NCBI RefSeq assembly: GCF_026619435.1
Contig: NZ_JAOVZQ010000001.1
Location: forward strand, 3,913,501 to 3,977,500
DNA from: Hoeflea ulvae
Lineage (GTDB): Bacteria > Pseudomonadota > Alphaproteobacteria > Rhizobiales > Rhizobiaceae
Length of the DNA stretch: 64,000 nucleotides
Direction of reading: 5' to 3'
A program made the position numbers and the translations under genes. The notes beneath the pieces were generated by a model. That model did no database searches, was not told where the DNA came from, and saw only the letters and a list, made by a program, of their open reading frames with translations. Positions 1 to 64,000 of the stretch are shown here, in pieces (positions within the stretch are counted from its first letter, which is position 1; each line of letters starts with the position of its first letter).

Positions 1-441
1 GCCGCAACTGTCATTGACCCGCTTGAAATGATCGATGTCGATGACCATCAACGATTTTTCCCGGTGGCATTCGTCGAAAGCCTCGAGAAAGGCCCGGCGG
101 TTCAAGAGCCCCGACAGCATGTCGGTGCGGCTTAGCCGTTCGAGCTTCGCCCGCGAGACCCCGAGATCGTGAATGGCCAGGCCGACTGCCACATAGGCAA
201 TTCCCGACAGGATGAAGGTGATCGGCGGCGTCAGCACCGTGGCAATGACCAGTGCGGAAGACAGCGAATAGGGCAGCAGCCCGGACCAGTCGAGCAGCAG
301 ATGTGCGCAAACATTGAGCGCATAGGCCAGCAGCGACAGCTTGAACCCGACCCAGACCGCTTTGCGGACCACGTCCCGGTAGGAGTCAAATTCCGCGAAC
401 AACAGCTGTTTGATCACCCAATCGCGGGTCACGCGGATCAT
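1..441 (-). CDS. Membrane-anchored GGDEF-domain protein, 3' end outside window
   Basis: The first 147 codons of a probable diguanylate cyclase gene running off the left edge. The start is an ATG preceded by GGGAG about nine bases upstream. Residues about 28-95 hold at least two hydrophobic segments (VWVGFKLSLLAYALNVCAHL and a second stretch ending in GIAYVAVGLAI). These are followed by the classic entry to a GGDEF domain: LSRTDMLSGLLNRRAF and then VIDIDHFKRVNDSCG, which includes the metal/substrate aspartate region. The GGDEF motif itself is not in the window, so activity cannot be judged. It lies 130 bases downstream of murB in the same direction, where ddlB-ftsQAZ is often found in relatives. 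Confidence 0.85.
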   Translation of the reverse strand, partial: MIRVTRDWVIKQLLFAEFDSYRDVVRKAVWVGFKLSLLAYALNVCAHLLLDWSGLLPYSLSSALVIATVLTPPITFILSGIAYVAVGLAIHDLGVSRAKLERLSRTDMLSGLLNRRAFLEAFDECHREKSLMVIDIDHFKRVNDSCG

Positions 442-571
442 GAATGCACTCCCGGTTTACAAGCGCACCTTAAGATTCACCGGTTAAAATTATGCTTCCG
501 CGATTGCTTCGACGGGAAAGGCCGATGCGCCGTATCAGGACGCTTCTGCCCCGTTCCGGCACCCTGTGACG

Positions 572-1549
572 CTAAACCAGCTGGCCGAGAAATTCCTGCA
601 CCACCTGCCCCGGTTCGAACAGGCCCAGCCGCTTGATTTCCCACTCGAGTCGGATGCCCGACGTCTCCAGCACCCGGGCGCGCACGGTTTCGCCCAGATG
701 TTCGAGCTCATAGCCCGAAGCCTGGCCGGTGTTGATCATGAAATTGCAGTGCATGGGCGACATCTGCGCGCCGCCGACAGCCAGGCCGCGGCAGCCGGCT
801 TCGTCGATCACCTTCCAGGCCGAATGCCCTTCCGGGTTCTTGAAGGTCGAGCCGCCGGTCTTTTCGCGAATCGGCTGCACCGTCTCGCGGTGATGCTGAA
901 CTGCGTCCATCGCGGCGCGGATTTCATCCTTGCCTGCCGGCGTGCCCTCGAAGATGGCACGGGTGAAGATCAGGTCTTTCGGCGCCGAGGAATGCCGGTA
1001 GGCGTAGCCCATTTCGGCATTGGACAGCACATGCCGCTCGCCCTTGCGGTCGATGGCGTGCACCTCGACGACCCGCTCGCGGGTTTCCGAGCCATTGGCG
1101 CCGGCATTCATCCTGAGCGCCCCGCCGATGGCGCCCGGAATGCCGTGATAGAAATGAAACCCGCCAAGCCCGCTTTCCAGCGCCAGGGCAGCCAGATGCT
1201 TGTCGGGGCAGACCGCACCGGCAGCAAGCCGCGTATCGGAAACCTGCTCAGCCCGGCCAAAGCCCTTGGCCGAGAGCCGGATGACGACGCCGGGAATTCC
1301 GCCGTCGCGCACCAGGAGGTTGGAGCCGATGCCGACCGGCAGCGCCGGAATGTCTTCCGGCAGGGCCGCAAGGAATGTCGCCAGATCGTCTTCGTCGAGC
1401 GGCTGGAACAGCACCTCCGCCGGCCCGCCGGTGCGGAACCAGGTGATCTTCGACATGTCGGCATTGGCAGTCAGCCGGCCGCGCACCGCGCCGAGCCTGT
1501 CACCCAGCGACGTCAGAAGCTTATCGCCATCGACCTGCAGCGGCTTCAT
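572..1549 (-). CDS. murB: UDP-N-acetylenolpyruvoylglucosamine reductase MurB
   Basis: Cytoplasmic FAD enzyme that reduces the enolpyruvyl ether of UDP-GlcNAc to UDP-MurNAc, the second committed step of peptidoglycan synthesis. The 325-residue product carries the FAD-binding segment [12 protein letters not shown] (about 36-47), [13 protein letters not shown] (about 72-84), [20 protein letters not shown] near the catalytic serine region, and a C-terminal EWEIKRLG with the conserved glutamate. I chose the ATG at 1549 because it forms an ATGA overlap with the murC stop codon. A longer reading starting further upstream would run into murC. It is the last cell-wall gene of the cluster on this side. 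Confidence 0.97.
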
Positions 1550-2976
1550 GCACCACCCCCGCCAACGGCTGCGGGCTTCAAGGCGGAAAGCTCCGCCGGC
1601 AATTGATTGGCCCACTGGGTGATCGTGCCCGCGCCAAGGCAGACGACATAGTCACCGGGCCGGGCAATCTCGGCGATCAGCGGCGCCAGTGCGGCCGGCC
1701 CGTCGATCAACCGCGCGTCGCGATGGCCGCCGGCCTTCAGGCTCGAAACCAGCGTGGCCGAATTGATGCCCTCGATCGGGTCTTCGCCGGCGGCATAGAC
1801 CGGCGCCATGATCACCGTGTCGGCATCGTTGAAACAGGCCGAGAAATCATCGAACAGGCTTTCAAGCCGGGTGTAGCGGTGCGGCTGGGCCACCGCGATG
1901 ACGCGCGACGGGCACGCATCGCGGGCCGCCGACAGCACTGCCTTGATTTCCACCGGGTGGTGGCCGTAGTCGTCAAAGATCTCGACACCGTTCCAGTTGC
2001 CGGTATTGGTGAAGCGGCGCTTGACCCCGCCGAACTGTCCCAGGCCGCTGGCAATCTGCTCCGGCGTCAGCCCCAGCTCATAGGCGACCGCAATGGCGGC
2101 GACCGCATTGGAGATATTGTGCTTGCCCGGCATCGGCAGCCGCAGATCCCTGAGCTCGACGCTCTCGCCGGTCTTGCGGCTGTGGATCACCACGTCGAAC
2201 ACCGACACCGGTCCGTCCATGCGGTGGTTGGAAAAACGCACATCCGATTGCGGGTTTTCACCATAGGTGATGACCCGGCGGTCCTCGATGCGGCTGACCA
2301 GCGCCTGCACTTCCGGATGGTCGAGACACATCACGCCAAATCCGTAGAACGGCACATTCTCGACGAAAGACCGGAACGCCGCACGCACGGCATCAAAGGT
2401 GCCGTAATGATCAAGATGCTCGGGATCGATATTGGTGATCACCGCGATGTCGGCCGGCAGCTTGAGGAAGGTGCCGTCGCTCTCATCGGCCTCGACCACC
2501 ATCCACTCGCCCTCGCCCATGCGCGCATTGGTGCCATAGGCATTGATGATGCCGCCATTGATCACGGTCGGATCCAGCCCGCCGGCTTCCAGCAGTGTCG
2601 CCACCATCGAGGTGGTTGTGGTCTTGCCATGGGTGCCGCCGATGGCGATCGCATTGCGGAAGCGCATCAGCTCGGCCAGCATTTCGGCGCGCCGCACCAC
2701 CGGGATCAGCCGCTCGCGCGCGGCCACCAGTTCCGGATTGTTCTTCTTGATCGCGGTCGAGACCACCACCACTTCGGCCTCGCCAAGATTGTCCGCCGCA
2801 TGGCCGATATGGACCTCGATGCCCTTGTCGCGCAGCCGCTGCACATTGGCGCTTTCCGATTGATCAGAGCCCTGCACCTTGTAGCCGAGATTGTTGAGAA
2901 CCTCTGCAATGCCGCTCATGCCGATGCCGCCAATGCCGACAAAATGAACAAGACCTATGGTTTGCGGCATTTTCAT
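1546..2976 (-). CDS. murC: UDP-N-acetylmuramate--L-alanine ligase MurC
   Basis: ATP-dependent cytoplasmic ligase that adds L-alanine to UDP-MurNAc. The 476-residue product has the N-terminal Rossmann-like [17 protein letters not shown] (about 11-27), the P-loop [10 protein letters not shown] (about 113-122), [12 protein letters not shown] and [11 protein letters not shown] of the Mur ligase central domain, and [10 protein letters not shown] of the C-terminal domain. Its length is normal for the family. It is coupled at both ends by four-base ATGA overlaps, with murG upstream and murB downstream, so translation of the three is probably linked. Confidence 0.98.
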
Positions 2977-4103
2977 GCGTGCGTGCTCCTGAATTGATCG
3001 GGGGTGATACCCCCCGCAATAGCTTCTGCCAGATCGGCAAGCAAGCGCGCCGCATCAGGTTTCCCTGTCGCCCTGGCGGCGGCTGCGGTGGCGGCAAGGC
3101 CGGTGGGATCGTTCATCCGGTCGGCAATCATGCCCGAAAGCACTTTCGGGGTCAGCTCGCCCTGCTTGATGACGCTGGCGCCGCCCATGGCCATAAGTGC
3201 TGCGGCATTGGCAGCCTGGTCATGGTCGAGCGCAAAGGGATAGGGCACCAGGATCGCGGAGCGGCCGATCACCGCGATTTCCGAAACCGTCGAGGCGCCC
3301 GAGCGCGAAATCACCAGATGCGCCGCCGCGATGCGCGAGGCCATGTCGTTAAAGAACGGCGAGACTTCGGCCTTGACGCCGAGCTCTTCAAGCCATGTCC
3401 TGAGATGGGCTTCATCTTCGGGGCGAGCCTGCTGGACCAGGTCCAGCCGCGCCCGCAGCTCCTGCGGCAGAAAGCCGATGGCCGCGGGAATGGCTTCCGA
3501 GAAGAACTGTGCACCCTGGCTGCCGCCGAACACCACCAGCCGGAACGTCTCGCCTGCCTCGGACGGGACATAGGGGATGTCCGCTGCCGCAATCACTTCC
3601 GGACGCACCGGGTTGCCGGTGATCACGATCTTGCTTGCATGCGCGCCCCTGCCTTCGGGCAGGAAGCCGCCGGCAATGGCCTTGACCCGGGAGGCCAGCG
3701 CCTTGTTGGCCCGGCCCATCACCGCGTTCTGCTCGTGCACCATTGTCGGCAGGCCGGCATTCGATGCCGCCAGCAAGGGCGGGATCGTCGGGTAGCCGCC
3801 AAAGCCGATCACCGCATCGGGCCGGATGGAGCGCATGAGCTTGCCGGCTTCGCGCACACCCTTGAACAGGGTCCACAGCGACTTGATCACCTTGACCGGG
3901 TTCTTCGACCCGATCGTCGCCGACCGCACCACATGGATTTCGGACGCCGGAAATGTGCCGGCGAACCGTGCCGCACGGCTGTCGGTGACCAGATGCACCC
4001 GGTGGCCCCGCGCGATGAGTTCATGTGCCAGCGCCTCGGCCGGAAACAGATGTCCGCCGGTGCCGCCCGCCGACAGCAGGAACAGTTTGCTCTCAGCCAT
4101 CAT
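2973..4103 (-). CDS. murG: UDP-N-acetylglucosamine--lipid I transferase MurG
   Basis: Glycosyltransferase (GT28) that transfers GlcNAc to lipid I to make lipid II at the inner face of the membrane. The 376-residue product shows the glycine-rich N-terminal loop [19 protein letters not shown] (about 11-29), [40 protein letters not shown] in the C-terminal half, and the UDP-GlcNAc-binding segment [16 protein letters not shown]. The start is two adjacent ATG codons one base after the ftsW stop. I annotate the first, but the second is equally possible. The stop overlaps the murC start as ATGA. Confidence 0.97.
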
Positions 4104-4104
4104 T

Positions 4105-5251
4105 CTATTCCGCCGCCACGGGAGCGGCCGGCCGGTAGACCGCGCGCGGCTGCGCCCGGCTTTCCGGTCTGCGCCGGGTCAGCGCCAGCATGAAGCCGGC
4201 AGTGATCGACACCGCGATCATCGAGGAGCCGCCATAGGAGATCAGCGGCAGGGTCATGCCCTTGGCCGGCAGCAATTCGAGATTGACACCGATATTGATG
4301 AAGGACTGGAAACCGATCAGCAACGCCAGCCCGGCCACCGCCAGGCGGGTGAAATCATCCTGTTCCCGGCCGGCGCGCATCAGGCCGCGAATGACCAGGA
4401 ATCCGAACAGCGCCACCAGGATCATGCAGAACACGATGCCGAATTCCTCTGCCGCTACGGAGAAGACGAAATCGGTGTGGCTGTCGGGCAGGATCCGCTT
4501 GATGGTGCCCTCGCCCGGCCCCTGGCCCAGCCAGTCCCCGCGAATGATCGCCTCGCGTGCCGTGTCAACCTGGAAACTGTCACCCTCACCGAACAGAAAC
4601 CCGTTGATGCGTTCGGCCACATGCGGGAACATGAAATAGGCCGAGACGAAGCCGGCCATGGCCAGACCGCCCAGCAGCACGATCCAGAACCAGGACATGC
4701 CGGCCATGAAGAACATGCCGCCCCAGACCGCGGCGGTCAGCATGGTCTGGCCAAGGTCAGGCTGGGCCACCAAGAGGGCCGCGACAATGCCGAAAAGAAT
4801 GATGGCAAACAGATTGCCGGGAATGTCGGGATGGCGCGAACGTTCCGAAAACAGCCAGGCGCACATCACCACGAAGGCCGGCTTCATGAATTCCGACGGC
4901 TGCACCGATACGCCGAGCACCGACATCCAGCGCCGCGAGCCCTTGATCTCGACGCCGAAAAACAGGGCCAGAACCATCATCGCGATCGACCCGATCAACA
5001 GGCCCAGGGCGGCGCGGCGCACCTGGCGCGGGCTGAGAAACGACACACCGACCATCACCAGCAGAGCCGGGATAAGGAAAATTCCGTGGCGTGTGACAAA
5101 GTGAAAACTGTCGAGCCCCAGCCGCTCCGCCACGGCCGGGCTGGCCGCAAAGGACAACATCAGCCCGATGCCCATCAGCCCGACGAAGACCGCGAGGAAC
5201 AGGCGGTCAATGGTCCAGAACCAGTCGGCGACCAGTCCGCGTTCGACTCGG

Positions 5252-5259
<8 letters not shown>
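4105..5259 (-). CDS. ftsW: Peptidoglycan glycosyltransferase FtsW
   Basis: SEDS-family polytopic membrane protein that polymerises lipid II at the division septum together with FtsI. The 384-residue product is strongly hydrophobic, with about ten membrane segments. It carries the family signatures [17 protein letters not shown]-like [12 protein letters not shown], and near the C-terminus [18 protein letters not shown] placed the start at the ATG of MVSRVERG because GGAG lies eight bases upstream and the overlap with murD is then only eight bases. Starts further upstream (MMSKAMEK, MEKTM) would overlap murD by up to 35 bases. Confidence 0.96.
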
Positions 5260-6673
<1,414 letters not shown>

Positions 6674-6677
6674 CGAT

Positions 6678-7781
6678 TCACCTCAGCTTCAGGGTCGCAA
6701 GCCCGATCATCGCGAGCCCGACCGAGATGATCCAGAACCGGACCACGATCTGGCTTTCGGTCCAGCCGAGTTTTTCGAAATGATGGTGGATCGGCGCCAT
6801 CAGGAAGACGCGCTTGCCGGTCATCTTGAACCAGCCAACCTGAATGATCACCGACAGCGCCTCAATGACGAACAGGCCGCCGATGATCGCCATGACGATC
6901 TCGTGCTTGGTGGCAACCGCCACGGTGCCGATCAGGCCGCCCAGCGCCAGCGAGCCGGTGTCGCCCATGAAGATCGCCGCCGGCGGCGCGTTGAACCACA
7001 AGAACCCGAGCCCGGCGCCGATCACTGCCCCGAGAATGACCGCCAGCTCACCGGTGCCGGGCACGAAATGGATCTGCAGGTAATTGGCGAACACGGCGTT
7101 ACCGGCGAGATAGGCGATGGCGCCAAAGGAGGCGGCGGCAATCATCACCGGCACGATGGCGAGTCCGTCGAGCCCGTCGGTCAGGTTGACCGCATTGCCG
7201 GCAGACACGATGACAAAGGCGCCGAAGACGATGAAGAAGAAGCCCAGATCGAACAGCAGGTCCTTGAAAAACGGAAATGCAACCGAGGTCCCGAACGTCG
7301 TGCCGTGGACGGTGGGCGCGGCCAGCGAGGCCTGCATGATGAAAAACACCGCGAGCCCGGCGATGATGAATTCCAGCCCGAGCCGCGCCTTGCCGGAAAA
7401 CCCCTTGTCGGTCTGCTTGGTGACCTTGAGATAGTCATCGTAAAAACCGATGGCGCCGAAGCCGAGGGTGACCAGCAGCGTCGTCACCACATAGACGCTC
7501 GACAGATCGGCCCACAACAGCGAGGAGCCGACGATGCCCGCCAGGATCATCAATCCGCCCATGGTCGGCGTGCCGGCCTTGAGGAAATGGGTCTGCGGTC
7601 CGTCGGCCCGGATCGGCTGGCCACGGCCCTGCCGCACCTTCAAAGAGGCGATGATTCGAGGTCCGAACAGAAACACAATCAGCGCCGCGGTGAACATTGC
7701 CGCCCCGGTCCTGAAGGTTATATATCTGAAAAGATTGAAAAACTGGGCCTTGTCCGCCAGATCCACCAACCAGATGAGCAT
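6678..7781 (-). CDS. mraY: Phospho-MurNAc-pentapeptide translocase MraY
   Basis: Integral membrane enzyme that transfers phospho-MurNAc-pentapeptide to undecaprenyl phosphate, giving lipid I. The 367-residue product has about ten hydrophobic segments and the catalytic signatures GFYDDYLKV (paired aspartates), [22 protein letters not shown] and the histidine motif [12 protein letters not shown]. Its size matches the family. It lies between the murE/murF gene and murD with short spacers of 21 and 4 bases. Confidence 0.98.
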
Positions 7782-7802
7782 ATGCTTCGGCCCCCGCGCC
7801 GT

Positions 7803-10703
7803 TTAATCTTGAGTGCTGCTGTCAGGCAGTGCCGTATACTTGTCAAGCAACGCCTTGACGATGCGTCCGAAGCCGATACCGAGCGAGGACTTGACCATCA
7901 CCACATCGCCGTCGCGCAGCACGCTCTTGAGATGCTCGGCCAGCCCGCCGGCGTCTTCGCGGTAGACCGTTTCGACATCGGCCCCCAATTCGTCGCGAAG
8001 CACCCGGATCTCGGCGCCTGCAAGGCACACCATGTCGACATTGGCATTGCGCAGGGGGGCAGCCAGATCGCGGTGCACCCGTTCCGAAAAACGCCCCATC
8101 TCCAGCATGTCGCCCAGAACCGCAATGCGCCGCCCGCGCAGCCGGACCGGCGTGTCGCGCAGCAGCTCGAGCGCCGCGCGCATCGAAGCCGGATTGGCAT
8201 TGTAGCTCTCGTCGATCAGCACGAAGCGTCCACCGTCGATCTGGAGCGTGTGGCGGGCGCCGCGGCCCTTTTCGGCCGCAATACCGGCAAGCGCATGGAT
8301 CGCCTTGGCCAGATCCGCTTCGACAAGCTGGACTGCACCCAGCACCGCAAGCGCGTTCTGCACCAGGTGACGCCCCGGCGCGCCGATCTTGACCACGATA
8401 TCCTCGCCGCCAATGCGGGCAGTGATGGTCGAACAATCGGCAAGCAGCTTGCAATTGAGCAGCCGGTAGTCCGATTTGGGATTTTCGCCGAAGGAATGAA
8501 CATTGCCGACGCCGAGTTCACCGGCGCGCTTCCGCAGCCAGCCATATTTGTCATTGTCGCGGTTGAGCAGCAGATGGCCCTGCTTGCCCAGCCCTTCCAT
8601 GATTTCCGATTTCGCGGCAGCGATCTCGGTCAGGTTCTTGAAATTGCCCATATGCGCCGCCGCGATCGTGGTGATGATCGCCACATGCGGGCGCACCATC
8701 TTGACCAGCGGACGGATTTCGCCGGGATGGTTCATGCCGATTTCGAACACGCCGAACCTTGCGCTTGCCGGCATCCGCGCCAGCGTGAGCGGCACGCCCC
8801 AATGATTGTTGAAGGACGCCGCGGACGCATGCACCTCGCCGCTGGGTTCAAGCGCATGGCGCAGCATTTCCTTGCTCGAGGTCTTGCCGACCGAGCCGGT
8901 GACGGCGATGATCTTCGCCTCCGAGCGGGCGCGCGAGGCGCGGCCCAGATCTTCAAGCGCTTCGAGCACATCATTGACGACGATCATCGGCGCCGTCACC
9001 CGGCCGAGCGCCGGCAATTTGGATTCCGACACCACCAGCAGGCTTGCGCCATTGGCCACGGCCACACTGGCGAAATCATGCCCGTCGAAGCGGTCGCCCT
9101 TGATGGCGAAGAAGGCATCGCCCTCGCCCGCCGTCCGGCTGTCGATCGAAATGCCGACGACGCCGTCGGGAAAATTCCCGACCGGGCGGCCGTTCATGGC
9201 TTCGACCATGTCCTGTGTGGTCCACAACAAGCTCATGCCTTGAGATCCTCCAGCGCCTTGCGAGATCTCTGCATGATCCGAGAAAGGCAGGACCTTGTCA
9301 CCCACGGTCTGTCCCTGCTCATGCCCCTTGCCCGCAACGATCAGGGTATCGCCGGCGTTCAGAAGCGCGACGGCCTGTCTGATCGCCTCGGCGCGGTCGC
9401 CGATCTCGGTGGCGCCACCGGCCGCTGCCATGATCTCGGCGCGCACCGCCGCCGGATCCTCGGAGCGCGGATTGTCGTCGGTGACGATCACCACATCGGC
9501 CAGCCGGCTGGCGATTTCGCCCATGATCGGCCGCTTGCCGCGATCCCGGTCTCCGCCGCAGCCAAACACCACGACGATGCGCCCGGTGGTGAACGGCCGC
9601 ACCGCCTCGAGCACATTTTCCAGCGCCTCGGGCTTGTGCGCGTAATCCACATAGGCCGGCGCGCCCTCAGCCGTCGAGCCGATCAGTTCGAGCCGGCCCG
9701 AGGCGCCAGTCAGATGCTCGAGCGCCGCCATCACCTGGTCTGCGGAAGTGCCGGTGGCGATTGCCATGCCGGCGGCGACCAGCGCGTTTGAAATCTGGAA
9801 ATCACCCGCCAGCGGCAGATGCACCTCGAATATGCGTCCGTCATAATGAATTTCTGCAATCTGCTTGTGGCGCAGATGCTCCACCCGCTTGAGGCTCAGG
9901 AACCCGCCCTTGCGGCCAACGGTGAGCACGCGCGCGCCGGCGCGTTCGGCAGCTTCGACAGCGCGCCCCGACCAGACGTCATCGGCAAAGATCACCGCCG
10001 GCGCACCCTTGGGCAGAAGCGTGTCGAACAGCCGCATCTTAGCGGCCATATAGGAGTCCATGTCCGGATGGTAGTCGAGATGATCGCGGCCGAGATTGGT
10101 AAACCCGGCAACGCAAAGCGCGACGCCGTCAAGCCGGCGCTGGTCGAGGCCGTGACTGGAGGCTTCCATCGCCGCATGGGTGACTCCTTCGCTGGCGAGA
10201 TCGGCGAGAAGCCGGTGCAATGCCACCGGATCGGGCGTGGTCAGCGTGCCGTAATCGACCCGGCCGGGCGCGACCACCCCGGTGGTGCCGATCATTGCGG
10301 CCTGTTCGCCGGCATGGGCCCAGATCTGGCGCAGGAATGAGGCGACCGAGGTCTTGCCGGCAGTGCCGGTGACGGCTGCGATGATGCGCGGCTGGGGGCC
10401 GAAAAATGCCGCCGCCATGCGCGCCAGCGCCAGCCGTGGATCGGCGGCCCGAAGCACCGGCACCGCGACGTCGGAGAGATCCGCATCGGGGCCCGCGACA
10501 ATGGCCACGGCGCCGCTGGTAATGGCCTGGAGTGCAAACCGTGCGCCGTCGGTCTTCACGCCGGACAGCGCAAAGAACACGAAACCCGGCTCGACCGCGC
10601 GGCTGTCGGCAGTCAGTCCGGTCACGGGCAGGTCATGCTCGGGCAACGGCCCGTTGGCAAAGCTTTCTGGCGGCAGAGCGGAAATCAGGGCGGACAGTTT
10701 CAT
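7803..10703 (-). CDS. murE/murF: MurE-MurF continuous frame (bifunctional Mur ligase or single-base frameshift)
   Basis: One uninterrupted 966-codon frame. Residues 1 to about 488 are MurE (adds meso-DAP to UDP-MurNAc-L-Ala-D-Glu) and 490-966 are MurF (adds D-Ala-D-Ala). MurE shows the P-loop [13 protein letters not shown] (about 111-123) and the DAP-selecting DNPR motif inside [11 protein letters not shown]. MurF shows [15 protein letters not shown] and [15 protein letters not shown]. The start is the ATG of [10 protein letters not shown], because sequence upstream does not resemble MurE. At the junction a second frame still encodes RKALEDLKA followed by a stop that would overlap the MurF ATG at 9236 as ATGA, and GGAGG still precedes that ATG. 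So this looks like two ancestral genes joined by one inserted base near 9263. A real fusion (one is known in Bordetella) and a sequencing error both fit. Confidence 0.93.
9245..9251 (-). promoter_or_regulatory. Preserved ribosome binding site for internal MurF start
   Basis: Inside the continuous murE/murF frame, a GGAGG sits about ten bases upstream of an in-frame ATG at 9236 that begins [14 protein letters not shown], the expected N-terminus of MurF. A stand-alone 477-residue MurF could therefore still be made even if the fused frame is genuine. Confidence 0.6.
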
Positions 10704-10782
10704 GAAATGCACTGGTCTTTCGTGGTCGCTGTGGATGGCGGTTCGGGTTCGGCTGGTGCTGACCTGCCCGCCAGTTGTGTTA

Positions 10783-12519
10783 TCAGTATGACAGGGACAA
10801 TTCCTGCGCGCCGCTTCCGAATTGCGGTTTGACGCCGAGAAAGCCCGCCGAGCGGCGAATGACGGCACTAACCATCGGCGCCGCATTCAGGCCTGCTGTG
10901 GCCGAGTGCATGCCTTCCTCGGGCTTGGGCTCGTCCACCACCACCAGCACGACATATTGCGGATCGTCGATCGGAAATGCCGACAGGAAGGCGTTGAACC
11001 GCACCGCCGAGGAATAGCGGCCATTGACCACCTTTTCCGCCGTACCGGTCTTGCCGCCGACATGAAAGCCTTCGACTTCCGCGCGCCGGCCCGAGCCCTT
11101 GGCGACATTCAGCTCCATCAGGTAGCGCATGCTGTCGCTGGTGGCGGGCGAGATCACATTGACGGCGACCTTGTTGGCTTCCTCGACCGTGCGCGGCAGG
11201 AATGTCGGCTCGATCAGCTTGCCGCCATTCATCAGCGCGGCGGCGGCAACGGCGGTCTGCAACGGTGTCGTCGACACGCCATGGCCGAAGGAAATGGTGA
11301 TCGAATTGATTTTCTTCCAGACATCGGGCTGGTGCGGCGTCGCCACTTCCGGCAGTTCGGTCTGCATCCGCGACAGCAGTCCCAGGCGGGTGAGAAACTC
11401 CTGGTGCCCGTCAATGCCGACCAGATCGGCCATGCGGGCGGTGCCGATATTGGAGGAATAGATGAAGATTTCCGGCACTGAGAGCACCCGGTTCTTGCCG
11501 TGGAAATCGCGGATGGTGAAGCCGCCGATGCGGATCGATCCGCGCGCATCGAAGGAATCGGAAATTTTCACCTTGCCCGAATCGAGCGCCATGGCGGTGG
11601 TAAACGCCTTGAAGGTGGAGCCCATCTCATAGGTGCCTGCCGACATCCGGTTGAGCCGGTCCTTTTGCAGCGCTTCCACCGGATTGTTCGGATCGTAATC
11701 TGGCAGCGACGACATGCCGACCACTTCGCCGGTGTGAACATTGAGCACGACGCCGGCGGCGGCGATCGCCTTGTAGCGGTCCATGGCCGCGGCGAGCTCG
11801 TCGCGCAGCACATGCTGGACCCGAAGATCCAGCGACAGCTTGACCGGCTTCATGTCCTCATTGACCGTCATGCCGGCGGCGGCGAGATCGCCAAGCCCCT
11901 GCCCGTCGACATATTTTTCCATGCCGGCAATGCCGCGATTGTCGATATTGACGTGGCCGACGACATGCGAGGCTGTCGGTCCACCGGGGTAAAACCGCCG
12001 CGTTTCCGGCCGGAAGCCGATGCCGGGAATGCCCAGCGACAGGATCTGGCTCTGCTGCTTCGGGGTGAGTTGCCGTCGCAGCCACTGGAATCTCGAATTC
12101 GATGACAGCTTGCGATGAATGCCGCGCATGTCGAGATCGGGCAGCACTGTGGCAAGCAGCTCGACGGCCTCGTCGGCATCAACGATCTTGTTGGGTTCGG
12201 CAAACAGCGACACGGTACGAATGTCGGTGGCCAGCACCTCGCCATTGCGGTCGACGAGATCGGGGCGCGAGATCAGCAACTGGTCGGCGCGCTGGATCGA
12301 TGACACGGTTTCGGGCGAACGCATGCCATACTGGACAAGCCGCGCGCCGATGACGGAATAGATCACACCGAAACAGGCGATGGCGATGATGATGCGGTTT
12401 CGCGCCTGGGCGCCCTGCGCCTTGCGCACGCCCTCGAATTCGCGCTGGGAGCGGCTGTGGCCCTCCGCGGGGTGGCTGTCTGACATGCTGCCGGAGATAA
12501 AGTTGCCCAGGGTTCTCAT
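10783..12519 (-). CDS. ftsI: Septal peptidoglycan transpeptidase FtsI (PBP3)
   Basis: Class B penicillin-binding protein that cross-links septal peptidoglycan in the periplasm, anchored by one N-terminal membrane helix ([20 protein letters not shown], about 42-61). In the 578-residue product the dimerisation domain is followed by the transpeptidase with the active-site serine in [14 protein letters not shown], the SxN motif in [14 protein letters not shown], and KTG in [12 protein letters not shown]. The start is taken at the ATGA overlap with the ftsL stop. The N-terminal 40 residues are polar and cytoplasmic. murE begins 79 bases after the stop. Confidence 0.97.
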
Positions 12520-12872
12520 GGTTTCACCGATCCCGTTGTCAATTCTGCATCCGTTCCGCTTTCGGCCAGCTGCGGTTCAAAATCGCTTGCCCTGCCCGGC
12601 AATTCGTCCGGCTGGGCCATCTGCTCGGGCTCTATCGGCCTCAGGCCGAGTTCCGTTTCGAACGCCGTGGACAGCCGCTGCAGCCGCGAGGGCTGATTGA
12701 GCAGGCTCCAGTCAGCCTCCAGAAGGTCGATTGTCTCTTCCTGCAGCCGAATTTCGGCCTGAAGCTCGCGGACATCCTCGAGCTTCTCTTCGGCGGCGTG
12801 CTTGATCTGGTAGGTGACTGTGGCCGCGGCGATCATCGCGCCAACCAGCACCAGGTCGAGAGTTCGCAACAT
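12516..12872 (-). CDS. ftsL: Cell division protein FtsL
   Basis: A 118-residue small bitopic protein with an N-terminal membrane helix (LDLVLVGAMIAAATVTYQI, about 5-23). A heptad-like coiled-coil stretch follows (HAAEEKLEDVRELQAEIRLQ onward) and includes the WSLLNQPSRLQRL segment typical of alphaproteobacterial FtsL. Its place between rsmH and ftsI fits the family. It would join the FtsQ-FtsB-FtsL subcomplex of the divisome. The tail after about residue 70 is acidic and probably unstructured. The stop overlaps the ftsI start by four bases. Confidence 0.9.
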   Translation of the reverse strand: MLRTLDLVLVGAMIAAATVTYQIKHAAEEKLEDVRELQAEIRLQEETIDLLEADWSLLNQPSRLQRLSTAFETELGLRPIEPEQMAQPDELPGRASDFEPQLAESGTDAELTTGSVKP

Positions 12873-12875
12873 GAC

Positions 12876-13901
12876 TCAGCCTCCATGCGCCGCAAGCGCG
12901 GCAAGGTTGGGAACGGGAAGGATGTCGGCGCTGGCCTTTCCGGCAGGTGCCGCGGTGCGCAGGCCGGCCCGCAGCTTGCCCGAGCGGGAGCGCGGATTGA
13001 TCTCGCATTCGGCCTCGGTCGCCGTCACCGGCTGCTTGCCGGTCAGCGTGAAGGTGGAAACCTTCTCGGCCACCATCGGCAGGTGCCGCGAGCCCGACGC
13101 CTTGCCGGCGCGATCCTGGAAAAAGCGTTTGACGATACGATCTTCGAGCGAATGGAACGACACCACCACCAGCCGGCCACCGGGCTTGAGCGCGCGCTCG
13201 GCGGCAAACAGCGTCTGCGCCAGTTCGCCGAGCTCGTCATTGACATAGGTGCGCAGCGCCTGAAACACGCGGGTTGCCGGATGGATCTTGTCCTGCGGCC
13301 GCCGCGGCGACACCTTTTCGATCAGGCCCGCCAGTTGCCGGGTGGTTTCGAACCGGGCCTTCTGCCGCTCGGTCTCGATCGCCCCGGCAATGCGCCCGGC
13401 ATGGCGCTCTTCGCCTAGAATTCCGAAGATCCGGGTCATGTCGGAGACCTTGGCGCGGTTGACCACATCGGCGGCGCTGACGCCGGATTGGCCCATGCGC
13501 ATGTCGAGCGGGCCGTCGCGCATGAAGGAAAAGCCGCGATCGGCTTCGTCGATCTGCATGGAGGACACGCCGATATCGAGCACCACGCCATCGAGGCTCG
13601 CCTCCTCGACATGTTCGAGCAGCTCGGAAAACCGGTCATGAATGAGAGTGAGCTTGCCGCCGGAGGCCTCGACCATGGCTGCACCGGCTGCAATCGCATC
13701 CGGGTCTCGGTCAAAGGCAATCACCTGCGCACCGGCCTCGAGGATCGCTGCGGTGTAGCCGCCGGCCCCAAAGGTGCCGTCGACGATGGTTTCGCCGGGA
13801 GCGGGTGCAAGGCTCGCCAGAACCTCACGGAGAAGAACCGGAATATGGCGGACTGGTCCGCCATGGGCGTCAGTGTCACCGTCGCCCTTGTCCACCGTCA
13901 T
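12876..13901 (-). CDS. rsmH: 16S rRNA (cytosine(1402)-N4)-methyltransferase RsmH
   Basis: SAM-dependent methyltransferase (formerly MraW) that modifies C1402 in the decoding centre of 16S rRNA. The 341-residue product has [14 protein letters not shown] near residue 18, the SAM-binding [43 protein letters not shown], and near the end [18 protein letters not shown] chose the ATG at 13901. The frame stays open far upstream, but that stretch is out-of-frame mraZ sequence. It starts 27 bases after the mraZ stop. Confidence 0.96.
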
Positions 13902-13927
13902 TCCGCTTCTCCATCCGTTGCAAACGG

Positions 13928-14356
13928 TCAGGTTCTGGCCGTTCGTTCTTTCCGGGCGCGCGACTGCATTTCCTCGAATGCCGCCGGTTCCCAGAGCTGA
14001 AAATGATCCCCCCGTCCCGCAAACGTCACCTTGTCGGTGATGCCCGTGAAATCGCGGATGAAATCCGTCACCAGAAGCCGACCCTCGCCGTCGAGCTTCA
14101 TGAACACCCCGCCGCCATGAATGAGCAGCGACATCTCGTTGGCTTCGGCCGAAAACGGATCCTGCGCGCCCATCATCCGTTCGAAGCGGTCCAGCACTTC
14201 CGGTCCGGCCATCGAGACCGCCGGAAACACGAAATCCTGCCAGGCATAGAGCTCCTCGACCGCCGCCCGCGCCAACACGGCACGAAACATCGACGGCACG
14301 GAAACCCGCCCCTTCGCGTCGATCCTGTTTGTCGCATTCGACAGGAACCGGTTCAT
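13928..14356 (-). CDS. mraZ: Transcriptional regulator MraZ
   Basis: A 142-residue protein of the AbrB/MraZ swapped-hairpin fold, first gene of the division cluster and known in other bacteria to bind repeated TGGGN boxes upstream of itself. It shows [19 protein letters not shown] (about 10-28) in the first half and a second related repeat around [16 protein letters not shown], the two-copy architecture of the family. The C-terminus is basic ([11 protein letters not shown]). The 5' untranslated distance to the candidate operator is long, about 180 bases. Confidence 0.95.
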
Positions 14357-14532
14357 GACTCTGTACCGCCGCTTCCGCCTTCTGGCCCCACCTCATTGAT
14401 CCTCCGCTTTGTCCCCGTCCATCCGCACACGCAGAACTTTTGGCGGCGAAAACCACCTGCGCGGTTCCTGGCTGGAACCACAGTCCGTTGGGGGAGGAAA
14501 CGGCGGATGTCCGCCTGCTGATCTTTGCAGTT

Positions 14533-14567
14533 TGGGATAACATGGGCCACCATGGGCGTCAATGGGA
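14533..14567 (+). promoter_or_regulatory. MraZ box: four TGGGN repeats with exact 10-bp period
   Basis: On the plus strand TGGGA, TGGGC, TGGGC and TGGGA begin at 14533, 14543, 14553 and 14563, each separated by five bases. Direct TGGGN repeats with five-base spacers upstream of mraZ are the known MraZ operator design, so this is the likely autoregulatory site for the dcw cluster. It lies between the mraZ start and a TTGACA element at 14609-14614 read on the minus strand. Confidence 0.85.
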
Positions 14568-14585
14568 ACCACTCCCATCTGAACC

Positions 14586-14614
14586 ACGACTTTGCCCCAT
14601 TAATAACCTGTCAA
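14586..14614 (-). promoter_or_regulatory. Candidate dcw cluster promoter
   Basis: Reading towards mraZ, CTTGACA occupies about 14615-14609, a good -35 for the rhizobial housekeeping sigma factor. The hexamer 17 bases further on (AGTCGT) is a poor -10, so only the -35 is convincing. The MraZ box would then fall in the early transcribed region. Confidence 0.35.
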
Positions 14615-14694
14615 GATTAACGATGTGTTAGGCATGTTGGAGGGGACCCGAGGGGGCAAAATGAAGTCGGCTGGTCCGGCCGTAATGTAAATAA

Positions 14695-14723
14695 TTGCCA
14701 TCTATTTATACAAACTCTATATC
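14695..14723 (+). promoter_or_regulatory. Promoter of the parDE pair
   Basis: TTGCCA at 14695-14700 and TATATC at 14718-14723 are separated by 17 bases in an AT-rich stretch. AGGAGG follows a short distance downstream and precedes the antitoxin ATG at 14749. Spacing and position are as expected for a sigma-70-type promoter. Confidence 0.6.
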
Positions 14724-14748
14724 TGGATCTGAAGCAGGAGGATTGGTT

Positions 14749-14994
14749 ATGAATTTTTCCCTTGGCAGAACGTGGGAGCAATATGTGGCCGAACAGGTCA
14801 AATCCGGCGTCTTCAACAATGCAAGCGAGGTCGTCCGCGACGCGCTTCGCCGGCAGCAGGAGCAACTTCTCCAGCTCGAAGCACTCCGGCGCGACCTCGC
14901 CCAAGGTGTCGCCTCGATCAAGACAGGCGACATCAGCCGGACAAGCCCCGAAGACATCATCCGGCAGGCAAAGGCGCGAAAGCAGAGCCAGTGA
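14749..14994 (+). CDS. parD: ParD-family ribbon-helix-helix antitoxin
   Basis: An 81-residue antitoxin of a type II toxin-antitoxin pair. It should bind the promoter as a dimer through its N-terminal ribbon-helix-helix and neutralise the toxin through its C-terminal tail. Visible features are SLGRTWEQYVAEQVKSG (residues 3-19) and NNASEVVRDALRRQQE (about 22-37), the helix pattern of ParD/CC2985-like proteins. The start at 14749 has AGGAGG seven bases upstream. The stop overlaps the toxin start (GTGA), which couples their translation. Confidence 0.9.
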   Translation: MNFSLGRTWEQYVAEQVKSGVFNNASEVVRDALRRQQEQLLQLEALRRDLAQGVASIKTGDISRTSPEDIIRQAKARKQSQ

Positions 14995-15311
14995 GCAGCT
15001 ATGTTCTTTCCCGGGAAGCCACCCAGGATTTGCAAGACATCTTTGTCTATGGCCAGGAAACCTGGGGTGAAACGCTCGCTTCAGCCTACATCCACGAGCT
15101 GTTCGCGGTATTTGGCCATATTGGACAGCACCCTCACATCGGGCGGCTTCGGCCCGAATTAGGCGAGGGTTTGAAAAGCTTTCCCCATGGCAGCCATGTT
15201 GTTTTCTTCATGAACTGGCAGGGTGAATTGGCCGTAGTGCGCGTGTTGCATGGGTCGAGGGATCATGAGGCTCTGTTTGCGGATAACGATCCGTTTTCCT
15301 CGTTTGATTGA
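14991..15311 (+). CDS. parE: ParE-family toxin
   Basis: A 106-residue RelE/ParE-superfamily toxin starting with GTG inside the antitoxin stop (GTGA). The sequence reads SSYVLSREATQDLQDIFVYG at the N-terminus, IGQHPHIGRLRPELGEGLKSFPHGSHVVFF in the middle and VVRVLHGSRDHEALF near the end, all characteristic ParE segments. Characterised ParE proteins act on DNA gyrase, and that target is inferred here, not shown. The pair sits just outside the dcw cluster, transcribed divergently from it. Confidence 0.9.
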   Translation: MSSYVLSREATQDLQDIFVYGQETWGETLASAYIHELFAVFGHIGQHPHIGRLRPELGEGLKSFPHGSHVVFFMNWQGELAVVRVLHGSRDHEALFADNDPFSSFD

Positions 15312-15516
15312 ATGCCGGTGGATACAAAAAGCGCTGGCAAAAATCCGGAAAGCCGTGATAATCTGTCTTTACGGTCGGCAGCCACCGAGGCGTCGCTGTC
15401 CCTTGAAGGGAAGCTAAACCTGCCATCTAGATCCGTAGCGCAAGGCAACTCCGTCCAGTGCTCGCATTGTCAAGTCAGCGAACAGCGATCTTTCTGCGGG
15501 CACGCATGGATGTGAC

Positions 15517-16164
15517 ATGTCAAAACAATCAATTCCGCTTGTGGTGGAGGATATCTCCGCTTTCACCCGCGCTATGGCGCGGCAAATCAGCGACGGCGAG
15601 CAACCAGCTTAGCATCTTGCTCTGATGAACATGGCGTCGCGCGCCGCCGGATTTCGCAATTTCCAGCACCTGCGCGCCTCCCATGTGGCTGGACAACGGT
15701 TGGCCACGCCTCAAGCCCATCAAATCATTGATCATCAACTGGTCGAACGAACGCTTAACCAGTTCGATTCCACCGGCCGGTGGCGGAAATGGCCGTCACG
15801 CCGCAAGACCCAGGACCTGTGCCTCTGGGCGCTATGGGCACAATTGCCGGCGCGCACCCTGATGACCGAGCGCGAGATCAACGCACGCCTGCGCCGGGCT
15901 CATCTCTTCGAGGATCCGGCGATCCTGCGCCGCACCCTGTTCAGTCTCGGCATGGTGACGCGCAAACCGGATGGATCGGATTATTGCCGCAAGGAACAAA
16001 CCCCTCCACCAGAAGCAAGAGCGTTGATCTCGTTGCTTGAAACCCGGCGCCAAACCGGCGCCAGCGCTCAGCCAGCCAGCATCACCGGTGCGAACAGCAC
16101 CAGAAATCCCGCCAGTCCCAGCCCGAGACGGGGCAAGAGCCTGAACGCGCCGATCAACGCATAG
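15517..16164 (+). pseudogene. DUF2087 / glyoxalase-like protein gene with in-frame amber codon
   Basis: The frame begins at ATG 15517 (MSKQSIPLVVEDISAF) and reads DGEQPA, then TAG at 15610-15612, then continues in the same frame with HLALMNMASRAAGFRNFQHLRA. The C-terminal half carries the DUF2087 signature: WPSRRKTQDLCLWALWAQLP, MTEREINARLRR, FEDPAILRRTLFSLGMVTRKPDGS. One nonsense change, for example TCG to TAG, therefore splits an otherwise intact gene. The 3' end also runs about 97 bases into the convergent TRAP permease gene, longer than expected, which suggests that the natural stop was lost as well. A downstream ATG at 15625 could give a truncated product. Confidence 0.75.
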
Positions 16165-17831
16165 GAGATCAGCGCCAGACCCAGCCCGATCTGGCCCAGC
16201 GTTACAATGGCGGCCAGCGGCTCCGTTGCAACCGCGATGATCGACGGATTGGCAATCATGGTCAGCGGGATGATGTAGAGCCCGACGCCGAGGCTCATGG
16301 CGGTGACGGCCACCTTGAGCCAGTTCTCTCCGACCATGCCGGCCGCGATGAACACGGCCCCGCAGACAGGCGGCGTGATCGTCGACAACAGCGCAAACCA
16401 GAACACGAACAGATGCGCCTGCAGCGGCTCCAGGCCGAGTTTCGACAAGGCCGGCCCCGCCACCGAGACGCAGATAACATAGGCCGCCGTGGTCGGCACC
16501 TCCATGCCCAGCACCAGGCAGGCAAGTGCCGTCAGCAGCAGTGACGGCCACAACATGCCGCCCGAGGCTGACAGGATCAGCGAGGTGATCTTCACCCCCA
16601 GCCCGGTGATCGACAACACGCCGATGATGATCGAGGCGCACAGGATGATGGCCGCGATCATCGACACCTGGCGCGAGGCGTTGATCAGCGCATTTTCCAG
16701 CCGGTCGAGGCTGCGGCCGAGACTGAATGTCCCGTCGGCATGGAAAAACAGCATCACGAAGCCGACGAGGATCGCCATGCTGGCGGCATATTGCGGTGTC
16801 ATGCCGGTGACGAACATGCCCCACATCAGCACCGCGAAGGGAACAGCAAAGAATGCCGAGGTGATGATCACCGCGCGCAGGCCCGGGCGGTCGTCCTCGG
16901 CAAGACCTGCCAGGTCATAGCGTCCCGCATAGGCATTGATGCCGACCCAGACCGCGAAGAAATAGAGCAGCGCCGGCAGCACGGCGGCGGCCATGATGGC
17001 GGTATAGGGAACGCCGGTGAGTTCGACCATGACGAAGGCGCCCGCGCCCATCAGCGGCGGCATGATCTGCCCGCCCGACGATGCCACCGCCTCGACCGCC
17101 GCTGCCAGCCTTTTGGGATAGCCGAGCTTCGTCATCGCCGGCAGCGTGATCGCGCCGGTGGAAGCGACATTGGCCGAGGCCGAACCCGAGATCGAGCCGA
17201 ACAGCGCCGAGGAAATCACCGAGACCTTGGCAGCGCCGCCCTTGAGCCGGCCTGCGGCGGCAGACGCAATATTCATGAAGCCCTGGCCTGCCTCGCCGGC
17301 ATTGAGCACGGCGCCGAAGATCACGAAGATCGCCACGACACTGACCGAGACGCCCGCCAGGCTGCCCCAGATGCCGCCTTCGGCAATGGTCAGCGTGCCG
17401 AGAAAGCTGGCAAGCGGCGTGCCGGAATGGCCGAATTCACCCGGAATATGCTGGCCGAACAACCCGTAAAGCAGCGCCAGCAGGGCCACCAGCGGCAGCG
17501 GCCAGCTGATTGCCCGGCGCGCCGCCTCCAGCACCACCACCAACAAAATGACCGCGATTCCAACCTGGAAACGGCCCTCGAGAAAGCCGTATTGATCGCC
17601 AAGTGCGGAATGCTGCCAGGCGACCCAGATGCAGGCTGCCATGCCGAGCAAGCACAGCACGATGCCCGACCAGCGTCTGGCCGTGCCGCCTTCGACGAAG
17701 AGGAAGATCCACGGCAGGGCGAGCGCCAGATGCAGCGGCCGACTGACCAGATTGGGGACCAGGCCCCAGAATATCAGGCCCAGATGAAATGCCACCAGAC
17801 AGGCGGCGCTGGCAATCATGGCCATTCGCAT
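16068..17831 (-). CDS. TRAP transporter fused permease (TAXI type)
   Basis: A 587-residue polytopic membrane protein in which the small and large TRAP permease subunits are fused, as is usual for TAXI-type TRAP systems. It uses the ion gradient to import a solute delivered by the periplasmic protein encoded just upstream. Typical stretches are SGSASANVASTGAITLPAM, ASSGGQIMPPLMGAGAF and GMEVPTTAAYVICVSVAGPAL. I chose the ATG at 17831, with GGGAG eight bases upstream. A longer frame would extend back through the hairpin at 17876-17910. The substrate cannot be told from sequence. The 3' end overlaps the broken DUF2087 gene. Confidence 0.93.
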   Translation of the reverse strand: MRMAMIASAACLVAFHLGLIFWGLVPNLVSRPLHLALALPWIFLFVEGGTARRWSGIVLCLLGMAACIWVAWQHSALGDQYGFLEGRFQVGIAVILLVVVLEAARRAISWPLPLVALLALLYGLFGQHIPGEFGHSGTPLASFLGTLTIAEGGIWGSLAGVSVSVVAIFVIFGAVLNAGEAGQGFMNIASAAAGRLKGGAAKVSVISSALFGSISGSASANVASTGAITLPAMTKLGYPKRLAAAVEAVASSGGQIMPPLMGAGAFVMVELTGVPYTAIMAAAVLPALLYFFAVWVGINAYAGRYDLAGLAEDDRPGLRAVIITSAFFAVPFAVLMWGMFVTGMTPQYAASMAILVGFVMLFFHADGTFSLGRSLDRLENALINASRQVSMIAAIILCASIIIGVLSITGLGVKITSLILSASGGMLWPSLLLTALACLVLGMEVPTTAAYVICVSVAGPALSKLGLEPLQAHLFVFWFALLSTITPPVCGAVFIAAGMVGENWLKVAVTAMSLGVGLYIIPLTMIANPSIIAVATEPLAAIVTLGQIGLGLALISYALIGAFRLLPRLGLGLAGFLVLFAPVMLAG

Positions 17832-17875
17832 CCGACAGGCTCCCGGTCTTTGTGATGATGGTCTTGAGGTGCTCT

Positions 17876-17910
17876 CGGCGCTCCCCGGCATTTGGATCCG
17901 GGGAGCGCCG
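17876..17910 (-). promoter_or_regulatory. 13-bp perfect hairpin between TAXI binding protein and permease genes
   Basis: CGGCGCTCCCCGG at 17876-17888 and its exact reverse complement at 17898-17910 flank a nine-base loop. It begins eight bases after the binding-protein stop codon. There is no T-run after it, so it is more likely an mRNA-stabilising or attenuating element than a full terminator. Confidence 0.75.
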
Positions 17911-17918
17911 TGCAGGAC

Positions 17919-18875
17919 TTACTGCTGCGCGGCTGTCAGTTCGACGCCGGCTTCGGTGTAGTAGCGGATGGCGCCCGGGTGCAGCTTGCTGGTGATATTG
18001 GCCATCAGCGCGGTGTCGACACCCTTCCACCAGGGCGCGCCTTCGCTCATTGACGCCTTGCTTTCCCAGAAGGTCTTGGTCAGCTGATAGGCGGCGTCAT
18101 CGCTCATGGCCGTGGTGGTGAAAGCTGCGACCGGCAGCGATGTGGTGGTGATGTCGGCGGTCTGGCCGCTATAGGTGCCGGCCGGGATCACCAGCTTCGC
18201 CCGCTTTGTTTCCGTAATCTGCTCGTCGCTGAGCGACAGCACCACGACATCGGTGGAGGCTGCGGCTTCAATGACGTTCGGCGCGGGCCATGATCCGGCG
18301 GTGACAAAGCCGTCGATCTGGCCGTTCTTGAGCGCAGGCACCGCATTGGAGAGCTCTACCTCGGCAAGATTGACCTTGCCTTCAAGTCCGAACAGCTTGA
18401 GATATTTCTCGCCTTCGGTGGCGCCGAAGGAGCCCTTGCCCAGAAGGATGGTCTTGTTTTCCATGCCGGCAAAATCGGTGACGCCGCTGTCGGCCGACAT
18501 GACGAAATGCATGGTCAGCGACGGGATCGGGAACAGCGCCCGGATCTCGTCGAATTTCGGATCGCCCTTGCCCTCGAACATGGCCTTGCCGCCCTGCGCC
18601 AGCGTCACCAGCACCGGCGGCGTGGTGAACACGTAATCGCCACCGCGCGCCTTGGTTTCCATGACGTTCTGAACCGAGCCCTGGCTCTCTTCCACGGTGA
18701 CAATGATGTCGCCATTGGTGCCGGCCTTCATCGCTTCGGCAAGCTGCACGCCCATCTGGTAGTAGGATGAACCGGTTTTGGCGGATTTGTAGGTGATGCG
18801 CGTTTCAGCCAGCGCGCTCGAGGCAAACAGGCTGACGCCCAGGCTCAAGGCCAGAAATACCGTATTCGTTTTCAA
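17919..18875 (-). CDS. TAXI-family TRAP transporter solute-binding protein
   Basis: A periplasmic receptor of 318 residues. I prefer a TTG start at 18875, because GGGAG lies seven bases upstream and the protein then begins with a compact signal peptide: KTNTVFLALSLGVSLFASS, then ALA and ETRITYKS. An ATG at 18905 would add ten residues and is the alternative. The mature part has TGSSYYQMGVQLAEAMK near its start and GSWPAPNVIEAA, typical of the TAXI branch, some members of which bind glutamate or related acids. The ligand here is unknown. It pairs with the fused permease downstream, and a TetR gene lies 149 bases upstream on the same strand. Confidence 0.92.
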   Translation of the reverse strand: MKTNTVFLALSLGVSLFASSALAETRITYKSAKTGSSYYQMGVQLAEAMKAGTNGDIIVTVEESQGSVQNVMETKARGGDYVFTTPPVLVTLAQGGKAMFEGKGDPKFDEIRALFPIPSLTMHFVMSADSGVTDFAGMENKTILLGKGSFGATEGEKYLKLFGLEGKVNLAEVELSNAVPALKNGQIDGFVTAGSWPAPNVIEAAASTDVVVLSLSDEQITETKRAKLVIPAGTYSGQTADITTTSLPVAAFTTTAMSDDAAYQLTKTFWESKASMSEGAPWWKGVDTALMANITSKLHPGAIRYYTEAGVELTAAQQ

Positions 18876-19024
18876 TTGCTTTCTCCCAACAGCGTTTGAG
18901 ACCATATCCTGATCCTGGAACGGGGTCTTCGCATGAAAAAAGCCTGATCGCAATTTGCAAATGCCGGTGCCGCTTCCCGGCGCGGTTCCGACACCTGTGC
19001 TGCGGCGGACGCCCGGCAGGACGT

Positions 19025-19591
19025 CTATCGGCAACCCGCCGCAGTGATCAGGCCACGCGCCGCATCCTTGGCGTCGGTCGCGGCCTGTTCATTGCCCATC
19101 ATGACGGCGATGACGATCGCGCCTTCCTTGAGCAGCATCAGTTGCCGCGCCAGGGCTTCGGGGTCAGCCGCACCCGCCTGCGCGGCGATCGCCTCGACAT
19201 AGTCCTGCAGCATCTGCTTGTGGGTGGCCGACTGGATGTGGATCGGGTCTTCCGGATCCTGGTATTCGGCAACCGCCTTGATGAACATGCAGCCCTTGAA
19301 CTCCGCCGAGCTGATCCATTCATGCAGCGCGTCGAACACCGCCAGCAGCCGGTCGCAAGGTGCCTCGGCCAATTCCTCCACCCGGCGGCAGAACCAGTTG
19401 CGGAACCGCTCGTCGCGCAGCCGCAGCACCGCCAGGATCAGCTCCTCCTTGGTGCGGAAATGCTTGTACATCGATGTCTTGGAGATACCGGTCTCGGCCA
19501 CGAGCTTGTCCATCCCGGTGGCGTGAAAGCCGTCACGGTAGAACACGTCCAGCGCATTTCGCACCAGCATATCTCTCTTGTTCGGTCGCAT
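19025..19591 (-). CDS. TetR-family transcriptional regulator
   Basis: A 188-residue repressor-type protein. The N-terminal helix-turn-helix is clear: RDMLVRNALDVFYRDGFHAT, then MDKLVAETGISKTSMYKHF, then RTKEELILAVL. The C-terminal half is an alpha-helical ligand-binding domain with a cysteine (EFKGCMFIKAVAEY). The start at 19591 has GGAGG four bases upstream. An ATG ten codons further upstream is possible. It is divergent from the flavin protein gene at 19846, whose promoter carries palindromes suited to a TetR dimer. It may also control the TRAP genes that follow it on the same strand. Confidence 0.92.
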   Translation of the reverse strand: MRPNKRDMLVRNALDVFYRDGFHATGMDKLVAETGISKTSMYKHFRTKEELILAVLRLRDERFRNWFCRRVEELAEAPCDRLLAVFDALHEWISSAEFKGCMFIKAVAEYQDPEDPIHIQSATHKQMLQDYVEAIAAQAGAADPEALARQLMLLKEGAIVIAVMMGNEQAATDAKDAARGLITAAGCR

Positions 19592-19604
19592 GCGGCCTCC
19601 ACGG

Positions 19605-19640
19605 GTGTACTGTCTGGTCAACTATAGACCGAACAGTGAG
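19605..19640. promoter_or_regulatory. Inverted GGTC/GACC element upstream of the tetR gene
   Basis: Between the TetR start and the flavin protein gene, GGTC and GACC half-sites are arranged as an inverted repeat with a seven-base spacer (GGTCAACTATAGACC). The placement close to the TetR start suits an autoregulatory operator. It is different in sequence from the ACCGATCGGT pair. Confidence 0.4.
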
Positions 19641-19726
19641 GTATTTTCCACTGTTTTATATGCCGATTTTTCAACGTCTTGAAATGTCATGCGGTGGGCT
19701 ACGTCCAGATCCGCGCCATTCTCCGA

Positions 19727-19780
19727 TTGACAAGAGTGACCGATCGGTTCATTTATTTTCCTCTATCTGTACCGATCGGT
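19727..19780 (+). promoter_or_regulatory. Promoter with two ACCGATCGGT operators
   Basis: TTGACA at 19727-19732 is followed, after 18 bases, by ATTTAT as a -10-like element. The perfect palindrome ACCGATCGGT occurs at 19739-19748, inside the spacer, and again at 19771-19780, just past the expected start of transcription. The centres are 32 bases apart, about three helical turns, so two regulator dimers could bind on one face. The adjacent TetR protein is the natural candidate. Confidence 0.65.
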
Positions 19781-19845
19781 AACCTTTATCGATCCCGGAC
19801 GTCACTCCGGCATTGCCGGCCCGCAACCTTGACAAGGAGACAGTC

Positions 19846-20475
19846 ATGCCCCGCGCCTTTGCCGAAATCGCCTTCACCCCCGGGGTCCGTGCCATTCAGC
19901 AGCGGCAGGGATCAGCCCGCGGATACGAGAAATTTCTGAGCCCCGACGCTGATGGCGGGAACCGGCTCGGACCTGCCGAGGCCGGCTTCATCCGGGCTCG
20001 CGACGGCTTTTACCAGGCAACCGTTTCGGAAACCGGATGGCCTTATGTGCAGTTCAGGGGCGGACCGGCGGGCTTTCTGCGCGTCATCGACGCCAGCACC
20101 ATCGCCTATGCCGATTACCGCGGCAACCGGCAATATCTCAGCCTCGGCAACCTCACAGGCGACGACCGCATCGCGCTGATCCTGATGGATTATCCCAACC
20201 GCAGACGCCTGAAGATCTGGGGCCGGGCAAAAATTTTCGAAGGCGACGAGGCAACGGACGTTCTGCCGGTGGTGCACGATCCGGCCTCCGCCGGACGGCC
20301 CGAACGCGTCATTGTGATCACCGTCGAGGCATTTGACTGGAACTGCCCGTCGCATATCCCGCAACGGCTGACGGTTGCCGAATTCGAACCCTATCTGGCC
20401 GAATTGCGCCAGCAGATCTCGGAGCTCACGGCGGAGAATGCCCGGCTTGCCGCTCTCGCCGGCGTCACCAGCTGA
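19846..20475 (+). CDS. Pyridoxamine 5'-phosphate oxidase-family flavin-nucleotide-binding protein
   Basis: A 209-residue cytoplasmic protein of the split-barrel FMN-binding superfamily (COG3576-like). Visible segments are RDGFYQATVSETGWPYVQFRG with the FMN-phosphate region, IAYADYRGNRQYLSLGNL, IALILMDYPNRRRLKIWG and the C-terminal helix AELRQQISELTAENARLAAL, which is coiled-coil-like. The substrate is not known for this branch. Members are often annotated as general stress proteins or oxidoreductases. The start at 19846 has AAGGAG six bases upstream. Control by a TetR-type repressor is likely from the two operators in its promoter. Confidence 0.88.
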   Translation: MPRAFAEIAFTPGVRAIQQRQGSARGYEKFLSPDADGGNRLGPAEAGFIRARDGFYQATVSETGWPYVQFRGGPAGFLRVIDASTIAYADYRGNRQYLSLGNLTGDDRIALILMDYPNRRRLKIWGRAKIFEGDEATDVLPVVHDPASAGRPERVIVITVEAFDWNCPSHIPQRLTVAEFEPYLAELRQQISELTAENARLAALAGVTS

Positions 20476-20518
20476 CGCACCGTCCTACCAAACCGCGTGC
20501 AGTTTTCCTGCGAACCGT

Positions 20519-20878
20519 TTAGGGGCACACGCCCTCGGCCTTGATATAGCTCCGCGACGCCCAGCCCGAAGGCGTGGGCTGGCCCCATAGCGGCTGCGTG
20601 CATTGTCCCGCCATGCAGGTGATCGCGTACCAGTTGCCGCGCCGGTCATAGACCGAAACTTCGTCGCCGCGATAAAGCTCGCCGGTCTGCTGGTAGCTCG
20701 ACCCCGGCCCGGTGCGCACGGCCAGAAAACCGTTGCCCTTGGCGTGATTGTACTGGCTGACCGGCTTGACCCCGACCACGTAGCCGGTGCAATCACCCGC
20801 CATTGCCCGCCCGCTCGAAGCACTGGCAATGCCAATCACCGACAGGATGAACAAGGCGGATTTGGCCGACGAAATCAT
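20519..20878 (-). CDS. Secreted bacterial SH3-domain protein
   Basis: A 119-residue exported protein: signal peptide MISSAKSALFILSVIGIASA up to about residue 27 (ending in AMA), then one SH3b domain with FLAVRTGPGSSYQQTGELYRG, DRRGNWYAITC and a C-terminal PTPSGWASRSYIKAEGVCP. SH3b domains in the periplasm often bind cell-wall components. Four cysteines could form disulfides. I place the start at 20878, with AAGGATC upstream. Nothing in the neighbourhood gives a specific role. Confidence 0.8.
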   Translation of the reverse strand: MISSAKSALFILSVIGIASASSGRAMAGDCTGYVVGVKPVSQYNHAKGNGFLAVRTGPGSSYQQTGELYRGDEVSVYDRRGNWYAITCMAGQCTQPLWGQPTPSGWASRSYIKAEGVCP

Positions 20879-21169
20879 GATCTTGATCCTTGCATGAAGC
20901 TCCCGATGCCGAGCCCTCAATCTGCGCTGACGGCCCAATGCCCGCATTGATTTCGATCAACCGGCGCAGCAAGGAGCACAACCCGGCCCTTGCACCGGTT
21001 GTCACAGGCGGCATCGGCCCGCTTTCCCGCACCAATATCCGCCGGGTTTGGCTTTCCGCCGGGAATGGGTGATGATGCGGCACGCGCCTTCGTCCTCTGA
21101 CGAAGGCTTCACGGCACTGATGAGGGTTCAGCCATCCGGATCGCAGTCCTGCCCGCCATCATCATCGCG

Positions 21170-21838
21170 GTGCTGCCGGCCTTTGGCGGGCTTGCGCCCT
21201 CGCCCGCTGCGGCGCAGCCGGTCTGCGGGCTTTCGCTGCTGCTGGCACTGGATGTCTCATCAAGTGTCGATTCCGCCGAATTCGCACTACAGACCGCCGG
21301 CCTGGCCCGCGCGCTGCGCGACCCGTCTGTGCGCCGCTCGATCATTTCAGCGGGCGGGATTCAGGCAATGGCGCTGGAATGGAGCGGCCGCGACCAGCAG
21401 GTCGACATTGCCCCCTGGTCGCTGCTGACCAGCGACGACGACATCAACGCTTTCGCCGGCCGGATCGAGACCCATCGGCGCGTCCATACCGAATTCCCCA
21501 CCGCTCTGGGCTATGCGCTGGGCCATGCCGCAACCCGTCTCAACAAGGCGCCATTGCGCTGCGCCCGCGCGGTCATCGACGTCTCTGGCGACGGCGTCAA
21601 CAATGAGGGGTTCGAACCGCTGCTGGCCTACCGGAATTTCGATTTTGCCAATGTCACCGTCAACGGTCTGGTCATCCAGGGCGCCGACCCCGATCCGGTG
21701 GACTATTACCGCGCCGAGGTGATTTATGGGCCCGGCGCCTTTGTCGAGATCGCCGCCGATTTTGGCGACTACGCAGCCGCCATGAAGCGCAAGCTGTTGC
21801 GCGAGATCAATGGCGCCGGGCTGGCGATGGCCGATTGA
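21170..21838 (+). CDS. DUF1194 (von Willebrand factor A-like) secreted protein, start disrupted
   Basis: The body is an intact DUF1194 protein with a MIDAS-like LALDVSSSVDSAEFALQTAG near the N-terminus, VIDVSGDGVNNEGFEP and VIYGPGAFVEIAADF. No acceptable start exists in this frame: the first candidate is a GTG at 21170 without a ribosome binding site, and it cuts a hydrophobic export signal (IRIAVLPAIIIAVLPAFGG then PSPAAA) in half. Upstream ATG codons at 21072 and 21120 lie in the neighbouring frame. One missing base near 21131-21134 would reconnect them. Function is unknown. Confidence 0.75.
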   Translation: MLPAFGGLAPSPAAAQPVCGLSLLLALDVSSSVDSAEFALQTAGLARALRDPSVRRSIISAGGIQAMALEWSGRDQQVDIAPWSLLTSDDDINAFAGRIETHRRVHTEFPTALGYALGHAATRLNKAPLRCARAVIDVSGDGVNNEGFEPLLAYRNFDFANVTVNGLVIQGADPDPVDYYRAEVIYGPGAFVEIAADFGDYAAAMKRKLLREINGAGLAMAD

Positions 21839-21871
21839 AGACCTGTTGACCCGCATCGGTCGCGCAGTTGG

Positions 21872-22549
21872 CTAACTGATGTCTCCGGGCCCGGCCTCGA
21901 AGCTGGTCCCGTCGCCCAGAACGACCATCTTCATCGGGATATCCCAGGGCATCGGGAAGATCGTCTTCATCCGCGCAAAGGAGTGCCCAACACCGATGGT
22001 GAGCAGTTCATCGGGCAGCCGCGCCAGCGTCCGGTCGTAATACCCGCCGCCATTGCCGAGCCGGTAGCCGTGTTCGTCAACGCCGAGCAACGGAACAATC
22101 ACCACATCCGGCACAACCGGCTCGGCGTCAGCCGGCACGGGAATATTCCAGATACCCTTGACCATGGCGCTGTCGGGTGACCAGCGATGAAACTCCACCG
22201 GCTGGTTCTTCTCCACCACCACAGGCAGGCAGATCTGTGCGCCGCGTTCGCTGGCTTCGACCATCCATGGATGCAGATTGAGTTCGCCAAGGATCGGCCA
22301 GTACACAGCAATGCTTCGCCCGGCCACTTCGCCAAGAATGTCCGTCAACTGAGCCGATATGCGCGCGGCCATCTGCCTGCGATCTTCAAGTGAAACCTTC
22401 TGCCGCGCCGCATACAACCGGACGCGCTCAGCCTTGCGGAAAGTTGAGACATCTTTCCAGGTCTGCGGATCAACAACATGGCCATCGACCAGCATATGCG
22501 CAAAGCAGACAGTCGTTCCGGGCGGTTCGTCTTCATCGTCACCGGTCAT
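21872..22549 (-). CDS. 5-formyltetrahydrofolate cyclo-ligase family protein
   Basis: A 225-residue protein of the MTHFS/YgfA family, which converts 5-formyl-THF to 5,10-methenyl-THF with ATP. The family core is visible: RMAARIS-like helix, IAVYWPILGELNLHPWM, ICLPVVVEKNQPVEFHRW, and the nucleotide-binding loop DEHGYRLGNGGGYYDRTLARL. A polar N-terminal extension of about 40 residues (MTGDDEDEPPGTTVCFAHML) precedes the usual domain, so this is a variant and its exact substrate is less certain. I looked for 6S RNA next to it, as in enterobacteria, and saw none. Confidence 0.85.
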   Translation of the reverse strand: MTGDDEDEPPGTTVCFAHMLVDGHVVDPQTWKDVSTFRKAERVRLYAARQKVSLEDRRQMAARISAQLTDILGEVAGRSIAVYWPILGELNLHPWMVEASERGAQICLPVVVEKNQPVEFHRWSPDSAMVKGIWNIPVPADAEPVVPDVVIVPLLGVDEHGYRLGNGGGYYDRTLARLPDELLTIGVGHSFARMKTIFPMPWDIPMKMVVLGDGTSFEAGPGDIS

Positions 22550-22640
22550 GGCGCGGATTTAACACCCAAGGCCGATACGTCCACTTGCCTGATTGCGTCA
22601 TGATGCGTCTCACCCTGAAGTTGCCGTCAGACTGCGACCT

Positions 22641-22994
22641 CTACGTCTGGCCCCCCACCCACCAGTCATGCATGGCGCGAAACATCGGGGTCAGCTCTAC
22701 GGCGCGCGCCGTGGCTGAATATTCAACCCGTGGCGGCACTTCGGCATAGACCTTGCGCAACACCAGACCGTCGTGCTCGAGCGCGCGAAGCTGGCTTGTG
22801 AGCATGGTCTGCGTCACCCCGTCGATCATCCGCCGCAACTCGTTGAACCGTTTGGTGCCTTTGAAAATCAAAATTTGCAGAACGATCAGCTTCCACTTTC
22901 CACCGATCAGCTGGGCGATATCAGGCATAGGACAAAGCGCTTCAAAATCAGCATCTTGAGCGTCGACTTGATTGACCTTCTCTGCCGAAGTCAT
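22641..22994 (-). CDS. HxlR-family transcriptional regulator
   Basis: A 117-residue winged helix regulator: ALCPMPDIAQLIGGKWKLIV with the family cysteine, then FKGTKRFNELRRMIDGVTQTML, LTSQLRALEHDGLVLRK, and VEYSATARAVELTPMF. These match HxlR closely. I start it at 22994, where AAGGAG lies six bases upstream. Two earlier ATG codons are possible. It is divergent from a DUF899 gene and an inverted repeat lies between them, so local control is likely. Confidence 0.92.
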   Translation of the reverse strand: MTSAEKVNQVDAQDADFEALCPMPDIAQLIGGKWKLIVLQILIFKGTKRFNELRRMIDGVTQTMLTSQLRALEHDGLVLRKVYAEVPPRVEYSATARAVELTPMFRAMHDWWVGGQT

Positions 22995-23011
22995 GGCCAT
23001 CTCCTTTCCCA

Positions 23012-23033
23012 ATAGTATGGTTTTTGCTACTAT
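23012..23033. promoter_or_regulatory. Inverted repeat between hxlR-type gene and DUF899 gene
   Basis: ATAGTA at 23012-23017 and TACTAT at 23028-23033 form an inverted repeat with a ten-base spacer. It overlaps the ribosome-binding-site/promoter region of the HxlR gene and lies about 75 bases upstream of the DUF899 start. Size and position suit an HxlR dimer. Confidence 0.5.
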
Positions 23034-23107
23034 ATACGAAATTTCTGCCTACTTGCATAAACATACCGGATCGTCATCTTTTGTCAAAGCCGAACAGGAG
23101 AGACAGG

Positions 23108-23818
23108 ATGACACTGACACCCGCAAGAACTGCAACCCGTGACGAATGGCTTGAAGCGCGCCGTGCGCTGCTGGAGCTGGAAAAGGCGCATACCCGCCAG
23201 AAAGACGAAATCACCAAAGCCCGGCAATCGCTGCCATGGGTACGCCTTGAACAGGACTATCTCTTTGAAACGGATCAGGGCGAGGCTTCGCTTGCGTCCT
23301 TCTTCAGGGATCACAGCCAGCTTGTCGTCTACCATTTCATGTTCGGTCCCGAGTGGAAGGCCGGCTGCGTCAGTTGCTCCTTCTGGGCCGACAGTTTCAA
23401 CGGGCTGTCCGCTCATCTGGCGGCACGCGACATTGCCTTCGTCGCAGTGTCCAGCGCTCCCATGTCGATGATCGCGCCCTTCAAACAGCGCATGGGCTGG
23501 AGTTTCGACTGGGTCTCCTCATCGCCAGGTCACTTCAACGAGGATTTCGACGTCGGCTTTGGCCCGAAACGGACAGCAGACAGGCCATTGATGTACAATT
23601 TCAAGCAGATCGACAGCGCACCGATGGACGAAATGCATGGCACCAGCGTGTTTGCCCGAGACGTCGAGGGCACCATCTATCACACCTATTCAGCCTATGG
23701 CCGCGGGCTTGAGGCCACCAATGCGGCCTATGCCTATATCGACCTGACCCCGGCGGGCCGCCATGAACCGGCCACCGGATATCCGATGGCCTGGGTCCGC
23801 CATCACGACGCCTACTGA
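23108..23818 (+). CDS. DUF899 thioredoxin-like family protein
   Basis: A 236-residue DUF899 protein with a thioredoxin-like fold. It shows TRDEWLEARRALLELEKAHT, LPWVRLEQDYLFETDQG, then FMFGPEWKAGCVSCSFWADSF with a CVSC pair where thioredoxins have CxxC, and HTYSAYGRGLEATNAAYAYI. A redox role is suggested but no substrate is established for the family. The start at 23108 has AGGAG seven bases upstream. Divergence from the HxlR gene suggests induction by a redox-active or electrophilic compound, as for other HxlR targets. Confidence 0.88.
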   Translation: MTLTPARTATRDEWLEARRALLELEKAHTRQKDEITKARQSLPWVRLEQDYLFETDQGEASLASFFRDHSQLVVYHFMFGPEWKAGCVSCSFWADSFNGLSAHLAARDIAFVAVSSAPMSMIAPFKQRMGWSFDWVSSSPGHFNEDFDVGFGPKRTADRPLMYNFKQIDSAPMDEMHGTSVFARDVEGTIYHTYSAYGRGLEATNAAYAYIDLTPAGRHEPATGYPMAWVRHHDAY

Positions 23819-24005
23819 GCCACAGCGCAAAGCATGGCGTACGCCTGTCGCTTTCAAGGTCCCCGCCACCGCCCTCGCGCCGGCCCATCTGCTGGCGGGG
23901 GCGAGAGCGAAGCCGGCGGCTGAGCCCATACCAAAACAACGGATTTGATGGTACATCATGCGGACGCCGGTATGCGGCACACAGCGCGAAGAAACGGGTG
24001 ACACA

Positions 24006-24410
24006 ATGCAGACATCAGGCTCAGCCAACACCAACTTCCCAATGCTGGAAGGCGCCATTCGAAACCCCGCGAACCCGAACCATCTCATGGTCATCAGGCC
24101 GATCAAGCGAACCGTTCGTGTTTATGTTGACGGCACCTTGATTGCGGAAACCCAAAATGCGCTCCGCGTCATGGAGATGGGTAAATCACTGTATGATCCG
24201 GCAATTTACGTTCCTGCATCAGACATAACAGCCGATCTCGAACCGCTCGAAAAAACAAGCCACTGCCCCATAAAAGGGGACGCCAGTTACGTGGCTCTCA
24301 ATGGCAATGAAATTGCCTGGACCTACAACAACAATCTGGACATCTCAGAGCAACTCGCCGGGCATTTCGCGTTCTGGCCGGACAAGGTCAAGATCACCGA
24401 AGGCGATTGA
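24006..24410 (+). CDS. DUF427 family protein
   Basis: A 134-residue single-domain DUF427 protein. Family segments are RTVRVYVDGTLIAETQNALRV, DPAIYVPASDI, TSHCPIKGDASYVAL and HFAFWPDKVKI. The domain is small and beta-rich, with no experimentally settled activity. The start is uncertain: I use ATG 24006 because the family similarity begins soon after. An in-frame ATG 16 codons upstream also exists. A hairpin terminator follows. Confidence 0.85.
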   Translation: MQTSGSANTNFPMLEGAIRNPANPNHLMVIRPIKRTVRVYVDGTLIAETQNALRVMEMGKSLYDPAIYVPASDITADLEPLEKTSHCPIKGDASYVALNGNEIAWTYNNNLDISEQLAGHFAFWPDKVKITEGD

Positions 24411-24437
24411 TCCGGCAAGACGAGCCACGACGGCAAA

Positions 24438-24478
24438 CGGGTGAGCCGATAACCTTGGCTCACCCGCCGGATGGTTTT
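24438..24478 (+). terminator. Terminator between DUF427 and DUF892 genes
   Basis: CGGGTGAGCC at 24438-24447 and GGCTCACCCG at 24457-24466 form a perfect ten-base stem with a nine-base loop. A weak T-run (GGTTTTCC) follows about seven bases later on the plus strand. It lies between convergent genes and may serve both. Confidence 0.6.
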
Positions 24479-24504
24479 CCTGGAAACAACGAACCGGTTG
24501 CGCC

Positions 24505-24978
24505 CTATTCGGCGTTGACCGACGACACTGCAAGATTGGTCAGCTTGCTGTTGGCGGCCTTTTCCTGGTCGAGAATGCCCGACAGCAGGTCATGGGCTTC
24601 GCTGTGACCCAGCACCTTGGCCCATTCGCGCAGCGTTCCATAGCGGGCGATCTCGTAATGCTCGACGGCCTGGGCTGCGGCAATCAGGGCGGCGTTCTTG
24701 GCCACGCCGGTCGCCTCTTCCATGATACCTTCAGCTTCCTTGATCAGGCCTTCGATGGCGTCGCATTTTTCGCCCGAGGCTTTCTTGCCGATCGACGCGA
24801 ACACCTTTTCCAGGGTCTTGACCTGGCCCTTGGTCTCTTCGATATGCTCGGCGATCGCGTCCTTCAGCTTCTTGCCATTGGCAGCGGCCTGGACTTTCGG
24901 AAGCGCTTTGACCAGAGCGTTTTCGGCGTAGTAGATGTCCTGCAGGGTATGTTCAAAGGCGTCGGACAGGGTCTTCAT
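24505..24978 (-). CDS. Ferritin-like DUF892 (YciE/YciF family) protein
   Basis: A 157-residue four-helix-bundle protein. It shows FEHTLQDIYYAENALVKALP at the N-terminus and EHIEETKGQVKTLEKVF in the second helix. AAQAVEHYEIARYGTLREWA follows in the third helix, with the glutamate and histidine residues of a ferritin-like di-metal site. The family is associated with stress conditions but its activity is not settled. It stands alone, convergent with the DUF427 gene. Confidence 0.92.
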   Translation of the reverse strand: MKTLSDAFEHTLQDIYYAENALVKALPKVQAAANGKKLKDAIAEHIEETKGQVKTLEKVFASIGKKASGEKCDAIEGLIKEAEGIMEEATGVAKNAALIAAAQAVEHYEIARYGTLREWAKVLGHSEAHDLLSGILDQEKAANSKLTNLAVSSVNAE

Positions 24979-25209
24979 GGCACATTTCCTTTCAAAACAA
25001 TGATATAGGGTCGGCTTCAGGGCATGGTTACAGGGGTCGCTTCGGACCGGACCTGGCGGGAACCAGAGCTGCTCTGTCCCGTCTGGCGCTCAACGATGCA
25101 GGGGGAATTTGTTCCCGGACCGGGGACGCGATTTCGCGTGATGCGGGTGTCAGGGACAACCCGCCATCGCGGCGCGCCGGCGCGCTGCATCCGGTCGAAA
25201 GACAAAAAT

Positions 25210-25645
25210 GCCAGCCGGCCTGTAAGCCGGGTTCTGTAAGGCCTCCGCCCGAGGGCGAAGACGTGGCAGCCATTCCTCTGGGATACGCATTGCTGCGCAC
25301 CTCAAGCAACCTACCCGGATGATCAACCCCGGAAAAAGGGCCGGACTTGCGTCCTGCGTCATCCCTATTCGGTCTTGCTCCCGGTGGGGTTTACCGTGCC
25401 GCTTCCGTTGCCGGTCGCGCGGTGGGCTCTTACCCCACCCTTTCACCCTTACCCCGCCATCTCATCGCCGCGAAACCTTTAATCAGGCACCGGCGATCAG
25501 AAGGCGGGGCGGTTTACTTTCTGTGGCACTTTCCCTGGGGTCGCCCCCGCCGGACGTTATCCGGCACCGTTTATCCGTGGAGCCCGGACTTTCCTCGCCC
25601 TGCTGTCTTTCGACGTTGCAAGGCGCGGCTGCCCGGCCGACTGGC
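25210..25645 (-). ncRNA. rnpB: RNase P RNA (class A)
   Basis: Catalytic RNA that removes 5' leaders from tRNA precursors. Read on the minus strand, the universal segment GAGGAAAGTCCGGGCTCCA is present shortly after the 5' end, and ACAGAACCCGGCTTACAGG near the 3' end. The ends were set by the P1 helix: GCCAGTCGGC at 25645-25636 pairs with GCCGGCTGGC at 25219-25210. The length is about 436 nt, in the range of alphaproteobacterial examples. An ATTTTTG run follows the 3' end. Confidence 0.95.
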
Positions 25646-25892
25646 GCGCTCTCCTTAGACCATGCGTCAACCGATGGCCAGAGAAATGCCACCCCTGCTG
25701 AAAGCCTTTCCGTTGACAAAGGTCACGCGTCAAATTATCAGCGCGCAGGGTGAAGGCCCCTGCCGCTCGCTGGCTTGTCCATGGTGAAGTCCTTCGCAAT
25801 TCTCTCATCCACCGATTTCAGTTGAATGCGGTCTGATGGCAACGCGAGCACCCCTCATGTTTTCCGCATCCAGACACTGAAAGAGGTTTGTG

Positions 25893-27281
25893 ATGACAGA
25901 AACGTCTCCACCCGAAAACAACATCTATCTTGCCGGGCCACTGCCGGCCTTGTTCGCCAAAACCGCCACGCCGATCATCGTGGTGATGGGCGTCAATGGC
26001 CTGTTCACCGTGGTCGATGCCTATTTCCTCGGCGCCTATGTCGGGGCCGATGCACTGACTGCGGTGACATTGATGTTTCCGCTCTACATGCTGCTGGTCG
26101 CGCTCTCAACGCTGGTCTCGAACGGCTTTGCCAGCGTCTTTGCCCGGCTGATCGGCGGCGGCGAGCGGCAGCGCGCGCGCACAGTATTCGCCCAGGCCGT
26201 GCAACTCTCCCTCGTTGTCTGCGCTATTCTGATTGCGCTGTTCCTGACGATCGGCAACGCGCTCAGCTTGATGGCAGCCAATGGCAATGCAGCGTTGGCG
26301 GCGATGGGCTACACCTATATCTCCATCCTGATCCTGTCTTCGCCGCTGGTCTTCGTGCTCTCGATCAACATCGCCGCCCTGCGCAGCGAAGGCCTGCTCA
26401 CCGCCATGGCGGCGATCACGCTGATGTCGGCTCTGCTCAACATCGGCTTCGACTATCTCTTCATCGTCGAACTTGGCGCGGGCGTGGCCGGTTCGGCCTA
26501 TGGCACTGTGCTGGCGCAGCTCTGCTCCATGCTTGCCGTGATCATCTACCGCAAATCCACCACCCCGAAGACCTCCACACTCAGCCTTCCGGCATGGCAC
26601 GGAGCAAGCCATTGGGGCGAACTCCTGGCCTTGGGTGCGCCTTCGAGCCTCGGCTATATCGGCATGTCGCTGTCGGCGGGTCTGACACTCTACTGCCTGC
26701 AGCTGTGGGCAGCGGACACCTATGCCTCGACGGCAGGCGCGTTCGGCATCATTACACGGCTGATCACCTTCACCTTCCTGCCATTGCTGGGGCTGAGCAT
26801 GGCGTTCCAGACCATCGCCGGCAACAATTTCGGGGCGAAGCTGGCAACACGAACCGACAAGAGCATCAAGCTGGCGCTGGTTCTGGCGCTGGTCTACTGC
26901 GTGATCGTCGAGCTGATCTTTCTCGGCACCCGCTCACAGATTGGCTACATCTTCATTGAGGATCACGCCATTTCCGGCGAAATCGCCCGGATCCTGCCCT
27001 ACATCGTCCTCACAACCTTCATCTTCGGTCCGGTGATGATGATCGGGGCCTATTTCCAGGCGATCGGCGATGCGCCCAGGGCAGCGCTGCTGGGCCTGTC
27101 AAGAACCTATCTGTTTGCCCTGCCACTCACTTTTGCGCTGCCGTTCTGGTTTGGCGAGCCGGGCATCTGGTATGCGGGCATCGTCGCCGAGCTGCTGGTG
27201 CTCGCAACGACTGTGTTTGTGCTGATTCACCGCAAGCGGCTGGCAGGACACCGCTGGGGGCTCCTGGAAGCCCGCATATGA
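25893..27281 (+). CDS. MATE-family multidrug/sodium antiporter
   Basis: A 462-residue inner-membrane transporter with about twelve hydrophobic helices in two related halves, of the MATE family (toxic compound extrusion driven by sodium or proton gradient). N-terminal landmarks are ALFAKTATPIIVVMGVNGLFTV, VDAYFLGAYVGADALTAVTL and LSTLVSNGFASVFARLIGGG. The second half begins near ALGAPSSLGYIGMSLSAG. The start at 25893 follows AGAGG at a good distance. No regulator is adjacent, and the substrate is unknown. It ends at a hairpin terminator. Confidence 0.93.
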   Translation: MTETSPPENNIYLAGPLPALFAKTATPIIVVMGVNGLFTVVDAYFLGAYVGADALTAVTLMFPLYMLLVALSTLVSNGFASVFARLIGGGERQRARTVFAQAVQLSLVVCAILIALFLTIGNALSLMAANGNAALAAMGYTYISILILSSPLVFVLSINIAALRSEGLLTAMAAITLMSALLNIGFDYLFIVELGAGVAGSAYGTVLAQLCSMLAVIIYRKSTTPKTSTLSLPAWHGASHWGELLALGAPSSLGYIGMSLSAGLTLYCLQLWAADTYASTAGAFGIITRLITFTFLPLLGLSMAFQTIAGNNFGAKLATRTDKSIKLALVLALVYCVIVELIFLGTRSQIGYIFIEDHAISGEIARILPYIVLTTFIFGPVMMIGAYFQAIGDAPRAALLGLSRTYLFALPLTFALPFWFGEPGIWYAGIVAELLVLATTVFVLIHRKRLAGHRWGLLEARI

Positions 27282-27328
27282 CGCTTGCTCAATCGCAAAG
27301 CGGTCACCAGTCAGGCGGCCGCAAATTA

Positions 27329-27353
27329 TTCCGAATTTTTTCGGAACCTTTTT
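27329..27353 (+). terminator. Rho-independent terminator after the MATE gene
   Basis: TTCCGAA at 27329-27335 and TTCGGAA at 27340-27346 form a stem with a four-T loop, followed by CC and TTTTT. It lies between the convergent MATE and transglycosylase genes. Confidence 0.7.
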
Positions 27354-27405
27354 CACCATGCCGCGTTTAGAGATTGCCGGGATGTTGAAGAAAGGATCCC
27401 CCGCC

Positions 27406-27918
27406 TTATTTCATCAGCTTGGCAACCTTGCCGCAGTAGCGCTTGGAAACAGGATTCATCCGCTTGGCGCCATGTCCGGCGTTGTATTTCAGGATCGTGC
27501 CGCAGGTGGTGCCGCCACCGAGTTGATGCGCCTTTGCCAGATACAGCATGCCATACTTGATGTTGGTCTCGGGATTGTAGAGCCCCTTGGTCGACCCCTT
27601 GTAGCCCATCATCCGCGCCGTGGCCGGCTTGATTTGCATGAGCCCCACCTCGCCTGCCGAACCGCGGGCATTTGCGCGATAATTGCTTTCCACCGAAATC
27701 ACCGCATGGGCGAGCGATTCAGGAACGCCGTGGGTCTTGGCATATTTGGAAATCAGCTTGCCATAGGGCCTGCCGGAATAGCCAAAGCTCATGTCCGAGC
27801 CCTTGATCGAGCTCTTGGAGATAGATCCGGTGGTCTCACCCGAGATCGCGGTGGTTTCGCAGCCCGTAAGCACAACACAAAGCAGGGCCGCCGCGGCAGC
27901 CGAGAAAATTCGACGCAT
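27406..27918 (-). CDS. Lytic transglycosylase, SLT-domain lipoprotein
   Basis: A 170-residue outer-membrane-type lipoprotein: basic start MRRIF, hydrophobic stretch, then the lipobox LTGC at about residues 17-20. The rest is a goose-lysozyme-like SLT domain with HAVISVESNYRANARGSAGEVGLMQIKPATARMMG, which includes the catalytic glutamate (in VESNY), and LAKAHQLGGGTTCGTILKYNAG. It would cleave glycan strands of peptidoglycan with formation of anhydro-MurNAc. It is a single-gene unit, convergent with the MATE gene. Confidence 0.93.
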   Translation of the reverse strand: MRRIFSAAAAALLCVVLTGCETTAISGETTGSISKSSIKGSDMSFGYSGRPYGKLISKYAKTHGVPESLAHAVISVESNYRANARGSAGEVGLMQIKPATARMMGYKGSTKGLYNPETNIKYGMLYLAKAHQLGGGTTCGTILKYNAGHGAKRMNPVSKRYCGKVAKLMK

Positions 27919-28167
27919 GTTTGATTTACTCCGATAGCACCCTGCTCACGCGTTCATCGACGGTGACCGGGGCATGCCCCTGGCGCGTTTCATGTCAGTC
28001 CGGTACCGGCGGAGGCCTGTGGCCAAATATCCGGTCCGAACGTTGAAGCCCACTCAATCAGGGCACAGACAGGCGGAATTAAGGTCAGGCAACCCAAAAA
28101 TGCTGCATCGCAATAAACTTAAGTGACACTCTGTAACACTTGCCGCTCTCAACAGCGGGCCAAAGGC

Positions 28168-28929
28168 TCAAGCCATGCTGGTCAGCGAGGTCAGCAGCTT
28201 GTGCAAGGTGCCGATGGTCGAGGCATCGGCAATGCCGTCGACACGCTCGGGCCGGAAATGGCGCTGGAAGGCGCGGATCACGGCCGCAGTTTCGGCATCA
28301 TAGGACCCGTCAACCCGCACATTGTAGCCATACAGCGACAGCATGGTCTGCAGCGCCTCCACCGGCTGGCCCGTGTCGCCCTCCTGGAAAAACCGCCCGC
28401 CGCCCACCGGCAGCGGCTCGACCCAGTGGCCGATCCCGGCTTGGTGCAGCCGCTCCCGGGGAAAGCGCTCGCCCGGATCCTGCTTGCGCATCGGCGCGAT
28501 GTCGGAATGGCCCAGCACCCGCTCGGCCACCAAGCCGTGGCGGCCGATGATGTCGCGGCACAGCGCGATCACGGCTTCAATCTGAGCGTCATGAAAGGGC
28601 GGCGAATCCGCCGCATGGCCTGGATTGGCAATTTCAATGCCGATCGAGGCGGAATTGATGTCGGTTTCGCCCTTCCAATGGCTCTGACCTGCGTGCCAGG
28701 CGCGCGCGCTTTCGGGCACCATCTGGGTGACCAGTCCCGCCTCGTCGACAAAATAATGCGACGAGACCTGGCTCTCTTCCGTGCACAGCCAGTCGAGCGC
28801 TGCCTGCGCGGTGGGCATGCCGGTATAGTGCAGGATCAGCATGTCGGGATCATTGCCGGTCTTGCGCTCGCCACAATTCGGCGATGGCCGCACTGTGGCT
28901 GCGGCAAAATCCGGCTGGAACCCACTCAT
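28168..28929 (-). CDS. N-acetylmuramoyl-L-alanine amidase with C-terminal peptidoglycan-binding domain
   Basis: A 253-residue AmiD/AmpD-type zinc amidase. Residues about 25-165 form Amidase_2: DMLILHYTGM with the first metal histidine, SSHYFVDEAGLVTQMV, IGIEIANPGH, and VLGHSDIAPMRKQDPGERFP with the second histidine and aspartate. Residues about 180-248 form a PG_binding_1 domain (GQPVEALQTMLSLYGY and AVIRAFQRHFRPERVDG). No signal peptide is visible, so it may act on recycled muropeptides in the cytoplasm. It starts inside the stop of the DjlA-like gene (ATGA), an arrangement common in Rhizobiales. Confidence 0.93.
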   Translation of the reverse strand: MSGFQPDFAAATVRPSPNCGERKTGNDPDMLILHYTGMPTAQAALDWLCTEESQVSSHYFVDEAGLVTQMVPESARAWHAGQSHWKGETDINSASIGIEIANPGHAADSPPFHDAQIEAVIALCRDIIGRHGLVAERVLGHSDIAPMRKQDPGERFPRERLHQAGIGHWVEPLPVGGGRFFQEGDTGQPVEALQTMLSLYGYNVRVDGSYDAETAAVIRAFQRHFRPERVDGIADASTIGTLHKLLTSLTSMA

Positions 28930-29636
28930 GCCGCGGCGCGGGCTTTCTCGATCACCGCATAGGCATCGTTGAGCGCCGCCATCCGGTCATTGGCGATCGA
29001 CAGGAAGGATTCGGGCACGCCGCGGGCGCGCATGCTGTCGGGATGGCTGTCGGCAGCCAGCGCCCGGTAGCGTTTCTTGACTTCGTCAAACGGCGTCGTG
29101 TCCGGCAGACCCAGCACCGCATAGGGATCAATTCCGTCGGGGTGAACATGGCGCGCCATGATCCGGTCGAAATGGACTTCATCGACATGGAAGATGTCGG
29201 CAACATTGGCGATGAATTCGAGTTCCTTTTCGTGGATCAGCCCATCCGCCTTGGCGATGTGGAACAATCCATCCAGAACATCCTCGAGCATGGCGCAATT
29301 GGCGTTGCCCGACCCGCACATGCCCGCCACCCGCTGGGCATAGGCCTCGTAGCCGGCAACATCCTGCTTGGCCAGATTGTACAGCCGCGCCACATTGGCG
29401 GCCTCGTCCTGCGGGATCGCGAAAATCTCCTGGAATGCCCGGACTTCCTCCGGCGCGACAATGCCGTCGGCCTTGGCCATCTTGGCCGACAGCGCAATCA
29501 CGGCGACGGAAAACGCCACCTTGCGCCGTGTTTCGGGATCGCCGGCAAAGACCGTTCGCACGGCTTCGACAACGCCTGAAAAGGCAGTGGACGCTGTTTC
29601 GCCAATCGCGTCGAACAGGCGGGAGAACATAGACAT
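28926..29636 (-). CDS. TerB/J-domain co-chaperone (DjlA-like)
   Basis: A 236-residue protein with an N-terminal TerB-like helical domain (about residues 40-160, KVAFSVAVIALSAKMAKADG and GLFHIAKADGLIHEKELEFI) and a C-terminal J domain (about 168-232: DPYAVLGLPDTTPFDEVKKR, then AADSHPDSM, which contains the essential HPD). It should stimulate DnaK-type Hsp70 ATPase. Unlike enterobacterial DjlA it has no strong N-terminal membrane helix. It overlaps the amidase gene by four bases. Confidence 0.92.
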   Translation of the reverse strand: MSMFSRLFDAIGETASTAFSGVVEAVRTVFAGDPETRRKVAFSVAVIALSAKMAKADGIVAPEEVRAFQEIFAIPQDEAANVARLYNLAKQDVAGYEAYAQRVAGMCGSGNANCAMLEDVLDGLFHIAKADGLIHEKELEFIANVADIFHVDEVHFDRIMARHVHPDGIDPYAVLGLPDTTPFDEVKKRYRALAADSHPDSMRARGVPESFLSIANDRMAALNDAYAVIEKARAAA

Positions 29637-29777
29637 GATTTGTTCTTAGGCGATTTGAACGAAAAAATCGAGCGTTTTGCAGCGCACAATCAAACTTCGA
29701 TCCATCACCCCTGTCGATCCGACCCATCGCCGAAATTCGCTGGACCATCGCAGCGCGGCACCGCTAAAGCTCATCCC

Positions 29778-30710
29778 ATGACCGACACACCGATTGCCCA
29801 GCCCCTCGTCTCGCCCGCCGGTGCCGCAACCCCGGCCCCCGCTCCGCCGGCCCATCCGCTGGCCGGACTGGCGCTCGGTTTCATCGGCGTTGTGATTTTC
29901 GGCGCGACCCTGCCTGCGACCCGCATCGCGCTTGATGGATTTTCGCCCGCCTTCATCACCTTTGCCCGCGCCCTGATTGCGGCAAGTGTCGCCGGCGCCA
30001 CGCTGCTCATTCTCAGAAAGCCGTTCCCGCGCAAACATGCGCTGTCGCTGCTGATGGCCGGGGTGTTGCTGGTCTATGGTTTTCCCGGCTTCTCCAGTGT
30101 CGCCATGCAGACCGTGCCGGCGTCGCATGGCGGCATCGTGCTTGGCGTGCTGCCGTTGCTGACCGCCACTTTTGCCGCCCTGTTCGGCGGCGAACGTCCC
30201 GGTCCGGCATTCTGGGCCTGGAGCATTGCCGGCGCCGTTCTGGTGATGATCTTTTCGCTCTCGGGCGCCGATATCGCGCCCGGCCTCGGCGATCTCTGGC
30301 TGGCCTGTGCCGCCCTGTCGGCGGCCTGCGGTTATGTCATTTCCGGCAAGCTGGCCCGAACCAGGCCCGGCTGGGAAGTGATCAGCTGGGCGCTGGTGAT
30401 CACCGCGCCGCTGTCGCTGGCAGGCACGCTGTTCACCCGCGAGACCGGCATCCATCAGCCCGACACCAACGCCCTGATCGCGCTCGGCTATCTGTCGCTC
30501 GGCTCGATGTTCGCCGGCTTCATCTTCTGGAACTGGGGCATGGCGATCGGCGGCATCGCCCGCGTCGGCCAGGTGCAACTGCTGCAAAGCTTCGTCACGC
30601 TCGGCGTCTCGGCCTTGCTGCTGGACGAAACCGTCACCCCGGTGATGCTCGGCTTCGCCACCGCCGTCGGAATTGTGGTCTGGTGCGGCCGCAAGGCCAA
30701 GGTGGGGTGA
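29778..30710 (+). CDS. EamA-family (DMT superfamily) transporter
   Basis: A 310-residue membrane protein with ten predicted helices in two EamA repeats. The N-terminal 30 residues are proline/alanine-rich. ALGFIGVVIFGATLPATRIAL opens repeat 1, and ALGYLSLGSMFAGFIFWNWGM lies in repeat 2. DMT proteins mostly export amino acids or metabolites, and nothing local identifies the substrate. The start at 29778 lacks a clear ribosome binding site, but upstream sequence has no alternative. It is divergent from the DjlA-like gene. Confidence 0.9.
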   Translation: MTDTPIAQPLVSPAGAATPAPAPPAHPLAGLALGFIGVVIFGATLPATRIALDGFSPAFITFARALIAASVAGATLLILRKPFPRKHALSLLMAGVLLVYGFPGFSSVAMQTVPASHGGIVLGVLPLLTATFAALFGGERPGPAFWAWSIAGAVLVMIFSLSGADIAPGLGDLWLACAALSAACGYVISGKLARTRPGWEVISWALVITAPLSLAGTLFTRETGIHQPDTNALIALGYLSLGSMFAGFIFWNWGMAIGGIARVGQVQLLQSFVTLGVSALLLDETVTPVMLGFATAVGIVVWCGRKAKVG

Positions 30711-30740
30711 TTGCCAGGACACCAAACGTCAAACCGGCTA

Positions 30741-31733
30741 TCAGCTGTGCCCCATCGCCGCCCGCGGCTTGTAGGCAGCTTCCAGCACACGGATCGAGGC
30801 TGCATCAAGCTTCACATCAAGCGCGGCGATCGCCTCGTCGAGCTGACCGATCTTGGTGACACCGACGATCGGCGCGGTGACGAAGGATTTTGACAGCACC
30901 CAGGCATAGGCCACCTGCGCCGGCTTGACCCCGAGCTTGGCGGCAACCTTCTCGACCTTTGCCAGGATCGCGTAATCCTGTGCCGATCCGAAGAAGCCGA
31001 GCGCCAGCTTGTCGGTGGCAGCACGGTTTGTTGCCTGCCCGTCCTTCGGCCGGTTGCCGGCCAGAAACCCGCGCGCAATCGGTGACCAGGGCACCACGCC
31101 GACGCCTTCGCTCTCGCAATAGGCCATCATCTCGCGCTCTTCCTCGCGATAGGCCAGATTGTAGAAATTCTGCATGGCGGCAAATTGCTGATAGCCGCGC
31201 GCCTTCTGCATCTCGCGCAGCTTGGCGAATTGCCAGGCCCACATCGACGAGGCCGCGACATAGCGCACCTTGCCGGACTGGATCACCGCTTCCAGCGCAT
31301 CCAACATTTCTTCAAATTCGGTGTCGGGATCGAGCCGGTGGATATAGAGCACATCGACATAATCCATATCGAGACGCGTCAGAGACTGGTCGATCTGGTC
31401 AAAAATGTGCTTGCGCGACAACCCGCGGTCATTGGGACGGCCATCGCTCATCCGCAACCCGACCTTGGTCGCCACCACGATTTCGTCGCGCTTTGCATAG
31501 GCCTTCAGCGCCCGGCCGGTGATCTCTTCGGAATCGCCGTAATTGTAGTGATTGGCGGTATCGTAGAAATTGATGCCGCTTTCGACTGCCTTGCGGAAGA
31601 ACGGCTGCGCGGCCTCCTCATTGATCACCCAGGGATGCGTCGGCCCGCCCGGCGTGCCGAAACTCATGCAGCCCAGGCACAACCGTGAAACCTTGAGACC
31701 CGTTTTTCCAAGCCGGACATAGTCCATGCGCAT
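30741..31733 (-). CDS. Aldo/keto reductase
   Basis: A 330-residue NADPH-dependent oxidoreductase with a TIM-barrel fold, of the YajO/AKR11-13-like branch. The catalytic tetrad is visible: aspartate in INFYDTANHYNYGDSEE, tyrosine in the same segment, lysine in VVATKVGLRMSDG and histidine in VLYIHRLDPDTE. SAQDYAILAKVEKVAAKLGVKPAQVAYAWVL marks the cofactor end. It reduces aldehydes or ketones, with the physiological substrate unknown. It is convergent with the EamA gene. Confidence 0.93.
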   Translation of the reverse strand: MRMDYVRLGKTGLKVSRLCLGCMSFGTPGGPTHPWVINEEAAQPFFRKAVESGINFYDTANHYNYGDSEEITGRALKAYAKRDEIVVATKVGLRMSDGRPNDRGLSRKHIFDQIDQSLTRLDMDYVDVLYIHRLDPDTEFEEMLDALEAVIQSGKVRYVAASSMWAWQFAKLREMQKARGYQQFAAMQNFYNLAYREEEREMMAYCESEGVGVVPWSPIARGFLAGNRPKDGQATNRAATDKLALGFFGSAQDYAILAKVEKVAAKLGVKPAQVAYAWVLSKSFVTAPIVGVTKIGQLDEAIAALDVKLDAASIRVLEAAYKPRAAMGHS

Positions 31734-31936
31734 TCTCCCATTGGCTATCAGAAAGCCGGGCGACGATAGTCAGTCGGCGGACAGGCGGTCAAGGGCGCAG
31801 CTCCAGGAGCGGCCGGGCCGGCACAGCAGGCCGCCCGGCCATGCCGCAATCCTACTGTTTGATCCATTTTCACTGTACCCACAGGACATTTTTCGCTAAT
31901 ATTTTGTCTGGGAAATGCAATTGATATGAAAAGGAT

Positions 31937-32464
31937 ATGGCTGTGAGCGAGCAGGAACGCCCCTCCGACATGATTGTTTCATCGCGGCATCTGGCGACCG
32001 AAGATGGATGGCGCTCTTCCGAATTCGAATATGGCCTCATCCTGGCTTACAACGGCTTTGCCCGCTGGATCGGCCGCTGCATGGTCGCCAGCGGTTATGA
32101 TGGCCTGACCACGCTTGAAATCCTGGTGCTGCACCACATCAACCACCGCGCCCGTCGCAAGCGGCTGGCCGATATCTGCTTCCTGCTCAATATCGAAGAC
32201 ACCCACACAGTCAATTACGCGCTGAAGAAACTGCAAAAGGCGAAGCTGATCCAGGGCGACAAGGTCGGCAAGGAGCTATTCTACAGCACCACGCCAGAGG
32301 GCGAGGTGCTCTGCGACAAATACCGCGAGGTTCGGGAGCAGTGCCTGGTCGAAAACCTCAAGCATATCGAGACCAGTCCCGACGATCTGCGCGAGACCGC
32401 GGCATTCCTGCGCACGCTGTCAGGCCTTTACGATCAGGCCGCACGCGCTGCCAGTTCGCTCTAA
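31937..32464 (+). CDS. MarR-like winged-helix transcriptional regulator
   Basis: A 175-residue regulator: FEYGLILAYNGFARWIGRCM as the dimerisation helix, GLTTLEILVLHHINHRARRKRLADICFLLNIEDTHTVNYALKKLQ as the DNA-binding wing/helix core, and a C-terminal helix DLRETAAFLRTLSGLYDQAA. The start at 31937 has AAGGAT upstream. It ends 32 bases from the convergent end of the TRAP dctM gene and lies next to the hydantoinase/TRAP divergon. It is the obvious candidate to control that locus. A ligand cannot be inferred. Confidence 0.85.
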   Translation: MAVSEQERPSDMIVSSRHLATEDGWRSSEFEYGLILAYNGFARWIGRCMVASGYDGLTTLEILVLHHINHRARRKRLADICFLLNIEDTHTVNYALKKLQKAKLIQGDKVGKELFYSTTPEGEVLCDKYREVREQCLVENLKHIETSPDDLRETAAFLRTLSGLYDQAARAASSL

Positions 32465-32496
32465 CCGACCGCGGTATTGGTGGACGGTGGGCGCCG

Positions 32497-33798
32497 TCAG
32501 TTGCCCATCAGCGATGGAAGATAGGTGGCGATTCCCGGAAACAGGGTGATCAGCGCCACCGCCAGCAACAGGAGCAGGAAGAACGGCAAGGCCGCCTTGG
32601 CCACTCGCAGGATATCGAAGCCGGTCAGGCCCTGAATGACAAACAGGTTGAAACCCACCGGCGGCGTGATCTGCGACATCTCGACAACGATGACCAGGTA
32701 GATGCCGAACCACAGCGGATCGATGCCTGCTTCCAGGATCATCGGCATGATGATCGAGGTGGTCAGCACCACCACCGAAATCCCGTCGAGGAAACAGCCC
32801 AGCACGACAAACAGCACCGTCAACGCCGCCAGCAGCGCATAGGGCGACAGCCCCATTTCGGCGATCCATGTCGCCAGGTGCCGCGGGATGCCGGTGAACC
32901 CCATCGAGACCGACAGAAAGGCGGCACCGACCAGAATGAAGGCGATCATGCACGACGTCACCATCGCCCCCATCAGGCTGTCCTTCAGCATCGCAAAGGA
33001 CAGCGACCCGTTGGCCCAGGACAGCACCACCGCAAGCACCACCCCGACGGCTGCGGCATCGGTGGGCGAGGCAATGCCGATATAGATCGAGCCGATGACG
33101 CCAGCGATCAGTGCGAGCACCGGAACCAGACGGCCCGAGGCCCTGACCTTGGCGCCGAAACTCATCTCGTCCTGGTCATCGGGAATGCGCGACGGATAGA
33201 TCAGCGCATAGGCGATGACATAGGCGGCAAACATCGCCATCAGCATCAGCCCGGGCAGGATGCCCGCCACGAACAGGCGCGCGATCGATTGCTCGGTGGC
33301 GACACCATAGACAATCAGAATGATGCTCGGCGGAATCAGCAGTCCCAGCGTCGCCGAACCGGCAAGCGTGCCCAGCACCATGTCGTTCGGATAGCCACGC
33401 TCGGTGAGTTCGGGCACCGACATCTTGCCGATCGTCGCAGCCGTCGCAGCCGACGACCCCGACACCGCGGCAAAGATCGCGCAGCCGAAGATATTGACAT
33501 GCAGCAACCGTCCCGGAAGCCGCTTCAGCCATGGCGAGAGCCCCGTGAACATGTCCTGCGACAGCCGCGACCTGAGCAGGATTTCGCCCATCAGGATGAA
33601 CATCGGCAGAGCTGCCAGCGCCCAGGAGGTGCTGTGACCCCACAGCGTGGTGGCGATGATCGGGCCGATCGGTGCGTTGGACAAAAGCCACATGCCGAGC
33701 GCGCCGGTGACCATCAGCGCAAAGGCCACCCAGACGCCTGCGCCCAGCAGGATCAGCAGCGTGACAAACAGCAATATGATCGTGACAATATCGCTCAT
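32497..33798 (-). CDS. dctM: TRAP transporter large permease DctM
   Basis: A 433-residue polytopic protein of the ion-transporter superfamily, the translocation subunit of a tripartite ATP-independent transporter. Landmarks are ALAALPMFILMGEILLRSRL, AVSGSSAATAATIGKM, AGSATLGLLIPPSIILIVYG and ISQ-like EMSQITPPVGFNLFVIQGLTG. It is 10 bases downstream of the dctQ gene and forms an operon with dctQ and dctP. The divergent hydantoinase gene suggests a cyclic imide, pyroglutamate or related solute. Confidence 0.95.
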   Translation of the reverse strand: MSDIVTIILLFVTLLILLGAGVWVAFALMVTGALGMWLLSNAPIGPIIATTLWGHSTSWALAALPMFILMGEILLRSRLSQDMFTGLSPWLKRLPGRLLHVNIFGCAIFAAVSGSSAATAATIGKMSVPELTERGYPNDMVLGTLAGSATLGLLIPPSIILIVYGVATEQSIARLFVAGILPGLMLMAMFAAYVIAYALIYPSRIPDDQDEMSFGAKVRASGRLVPVLALIAGVIGSIYIGIASPTDAAAVGVVLAVVLSWANGSLSFAMLKDSLMGAMVTSCMIAFILVGAAFLSVSMGFTGIPRHLATWIAEMGLSPYALLAALTVLFVVLGCFLDGISVVVLTTSIIMPMILEAGIDPLWFGIYLVIVVEMSQITPPVGFNLFVIQGLTGFDILRVAKAALPFFLLLLLAVALITLFPGIATYLPSLMGN

Positions 33799-33808
33799 CT
33801 GCGCGGCC

Positions 33809-34333
33809 TCACTCGGAGTTCATCTGCGGCACGACCGAGCCGCCGGTGCGGATCGTCTGCACGGTCAGGTCGATCAGCGCGATTGTCAGGATCAGCAGCC
33901 CCGCCAGCACCGTCGATTGCGGCACGAACAGCGGAATGGCGACAATGCCCGACGACATGTCGCCGAATTCGTAGGATTCCAGCGTCAGCCGGTACATGTA
34001 ATAGGTCGCCACGCCAGAGACCACGGTCCCGATCAGCAGCGACACCACCTCGCCCACAAGCCGCAGGCCGGTTGGAACGATGTTGAGCACCATGGTGACC
34101 CGGATATGGCCGCCGCGCACCAGCGTGTAGGCCAGCGCCAGAAACGTCGATGCCGCCAGCATGTAACCGGCGAAATCCGCATAGGACGGGATGGTCAGAT
34201 TGACGGAGAGCAGGCCAGTCTTGGTGACAAGGTTCAACACCACCTGCGTGGTCACCAGCAGGCAGATCGCCGCAATCAGCATCGCCGAAACCAGTCCGCT
34301 GATGGTGTAGATGGCATCAAGCAGCTTGCGCAT
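33809..34333 (-). CDS. dctQ: TRAP transporter small permease DctQ
   Basis: A 174-residue protein with four predicted helices: LLDAIYTISGLVSAMLIAAI, YADFAGYMLAASTFLALAYT with the basic loop LVRGGHIRVTMVLN, VVSLLIGTVVSGVATYY, and VLAGLLILTIALIDLTV. The GGHIRV loop is the common DctQ motif. I start it at 34333, where GGGGGAAG lies upstream. A hairpin separates it from the binding-protein gene. Confidence 0.93.
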   Translation of the reverse strand: MRKLLDAIYTISGLVSAMLIAAICLLVTTQVVLNLVTKTGLLSVNLTIPSYADFAGYMLAASTFLALAYTLVRGGHIRVTMVLNIVPTGLRLVGEVVSLLIGTVVSGVATYYMYRLTLESYEFGDMSSGIVAIPLFVPQSTVLAGLLILTIALIDLTVQTIRTGGSVVPQMNSE

Positions 34334-34404
34334 GGAACTTCCCCCACTCTGGCAATCGTCGCTGACAAACCGGCCCGGCAGGCATGCCGGACCTGGCATC
34401 AAAC

Positions 34405-34429
34405 CCCCCGGCGAACAATCCGCCGGGGG
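34405..34429 (-). promoter_or_regulatory. 9-bp GC hairpin between dctP and dctQ
   Basis: CCCCCGGCG at 34405-34413 and CGCCGGGGG at 34421-34429 form a perfect stem with a seven-base loop. On the minus strand it is followed by GTTTGATG rather than a long T-run. It begins ten bases after the dctP stop codon, so it probably raises binding-protein mRNA over permease mRNA. Confidence 0.7.
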
Positions 34430-34438
34430 CTTGCAGTC

Positions 34439-35413
34439 CTATTGCCCGAAAGCAGCGACGATCGACTTGGCCTGCTCCGAGGCGGTTTCCTGCCATTCAA
34501 CCTGCATCGTCTCGCCGATTCCCCGCAGCCCCTCGAGCAGTTCGGCGCTCGGCTCGACAATGGTCATGCCGTTGTCTGCCAGAACCTTGGTCTGGGCTTC
34601 GGTTTCCTGCATGCTCATTTCCCAGCCGCGGGTTTCCGCAGCGGCGGCGGCTTCCAGCACGGCAGTGCGGGTTGCCTCGTCAAGACCGTCGAAGGCTGCC
34701 TTGTTCACCACGACGATATTCTTGGGCACCCAGGCATTGATCGGGGTGTAATGGGTCACGTAATCCCAGGCCTTGCCATTGGCGCCGGTCGAGGGCGAAG
34801 TGATCATCGCTTCGACCTGGCCGGTCGAAAACGCCTGTGGAATGTCAGGAACTTCGACCTGGGTCGGCGCAGCGCCGGCCAGCGTGGCAAATTTCTCGAG
34901 CGCGGCATTGTAGGAGCGGAACTTCAGGCCCTTGAGATCGGCGACCGTCTTGATTTCTTTGTTGGTGTAGAGCCCCTGCGGCGGCCAGGCCACAGCATAG
35001 AGCGGCACCAGCTTTTGTTTGGCCAGCAGTTCGGTGATCACCGGCTTCTGCGCGTCCCACAGTTTCTTCGCGTCTTCATAGCTGGTGGCGACGAAGGGCT
35101 GTGAATCGATGCCATAGGCCGCGTCTTCATTGGCCAGCAGCGACAGGAAAAACTCGCCGATCTGCACCTGTCCGCCCCGCACGGCATTCTTGATCTCGCC
35201 ATGCTTGATCAGCGACCCGGCGCTGTGAACGGTGATGTTGAGACCGCCATCGGTGGCCGTCTTGATGTCGTCAGCGAACTGATTGATGTTGACGGTATGG
35301 AATGTCGCATCGGGATACGGCGTCGGCATATCCCAGTCGGCGGAAAGCGCCGATGTGGATAGCGTTGCGGCAAACAGGCCGACAACGACGGACTTGGCAA
35401 AGATGGTATTCAT
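34439..35413 (-). CDS. dctP: TRAP transporter solute-binding protein DctP
   Basis: A 324-residue periplasmic receptor. The signal peptide is MNTIFAKSVVVGLFAATLS followed by TSALSA. The mature protein begins DWDMPTPYPDATFHTVN. The DctP core includes LKGLKFRSYNAALEKFATL with the ligand-carboxylate arginine, and VPDIPQAFSTGQVEAMITSP. The start at 35413 has GAGGAG upstream. It is the promoter-proximal gene of dctPQM and divergent from the 5-oxoprolinase-like gene, which suggests that its ligand is the enzyme's substrate. Confidence 0.94.
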   Translation of the reverse strand: MNTIFAKSVVVGLFAATLSTSALSADWDMPTPYPDATFHTVNINQFADDIKTATDGGLNITVHSAGSLIKHGEIKNAVRGGQVQIGEFFLSLLANEDAAYGIDSQPFVATSYEDAKKLWDAQKPVITELLAKQKLVPLYAVAWPPQGLYTNKEIKTVADLKGLKFRSYNAALEKFATLAGAAPTQVEVPDIPQAFSTGQVEAMITSPSTGANGKAWDYVTHYTPINAWVPKNIVVVNKAAFDGLDEATRTAVLEAAAAAETRGWEMSMQETEAQTKVLADNGMTIVEPSAELLEGLRGIGETMQVEWQETASEQAKSIVAAFGQ

Positions 35414-35501
35414 GCGTGCTCTCCTCTGGGCTCGAACGCAGAATGTGACCTTATGGCTGGACACTGCAACTGCGGGCCGACTTGGTTTAAAAAAGTTACG
35501 T

Positions 35502-35514
35502 TGACAATTTGTCA
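35502..35514. promoter_or_regulatory. TGACAA-T-TTGTCA palindrome in the dctP/hydantoinase divergon
   Basis: A 13-base palindrome with a central T, located between the divergent dctP and hydantoinase genes, 64 bases upstream of the latter's start. It also contains a TTGACA -35-like hexamer. It is a plausible operator for the nearby MarR-like regulator. Confidence 0.45.
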
Positions 35515-35577
35515 GCGTTTTGTGAAAAGATCAACACAAATATTCAAAACCGCACGCATGGGCGCGAGGAGACACCA

Positions 35578-39210
<3,633 letters not shown>

Positions 39211-39240
39211 GCCCGCCGGAGCCGCTGCGGCAACGCAGGC

Positions 39241-40836
39241 TCACCCGGTCTTGAGCAGGTGGAACCTGTCGGAACCGGCAGGTGACAGGCCCGGCAGCCC
39301 ATCAAAAAATTGCCGGGCGCGCTCCGCATTCAGGGCCGGCCCGGCAAAACTGCCCTGCACGGCTTCGGCGCCCGCCTCGCAGGCGCATACGAGGTCGTCC
39401 TCGGAATTGACATCGGTCAGCACCACCCCGGTTCCCACGGTGGCCGCCAGTTGCAGAAACAGGTTCAGCATCTGCGGCATGCTCTTTTCGCCGGCAATTG
39501 CCTTGATGCCGGCCAGGCTGAGCCGGACGCAATCGACCGGATAGGGCCGGCCCATCGACAATCCGGCAACGCTGGCCGCGAATTCGCTGACAGCAATCCG
39601 CACGCCCGCACGCCGCAACAGGTCGAGATTGTGCAGGGCCACCGGGCATTCGGCTATCGCGGCATTGGACTTGACGTCGAACACAAGCTGTCCCGGCTCG
39701 ACCCCGGCCCGGTCCAGTTCCTTGGCAACCAGCGGAGCAAAACCCGGGTCCTGAAGCTGCGGCGCACACAGCGGCAAGGTGATTTCAACGCGCGCGTTCC
39801 AGCTGCCGACATCGCCAAGCGCCTGGCGCAGCATCCACTTGCCGATCAGCACGATCAGCCCGCTCTGCTCCGCCACCGGCATGAACACATCCTGTTCGAC
39901 CGCGCCGAGCTCCGCATGGGTCCAGCGCAACCGGGCCTTGACCCCGGACGGCGCCAATGTCTCGGCCTTGATCACCGGCAGATAGTCGAGCTCGAAGGCG
40001 GAGGTCTCGACCGCCTGGCGCAATGCGGCTTCCAGCCCGCGCTGCTCGCGATAGTCGCTGTCCATGTCCTCGGTGAAGAAACAATAACTTGAGCTGGGCG
40101 TCGATTTGGCCCGGTACAGTGCCAGGTCGGCGCGCTTGAGCAGATCCGGCAAACCGGTCTCGCCGGCATTCCCCGTGGCGATTCCCGCACTGCCGAAGGT
40201 GTCGATGACGCTGCCGCCGAAAAACACGGGGCGAAACACCTGCGCGGTGAAATCCTCGCAGAAGCCGGCAATCTCATCCTGGCCGTGGGCTCCCTCCCAA
40301 AGGATCACGAATTCATCGCCGCCCAGCCGGTAGACCCGGCGGCTGGCGCCGCAATAGCCGTGCAGCCGGTCGGCCAGCGTCTTGAGCACCGAATCGCCTG
40401 CCGCATGCCCCATCGTGTCATTGATGAACTTGAACCGGTCGAGATCAAACAGCACCAGCGTCACCGGTGACGGCTGATCCGCAGCGCCTTTGGCGATCTG
40501 CTCGAAATCCTCGATGAGCGCATGACGGTTGCGCAATCCGGTCAGGCTGTCGTGATAGGCGGCCCGGCGAAACCGCTCGACATCGGCCCGTTCGCTGCCA
40601 ATCTGCCGTGCAAGATGGTCGTGGCGGCGGCCAAGGGCTGCAATAAGCCCGGTGGCAGCAATTGGTGCGGCGATCACGGCCACGCCGAGCGCGCTGACCG
40701 AAGCCCCGATGCCCGCCTGTCCCCCGCTTGTGATCAAATCTCCGGCAAAGGCCACCAGAGGTGTGACCGATGCGATTGCCAAACCAGCGATTGCATATCG
40801 CTTGCTTTTGTTTGGCACATAAGAATTCAGCATCAT
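39241..40836 (-). CDS. Membrane GGDEF protein with degenerate EAL domain
   Basis: A 531-residue protein with two N-terminal membrane helices (about residues 14-70). A GGDEF domain follows (about 95-250; AYHDSLTGLRNRHALIEDFE, LVLFDLDRFKFINDTMGHAAG, intact RLGGDEFVILW), then an EAL-type domain. The cyclase is probably active, since the substrate- and metal-binding residues are present and no RxxD inhibitory site precedes GGDEF. The EAL half has lost catalytic residues: ARL replaces EAL, FDVKSN replaces the ELTES region, and SEFAAS replaces DDFG. It is thus likely a sensory or binding module. The start at 40836 has GGGAG eight bases upstream. Confidence 0.9.
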   Translation of the reverse strand: MMLNSYVPNKSKRYAIAGLAIASVTPLVAFAGDLITSGGQAGIGASVSALGVAVIAAPIAATGLIAALGRRHDHLARQIGSERADVERFRRAAYHDSLTGLRNRHALIEDFEQIAKGAADQPSPVTLVLFDLDRFKFINDTMGHAAGDSVLKTLADRLHGYCGASRRVYRLGGDEFVILWEGAHGQDEIAGFCEDFTAQVFRPVFFGGSVIDTFGSAGIATGNAGETGLPDLLKRADLALYRAKSTPSSSYCFFTEDMDSDYREQRGLEAALRQAVETSAFELDYLPVIKAETLAPSGVKARLRWTHAELGAVEQDVFMPVAEQSGLIVLIGKWMLRQALGDVGSWNARVEITLPLCAPQLQDPGFAPLVAKELDRAGVEPGQLVFDVKSNAAIAECPVALHNLDLLRRAGVRIAVSEFAASVAGLSMGRPYPVDCVRLSLAGIKAIAGEKSMPQMLNLFLQLAATVGTGVVLTDVNSEDDLVCACEAGAEAVQGSFAGPALNAERARQFFDGLPGLSPAGSDRFHLLKTG

Positions 40837-41030
40837 GCTAAATACTCCCGTTCCCAGGCCACCATAACCCGCCAACATTTAACAAAAAATGACCCGTGAT
40901 TTTTATAGTAAACGCATGATTTATCTTGTTTTTCAAAATTTAAGTTTTTGCGGGTAAAAGGAACGCAATCTCGCCTTGCCGATGCCGTCAAACGGGAGAC
41001 ACCCCCAAATCCGGACTGTGTAGCGCCTTG

Positions 41031-41990
41031 ATGACCCACCATAATTCGCCCAGGAGCAATTCCCTGCCCCGTCACAACCCGGCTTCGGCCGCTGCAAAAC
41101 CGTCGCCGGAGCGCGCCACGCTCTCCCTGTGGAAAACCGGGCGCGGTCTCAAAATGGCACTGATGGCACTGCTTGCCGCCTCAGCCGTCGGCTTGTCGGG
41201 TTGCAGTTCCACCAATATCGAAGACAGCCTTCAACCGATCGGCAACGCGAAGAAATCCGCCCCGGGCCCGGCCCGCGCCGTCGTCAAGCTGGCCGCGCCC
41301 GGCAAGGGCCGCTATGGCGACAGCAAGCCGGTGGATTTCGGCAAGTACCACCCCGACCGCTACCCGGTCCACGGCATCGACATTTCCAAATGGCAGGGCG
41401 AGATCGACTGGAACGAGGTGCGCAAGGCCGGCATCGCGTTCGCCTTCATGAAGGCCACCGAAGGCGGCGACCACACCGACCGGAGCTTTGACGAGTACTG
41501 GCGTGGCGCCCGCGCCGCCGGCATCGCCCATGCGCCCTATCACTTCTATTATTTCTGTACCCCTGCGGCGGACCAGGCGCGCTGGTTCATCGCCAATGTG
41601 CCGCGCGCCTCCGTGCAGATGCCGCCGGTGCTGGATGTGGAATGGAACCACGCTTCGCGCACCTGCACCAAGCGCCCCGATCCCGCGACCGTGCGCGCCG
41701 AGATGAAGATCTGGATGGACATGGTCGGCGCCCATTACGGCAAGCAGCCGATCATCTACACCCCGGTCGATTTCCACCGCGAAAATCTCGACGGCCATTT
41801 CAAGGGCTACCAGTTCTGGCTGCGCTCCGTTGCCGCCCACCCGCACGAGATCTATCCCGATCACCCCTGGACCCTGTGGCAATACACCGGCACCGGCATG
41901 ATTCCCGGCATCAAGGGCAACACCGACATCAACGCCTTTGCCGGCACCAAGGCGCAATGGAAGGAATGGCTGTGGAAATATTCGCGCTGA
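41031..41990 (+). CDS. GH25 muramidase lipoprotein
   Basis: A 319-residue glycoside hydrolase family 25 protein that should cleave the MurNAc-GlcNAc bond of peptidoglycan. The domain (about residues 115-318) shows HGIDISKWQGEIDWNEV, FMKATEGGDHTDRSFDEYW, PYHFYYFCTP, and VLDVEWNH with the catalytic acids. A lipobox (VGLSGC) ends a hydrophobic stretch at about residues 43-59. About 40 polar residues precede it, which is unusually long. A later ATG at 41154 would lack a basic N-region. It is transcribed away from the GGDEF gene. Confidence 0.9.
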   Translation: MTHHNSPRSNSLPRHNPASAAAKPSPERATLSLWKTGRGLKMALMALLAASAVGLSGCSSTNIEDSLQPIGNAKKSAPGPARAVVKLAAPGKGRYGDSKPVDFGKYHPDRYPVHGIDISKWQGEIDWNEVRKAGIAFAFMKATEGGDHTDRSFDEYWRGARAAGIAHAPYHFYYFCTPAADQARWFIANVPRASVQMPPVLDVEWNHASRTCTKRPDPATVRAEMKIWMDMVGAHYGKQPIIYTPVDFHRENLDGHFKGYQFWLRSVAAHPHEIYPDHPWTLWQYTGTGMIPGIKGNTDINAFAGTKAQWKEWLWKYSR

Positions 41991-42060
41991 TGACCTTCAT
42001 GGTGCCGGCCATGGCCGCATCGTCCGGGCAGGAACCGGGCAACGGCCAGCAGGAGGCCTG

Positions 42061-42585
42061 ATGACCGGCATCGACATCCGTCCCTCCGGTCCCGGCGACC
42101 TCGCGTCGATCGAGCGGATCTATCCGGACGCCTTTCCGGAAGAGGATCTGCTGCCGCTGGTCCGGCAATTGCTCACGCAGGAACCGGCGGTCCTCTCGCT
42201 GGTGGCCGGCGCCGGTCACGAGATCACCGGCCATATCCTGTTCACCCCGTGCGGCATCACCGGCAGCGACACCGCGGCCGCATTGCTGGCGCCGCTGGCC
42301 GTGGCGCGGAAATACCAGCGGCAGGGCATTGGCACGGCACTGATCGCCGAGGGGCTGAGCCGGCTGAGACTTGCCGGCGTGACCCGGGTCTATGTGCTGG
42401 GCGATCCGGCCTATTATGGCCGCAGCGGCTTCGAACCGGAAACCGCAATTTCCCCGCCCTACCCCTTGCCGGAGCAATGGCGCGATGCCTGGCAGTCGGT
42501 CAGCCTCGACACCTCCCAGCCGCCCGCTCGCGGCACGTTGCTGCTGCCTGAGCCATGGATGCAGCCGGCGCTGTGGGCGCCATGA
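42061..42585 (+). CDS. GNAT-family N-acetyltransferase
   Basis: A 174-residue GNAT protein of the COG3153 (YhbS-like) branch. IRPSGPGDLASIERIYPDAF opens the domain, LLAPLAVARKYQRQGIGTALIAEGL carries the acetyl-CoA pyrophosphate loop (Q/RxxGxG/A), and VLGDPAYYGRSGFEPE is the branch hallmark. The substrate is unknown. GGAGG lies four bases upstream of the start. The gene follows the GH25 gene by 70 bases on the same strand. Confidence 0.9.
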   Translation: MTGIDIRPSGPGDLASIERIYPDAFPEEDLLPLVRQLLTQEPAVLSLVAGAGHEITGHILFTPCGITGSDTAAALLAPLAVARKYQRQGIGTALIAEGLSRLRLAGVTRVYVLGDPAYYGRSGFEPETAISPPYPLPEQWRDAWQSVSLDTSQPPARGTLLLPEPWMQPALWAP

Positions 42586-42711
42586 CCATCGGCAACCTGC
42601 CCCCGCCGCTGGTCCCATTGCCAAGCGAAACCGGGCGCAAAAACCGGATTCATCTCATCATTGCCACAAATCTGGGGTGGGTTCGCCGTCCCATCAGGAG
42701 TTGACGCCATC

Positions 42712-43899
42712 ATGCCATCGAAAATCACCCTCGCCCTTCTTCTCTCGAGCTTTCTGGCAACGCCGGCGCTGGCGCAAGCACCGGCCTGCGGCGGCAATTT
42801 CGCCCAGTTCCTCGAAGGCGTGCGCGCAGACGCGGTGGCGCGCGGCATCAGCGACGAGGTCGCCACCAAGGCTTTGCGCCGCGCCAGCATTGACAACAAG
42901 GTGCTCTCGCGCGACCGCGCACAGGGTGTGTTCCGGCAGACATTCTTGGAATTCTCCAGGCGCTCTGTCAGCGCCAACCGCATGCAGGTCGGCGCCCAGA
43001 AGATGAAGCAATATGCCAGCACCTTCGCCCGCGCCGAAGCCGAATATGGTGTTCCCGCCGCAGTGATCACGGCATTCTGGGGGCTGGAAACCGATTTTGG
43101 CGCGGTGCAGGGTGATTTCAACACACTCAACGCACTGGCAACGCTGGCCCATGACTGCCGCCGGCCCGAACTGTTCCGTCCACAGCTTCTGTCCGCCGTC
43201 GAGATGGTCGCCCGCGGTGATCTCGACCCGGCCACCACCACCGGCGCCTGGGCCGGTGAAATCGGCCAGGTCCAGATGCTCCCCAAGGACATTATCGCCT
43301 ATGGCGTCGATGGCGACGGCGACGGCCATGTCAATCTGAAGAAATCCTCGGAAGACGCCATCATGACCGCCGCCAGGTTCATCCAGGCGCTGGGCTGGCG
43401 CGCCGGCGACCCCTGGCTGGCGGAAGTCACGCTGCCTTCCGGCAATTTTCCGCTTGAAAAGACCGGCCTCGGCCAGGGCATGACGCTCAATGACTGGACC
43501 AGCCTTGGCGTCAGCTTCCGCAACGACGTGCCGTCCTCGAAGAATCTGCCGGCCGATCTGGTCCTGCCCCAGGGCCGCAACGGACCGGCCTTCCTGGTGT
43601 TTCCGAATTTCGAAATCTACCTCGAATGGAACCAGAGTTTCATCTACACCACCTCGGCCGCCTATTTTGCCACGCGCCTTGCCGGCGCCAAGCCCTATGA
43701 TGCAGGCAATCCCGGCGACGGACTTGGCGATGCGGCCATGAAACAACTGCAGCAGAAGCTCGCCGAACGCGGCCATGATGTCGGCAAGATCGACGGCATT
43801 CTCGGCGGCGGCACCCGCGCCGCCGTGCGCGCCGAACAGCTTCGCCTCGGCCTGCCGGCCGATGGCTGGCCCGATCAGGAGCTACTCGGCCGGCTTTGA
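42712..43899 (+). CDS. Lytic murein transglycosylase (MltB family) with peptidoglycan-binding domain
   Basis: A 395-residue exported enzyme: signal peptide MPSKITLALLLSSFLATPALA, an SLT-like MltB domain (about 25-325) and a C-terminal PG_binding_1 domain (MKQLQQKLAERGHDVGKIDG, about 345-395). The catalytic glutamate sits in AFWGLETDFGAVQG, followed by EIGQVQMLPKDIIAYGVDGDGDG and NFPLEKTGLGQGMTLNDW. It cleaves glycan strands in the periplasm. AGGAG lies 11 bases upstream, a slightly long spacing. The 3' end overlaps the convergent antiporter gene by 18 bases. Confidence 0.94.
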   Translation: MPSKITLALLLSSFLATPALAQAPACGGNFAQFLEGVRADAVARGISDEVATKALRRASIDNKVLSRDRAQGVFRQTFLEFSRRSVSANRMQVGAQKMKQYASTFARAEAEYGVPAAVITAFWGLETDFGAVQGDFNTLNALATLAHDCRRPELFRPQLLSAVEMVARGDLDPATTTGAWAGEIGQVQMLPKDIIAYGVDGDGDGHVNLKKSSEDAIMTAARFIQALGWRAGDPWLAEVTLPSGNFPLEKTGLGQGMTLNDWTSLGVSFRNDVPSSKNLPADLVLPQGRNGPAFLVFPNFEIYLEWNQSFIYTTSAAYFATRLAGAKPYDAGNPGDGLGDAAMKQLQQKLAERGHDVGKIDGILGGGTRAAVRAEQLRLGLPADGWPDQELLGRL

Positions 43900-45492
43900 G
43901 GTCTTCCTGCGCTTGGCCGGGGCAGCTTTCGGCTGCTCCGGTTTGACCTGCGCCTGCCCGTCGAGCGGCCCTGTCGCCGCCTGGTTGATCGATGGCGGCG
44001 GTGCCGCGGTTCCAGTGGCGTCAGGGTGAGCGTCGGGCATGTCCGAGAGTTCGACCACCAGCATCTGCTCATCCGTTGTCACCGTTTCAGGCCCGGCACC
44101 GCCATTCGCGGTCTCCTTGAGGACCGCGCGGCGCACCCGGCGCTGATACAGGGCGAAACGCACGGCGCGATAGCGCGCCCGCCCCGCCCAGACGACATTT
44201 TCCACGCCATCGAGTTCGCCCTCATAGGCCTGCGCCAGGGCCTCCTTGTAGGACCCCAGCCCTTCATTGGCGATCTCCTCGACCCGCTCCATCAGGTTGA
44301 ACCAGACCGGCGACACCAGCAGCGAGATCGCCGTCACCGCGATGGCCAGACGGTAGATGTCGGAGCCGAACGCCCCGGATGCAAAGCCGGCGGCGGCGAG
44401 CACGAAGGAGAATTCGCCGATCTGCGCCATCGACAGGCCGGCCAGCAGGGCGGTCTTCGGATCGGACCCGGTAATCCGCAGCAGAAAGATGTTGAGCGCC
44501 GTCTTCATGGCCACAACCAGGAACGCGGCAGCCAGTACCAGCCAGACATTTTCGAGAATGAAATCGAGGTCGATCAGCAGGCCGATCGACAGGAAGAACA
44601 CCACCAGCAGGATGCTCTGGATCGGCTCGATCACCGGAATCACCCGGCTGCGAAGCGTCGAATTGCCGACAATGATGCCGGCGAGAAAGGCGCCATAGAC
44701 CGGCGACAGCCCGGCAAGGCCCGACAGGGCCGCGGCTGAAAAGCACAGCGCCAGCGAGCCGATGGCCAGAAGATCGACATTGTCCTCGATCGCTTCGGCA
44801 AAGGGCAGCTTGAGCTTGGGATGGCGACCGAACCACCACAAAAGACCGGCCAGCAGCGCCACCGCCACCACCACCTTGAACACGACGTCGCCCAGTTCGA
44901 AGCTCTCGCCGCCCAGGCTCGAGACCAGGATCAGCATCGGCACCACCGCGAGATCCTGCGCGATCAGCACGCCGACGGCGACCCGGCCCGGCGCCTGGCG
45001 CAATTCGCCCATTTCATCGAGCATCTTCATCGCCACCACCGTGCTCGACAGCGCGATGATGAAGCCCAGGATCAGGGTTTCGGCCGGGCTTGCGCCGAGC
45101 ATGAATGCAAGCACTGCCGCCAGCACCATTGCGGCAACCAGCTGTCCTGCGGCCACCAGCACCGCCTGTTTGAGGCTCAGGATGAACGCCTTGATCGACA
45201 GTTCCATGCCGATGAAGAACAGCAAGATGATCACGCCCATTTCGGCCAGCAGCGAGACATTTTCTGACGTCGAGATCACGCCGAGCCCGGTCGGTCCGAG
45301 CGCCAGTCCGGCCAAGATGAACCCCACCAGCGGCGGTTGCTTGAGCCGCATGAATCCCAGCCCGAGCAGGGCCGCGATGGCGACGGCGATGGCGATCGAC
45401 ACCATGTGGTCGCCGTGATGAACGGCTTGATCGACAGCCTGTTCGACAACCCCGCCCACCGTCTCCACGGCACCCACGATTTGATCTTCCAT
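43882..45492 (-). CDS. CPA2-family cation:proton antiporter (KefB-like)
   Basis: A 536-residue membrane protein with about twelve helices of the Na+/H+ or K+/H+ exchanger domain: MRLKQPPLVGFILAGLALGP, LLFFIGMELSIKAFILSLK, LSSTVVAMKMLDEMGE and VGVLIAQDLAVVPML with the family's aspartate. A hydrophilic tail of about 130 residues follows. No RCK/TrkA-N nucleotide-binding domain is recognisable in it, unlike full-length KefB/KefC. The last 60 residues are rich in alanine, proline and lysine. AAGGAG lies six bases upstream of the start at 45492. It may control pH or potassium. Confidence 0.9.
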   Translation of the reverse strand: MEDQIVGAVETVGGVVEQAVDQAVHHGDHMVSIAIAVAIAALLGLGFMRLKQPPLVGFILAGLALGPTGLGVISTSENVSLLAEMGVIILLFFIGMELSIKAFILSLKQAVLVAAGQLVAAMVLAAVLAFMLGASPAETLILGFIIALSSTVVAMKMLDEMGELRQAPGRVAVGVLIAQDLAVVPMLILVSSLGGESFELGDVVFKVVVAVALLAGLLWWFGRHPKLKLPFAEAIEDNVDLLAIGSLALCFSAAALSGLAGLSPVYGAFLAGIIVGNSTLRSRVIPVIEPIQSILLVVFFLSIGLLIDLDFILENVWLVLAAAFLVVAMKTALNIFLLRITGSDPKTALLAGLSMAQIGEFSFVLAAAGFASGAFGSDIYRLAIAVTAISLLVSPVWFNLMERVEEIANEGLGSYKEALAQAYEGELDGVENVVWAGRARYRAVRFALYQRRVRRAVLKETANGGAGPETVTTDEQMLVVELSDMPDAHPDATGTAAPPPSINQAATGPLDGQAQVKPEQPKAAPAKRRKTSKPAE

Positions 45493-45801
45493 CCATGTCT
45501 CCTTGTGCAGCCAGCCTAGTGTGCTTTGCTGCGAATGCAAAACCCGGCCCGAAGAATTCGGATGGCCCCTTGCCCAGGTCGATCTGTTAACGCACGGGCA
45601 TGGCCGGATTTTGCAACCCCTCAAGATCAGCGCTGCAAATGCCGCAAGTGTTGCCGGGACATGCCGCAGAATAACCTTGCCAACGAGCTGGCATATTAGT
45701 ATGCATTTTACATCATGTGGCGAAATTTCCGTGTGATGCAGAGGAGAATATGCAGGTGATCTTCGAGGAGAAGATCGATTTGGTTTTGGGAGGAACTATC
45801 T
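45493..45801. promoter_or_regulatory. 309-bp intergenic region with a GCATA-TTAG-TATGC palindrome
   Basis: This gap separates the divergent antiporter and TRAP dctP genes. GCATATTAGTATGC at 45691-45704 is an inverted repeat. TTGCCA at 45677-45682 and TATGCA at 45700-45705 are spaced by 17 bases and could be the TRAP promoter, with the palindrome covering its -10. No regulator gene is adjacent. I see no gene in the gap. Confidence 0.45.
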
Positions 45802-46782
45802 ATGAAACTTCAAGAAATTGCACTGGCCGCATTGTCGGCAACCATGCTGACAGCCATGTCAGCGCCGGCATTTGCTGCGCCGACCACATTGAAATGGGCT
45901 CACGTCTACGAAGTCAGCGAACCTTATCACACCTGCGCCGTCGCGGCCTCGGATCTGCTGTCGAAAGCCACCGGTGACCGCTACAATATCGAAGTGTTTC
46001 CGGCCTCGTCGCTGGGCAAGGAAGTCGACATCAACGAAGGCCTCGGGCTCGGCACCGTCGACATCATCTACACCGGCCAGCTCTTTGCCGGCCGCTCCTA
46101 CGGACCGATCGCTATCGGCGGCGCGCCGTTCATGTTCCGCGACTACGATCACTGGGACAAGTACCGCAATTCCGATCTCTTCGGCGAAATGTCGAAGGGC
46201 TATGAGGATGCCTCCGGCAACCATATCACCTCGATGACCTATTACGGTCAGCGCCATGTCACCTCCAATGTCGAGATCAAGGCGCCGGCGGACATGGAAG
46301 GCCTGAAGATCCGCGTGCCCAACGCCCCGCTCTACATGATGTTCCCGCAGGCCGTCGGCGCCAATCCGACACCGATCGCCTTTGCCGAGGTCTATCTCGC
46401 GCTGCAGCAGGGCACGGTCGACGCCCAGGAAAACCCGCTGCCCACCATCCAGGCCAAGAAATTCTACGAAGTGCAGAAATTCATCACCCTGACCGGCCAT
46501 ATCAGCGATGCGCTGATGACCATCGTCGGCGGCCCGACCTGGGGCGGCATGAGCGCCGAGGATCAGGCGGCACTCGACGACGTGCTCGACCAGACAGCCG
46601 TCTGCGCCAGCGACCAGATCATCCAGAAGGAAAAGGATCTGGTGCAGTGGTTCCGCGACAACAATGTCACGGTCAACGAAGTCGACCGTGTCCCCTTCCG
46701 CGAAGCCACGATGAAGCTGCACAACGGGCCTGATGCCACCTGGGACCAGGCGACCTACGACAAGCTGCAGGCCATCGAGTAG
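45802..46782 (+). CDS. dctP: TRAP transporter solute-binding protein DctP (second system)
   Basis: A 326-residue periplasmic binding protein. The signal peptide is MKLQEIALAALSATMLTAM then SAPAFA, with the mature start at APTTLKWAHVY. Core landmarks are EGLGLGTVDIIYTGQLFA, MEGLKIRVPNAPLYMMFPQA, which holds the carboxylate-binding arginine, and NPTPIAFAEVYLALQQGTVDAQENPLP. The last two motifs are shared with acid-binding DctP proteins (C4-dicarboxylates, sialic acid, sugar acids). GGGAGG precedes the start. It heads a dctPQM operon. Confidence 0.94.
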   Translation: MKLQEIALAALSATMLTAMSAPAFAAPTTLKWAHVYEVSEPYHTCAVAASDLLSKATGDRYNIEVFPASSLGKEVDINEGLGLGTVDIIYTGQLFAGRSYGPIAIGGAPFMFRDYDHWDKYRNSDLFGEMSKGYEDASGNHITSMTYYGQRHVTSNVEIKAPADMEGLKIRVPNAPLYMMFPQAVGANPTPIAFAEVYLALQQGTVDAQENPLPTIQAKKFYEVQKFITLTGHISDALMTIVGGPTWGGMSAEDQAALDDVLDQTAVCASDQIIQKEKDLVQWFRDNNVTVNEVDRVPFREATMKLHNGPDATWDQATYDKLQAIE

Positions 46783-46803
46783 CCGGAACCGGACACAAGC
46801 GTT

Positions 46804-46828
46804 GCGCGGCGGCTTCAGGCCGCCGCGT
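46804..46828 (+). promoter_or_regulatory. 10-bp GC hairpin between dctP and dctQ (second system)
   Basis: GCGCGGCGGC at 46804-46813 and GCCGCCGCGT at 46819-46828 pair fully, counting one G-U, around a five-base loop (TTCAG). It lies about 20 bases after the dctP stop and 24 before the dctQ start. It lacks a T-run. Confidence 0.7.
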
Positions 46829-46852
46829 CTCAGTCCCTTCGGAGGTTGCCTG

Positions 46853-47419
46853 ATGTCGACAGAAGACAAATCCGCCGCTCAATCCTCGATCGCCAAGCTG
46901 ATTCACGAGGAGGACGAGGACCTGACCGGCTTCCAGGCCGATGACGGCCTTGTGCTGACCGTGTTCTGGGCACTGGCCTTTGTTGTCTTTTTGCAGTTTT
47001 TCACCCGCTATGTCCTCAACAACTCACTCGGCTGGACCGAGGAGATCGCCCGCTTTCTGCTGATCGCGGTGACCTTTCTCGGCGCCATTCTGGCTGTCCG
47101 GCGCGAAAGCCACATTGCCGTTGAACTGGCCTTCCGCTGGCTGTCGCGGCCGGTGCGCAAGCTTCTGCAATATTTCATCGATGTCGTCTCCATCGTGTTT
47201 TACGGCTTCATGGGAATCCTGTGCACCCAGGTGGCCGGCCGGACCCAGCAGATGATGGTCTCGATCAATTTTCCGAAATCCTCGCTCTACTGGTTCATCG
47301 CCGCCTGTTTTCTGGCCATGACCATCTATGCGGTGCTGGGGTTCTGGCGCCACCTGCGCACCGGCAGCAGCAGGCTGATCGACCCGGAAAACGCCAAGGT
47401 CATCGGCCCCACGCTTTGA
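46853..47419 (+). CDS. dctQ: TRAP transporter small permease DctQ (second system)
   Basis: A 188-residue membrane subunit with four helices: VLTVFWALAFVVFLQFFTRYV, then WTEEIARFLLIAVTFLGAIL with the conserved tryptophan-acidic start, the basic loop RRESHIAVELAF, and two C-terminal helices ending near AVLGFWRHL. The first 25 residues are acidic and cytoplasmic. GGAGG lies seven bases upstream of the start at 46853. It forms the complex with DctM, 43 bases downstream. Confidence 0.93.
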   Translation: MSTEDKSAAQSSIAKLIHEEDEDLTGFQADDGLVLTVFWALAFVVFLQFFTRYVLNNSLGWTEEIARFLLIAVTFLGAILAVRRESHIAVELAFRWLSRPVRKLLQYFIDVVSIVFYGFMGILCTQVAGRTQQMMVSINFPKSSLYWFIAACFLAMTIYAVLGFWRHLRTGSSRLIDPENAKVIGPTL

Positions 47420-47462
47420 CACATCCCGTCACCACATCCGACGCTTTGAGCAAAGGCATCTC

Positions 47463-48743
47463 ATGCTTCTGACCCTCCTCTTCGTCATGGTCCTCGCGCT
47501 GATCCTGCTCGGCGTCCCCGTCGCCATCGCCCTGGCCGGCTCTTCCGCCGTGTTCATCCTGCTCGACGGCCATGTTCCCGGCCTTGTCGTGGCCCACCGG
47601 ATGATCAACGGCGTCGATTCCTTCCCGCTCCTGGCCGTGCCCTTCTTCATCCTCGCCGGAAACCTGATGAACACCGCCGGCATCACCGAACGCATCTTCG
47701 ACTTCGCCAAGGCGCTGATCGGCTGGCTGCCGGGCGGGCTCGGTCACGTCAACATCGGTGCCTCGGTGATCTTCGCCGGCATGTCGGGCGCAGCTGTCGC
47801 CGATGCGGGCGGGCTCGGCGCCATCGAGATCAAGGCGATGCGCGACGCCAATTACGACCCCGGCTTCGCCGTCGGCATCACCGCCGCCTCCTCGACCATC
47901 GGCCCGATCATCCCGCCCTCCCTGCCGATGGTGATCTACGGCGTCGTCGCCGGCGCCTCTATCGGCCAGCTGTTTGCCGCCGGCTTCATTCCCGGCCTGC
48001 TGATGGCGGTGGCGCTGATGATCATGGTGGCGTTTTATGCCCGGCGCTACAAATACCCCCGCGACCAGGCCTTCAGGCTCTCGGTGCTGGGCCGCGCCTT
48101 CATGCATGCATTCCTGTCGCTGATGACGCCGGTGATCATTGTCGGCGGCATTCTTTCGGGCGCCTTCACCCCCACCGAGGCCGCCATCGCTGCTTGCGCC
48201 TGGGCGCTGGTTCTGGGGCTTTTCGTCTACCGCACGCTGACCATCCGGCGCTTCCTGAAGGTCTCGATGGACACGATCGAAACCACCTCGGTGGTGCTGT
48301 TCATCGTCGCCGCCGCCTCGATCTTTGCCTGGATCCTCACCTCGAACCGCGTGCCCGAGCATTTTGCCGCGCTGATCCTCGGCGTGTCGGAAAACCCGAT
48401 CATCGTGCTGCTTCTGATCAATGTCATCTTGCTGGTTGTCGGCTGCTTCATGGAAACCGTCGCAGCCATCACCATTCTGGTTCCGGTGCTGCTGCCGATC
48501 GCTGTCCACATCGGCGTTGATCCGGTGCATTTCGGGGTCATGTTGGTGCTCAACCTGATGATCGGGCTGCTTACCCCTCCGGTCGGCATGGTGCTCTATG
48601 TGCTCTCGCGGGTGTCCAAGGTGCCGTTCGAGCGCTGCGTGTCCGCCACCGCACCCTTCCTGATACCGCTGGTGGCGGTGCTGATGCTGGTGACCTTCTT
48701 CCCGATCTTCACCATGTGGCTGCCGACGCTGCTCTACCGCTGA
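47463..48743 (+). CDS. dctM: TRAP transporter large permease DctM (second system)
   Basis: A 426-residue membrane protein with about twelve helices. Landmarks are SFPLLAVPFFILAGNLMN, VIFAGMSGAAVADAGGLGAI, SSTIGPIIPPSLPMVIYG, SGAFTPTEAAIAACAWAL and IGLLTPPVGMVLYVLSRVS. This is the translocation subunit of the operon. No catabolic gene or regulator accompanies it, so its substrate is open. Confidence 0.95.
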   Translation: MLLTLLFVMVLALILLGVPVAIALAGSSAVFILLDGHVPGLVVAHRMINGVDSFPLLAVPFFILAGNLMNTAGITERIFDFAKALIGWLPGGLGHVNIGASVIFAGMSGAAVADAGGLGAIEIKAMRDANYDPGFAVGITAASSTIGPIIPPSLPMVIYGVVAGASIGQLFAAGFIPGLLMAVALMIMVAFYARRYKYPRDQAFRLSVLGRAFMHAFLSLMTPVIIVGGILSGAFTPTEAAIAACAWALVLGLFVYRTLTIRRFLKVSMDTIETTSVVLFIVAAASIFAWILTSNRVPEHFAALILGVSENPIIVLLLINVILLVVGCFMETVAAITILVPVLLPIAVHIGVDPVHFGVMLVLNLMIGLLTPPVGMVLYVLSRVSKVPFERCVSATAPFLIPLVAVLMLVTFFPIFTMWLPTLLYR

Positions 48744-48774
48744 GCCGCAGTTGGGTAAAAACCGGACGGTCAGA

Positions 48775-49020
48775 TCACAGCTTGTCGAACTCGTCCTTGT
48801 CGGTGGGCATCAGCATCACCGCCGTGGCCATCACCGCAAACCCGAAGGTGATGCCGAACGACATCATCAGGATGAACACGGCCGCGACCCGGCTCGAAGA
48901 GCCCCAGATCAGGTCGCCGAAGCCGTTGATGTTGAACCAGACCACCGCCGCGGCAACAGCCCAGCCGATCAGCACGCCGAGGGCCGAATTGACAAGGACG
49001 AAGCGGATCAGTTTCGGCAT
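48775..49020 (-). CDS. Small two-helix membrane protein, conserved hypothetical
   Basis: An 81-residue protein with two membrane helices (LVNSALGVLIGWAVAAAVVW, about 8-27, and VAAVFILMMSFGITFGFAVM, about 44-63) and a short acidic end (PTDKDEFDKL). GGAG lies nine bases upstream of the start at 49020. No known domain is recognised. Similar small proteins occur in Rhizobiales, but no role is established. It is convergent with the TRAP dctM gene. Confidence 0.75.
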   Translation of the reverse strand: MPKLIRFVLVNSALGVLIGWAVAAAVVWFNINGFGDLIWGSSSRVAAVFILMMSFGITFGFAVMATAVMLMPTDKDEFDKL

Positions 49021-49134
49021 GGCATGATCTCCGGGCAGCGCGCGGGTTGGACCTGAGCCGCAATCATAGCGCCAAACGGCGTCTCGCACCGCGTGACAGA
49101 TGCGCGCGGCGCCATGCCCGGCGGCCAGCCGGCA

Positions 49135-49614
49135 TCAAACCGCCTTGAAGACGTTCAGTGATCCATCGGTCTCCAGCACCACGGAATGGAGATCCGACAT
49201 CTCCGCCAAGCCATTGGCGTGCAGCGCCGCAAGGATCTCTTCCTTTGACACCCGCTCGCCACGCATCGCCTTGTCCTGGTAGGCGCCACGGTGGACCAGC
49301 AGTTTCGGGTTGCTCTTGACCAGGGTCTCGAAGGTCCGCGAACGCACCGACAGCCAGGTGATGGCAAACTGCAGGATGATCAGCAGCGCCAGGCCGGCAA
49401 TGCCTTCCACCAGCGGCACCGACTTGGTGATGATGATCGAGGACAGCATCGATCCCAGGCAGATGGTGACGATGAAATCAAAGGCGTTGAATTTGCTCAA
49501 TGTCCGCTTGCCGGAGGTCCTCAGCATAACAATCAGCGCCGCATAGGCGAGAACCCCGGTGATCAGAATGCGGCCAATGCCGGCCCAGTCGTCGAAAAAA
49601 ATCGGATTGTCCAT
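49135..49614 (-). CDS. DUF421/YetF-family membrane protein
   Basis: A 159-residue protein with three membrane helices in the first 80 residues (IGRILITGVLAYAALIVMLR, FIVTICLGSMLSSIII and VEGIAGLALLIILQFAITWL), then the cytoplasmic DUF421 domain: LVKSNPKLLVHRGAYQDKAM, SKEEILAALHANGLAEMSDL and VVLETDGSLNVF. The tRTSGKRTLSKFNAFDF loop between helices 1 and 2 is the family hallmark. The start at 49614 has GGAAGG upstream. The biochemical role is unknown. Confidence 0.9.
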   Translation of the reverse strand: MDNPIFFDDWAGIGRILITGVLAYAALIVMLRTSGKRTLSKFNAFDFIVTICLGSMLSSIIITKSVPLVEGIAGLALLIILQFAITWLSVRSRTFETLVKSNPKLLVHRGAYQDKAMRGERVSKEEILAALHANGLAEMSDLHSVVLETDGSLNVFKAV

Positions 49615-49733
49615 AATAGCCTTCCAGATCAATTCTAGCTCTGTAAAGCCGTCATCATCGCGCCGGGACACAGGGCCCCGCCCAACCAATGCCGGCACCG
49701 GTCAACCCGTGGGCAAGGCAATGGTTCCCTAAA

Positions 49734-49835
49734 GCGTGTTCCGAAAAGTGGGAACCGGTTTTCGGAAAAAACACGCGCCAAAACAAAAGCCTAAAGCACA
49801 TTGCATGAACACGATTGAATGCAATGTGCTTTAGG
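49734..49835. repeat. Rhizobiales-type palindromic intergenic repeat, two hairpins
   Basis: First unit, 49734-49776: GCGTGTT pairs with AACACGC, enclosing CCGAAAA and TTTTCGG. Second unit, 49790-49835: CCTAAAGCACATTGCAT is the exact reverse complement of ATGCAATGTGCTTTAGG around a 12-base loop. The style (TAAAGCGTGT, GAAAAGTGGGAACCGGTTTTCGG) matches the small dispersed palindromic elements common in Rhizobiales intergenic regions. It lies in the 285-bp gap between the DUF421 and decarboxylase genes. No second copy is seen in this window. Confidence 0.8.
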
Positions 49836-49899
49836 TGAGGCACGGCCACAGCAATCGATGGAACCGGCAGAGCCTGTTGCTCCGCCGTACCGTCCGGTC

Positions 49900-51120
49900 T
49901 TAATCCGCCATCGTTTCCAGGCTGGCAAAGCCGTCCGGCGCACCCTCGCCGCCAAACGGTGTCGTCACCTCGACGAAATCATCGGGATAGAACCCGTTGA
50001 AACGGGTTCTGAGCGACAGTGAATAGGCGCCGATATGGCCGATCTCGATCCAGTCGCCGGTGTCCACCGTTTCGGGCAGCCAGAACGGGCGTGACAGGAT
50101 GTCGACGGAATCGCAGGTCGCGCCGCAGACCTTGAACGGCACCACGTTTTCAGCCTTGCCCTTGCGGATGCGCCGCGCCGGATCGGGGATGAACCGCGCC
50201 GGCAGCGTGATCTTGCCGGTCCAGCTGTCCGACAGCGAGGCCCAGATGCCGTCATTGATGTAGAGCCGCTTGCCCTTGCGCAAGAGCACCCGCACGATCA
50301 GCGAGAACGCCCGCGCCACCACCACGCGGCCCGGCTCGGCCACCAGCGGCATGTCGTCAAAGGCCCATTCGGTGATGTTGGAGCGAAGCTCGCCCATCAG
50401 ATCCTCGAGCGGCGGCATCGGCTTGACCTTGCGGTTGGGATTGTGCCCGTAGACCGCGGGAAACCCGCCACCGACATCCAGCCCGACCAGCGCCACGCCG
50501 GCGCGGTTGCGCACCCAGTCGGCGGATTTGAGCGCCAGCTCGTAGGATTCGGCTTCCTCGACCTGGCTGCCGACGTGAAAGCACAGCCCCACCTTGAAGC
50601 CGATCCGGTCAAGCCGCTGCACCAGCTCCACTGCATGGCCCGGTGCTGCGCCGAATTTCTTCGACAGCTCATACATCGCGTGACCCTTGGTCTGCAGCCG
50701 CACGAAGATGCTGATCGAGCCCGGATCGAGATCCAGCGCCCGGACGATTCTGAGCACCTTGGCGATCTCGTCCTCGTGATCGAGCGACATCACCCTGATG
50801 CCGTATTTCTCCAGCGCCAGCCGGATGTCGGACTGCGCCTTGACCGGGTGCATATAGAGCATCTCGGCGGTCTTTGATGCTGCCCGCACCGCCTCGAACT
50901 CGCCCGGCGAGGCGACGTCGAAGATCTTGACCCCGGCTTCCACCAGCGTCTTGAGCACCATCGGCTCGCCATTGGTCTTGACCGCATAGGCCGTGTCGCC
51001 TGGAAACAGTGCCATGAACTGGCGGGCGTCCTGCTTGAGCACCTCGGGCCGGAAACAGTACAGCGGATGGTCCGGCCTGAGCTCGAGTGCGGCGTCGGTG
51101 CCGGTGGCGAATCGTTGCAT
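49900..51120 (-). CDS. Ornithine/lysine-type PLP decarboxylase (fold III)
   Basis: A 406-residue alanine-racemase-fold decarboxylase that would make putrescine or cadaverine. AYAVKTNGEP (about 43-52) holds the PLP lysine. LCFHVGSQVEEAESYELAL, VGLDVGGGFPAVYG and LVAEPGRVVVARAF form the phosphate-binding parts. VCGATCDSVDILSR carries the active-site cysteine and aspartate that select diamine precursors. The start at 51120 has GGAG about six bases upstream. Sequence alone does not decide between ornithine and lysine. An EamA exporter is divergent. Confidence 0.9.
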   Translation of the reverse strand: MQRFATGTDAALELRPDHPLYCFRPEVLKQDARQFMALFPGDTAYAVKTNGEPMVLKTLVEAGVKIFDVASPGEFEAVRAASKTAEMLYMHPVKAQSDIRLALEKYGIRVMSLDHEDEIAKVLRIVRALDLDPGSISIFVRLQTKGHAMYELSKKFGAAPGHAVELVQRLDRIGFKVGLCFHVGSQVEEAESYELALKSADWVRNRAGVALVGLDVGGGFPAVYGHNPNRKVKPMPPLEDLMGELRSNITEWAFDDMPLVAEPGRVVVARAFSLIVRVLLRKGKRLYINDGIWASLSDSWTGKITLPARFIPDPARRIRKGKAENVVPFKVCGATCDSVDILSRPFWLPETVDTGDWIEIGHIGAYSLSLRTRFNGFYPDDFVEVTTPFGGEGAPDGFASLETMAD

Positions 51121-51264
51121 AGGCGTCTCCAGATTGGTTCGCGACACTATCAACAGGCCGGACAACCGGCAAATGACACTGTTTGCATGAAGCATCGTGC
51201 GGTTTCGGGTGGAACCGGCTGTGTGCCTGTGCCATGCAGCGGCACATCCAGCAAGGAAGTTCCA

Positions 51265-52170
51265 ATGTCCCAGACCGCCAATCGTTCCATGGATCTCGCC
51301 ACCTGGGGTCTGCTTGTCCTGCTTGGCTTCATCTGGGGCGGATCCTTCTTCTTCGGCCGCGTCGCCGTCCAGCATGTCCCGCCGATGACGCTGGTGCTTT
51401 TCCGGGTCGGTCTCGCAGCCATCGCGCTGCATGTGGCTTTCGGACGCCTGCCCGGCTTCTACCGGACCCTGTCCAGCCGATGGCGCGAATTGCTGGTCAT
51501 GGGACTGATCAACAATGCCATTCCCTTCACCCTGATCTTCGTCGGCCAGACACAGATCGGCTCGGGCCTGGCTTCGATTCTCAACGCCACCACGCCGGTC
51601 TGGGCGGTGCTGGTGGCGCAGGTGCTGACAACGGACGAAAAAATCACCGCCGCCAAGCTGATCGGCTGCGGCCTCGGACTTGCCGGCATGGTGCTGCTCA
51701 TCGGTCCATCGGCGCTGGGGCTTGCCGACAGCCCGCTCTGGGCCATGCTCGCCGTTGTCGGCGCCGCGGTCTCCTATGGCTTTGCCGCCACCTTCGGCAA
51801 GCGCTTCAAGGGCGTCTCGCCGCGCATCACCGCCACCGGCCAGCTCACCGCCTCGAGCCTGATCATGCTGCCACTGGCGCTGATCGTGGACCAGCCCTGG
51901 ACGCTGACGATGCCGCCGATGAATGTGGTCGCCGCAATTCTGGCGCTGGCGCTGGTCTCGACCGCCTTCGCCTATATCGTGTTTTTCCGGATCCTGAGCG
52001 TCGCCGGCGCCACCTCTGCCTCGCTGGTCACCCTGCTGGTGCCGCCGGCGGCCATTCTGCTCGGCGTCCTGTTTCTCGGCGAGACCCTGTCCCTCACCGA
52101 AGCCCTCGGACTTGGCCTGATTGCACTTGGCCTCTTGTCACTGGACAATCGGCTGGCCATAAAGCGCTAG
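51265..52170 (+). CDS. EamA-family (DMT superfamily) exporter
   Basis: A 301-residue protein with ten helices in two EamA repeats: LATWGLLVLLGFIWGGSFFF at the start, LRARDP-less AIPFTLIFVGQTQIGSGLAS in repeat 1, and AFAYIVFFRILSVAGATSAS in repeat 2. AAGGAAG precedes the ATG at 51265. Being divergent from a decarboxylase, it could export an amino acid or diamine, which is inference from position only. Confidence 0.9.
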   Translation: MSQTANRSMDLATWGLLVLLGFIWGGSFFFGRVAVQHVPPMTLVLFRVGLAAIALHVAFGRLPGFYRTLSSRWRELLVMGLINNAIPFTLIFVGQTQIGSGLASILNATTPVWAVLVAQVLTTDEKITAAKLIGCGLGLAGMVLLIGPSALGLADSPLWAMLAVVGAAVSYGFAATFGKRFKGVSPRITATGQLTASSLIMLPLALIVDQPWTLTMPPMNVVAAILALALVSTAFAYIVFFRILSVAGATSASLVTLLVPPAAILLGVLFLGETLSLTEALGLGLIALGLLSLDNRLAIKR

Positions 52171-52317
52171 GCAGCTTGCATCCGATGGAATCGCCTGATG
52201 CGGATAGATTGCCTGAAAATCGACCGGTTGCCCTGCCATCGCACGAGCGTGCAGACCCCGGTCCGACGATAGGCTTTGCTGGGACAAAGTCCGTTTGCCG
52301 GGGATAGAGCCGCAGCA

Positions 52318-53601
52318 ATGATTGAAAACCGCATGATGAACCTTGCCGCGCTGGTCAGAGCGCGTGACGCCGGCAAGGCGAAGCCGGAGCTGATGGTGGC
52401 GCTGAGCCGCGACGCCATCGCCCGCAGGGAGCCGGCCATCAAGGCCTTTGCCCATGTCGCCGCCCATCCGGAGGTCGCCAAGGATGGGCCGATGGCGGGC
52501 ATCGCCCTGGGTGTGAAGGACATTCTCGACACCTATGACCAGCCGACATCCTATGGCTCACCCGCCTATGCCGGTCACCACCCCCGCATCGATTCGGCCA
52601 TCGTCAATCTTGCCCGGCGCCGCGGCGCCACCATCATCGGCAAGACCACGACCACCGAATTCGCCTATTTCCAGCCGACCGAGACCGTCAATCCGCACAA
52701 TCCGGCGCACACGCCCGGCGGTTCCTCCTCGGGATCCGCCGCAGCCGTTGCCGCCGGCATGATTCCGGCGGCGATCGGCACCCAGACAGGCGGCTCGGTG
52801 ATACGGCCTGCAGCCTATTGCGGCATCGCCGGTTACAAGCCGAGCTACCGGTTGCTGCCGACCACCGGCATGAAGGCCTTTGCCCCCTCGCTCGACACCA
52901 TCGGGCTGTTTGCGGCCAGCGTCGAAAACGTGGCCTTGCTGGCAGCCCTGCTTACCGGCCGCGATCTGGCCTTCAACGCCAACGAGATGCCGGTCGTCCC
53001 CTCCAGCATCCGTGTCGGAGTCTATCGCTGCGGCATGCTCAAGAGCGCCGATCCGGCCATGCGCGCAGCGCTCAACAAGGCGGCCGACATGGCCGCCGAC
53101 GCAGGCTTCGATGTCGGCGAGATCGGCGAACCCGAAGCCATGGCGCGCGCCAGCGAAGCCCACTCCACCATCGAGGCCTACGAGGCGGGCCTGGCCTGCG
53201 GACCCGATCTGGCGCGGTTTCCGGACCTCTTGAGCCCGCTGCTGCTCAACACGCTTGTCGAAGGCCAGGATATCTCGCCGCAGGACTACGATGCCGCGCG
53301 CAGGCTCGCCAAGCGCGGCCGCGCCACCACGACGGCGCTGTTCGGCGAAGTCGACATCCTGCTTACCCCGTCGGCACCCAGTGCAGCGCCTCTTGGCCTC
53401 AACCTGACCGGCGACCCCCGTTTCAACAAGCTCTGGACGCTGATGGGCACGCCTGCGGTCAACATCCCCGGCTTCAAGAACGAGAACGGCATGCCGCTCG
53501 GCATCCAGGCGGTGGCGCGCTTCGGCCAGGACAAGATGCTGCTCGCCGTCGCAGCACTGCTCGAAAGGGCGCTGCTGCTCGACCGGGCGTTCTGGGGCTG
53601 A
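52318..53601 (+). CDS. Amidase-signature family hydrolase
   Basis: A 427-residue amidase with the Ser-cisSer-Lys triad: lysine in GIALGVKDILDTYDQPTS, cis-serine in HTPGGSSSGSAAAVAAGM and nucleophile serine in IGTQTGGSVIRPAAYCG. It is shorter than GatA and has no GatB/C neighbours, so it is a catabolic amidase rather than the tRNA amidotransferase. The amide substrate is unknown. The start at 52318 has only a weak purine stretch upstream. The gap before it (52171-52317) shows nothing. Confidence 0.93.
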   Translation: MIENRMMNLAALVRARDAGKAKPELMVALSRDAIARREPAIKAFAHVAAHPEVAKDGPMAGIALGVKDILDTYDQPTSYGSPAYAGHHPRIDSAIVNLARRRGATIIGKTTTTEFAYFQPTETVNPHNPAHTPGGSSSGSAAAVAAGMIPAAIGTQTGGSVIRPAAYCGIAGYKPSYRLLPTTGMKAFAPSLDTIGLFAASVENVALLAALLTGRDLAFNANEMPVVPSSIRVGVYRCGMLKSADPAMRAALNKAADMAADAGFDVGEIGEPEAMARASEAHSTIEAYEAGLACGPDLARFPDLLSPLLLNTLVEGQDISPQDYDAARRLAKRGRATTTALFGEVDILLTPSAPSAAPLGLNLTGDPRFNKLWTLMGTPAVNIPGFKNENGMPLGIQAVARFGQDKMLLAVAALLERALLLDRAFWG

Positions 53602-53904
53602 CGGCCAGGCGCCAACGGCGCAAAGCTCCCGGGCGATCCAGGCGCGACGCGGCTTACGCCACCCTGTTTGCGGCCGAAATGCGACGCCGGAAGCATGGCA
53701 GCGGCGCTCGGGATTCACTTTCGGCCCGTATTTCCCGATTTCTTAACAGAAAATGAATTGTCATAATTCTGTTATCAATCAAGGAGCTACAGGCTGCGTG
53801 CGGATGAAAATGCTCGGTTTTAGCTGCACCGCAGCAACGATTTTGCTTTCCAGCGGAGCAAAGCCATGACTATCATTTGACTGCAAACGCGATGGAGGAC
53901 CACC
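53602..53904. other. 303-bp leader region of the small membrane protein gene
   Basis: No full gene is seen. AACAGAA (53745-53751) and TTCTGTT (53767-53773) form an inverted repeat. AAGGAG at about 53780 is followed at 53804 by a 21-codon frame (MKMLGFSCTAATILL to its stop at 53867) whose stop overlaps a four-codon ATG frame. GCTGC/GCAGC (53823-53835) and TTTGCT/AGCAAA (53842-53862) can form two hairpins. These may be leader-RNA structure, but this is unproven. Confidence 0.4.
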
Positions 53905-53982
53905 ATGGGATTTACGCAATCGTTCAATGCCCTTGTGATCTGTGCAGCGTTCATATTTGTGGGTGCTATGCTCTTCATCTAG
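53905..53982 (+). CDS. 25-residue single-helix membrane protein
   Basis: The reading frame MGFTQSFNALVICAAFIFVG then AMLFI has GGAGG six bases upstream of its ATG, an ideal ribosome binding site. It encodes one uninterrupted hydrophobic helix after a short polar N-terminus. It ends with TAG and is followed by a perfect terminator, so it looks like a self-contained transcription unit. Similar tiny proteins are known in Rhizobiales, but I know of no assigned function. It is too short for most gene callers. Confidence 0.7.
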   Translation: MGFTQSFNALVICAAFIFVGAMLFI

Positions 53983-54017
53983 ACCGAAGAGCAATTGGCA
54001 AAAGACAAAGTTTAAAG

Positions 54018-54050
54018 ACGGGAGCGTTTCGGCGCTCCCGTTTCATTTTG
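54018..54050 (+). terminator. Strong rho-independent terminator
   Basis: ACGGGAGCG at 54018-54026 and CGCTCCCGT at 54033-54041 form a perfect nine-base stem with a TTTCGG loop, followed by TTCATTTT. It lies downstream of the 25-residue protein gene and convergent with metF. Confidence 0.85.
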
Positions 54051-54088
54051 CCCACAGACTATCCTGAACAGCAGGCAGAGCGCAGGTC

Positions 54089-54997
54089 TTACGCCGCAGC
54101 GCCCACCGCCTCAGCGCCGCGCAATCCCAGCATATGGCAGATTGCATAGACCAGCTGGGCGCGGTTCATCGTGTAGAAATGGAAGTCATCAATGCCGCGC
54201 TCGACCAGGTCATTGACCTGTTCGGCAGCCATCGCCGCAGCCACCAGCGACCGGGTTTCCGGATCCTTTTCCAAGCCGTCAAAGCGCCGCGCCAGCCAAT
54301 CGGGAATCGACGCGCCGCACAGTTTCGAAAACCGCGCCACCTGGCCGAAATTGTGGATCGGCAGAATGCCCGGCACGATCGGAACATAGATCCCGGCGCG
54401 GCGCACCCGCTCGACATAGCGTTCATAGGTGTCGTTGTCGAAAAAGAACTGGGTGATCGCCCGTGTCGCGCCGGCATCGACCTTGCGCTTGAGCATGTCG
54501 ATATCGGTGGCAAAATCCGGGCTTTCGGGGTGCCGTTCGGGATAGGCGGAGACCGAGACTTCAAAATCGGCAATGGCGCGTAGGCCCGCAACCAGCTCTG
54601 CACCATTGGCATAGCCTTGCGGATGCGGCTGATAGGCAGCCCCGACGCCTTCCGGAGGATCGCCGCGCAGCGCCACGAAGTGATTGACGCCAACCGCCTG
54701 GAACTCGCGCGCCACGGCATCGACCGAGGCCTTGTCGGATCCGACACAGGTCAGATGCGCCGCCGGCGCGAGCGCTGTTTCCCGGCACATCCGGGTGATG
54801 GTGTTCATCGTCGGCTGCTTGGTCGAGCCGCCGGCGCCATAGGTCACCGAGACGAAATCCGGCTGAAACGAAGCCAGCCGGGTGATGCTGTCCCAGAGCT
54901 GGCTCTCCATGTCGCCATTCTTGGGCGGGAAGAACTCGAAGGACACCTTGATCCGGTCGGATGCATCTTGCGCGCTGGCGCGGGGAGAGATGGACAT
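54089..54997 (-). CDS. metF: Methylenetetrahydrofolate reductase MetF
   Basis: A 302-residue FAD enzyme that makes 5-methyl-THF for methionine synthesis. Signatures are VSFEFFPPKNGDME near the N-terminus (about 20-33), FVSVTYGAGGSTK, AHLTCVGSDKASV, HFVALRGDPPEG, and ITQFFFDNDTYERYV. I start it at 54997, one base after the stop of the upstream ArsR-methyltransferase gene. A longer frame would read back into that gene. It forms an operon with it, linking folate one-carbon flow to control of the methionine cycle. Confidence 0.97.
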   Translation of the reverse strand: MSISPRASAQDASDRIKVSFEFFPPKNGDMESQLWDSITRLASFQPDFVSVTYGAGGSTKQPTMNTITRMCRETALAPAAHLTCVGSDKASVDAVAREFQAVGVNHFVALRGDPPEGVGAAYQPHPQGYANGAELVAGLRAIADFEVSVSAYPERHPESPDFATDIDMLKRKVDAGATRAITQFFFDNDTYERYVERVRRAGIYVPIVPGILPIHNFGQVARFSKLCGASIPDWLARRFDGLEKDPETRSLVAAAMAAEQVNDLVERGIDDFHFYTMNRAQLVYAICHMLGLRGAEAVGAAA

Positions 54998-54998
54998 G

Positions 54999-56012
54999 TC
55001 AGGCTGTTCCCGTACTTGAAGAGGTCTCGTCTGCGGCAATGAGAAGCCGCGGGTCGCGCGCCAGCCAGATGGTGACGGTGAGCGTTCTGGCATTGCCGGA
55101 TTCGGGCGGCAGATCGACGATCTTCTCGACCGTCAGCCCCGCCTGCCCGAGCCAGTCCGCCACCTGCTCCTGGCTGAAGCCGAGCCGGGCATGGGCATGT
55201 TCGACCCGCAGGTCTTCATGATCATGCGGCGCGAAATCGACCACCAGCAGCCGGCCGCAGGGCCGCAACATGCGGGCGGCTTCGGTGATCGCCGGCACCG
55301 GATCGTGCAAGAAGTGCAGGACCTGGTGAATCGTCACCACATCGAAGCTCTCGCGCTCCAGCGGCAGATTGAGCAGGTCGCCCTGGCGCACCGAGGCATG
55401 GGTGATGCCGGCATCATCAAGCTGGGCGCGGGCAATCGACAACATGCTGCGGCTCGAATCGATTCCGATGGCGCGGCGGTAGCGGTCGGCCAGAAGCTCG
55501 AGCATGCGGCCGGTCCCGGTGCCCAGATCAAGCAACCCGTCAAAGGGCGTCTTGCCGATCAGCTTGAGCACCTCGGCTTCCACCGTCTCGTCGGCGACAT
55601 GCATGCTGCGCAGGTCGTTCCAGCTCTCGGCATTGGCGGCAAAATAGCTTTCGGCGCGGCTGGCGCGGGCCTGCTTGACCGTGGCCAGCCGTTCGGCGTC
55701 ACGGGCCAGATGTGCATCCGACGGCGACGCCGCTTCCAGCGCCTGCTGCATCAGCTTGGCCCGCACCCCGTCGCGTGTCAGCCGGAAATAGGCCCAGGCC
55801 CCCTCCTGGTAGCGCTCGACCAGTCCGGCCTCGCCCAGAAGCTTGAGATGGCGCGAGATCCGCGGCTGCGACTGGCCCAGCACCTCGGTCATTTCGCTCA
55901 CGGTCAGGTCACCCTGGCTCAACAGCGCAATCAACCGCAGACGTGTCGGCTCACCGGCAGCTTTGAGGACCTCGACGCATTCGTCGAGTGTAAGGGGAGA
56001 CAGGGACAGCAT
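54999..56012 (-). CDS. ArsR-family regulator fused to a SAM-dependent methyltransferase
   Basis: A 337-residue protein. Residues 1 to about 95 are an ArsR winged helix (KAAGEPTRLRLIALLSQGDL, MTEVLGQSQPRISRHLKLLG, GLVERYQEGAWAYFRL). Residues about 140-310 are a class I methyltransferase with the SAM loop GLLDLGTGTGRMLELLADRY, GIDSSRSMLSIARAQ and VTIHQVLHFLHDP. This architecture next to metF matches SahR-type regulators of the S-adenosylmethionine cycle, which respond to S-adenosylhomocysteine, so I infer that role. GAGG lies six bases upstream of the ATG. A 22-bp operator lies just upstream. Confidence 0.88.
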   Translation of the reverse strand: MLSLSPLTLDECVEVLKAAGEPTRLRLIALLSQGDLTVSEMTEVLGQSQPRISRHLKLLGEAGLVERYQEGAWAYFRLTRDGVRAKLMQQALEAASPSDAHLARDAERLATVKQARASRAESYFAANAESWNDLRSMHVADETVEAEVLKLIGKTPFDGLLDLGTGTGRMLELLADRYRRAIGIDSSRSMLSIARAQLDDAGITHASVRQGDLLNLPLERESFDVVTIHQVLHFLHDPVPAITEAARMLRPCGRLLVVDFAPHDHEDLRVEHAHARLGFSQEQVADWLGQAGLTVEKIVDLPPESGNARTLTVTIWLARDPRLLIAADETSSSTGTA

Positions 56013-56028
56013 TCACAACCTCAAAAAT

Positions 56029-56050
56029 GATATAAAGATATGTTTATGTC
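56029..56050. promoter_or_regulatory. 22-bp near-perfect palindrome, likely ArsR/SahR-type operator
   Basis: The halves GATATAAAGAT and ATGTTTATGTC are inverted copies with two mismatched pairs. The element begins 17 bases upstream of the ArsR-methyltransferase start in an AT-rich stretch. It fits autoregulation of the regulator-metF operon. Confidence 0.75.
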
Positions 56051-56133
56051 ATATTCGAGCCTGAGGCAAGAGCAATGTCGCTGCCGTCAAACTTATTGTC
56101 GCAATGGGTCACCCGGACCAGGCAGCCGGAAAG

Positions 56134-56760
56134 TTAGCCCGCCGGGTAGATCCATTGCTCCCAGATGTGGGCTGTCACCTTTTCGCCCTTGCTGATCACG
56201 CCGGGCTTCTCCACCCAGGCGACCACGCCGCGGCGGCGCTTGGCGGCCTTGACGAAGGACAGCGCCACCGAGGTTTCGTCCCGGTCGGGGTAATTCTTCG
56301 CAATCGCCGCCCCGGCATAGCGGCAGGGCCCGTTGTCGCCATCGATCCGCAGCGTCACCCCGCCTTCGAAGAACAATTGCGTGCGCGGCGGCAGCATCGA
56401 CAGCATCGCAATGCCGTCAATCACCAGATTGGCGCCGATCCAGCCGGCCTCGATCCGGTCGATGCCCATTTTCGCCGCCGCAACCGCCAGCTCATCCGAT
56501 GCCACAATCGACAATTGCCGCTCATTGCGCATTTCCGTGCCGCGTGGATACCAGGGCTCGCGGCTGCCGGACTGGCGGGTCAGGCCGGCGTGAAAATCAC
56601 CCTCGATTCCGTCATAGCCCATGGCAAGCGAGGCCACCTCTTCGGTCAGGAAATCACCGCCAAGGGCTGCCAGCACCGCCGACACCTCGCCCTTGATCCG
56701 GCGCGCCGGAAGGATTTCGGGCAGGACGGGGCCGTCGGCGGGAAACATCGGCAGGGTCAT
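56134..56760 (-). CDS. MOSC-domain protein
   Basis: A 208-residue single MOSC domain, a fold found in molybdenum cofactor sulfurases and in proteins that handle reactive sulfur or nitrogen groups. Landmarks are GIEGDFHAGLTR, RQLSIVASDELAVAAAKMG, IGANLVIDGIAMLSMLPP and the conserved cysteine in DGDNGPCRYAGAAIA. No pyridoxal or beta-barrel partner domain is attached. It stands alone between the metF operon and a divergent secreted-protein gene, so a specific substrate cannot be given. Confidence 0.9.
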   Translation of the reverse strand: MTLPMFPADGPVLPEILPARRIKGEVSAVLAALGGDFLTEEVASLAMGYDGIEGDFHAGLTRQSGSREPWYPRGTEMRNERQLSIVASDELAVAAAKMGIDRIEAGWIGANLVIDGIAMLSMLPPRTQLFFEGGVTLRIDGDNGPCRYAGAAIAKNYPDRDETSVALSFVKAAKRRRGVVAWVEKPGVISKGEKVTAHIWEQWIYPAG

Positions 56761-56944
56761 CGGTCAACTCCGGAATTGGCAGAACACGACACCCATACTG
56801 AATTTGCAGCTTATGGGCCAATCAAAATCGATGACCGGTTCACCCCCGCACTGCGGCACCCGGCCTGTGCAATTCGTTCTGCCGCGCAAATGTGCTAGAC
56901 TTTCCGGTTCGGGGAGCTGAAAGCCACGAACAGGGAGTTCATCG

Positions 56945-57367
56945 ATGATGCTGACCCACAAATCAGCAGGTCCGCTGTGCCTGGCCCTGGCCCTTGGCCT
57001 GGGCCATCCGGCAACCGCACTTGCCGCCGATCTGTCCTGCAACGGCCTGCTCGAGAGCGGGCAGAGACTGATCTGCTCCGGCTTCGAGCCCAACTGGGCA
57101 CTGGAACTGAGCTGCGACGGCGGCATGCATTCGAGTTTCATCGACGCCTTTTCCGGCGACGGCATCCAGACCACGCCCGGCAGCATCACTTTCCTGTCCG
57201 AAAATCCCTGGCAGCTCGAAACCAGCCATCCGGTCACAGGCACAATCGCCTACACGCCGGGCGGCTGCACCGACGAGAGTGATGCCGTGCGCGATTTCAC
57301 CTTCACCCCGACCGGCGCGCCCAATCTTCCCGGTCCGCTGTTTCCGTTCTGCTGCCGGATGCGGTAG
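56945..57367 (+). CDS. Small cysteine-rich secreted protein, COG3650-like
   Basis: A 140-residue exported protein with a signal peptide (MMLTHKSAGPLCLALALGLG, cleaved after ALAA near residue 28). The mature part LSCNGLLESGQRLICSGFEP, then NWALELSCDGG, resembles the NEPFW-type start of COG3650 proteins. Six cysteines in the mature part, ending in FCCRMR, suggest disulfides. GGGAG lies seven bases upstream of the first of two ATGs. Function is unknown. Confidence 0.75.
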   Translation: MMLTHKSAGPLCLALALGLGHPATALAADLSCNGLLESGQRLICSGFEPNWALELSCDGGMHSSFIDAFSGDGIQTTPGSITFLSENPWQLETSHPVTGTIAYTPGGCTDESDAVRDFTFTPTGAPNLPGPLFPFCCRMR

Positions 57368-57423
57368 GCACCCCTGCCCAGGCAGGATCTGACGGTCCCT
57401 GCCGGGCGGGATGCCCCTGATGA

Positions 57424-57867
57424 CTACTCGACCGTGATCGTGATCTGCTCGGACACGACTGGCGGATTGTGCGGAATGTGGTCCTTGTCCCCCAGCACCA
57501 GCTGCAGCCTATGTTCACCCGGTGCAAGTTCCAGCGATGTTTCGGTCTGGCCCTTGCCGAAATGCACATGCTGTTCATCGGAGATGATATTGGCATCCAG
57601 TTCGTCAGCCCCGTCGGGGCCCTCGCCCAGCACGGGCCGGTCGATGAACAGATGGTGATGTCCTGAATGCTCCATGTCTGTTCCGGCCGGGGCGACTTTC
57701 ATGCCCTCGATCCCGAACTTCACCATCACCGGGCTCTTGACGCTGTCGCCGTCAGCCAGACCATCGAAAAACACCCTGGCGCCAGGCGGCGACGCGGTTT
57801 CCCCGGCTCCCGCAGTCCCGGCAGCCAATACACATGAAAGGCCAATCGCCATGAATAAATGTTTCAT
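57424..57867 (-). CDS. DUF4399 secreted protein
   Basis: A 147-residue periplasmic protein: signal peptide MKHLFMAIGLSCVLAAGTAG, then the DUF4399 domain with VFFDGLADGDSVKSPVMVKFG, MEHSGHHHLFIDRPVLGEG, HVHFGKGQTETSLELAPG and HRLQLVLGDKDHIPHNPPVV. The many histidines (HSGHHH, QHVHFG, HIPH) suggest metal binding, perhaps copper, which is inference. The family role is not established. It is convergent with the cysteine-rich secreted protein. Confidence 0.9.
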   Translation of the reverse strand: MKHLFMAIGLSCVLAAGTAGAGETASPPGARVFFDGLADGDSVKSPVMVKFGIEGMKVAPAGTDMEHSGHHHLFIDRPVLGEGPDGADELDANIISDEQHVHFGKGQTETSLELAPGEHRLQLVLGDKDHIPHNPPVVSEQITITVE

Positions 57868-57983
57868 GATATTCCTCCTCCTTCAGTAACGGCCAGCACA
57901 ACAGCGGCCGCACGGGGTCAAAATACCATCAAACACTTCATGGCGAAAAATATTTCCCCAAAGACTTGCAGGCCGTCCTCCCC

Positions 57984-58664
57984 TCACCAGTCGAGCAACG
58001 CGCCATCCCAGTTGTAAAACCGCCCGGTGCCCTCAAGCGTCAGGCCTTCGGCGAGCCTGAGAATTCCGGCTGCACTTTGCTCAGGCGCAATATCGGCCCC
58101 TGCCCCGCCCATGTCGGTGCGCACCCAGCCCGGATGCAGCATCACCACCGCGATGCCCCTCGGCTGCAGATCGGTCGCCAGCCCCTGCATCACCTTGTTC
58201 ACAGCCGCCTTTGACGCCCGGTAGGCGATGCGGTCGGACTTGGCATGCGACAGGCTGCCCATCCACGAGGAGACGGTGAGAATGCGCGGGCTTGAACTGC
58301 GCTCAAGATGCGGCAGGAAGGCCTGGCTGACCGCCAGCGGCGCCAGCGTGTTGACCGCAAGCGTCCTGGCGAAGCCGTCAAAGTCCATGTCCAGCACCGA
58401 TTGCCGCTCGGGCCCGATGATGCCGGCATTGTTGATCAGGATGTCGATGGGTTCCGAGACACTCTTCGCCGCCGCCCGAACCGCCGCGTGGTCGGTAACA
58501 TCAAACACCAGATCATGAAACTTCGGATGGCTGCAGATATGCGCATCCGGGTCGTTCACCACGTCCCGCGCCGAGCCATAGACGGTCCAGCCCTTGGCCA
58601 GAGCCTGTTTGGCCATTTCCAGCCCGATGCCGCGATTGGTGCCGGTGATGAGGATGGTGGTCAA
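57984..58664 (-). CDS. Short-chain dehydrogenase/reductase
   Basis: A 226-residue classical SDR. The nucleotide loop TTILITGTNRGIGLEMAKQA is at the very N-terminus, followed by DILINNAGIIGP, the catalytic serine in TVSSWMGSL and tyrosine-lysine in AYRASKAAVNKVM. It resembles the sniffer/CsgA-like C-factor branch. The start is TTG at 58664, with GGGAG eight bases upstream, and it overlaps the stop of the toxin gene (TTGA). An earlier ATG would add 34 unrelated residues. It is thus translationally coupled to a toxin-antitoxin pair, which is unusual. Confidence 0.9.
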   Translation of the reverse strand: MTTILITGTNRGIGLEMAKQALAKGWTVYGSARDVVNDPDAHICSHPKFHDLVFDVTDHAAVRAAAKSVSEPIDILINNAGIIGPERQSVLDMDFDGFARTLAVNTLAPLAVSQAFLPHLERSSSPRILTVSSWMGSLSHAKSDRIAYRASKAAVNKVMQGLATDLQPRGIAVVMLHPGWVRTDMGGAGADIAPEQSAAGILRLAEGLTLEGTGRFYNWDGALLDW

Positions 58665-58927
58665 CGATAAATCTCCCTGCGGTGGCCTAACTCGATGGCC
58701 ACAATGGTCATCAGTCCTTCTGATATCTGCACGATAATCCGCAGGTCGCCGACACGGAATCGCCAAAGCTCGCCAGTCTTGCCCTGCAATCGCTTGGCCA
58801 GGCCCCGGGGATCAGGGTGAGGCACAATCCGTTCCTGCAGGAATTTGAGCACCCTGGCGCGATCCACCGGGCTGAGTTTTGAAAGTTGCTTGCGCGCAGA
58901 TCTTGTGAACGAGACAGTCCAGGTCAT
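58661..58927 (-). CDS. RelE/ParE-superfamily toxin
   Basis: An 88-residue toxin of the RelE-like mRNA interferase fold: WTVSFTRSARKQLSKLSPVD at the N-terminus, FLQERIVPHPDPRGLAKRLQ, GELWRFRVGDLRIIVQI and the C-terminal ELGHRREIY, a common RelE ending. It would inhibit translation when freed from the antitoxin. Its start overlaps the antitoxin stop by ATGA and its stop overlaps the SDR start by TTGA. Confidence 0.93.
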   Translation of the reverse strand: MTWTVSFTRSARKQLSKLSPVDRARVLKFLQERIVPHPDPRGLAKRLQGKTGELWRFRVGDLRIIVQISEGLMTIVAIELGHRREIYR

Positions 58928-59172
58928 TCTGCTGCGTGCAGCGGATTTCCGTCCTCGTCAGAACCGTCACCAAATTCGGCAATGATATCAGCCAGAGGGA
59001 TGCGTTCGCCGTCATCCGCTGCAAGCGCCGCTTCGGCCACCGCCAGATCACCCAGATCTTCGATCCGCTCCCTGATAGCCTGAAGCGCAAACTCCTCCTT
59101 GCTCACACCAAGGTCCTTGGCGAAACGGTCGAGCAGCTTTTCCAGGTCTCTTGGCAGATCCAGTCTGATCAT
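58924..59172 (-). CDS. RelB-like ribbon-helix-helix antitoxin
   Basis: An 82-residue antitoxin: MIRLDLPRDLEKLLDRFAKD at the N-terminus with the ribbon and first helix, GVSKEEFALQAIRERIEDLG as the second helix, and an acidic tail that should wrap the toxin. The start at 59172 has AAGGA upstream. An ATG seven codons earlier is possible. It heads the three-gene unit antitoxin-toxin-SDR. Confidence 0.9.
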   Translation of the reverse strand: MIRLDLPRDLEKLLDRFAKDLGVSKEEFALQAIRERIEDLGDLAVAEAALAADDGERIPLADIIAEFGDGSDEDGNPLHAAE

Positions 59173-59228
59173 CGCGGCATTCCTTTGCGCCAAATTGTAA
59201 TGCGCGCGGCAATCCAGTTCAACTGCGC

Positions 59229-59258
59229 CACAATCAGGCCTATCAAGGCCTGATTGTG
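59229..59258. terminator. 12-bp perfect hairpin between ettA and the antitoxin gene
   Basis: CACAATCAGGCC at 59229-59240 and GGCCTGATTGTG at 59247-59258 pair exactly around a six-base loop. It lies 25 bases after the ettA stop on the minus strand. There is no T-run, so it may end ettA transcription with help from a protein, or act as a regulatory site of the antitoxin promoter. Confidence 0.5.
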
Positions 59259-59283
59259 TGTCGCGTATCAGAAAGTGACAGTC

Positions 59284-60933
<1,650 letters not shown>

Positions 60934-61024
60934 GATGCGCTCCAGACATGATTTGGATTGTTGTCCGCTGTCTATGCGAATTGGAGCCCAAGGGCAATGA
61001 TCACCGTCATCGCTCCCCAGACGA

Positions 61025-62761
61025 TCAGCCGGAACTTTGCTCAACCCGGCTGATGCGCCATGCCTGAACTCCGACATAGGCGCTCTCCGGCACGTGGCTG
61101 GTCATTTTCTCATGAAGTGGGTGGTCGGCGACCTCTCCTACCGAAATCGGCGTCAGTTGCCAGCGTTCCGCCACGAAGGTGCCCGGCGCGGCAGCCTGCT
61201 TGAGCTTCTCAAGAAAAGTCTGGTCAAACACAATCGCGCCTTCCAGCTCCATCGACAAAAGGACGGCGCCCTCGAAATTGCTTTTCATGATGATGGCGTT
61301 GCGGAAGCTCGCCGCGGGTATCGACGCGCTGGTGAAATCCGCCATCGCAACCACTGCGCCATCAAACAACGGCGCAATCGCCTCGATACGGGCAAAAGCA
61401 GTGTCGTAAATGATGCTGCTTTTAAAACTCACCCCGGTCATTCGGGTCGGCAGATAGTCGAAACCTTCCGCGCTGAAAGGCGCAGCCACTTCATCCGCCG
61501 GAAGCGACGAGAAATTCGTGCCGCGCACCACCGCGTTTTCGATCCGCGCCAGATCAAGCTGCGCCGCGCCGAATTCGCACCTGACCATCCGTGCCCAGGA
61601 AAAATCAGCAAATGCCAGCCGTGCATGCCGCATTGAAAGGCCGCCTGCCAGTTCGCGGCGGAACTCTGCAAAGGAAAAATCCGCACCCAGAAATGTCAGC
61701 GCCTCTGTCTCTAGAATGGAGTTGGCTGACATCATCGACAACAGATCGCCGCGCTCCGGGCTGACTGGCCTGTCGACCAGCCGCTTGGTGTCGGTGCGCA
61801 TCTGTTGTTGACTGTCGAGCGCCGATGGATCGGCCAGCGAGTCGCGCCGTTGGGCGAGCGCAGTGACGATCAGGCCTTCAGCGTCGCGCGGGTTTGCATT
61901 GGATGGCGCCAGATAACGGTAGGGCCGCGCCACCAGGCTTGCCGCGATAATGCGCCCTCGCGTGGAACTGGTAAGATTGAGAAGACCAAAATTCTCGATA
62001 TCGCCGCCACCATCGAGAAATGTCTGCCGTTCGGCCCCGATCAGCGCACCGATTTCCACCACTTCCGGACCGATCTGGGCGCTGCGTTCAGCTTCCGCCA
62101 ACTGGATCTGGGTGTCGATCAACGCATTCTGGGTATCAATGCGCTGGTTCTGCTCCACCAGCAGCCCGGACTGCGCCCTTAACAACTTGTTCTGTTCAAA
62201 CAGCAGCGCCGAGCCCGCCAGCGCCGCCATGGCTGCAATCAACCCGGTGATCGAGGCGATCAACCAGCGCCGGGTCGAGACCCAGGCGTAACGCGCCAAC
62301 ACGATCTCGGCGAAATCCCGCGCCGCATTTGTGGCTTCCTCGACCTTCTGCCCGGCCGCAAAGCGGGCCACATCGGCCAGCGGCCCGGCAAAGCGTGTCA
62401 CCTCGATCTCGGTGCGTTGAAACAGCCAGCGCCACAGCGGCTGGCGGAACACGAAGACCAGGGACAACACCACGGTGACAAACAAGATCGCCCCGAGCAC
62501 AATGCCGAGGACAACAGAGCCATGTTCGGAGAGAAAGCCGGGCATGAAGATTGCCGCCGGAACGCCGCAGGCAACACCAAGCACGAACACGATCATCGCC
62601 GATCCGCCGTGAAAGCGGCGTCCCTGCGAGGCCTCGCCGGTCACCGCGGTTGAGCGTCCCCGGTCATTGCCAGACGCTGCGTCCTGTTCCGCGCCGTCAA
62701 TCGGATCTTCGGTTTCCAATCGGATTGTCCCAAAATTTCCGGACGGCAGTTCCACCGTCAC
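61025..62761 (-). CDS. Membrane protein with coiled coil and degenerate pentapeptide-like repeats
   Basis: A 578-residue protein I do not recognise as a named family. Residues about 55-110 hold two helices (MIVFVLGVACGVPAAIF and VLGIVLGAILFVTVVLSLVF). A third helix lies at about 167-188 (LIASITGLIAAMAALAGSAL), then a short coiled coil (LLRAQSGLLVEQNQRIDTQN onward). The last 250 residues contain repeated A(D/N)F-type units (GADFSFAEF, LAFADFSWARM, VRGTNFSSL, VAMADFTSASI, MKSNFEGAVL), typical of right-handed pentapeptide helices, although irregular. Such C-termini often mediate protein contact. It is upstream of ettA on the same strand. Confidence 0.75.
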   Translation of the reverse strand: MTVELPSGNFGTIRLETEDPIDGAEQDAASGNDRGRSTAVTGEASQGRRFHGGSAMIVFVLGVACGVPAAIFMPGFLSEHGSVVLGIVLGAILFVTVVLSLVFVFRQPLWRWLFQRTEIEVTRFAGPLADVARFAAGQKVEEATNAARDFAEIVLARYAWVSTRRWLIASITGLIAAMAALAGSALLFEQNKLLRAQSGLLVEQNQRIDTQNALIDTQIQLAEAERSAQIGPEVVEIGALIGAERQTFLDGGGDIENFGLLNLTSSTRGRIIAASLVARPYRYLAPSNANPRDAEGLIVTALAQRRDSLADPSALDSQQQMRTDTKRLVDRPVSPERGDLLSMMSANSILETEALTFLGADFSFAEFRRELAGGLSMRHARLAFADFSWARMVRCEFGAAQLDLARIENAVVRGTNFSSLPADEVAAPFSAEGFDYLPTRMTGVSFKSSIIYDTAFARIEAIAPLFDGAVVAMADFTSASIPAASFRNAIIMKSNFEGAVLLSMELEGAIVFDQTFLEKLKQAAAPGTFVAERWQLTPISVGEVADHPLHEKMTSHVPESAYVGVQAWRISRVEQSSG

Positions 62762-62925
62762 AGCCTGCTCAGGCGGAAACTTTAGTCGTTCCGGGACAAA
62801 AAGAAACCTTTCAGATGCGCGTCCGCTGATGGTGCCGGTCGCAACTCATCAGTCAGCAAAAGACGAAGTGCTCCGCAACAGCACTTCCACGTCAGCGTCA
62901 AGGACAAGCCTCATGCATCGAGGTT

Positions 62926-62954
62926 GCCGGTTTCACAGCACAGCCGAAACCGGC
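62926..62954 (-). terminator. Hairpin immediately after the 76-residue protein gene
   Basis: GCCGGTTTC at 62926-62934 and GAAACCGGC at 62946-62954 form a perfect nine-base stem starting one base after the stop codon of the gene at 62955-63185. There is no T-run, so termination strength is uncertain. Confidence 0.45.
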
Positions 62955-63185
62955 TCAGGCCGAGAATGTGACGGCCACGCCCTTCTTGCGGAAATAGGAC
63001 TGCATGATCTTGCGCCCCTGACGGTTGGATTGCGCCAGCTTGGCCGGCTCGAATACGGCTTCCTTGACGCCTTCGCGCGCCATCGCCGCCTTCAGCCCGG
63101 CAATATGGATGTCCAGCTCTTCATTGTCGTTCTTGATCGACGTGTAGATATTGTCGATGGCTTGGTTCAGGGTCAGATCGCTCAC
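62955..63185 (-). CDS. Conserved hypothetical 76-residue protein
   Basis: A small helical, basic protein: SDLTLNQAIDNIYTSIKNDN, then ELDIHIAGLKAAMAREGVKE, AVFEPAKLAQSNRQGRKIMQ and SYFRKKGVAVTFSA. I recall similar proteins in Rhizobiales but no function. I use a GTG start at 63185 with GGAG nine bases upstream, because conservation-like sequence begins there. An ATG five codons earlier is possible. The 228-base gap to the next gene shows nothing clear. Confidence 0.75.
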   Translation of the reverse strand: MSDLTLNQAIDNIYTSIKNDNEELDIHIAGLKAAMAREGVKEAVFEPAKLAQSNRQGRKIMQSYFRKKGVAVTFSA

Positions 63186-63413
63186 GTGTCGGCACTCCAT
63201 GGCTTGGTGTCCCTCAACTAGCGATTTTTGCAGCAAGGGCAACCCGCCGATTTCAGGCAAGCCGGACAAGCGGCTCCCTCAAGGGCCCAGGTGATCCGAA
63301 TTTGAGCGGGCTCCGCTCGTGCCACCGCCGGCAATCCCCGCCCCGCATGGATTGATCTGGTGATCGCTGATCACCCCTCTTGATTTCCGTGCCCCGGCCA
63401 TGACCAATGGGCC

Positions 63414-64000
63414 ATGAGCGATTTCTCCCCCTTCACCCTTTCAAGCCCGACCGGGGCAAAACTTGCTGTCAGGCACATGCCGGCGGAGGGCCAGGCCCGG
63501 GGCGTGGTGCAGATCAATCACGGTCTGGCCGAGCATGCGGCGCGCTATCAGCGCTTTGCCGCATTTCTGGCAGCGCGTGGCTACCATGTCTACGCCCACG
63601 ACCATCGCGGTCACGGCGCCACTCGCGCGCCTGATGCAATGCCCGGCGCCTTTGCCGCCAGGGATGGCGCGTCAAAAGTGATTGCCGATGTCGCCGCCAT
63701 CCACGCGCTGATTGCCGAACGCCATCCCGGCCTGCCGGTCGTCACCTTCGGCCATTCCATGGGCGGGCTGATCGCGCTGAATTTCGCCGAAGCCCACCCC
63801 GGCGCCAGCGCCGCGCTGGCGGTGTGGAATTCGAATTTCAACGCCGGCATGGCAGGTCGCGCCGGCCAGGCCTTCCTTGCCATCGAGGCATTCTTCAAGG
63901 GCTCTGACACGCCGAGTGTGATCCTGCCGAAACTCACCTTCCAGACCTGGGCCAGGGCGATGCCAAACCGCCGCACCGATTATGACTGGCTCAGCCATGA
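63414..64000 (+). CDS. Alpha/beta hydrolase (lysophospholipase-like), 3' end outside window
   Basis: The first 195 codons of a serine hydrolase. GVVQINHGLAEHAARYQRFA (about residues 33-52) forms the oxyanion region with the HG pair, YAHDHRGHGATR follows, and the nucleophile elbow is in VTFGHSMGGLIALNFAE, typical of the PldB/monoglyceride-lipase branch. The acid and histidine of the triad lie beyond the edge. The start at 63414 lacks a clear ribosome binding site. Confidence 0.88.
   Translation, partial: MSDFSPFTLSSPTGAKLAVRHMPAEGQARGVVQINHGLAEHAARYQRFAAFLAARGYHVYAHDHRGHGATRAPDAMPGAFAARDGASKVIADVAAIHALIAERHPGLPVVTFGHSMGGLIALNFAEAHPGASAALAVWNSNFNAGMAGRAGQAFLAIEAFFKGSDTPSVILPKLTFQTWARAMPNRRTDYDWLSH

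Follow-up and report, generated by a model that had tools for sequence, protein, structure and literature searches.

In the window (the whole stretch of 64,000 nucleotides from Hoeflea ulvae that was analysed), the genes for two Mur ligases, murE and murF, are read in one continuous frame, which raises the question of whether this organism carries a genuine MurE-MurF fusion or whether the two genes have been joined in the assembly only. As stated in a preliminary description of the sequence, the frame is open from MurE through MurF (7803-10886(-) in the minus-strand frame scan), and it encodes 966 amino acids when started at the MurE ATG at 10703 (-). NCBIfam models place MurE at residues 21-482 (NF001124) and MurF at residues 492-958 (NF010693) of this product, and the window sequence as it stands therefore holds both ligases in one open frame. 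The model for bifunctional MurE/MurF proteins (NF008896), which may be tuned to another lineage, gave 826.5 bits and did not reach its cut-off of 1023 bits. The features of the region are listed here, G000 being the window's own genome and G010 that of its nearest relative.

9233..10703, minus strand: murE, UDP-MurNAc-tripeptide synthetase (matches to TIGR01085 and NF001124; ATG at 10703)
TGA at 9235-9233, minus strand: end of murE in the frame used by the relatives (tail RKALEDLKA, then stop)
7803..9236, minus strand: murF, 477 amino acids (TIGR01143 and NF010693; ATG at 9236-9234 retained)
9263..9264, minus strand: single extra base joining the frames (G010 gaaattcgcaag, window gagatctcgcaag)
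9261..9267, plus strand: CGAGATC, the motif of other single-base insertions in G000 (from the insertion contexts)
9247..9251, minus strand: GGAGG, likely murF ribosome binding site (from the sequence; GGAG occurs at most 22 nucleotides upstream in 14 of 16 relatives)
6678..7781, minus strand: mraY, downstream neighbour, in an open frame (TIGR00445)
10783..12519, minus strand: penicillin-binding transpeptidase (ftsI-like), upstream neighbour, in an open frame (matches below curated cut-offs)

The surrounding cell-wall cluster is ordinary, with murC, murG, ftsW, murD, mraY and the penicillin-binding transpeptidase all in open frames; the latter we take to be ftsI from the usual order of the dcw cluster. 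At the junction the minus strand reads GAT CAT GCA GAG ATC TCG CAA GGC GCT GGA GGA TCT CAA GGC ATG AGC. From 9262 downwards the alternative frame gives RKALEDLKA followed by TGA, and this TGA overlaps the MurF ATG (9236-9234) as ATGA. The preliminary description had regarded the shifted frame below 9263 as a MurE C-terminus, had pointed to the ATGA overlap and to a GGAGG before the MurF ATG (at 9251-9247), and had explained the joined frames by one added base, for example the T at 9263. All of this was borne out, with the extra base at either 9263 or 9264, since the alignment gives no unique placement. There is no run of bases at the site, which rules out a homopolymer error at murE.

A search of the genus gave 18 genomes including G000, and in all 16 of the 17 other genomes in which the junction was covered murE and murF are separate genes with the same four-base ATGA overlap, their murF ATG aligning with that of the window. 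In the 17th (G009, 77% complete) MurE was matched over its first 97 residues only. Comparison with relatives had been proposed in the preliminary description, with absence of the extra base there, combined with low coverage of the source assembly, as an outcome speaking against a fusion. The first half of this applies: none of the 16 has the extra base or shares the fusion (0/16). The MurE tails of these relatives are of the same kind as that in the alternative frame of the window (e.g., SDHAEIRKALEGLKA, SDHAEIRKCLEDLKA and SDHEEIRAALKGVSA, each followed by the stop), and because tail type and four-base overlap recur in 16/16 relatives, the RKALEDLKA tail is not due to chance. At least 12 of the genus junctions are identical to those of database records that carry a Hoeflea species name or are MAGs, among them H. 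alexandrii, H. halophila and H. olei, which places the window in the genus of these species. A search of PLSDB with 20 kb of the plasmid of G000 gave as its best match a repABC stretch of Hoeflea sp. IMCC20628 with 91.8% identity, although records of the organism's own genome may be absent from that search. The junction of G010, which as the nearest relative has 90-91% protein identity, reads GAAATTCGCAAG as against GAGATCTCGCAAG in the window, which is one base longer. Over the stretch that begins with the CGC codon and ends with the TGA, a single base differs between the two, and the old murE frame thus shows no sign of decay.

Mur ligase fusions do occur elsewhere. A wider search of contigs yielded 441 loci, of which the best 80 were analysed (at least 12 of them repeating genus junctions): 55 had the four-base overlap, 16 had other spacings and nine (L038, L039, L040, L041, L044, L046, L047, L048 and L049, with junctions near 3400-3470) were in-frame fusions. 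Judged from their sequences, apparently genuine MurE-MurF fusions thus exist in related genera, in 9 of the best 80 of 441 loci. Those of Nitratireductor sp. XY-223, Hoeflea poritis and Flavimaribacter sediminis have the same order and domains as the window frame and 63-66% identity to it in the best segment. However, the in-frame fusions look unlike the window junction, because the position of the murF start is without a start codon in all nine (9/9 among the best 80 of 441 loci). These in-frame fusions of other Hyphomicrobiales further differ from the window in being found in several species, with an in-frame linker and no TGA overlap.

In protein searches, all 120 matches listed for the fused frame are at least 952 amino acids long and carry Mur ligase domains, and none exceeds 67% identity to the window frame, whereas among the 120 matches listed for each ligase alone the best identity is 92% for MurE and 92% for MurF. 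The missing close fused homologue is weak evidence, as the organism's own genome may lie outside the database. In some long matches to the fused frame (among P0047-P0119, approximately 1040-1340 amino acids), each alignment spans only about half of the query, as though a long additional stretch separated the two ligases, and a few of these matches carry a precomputed PF04613 domain.

Among the papers listed in literature searches, judged by title and the start of the abstract, a single one treats a MurE-MurF fusion at length (PMC6420597). According to its text, the bifunctional protein of Bordetella pertussis has been demonstrated at the protein level and is working, and fusions are also named for other Bordetella species, Pseudovibrio and certain archaea (PMC6420597). 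The comparison with a natural Bordetella fusion drawn in the preliminary description was therefore correct: in both cases MurE and MurF are combined in one polypeptide. But the fusion of B. pertussis is demonstrated as a protein (PMC6420597), while that of the window rests on one base in one assembly.

An 800-kb portion of G000 was compared with the corresponding region of G010. With G010 frames placed onto G000, 17 frameshift-like rows were obtained among 431 frames with an orthologue, and nine of these were kept, as was one of 13 from the reverse direction (pb_128). The filter does not pick up murE, whose shifted tail is too short, and this gene was therefore included by hand. Dropped from the former set were pa_214, 289, 325 and 574 (gaps in upstream extensions), pa_288 (a run of G), pa_400 (an 11-base gap), and pa_454 and pa_610 (frames that are probably not coding); those left out of the latter were pb_353 and pb_522 (sites already among the kept rows), pb_68 (a run of G), and pb_2, 15, 33, 55, 66, 324, 358, 559 and 629, mostly because the extra bases were in G010, because there was more than one gap or because the frame was probably antisense.

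This hand-picked set comprises 11 genes of G000, murE included, that have one inserted base relative to G010. By NCBIfam matches, which for names ending in "-like" lie below curated cut-offs, the other ten include carB, rsgA, a K+/H+ antiporter-like protein, a DoeA-like hydrolase, a dimethylsulfoniopropionate demethylase, a PotD-like binding protein, a 5-dehydro-4-deoxy-D-glucuronate isomerase and an allantoate amidohydrolase, and for two of the ten no family was matched at E 1e-10. Of the 11 insertions, six fall in CGAGATC (on one strand or the other) and three in CCAGTG; the remaining two are in CGAGGC and CGAGAC. When 11 coding positions were drawn at random 5000 times, at most three shared a 7-mer, a test that leans toward a reading error since the 11 genes were picked after their contexts had been seen. 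Two of the split genes are particularly informative.

G000:C1:4026526-4030012: carB, split by one inserted base at CGAGATC
G000:C1:4137444-4138518: rsgA, split by one inserted base at CGAGATC

Both arginine and pyrimidine synthesis depend on carB. This gene is whole in 15 of the 17 other genomes of the genus (in G016 it meets a contig edge and in G009 there is only a weak match); for three of these 15 matches an inner TGA was listed, which is the stop codon of carB itself (codon 1161). In G000 carB is present in two pieces with 97% and 96% identity and there is no other full copy. Similarly, rsgA forms one frame in 16 of the 17 other genus genomes searched, with no match in G013, and is split in two in G000. 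Conserved genes that are whole in relatives are thus interrupted in this assembly, and identity on the two sides of the break is 96-97% for carB and 89-97% for rsgA.

A count independent of gene selection was obtained from all one-base insertions that passed a flank-identity filter, whether coding or not. The two motifs were discovered in the first 800 kb (584,916 aligned bases) and fixed beforehand for a further 400 kb used as a hold-out (276,862 aligned bases). In the former, the inserted base lay in CGAGATC in seven cases and in CCAGTG in six, i.e., 13 of 77 insertions in G000 as compared to none of 61 in G010. In the hold-out the numbers were three and one, giving 4/31 as against 0/35 (Fisher p 0.04, which is weak alone, and 1e-4 when set against the background frequency of the motifs). 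Pooled, 17 of the 108 insertions in G000 and none of the 96 in G010 fall in a motif (Fisher p 1.2e-5). There is hence an excess of single-base insertions within CGAGATC and CCAGTG in G000, recurring in unrelated genes and on either strand, and the insertion in murE, which falls in CGAGATC, is among them. As placed by the aligner, the added base is the third or fourth letter of CGAGATC in eight of ten cases and the fourth to sixth letter of CCAGTG in seven of seven.

Several observations were counted against an error. In two of the ten CGAGATC cases the base is placed at the first or second letter; in an unfiltered ranking of 7-mers CGAGATC comes first (8/493) with GGCCGCC close behind (7/472), the top count for insertions in G010 being five; only three of the nine frameshift-like rows among the 213 orthologues of the hold-out have a motif insertion; G000 is listed as 100% complete in two contigs; and related genera do have apparently genuine MurE-MurF fusions. 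Most of the 108 insertions of G000 lie outside both motifs and may represent ordinary divergence, and many of its CGAGATC sites are genuine, since 217 of the 493 aligned ones are identical in G010. Among the hold-out rows, an 829-amino-acid frame (G000:C1:4545474) is split by a CCAGTG insertion and one of 538 amino acids (G000:C1:4600076) by a CGAGATC insertion, both with more than 94% identity on both sides. A second apparent fusion was also seen, in which two permease-like frames of G010 (presumably transporter permeases, from the appearance of the sequence) correspond to one frame of 588 amino acids in G000 (L167:9098-10864(-), G000:C1:4272598-4274364), with a G run that is shorter by one base than its counterpart in G010.

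Taken together, these sequence comparisons make it very probable that the extra base in murE is a consensus error, arising in basecalling or assembly, and that the fusion, although present in the assembly, is most likely absent from the organism, whose murE and murF would then be two genes overlapping by ATGA, as in the other members of the genus examined. The preliminary description had offered two readings, a sequencing or assembly error and a gene fusion caught at its origin; the motif-linked insertions support the former, and the latter has become unlikely. It would require a very recent one-base insertion that fused murE to murF, with a protein working as fusions do elsewhere. The frame is indeed open through both genes, in-frame fusions are found in other lineages, one of them a working protein according to the available part of PMC6420597, and the old murF start is still present together with its GGAGG. 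Nevertheless we consider a real insertion of this kind improbable: carB, rsgA and others are broken by insertions at the same motif in G000, the genuine-looking fusions have no start codon at the murF start position, and the matches listed contain no fused protein close to the window frame, with the reservation about the database given above. Equally small is the chance that a fusion was caught at birth in a single Hoeflea strain, where the old murF start would be usable and fused and separate MurF may coexist. A living strain with carB, rsgA and others all freshly broken is unlikely, and a reading error at the motifs explains them together.

Two further explanations accept the insertions as real, and to both we attach hardly any weight. 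Ordinary proteins might still be made from the interrupted genes by programmed frameshifting or four-base decoding, in keeping with the fact that several conserved genes of G000 have one extra base at a recurring motif and are conserved on both sides of it. However, no rescue at the level of translation is needed, and while carB and the antiporter-like gene have the motif on their coding strand, four others (murE, rsgA, the PotD-like gene and the amidohydrolase gene) have it on the opposite one. As the mRNA sequence differs between these two situations and a decoding signal would be strand-specific, such a signal, four-base decoding included, is disfavoured, and the occurrence of the motif on either strand relative to the genes speaks for a fault in reading the DNA instead of a signal in translation. 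Alternatively, a mutational process peculiar to the strain might insert bases at CGAGATC and CCAGTG. This would account for their concentration in G000 and absence in G010, but such a process would need to have disrupted carB and rsgA while leaving no visible decay in the rest of these genes, which have kept the high identities given above.

As to the origin of the presumed error, the bases found in G010 at eight CGAGATC insertion sites are CGAATT and CGAATC (twice each) and TGAATC, CGCATC, CGGATG and CAAAGC (once each), i.e., GAAT at five of the eight and something else at three, which suggests that CGAATC has been read as CGAGATC. The methyltransferase CcrM targets GANTC, of which GAATC is an instance, and G000 encodes a CcrM homologue of 377 residues (E 7e-165 to 6pbd, which we take to be the Caulobacter enzyme) as well as one C5 methyltransferase. 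An additional match resembling N6/N4-methyltransferases (G000:C1:778372-779646) consists of two pieces in swapped order, one of them with four stops, and is either a permuted or a broken copy. Presumably base modification disturbs the reading and leads to extra bases at the motifs; CGAGATC would then often be a misread CGAATC whose GANTC site is methylated by CcrM, and CCAGTG would come from misreading a CCAGG-like site that a different methyltransferase modifies. Of 179 aligned CGAATC sites of G010, 77 are kept in G000 and two read CGAGATC; the motif is therefore not sufficient for an insertion, and for this reason we infer the cause, whereas the motif-linked excess is a matter of observation.

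Errors linked to modification have been described in general (PMC10687267, in its available part). As far as the accessible text of PMC12710330 goes, GANTC is methylated in Alphaproteobacteria, most SNP errors in nanopore assemblies of agrobacteria, which belong to the same family as the window's genome, are near likely methylated motifs including GANTC, and indel errors can give apparent frameshifts. In Brucella, the corresponding portion of PMC12392509 links GANTC to two potential errors and reports methylated motifs to be mostly error-free. According to one of these three papers, in the part consulted, depth does not remove motif errors (PMC10687267, PMC12710330 or PMC12392509). The long-read errors excerpted there resemble those of G000 in recurring at short motifs and in producing apparent frameshifts (PMC10687267, PMC12710330, PMC12392509). 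They differ in that methylation in the agrobacteria is tied chiefly to substitutions in the passages available (PMC12710330), while the marker in G000 is a one-base insertion; in that the cited assemblies are nanopore or long-read ones, as stated in those passages, which may not be the platform of G000; and in that CCAGTG, as the second motif, is not mentioned in the accessible parts of PMC10687267, PMC12710330 and PMC12392509.

A motif-specific consensus error can thus mimic a convincing gene fusion, even when the genome consists of two contigs and is given as 100% complete. Gene pairs that overlap by ATGA are easily fused by a one-base insertion, since the frame of the second gene is open even before the overlap, in the 16 relatives for 12 to 1488 nucleotides. 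Catalogues of fusions that are based on single assemblies should be compared with close relatives and screened for error motifs. Should the extra base in murE be real after all, this Hoeflea strain would offer a rare direct view of a Mur ligase fusion at its beginning.
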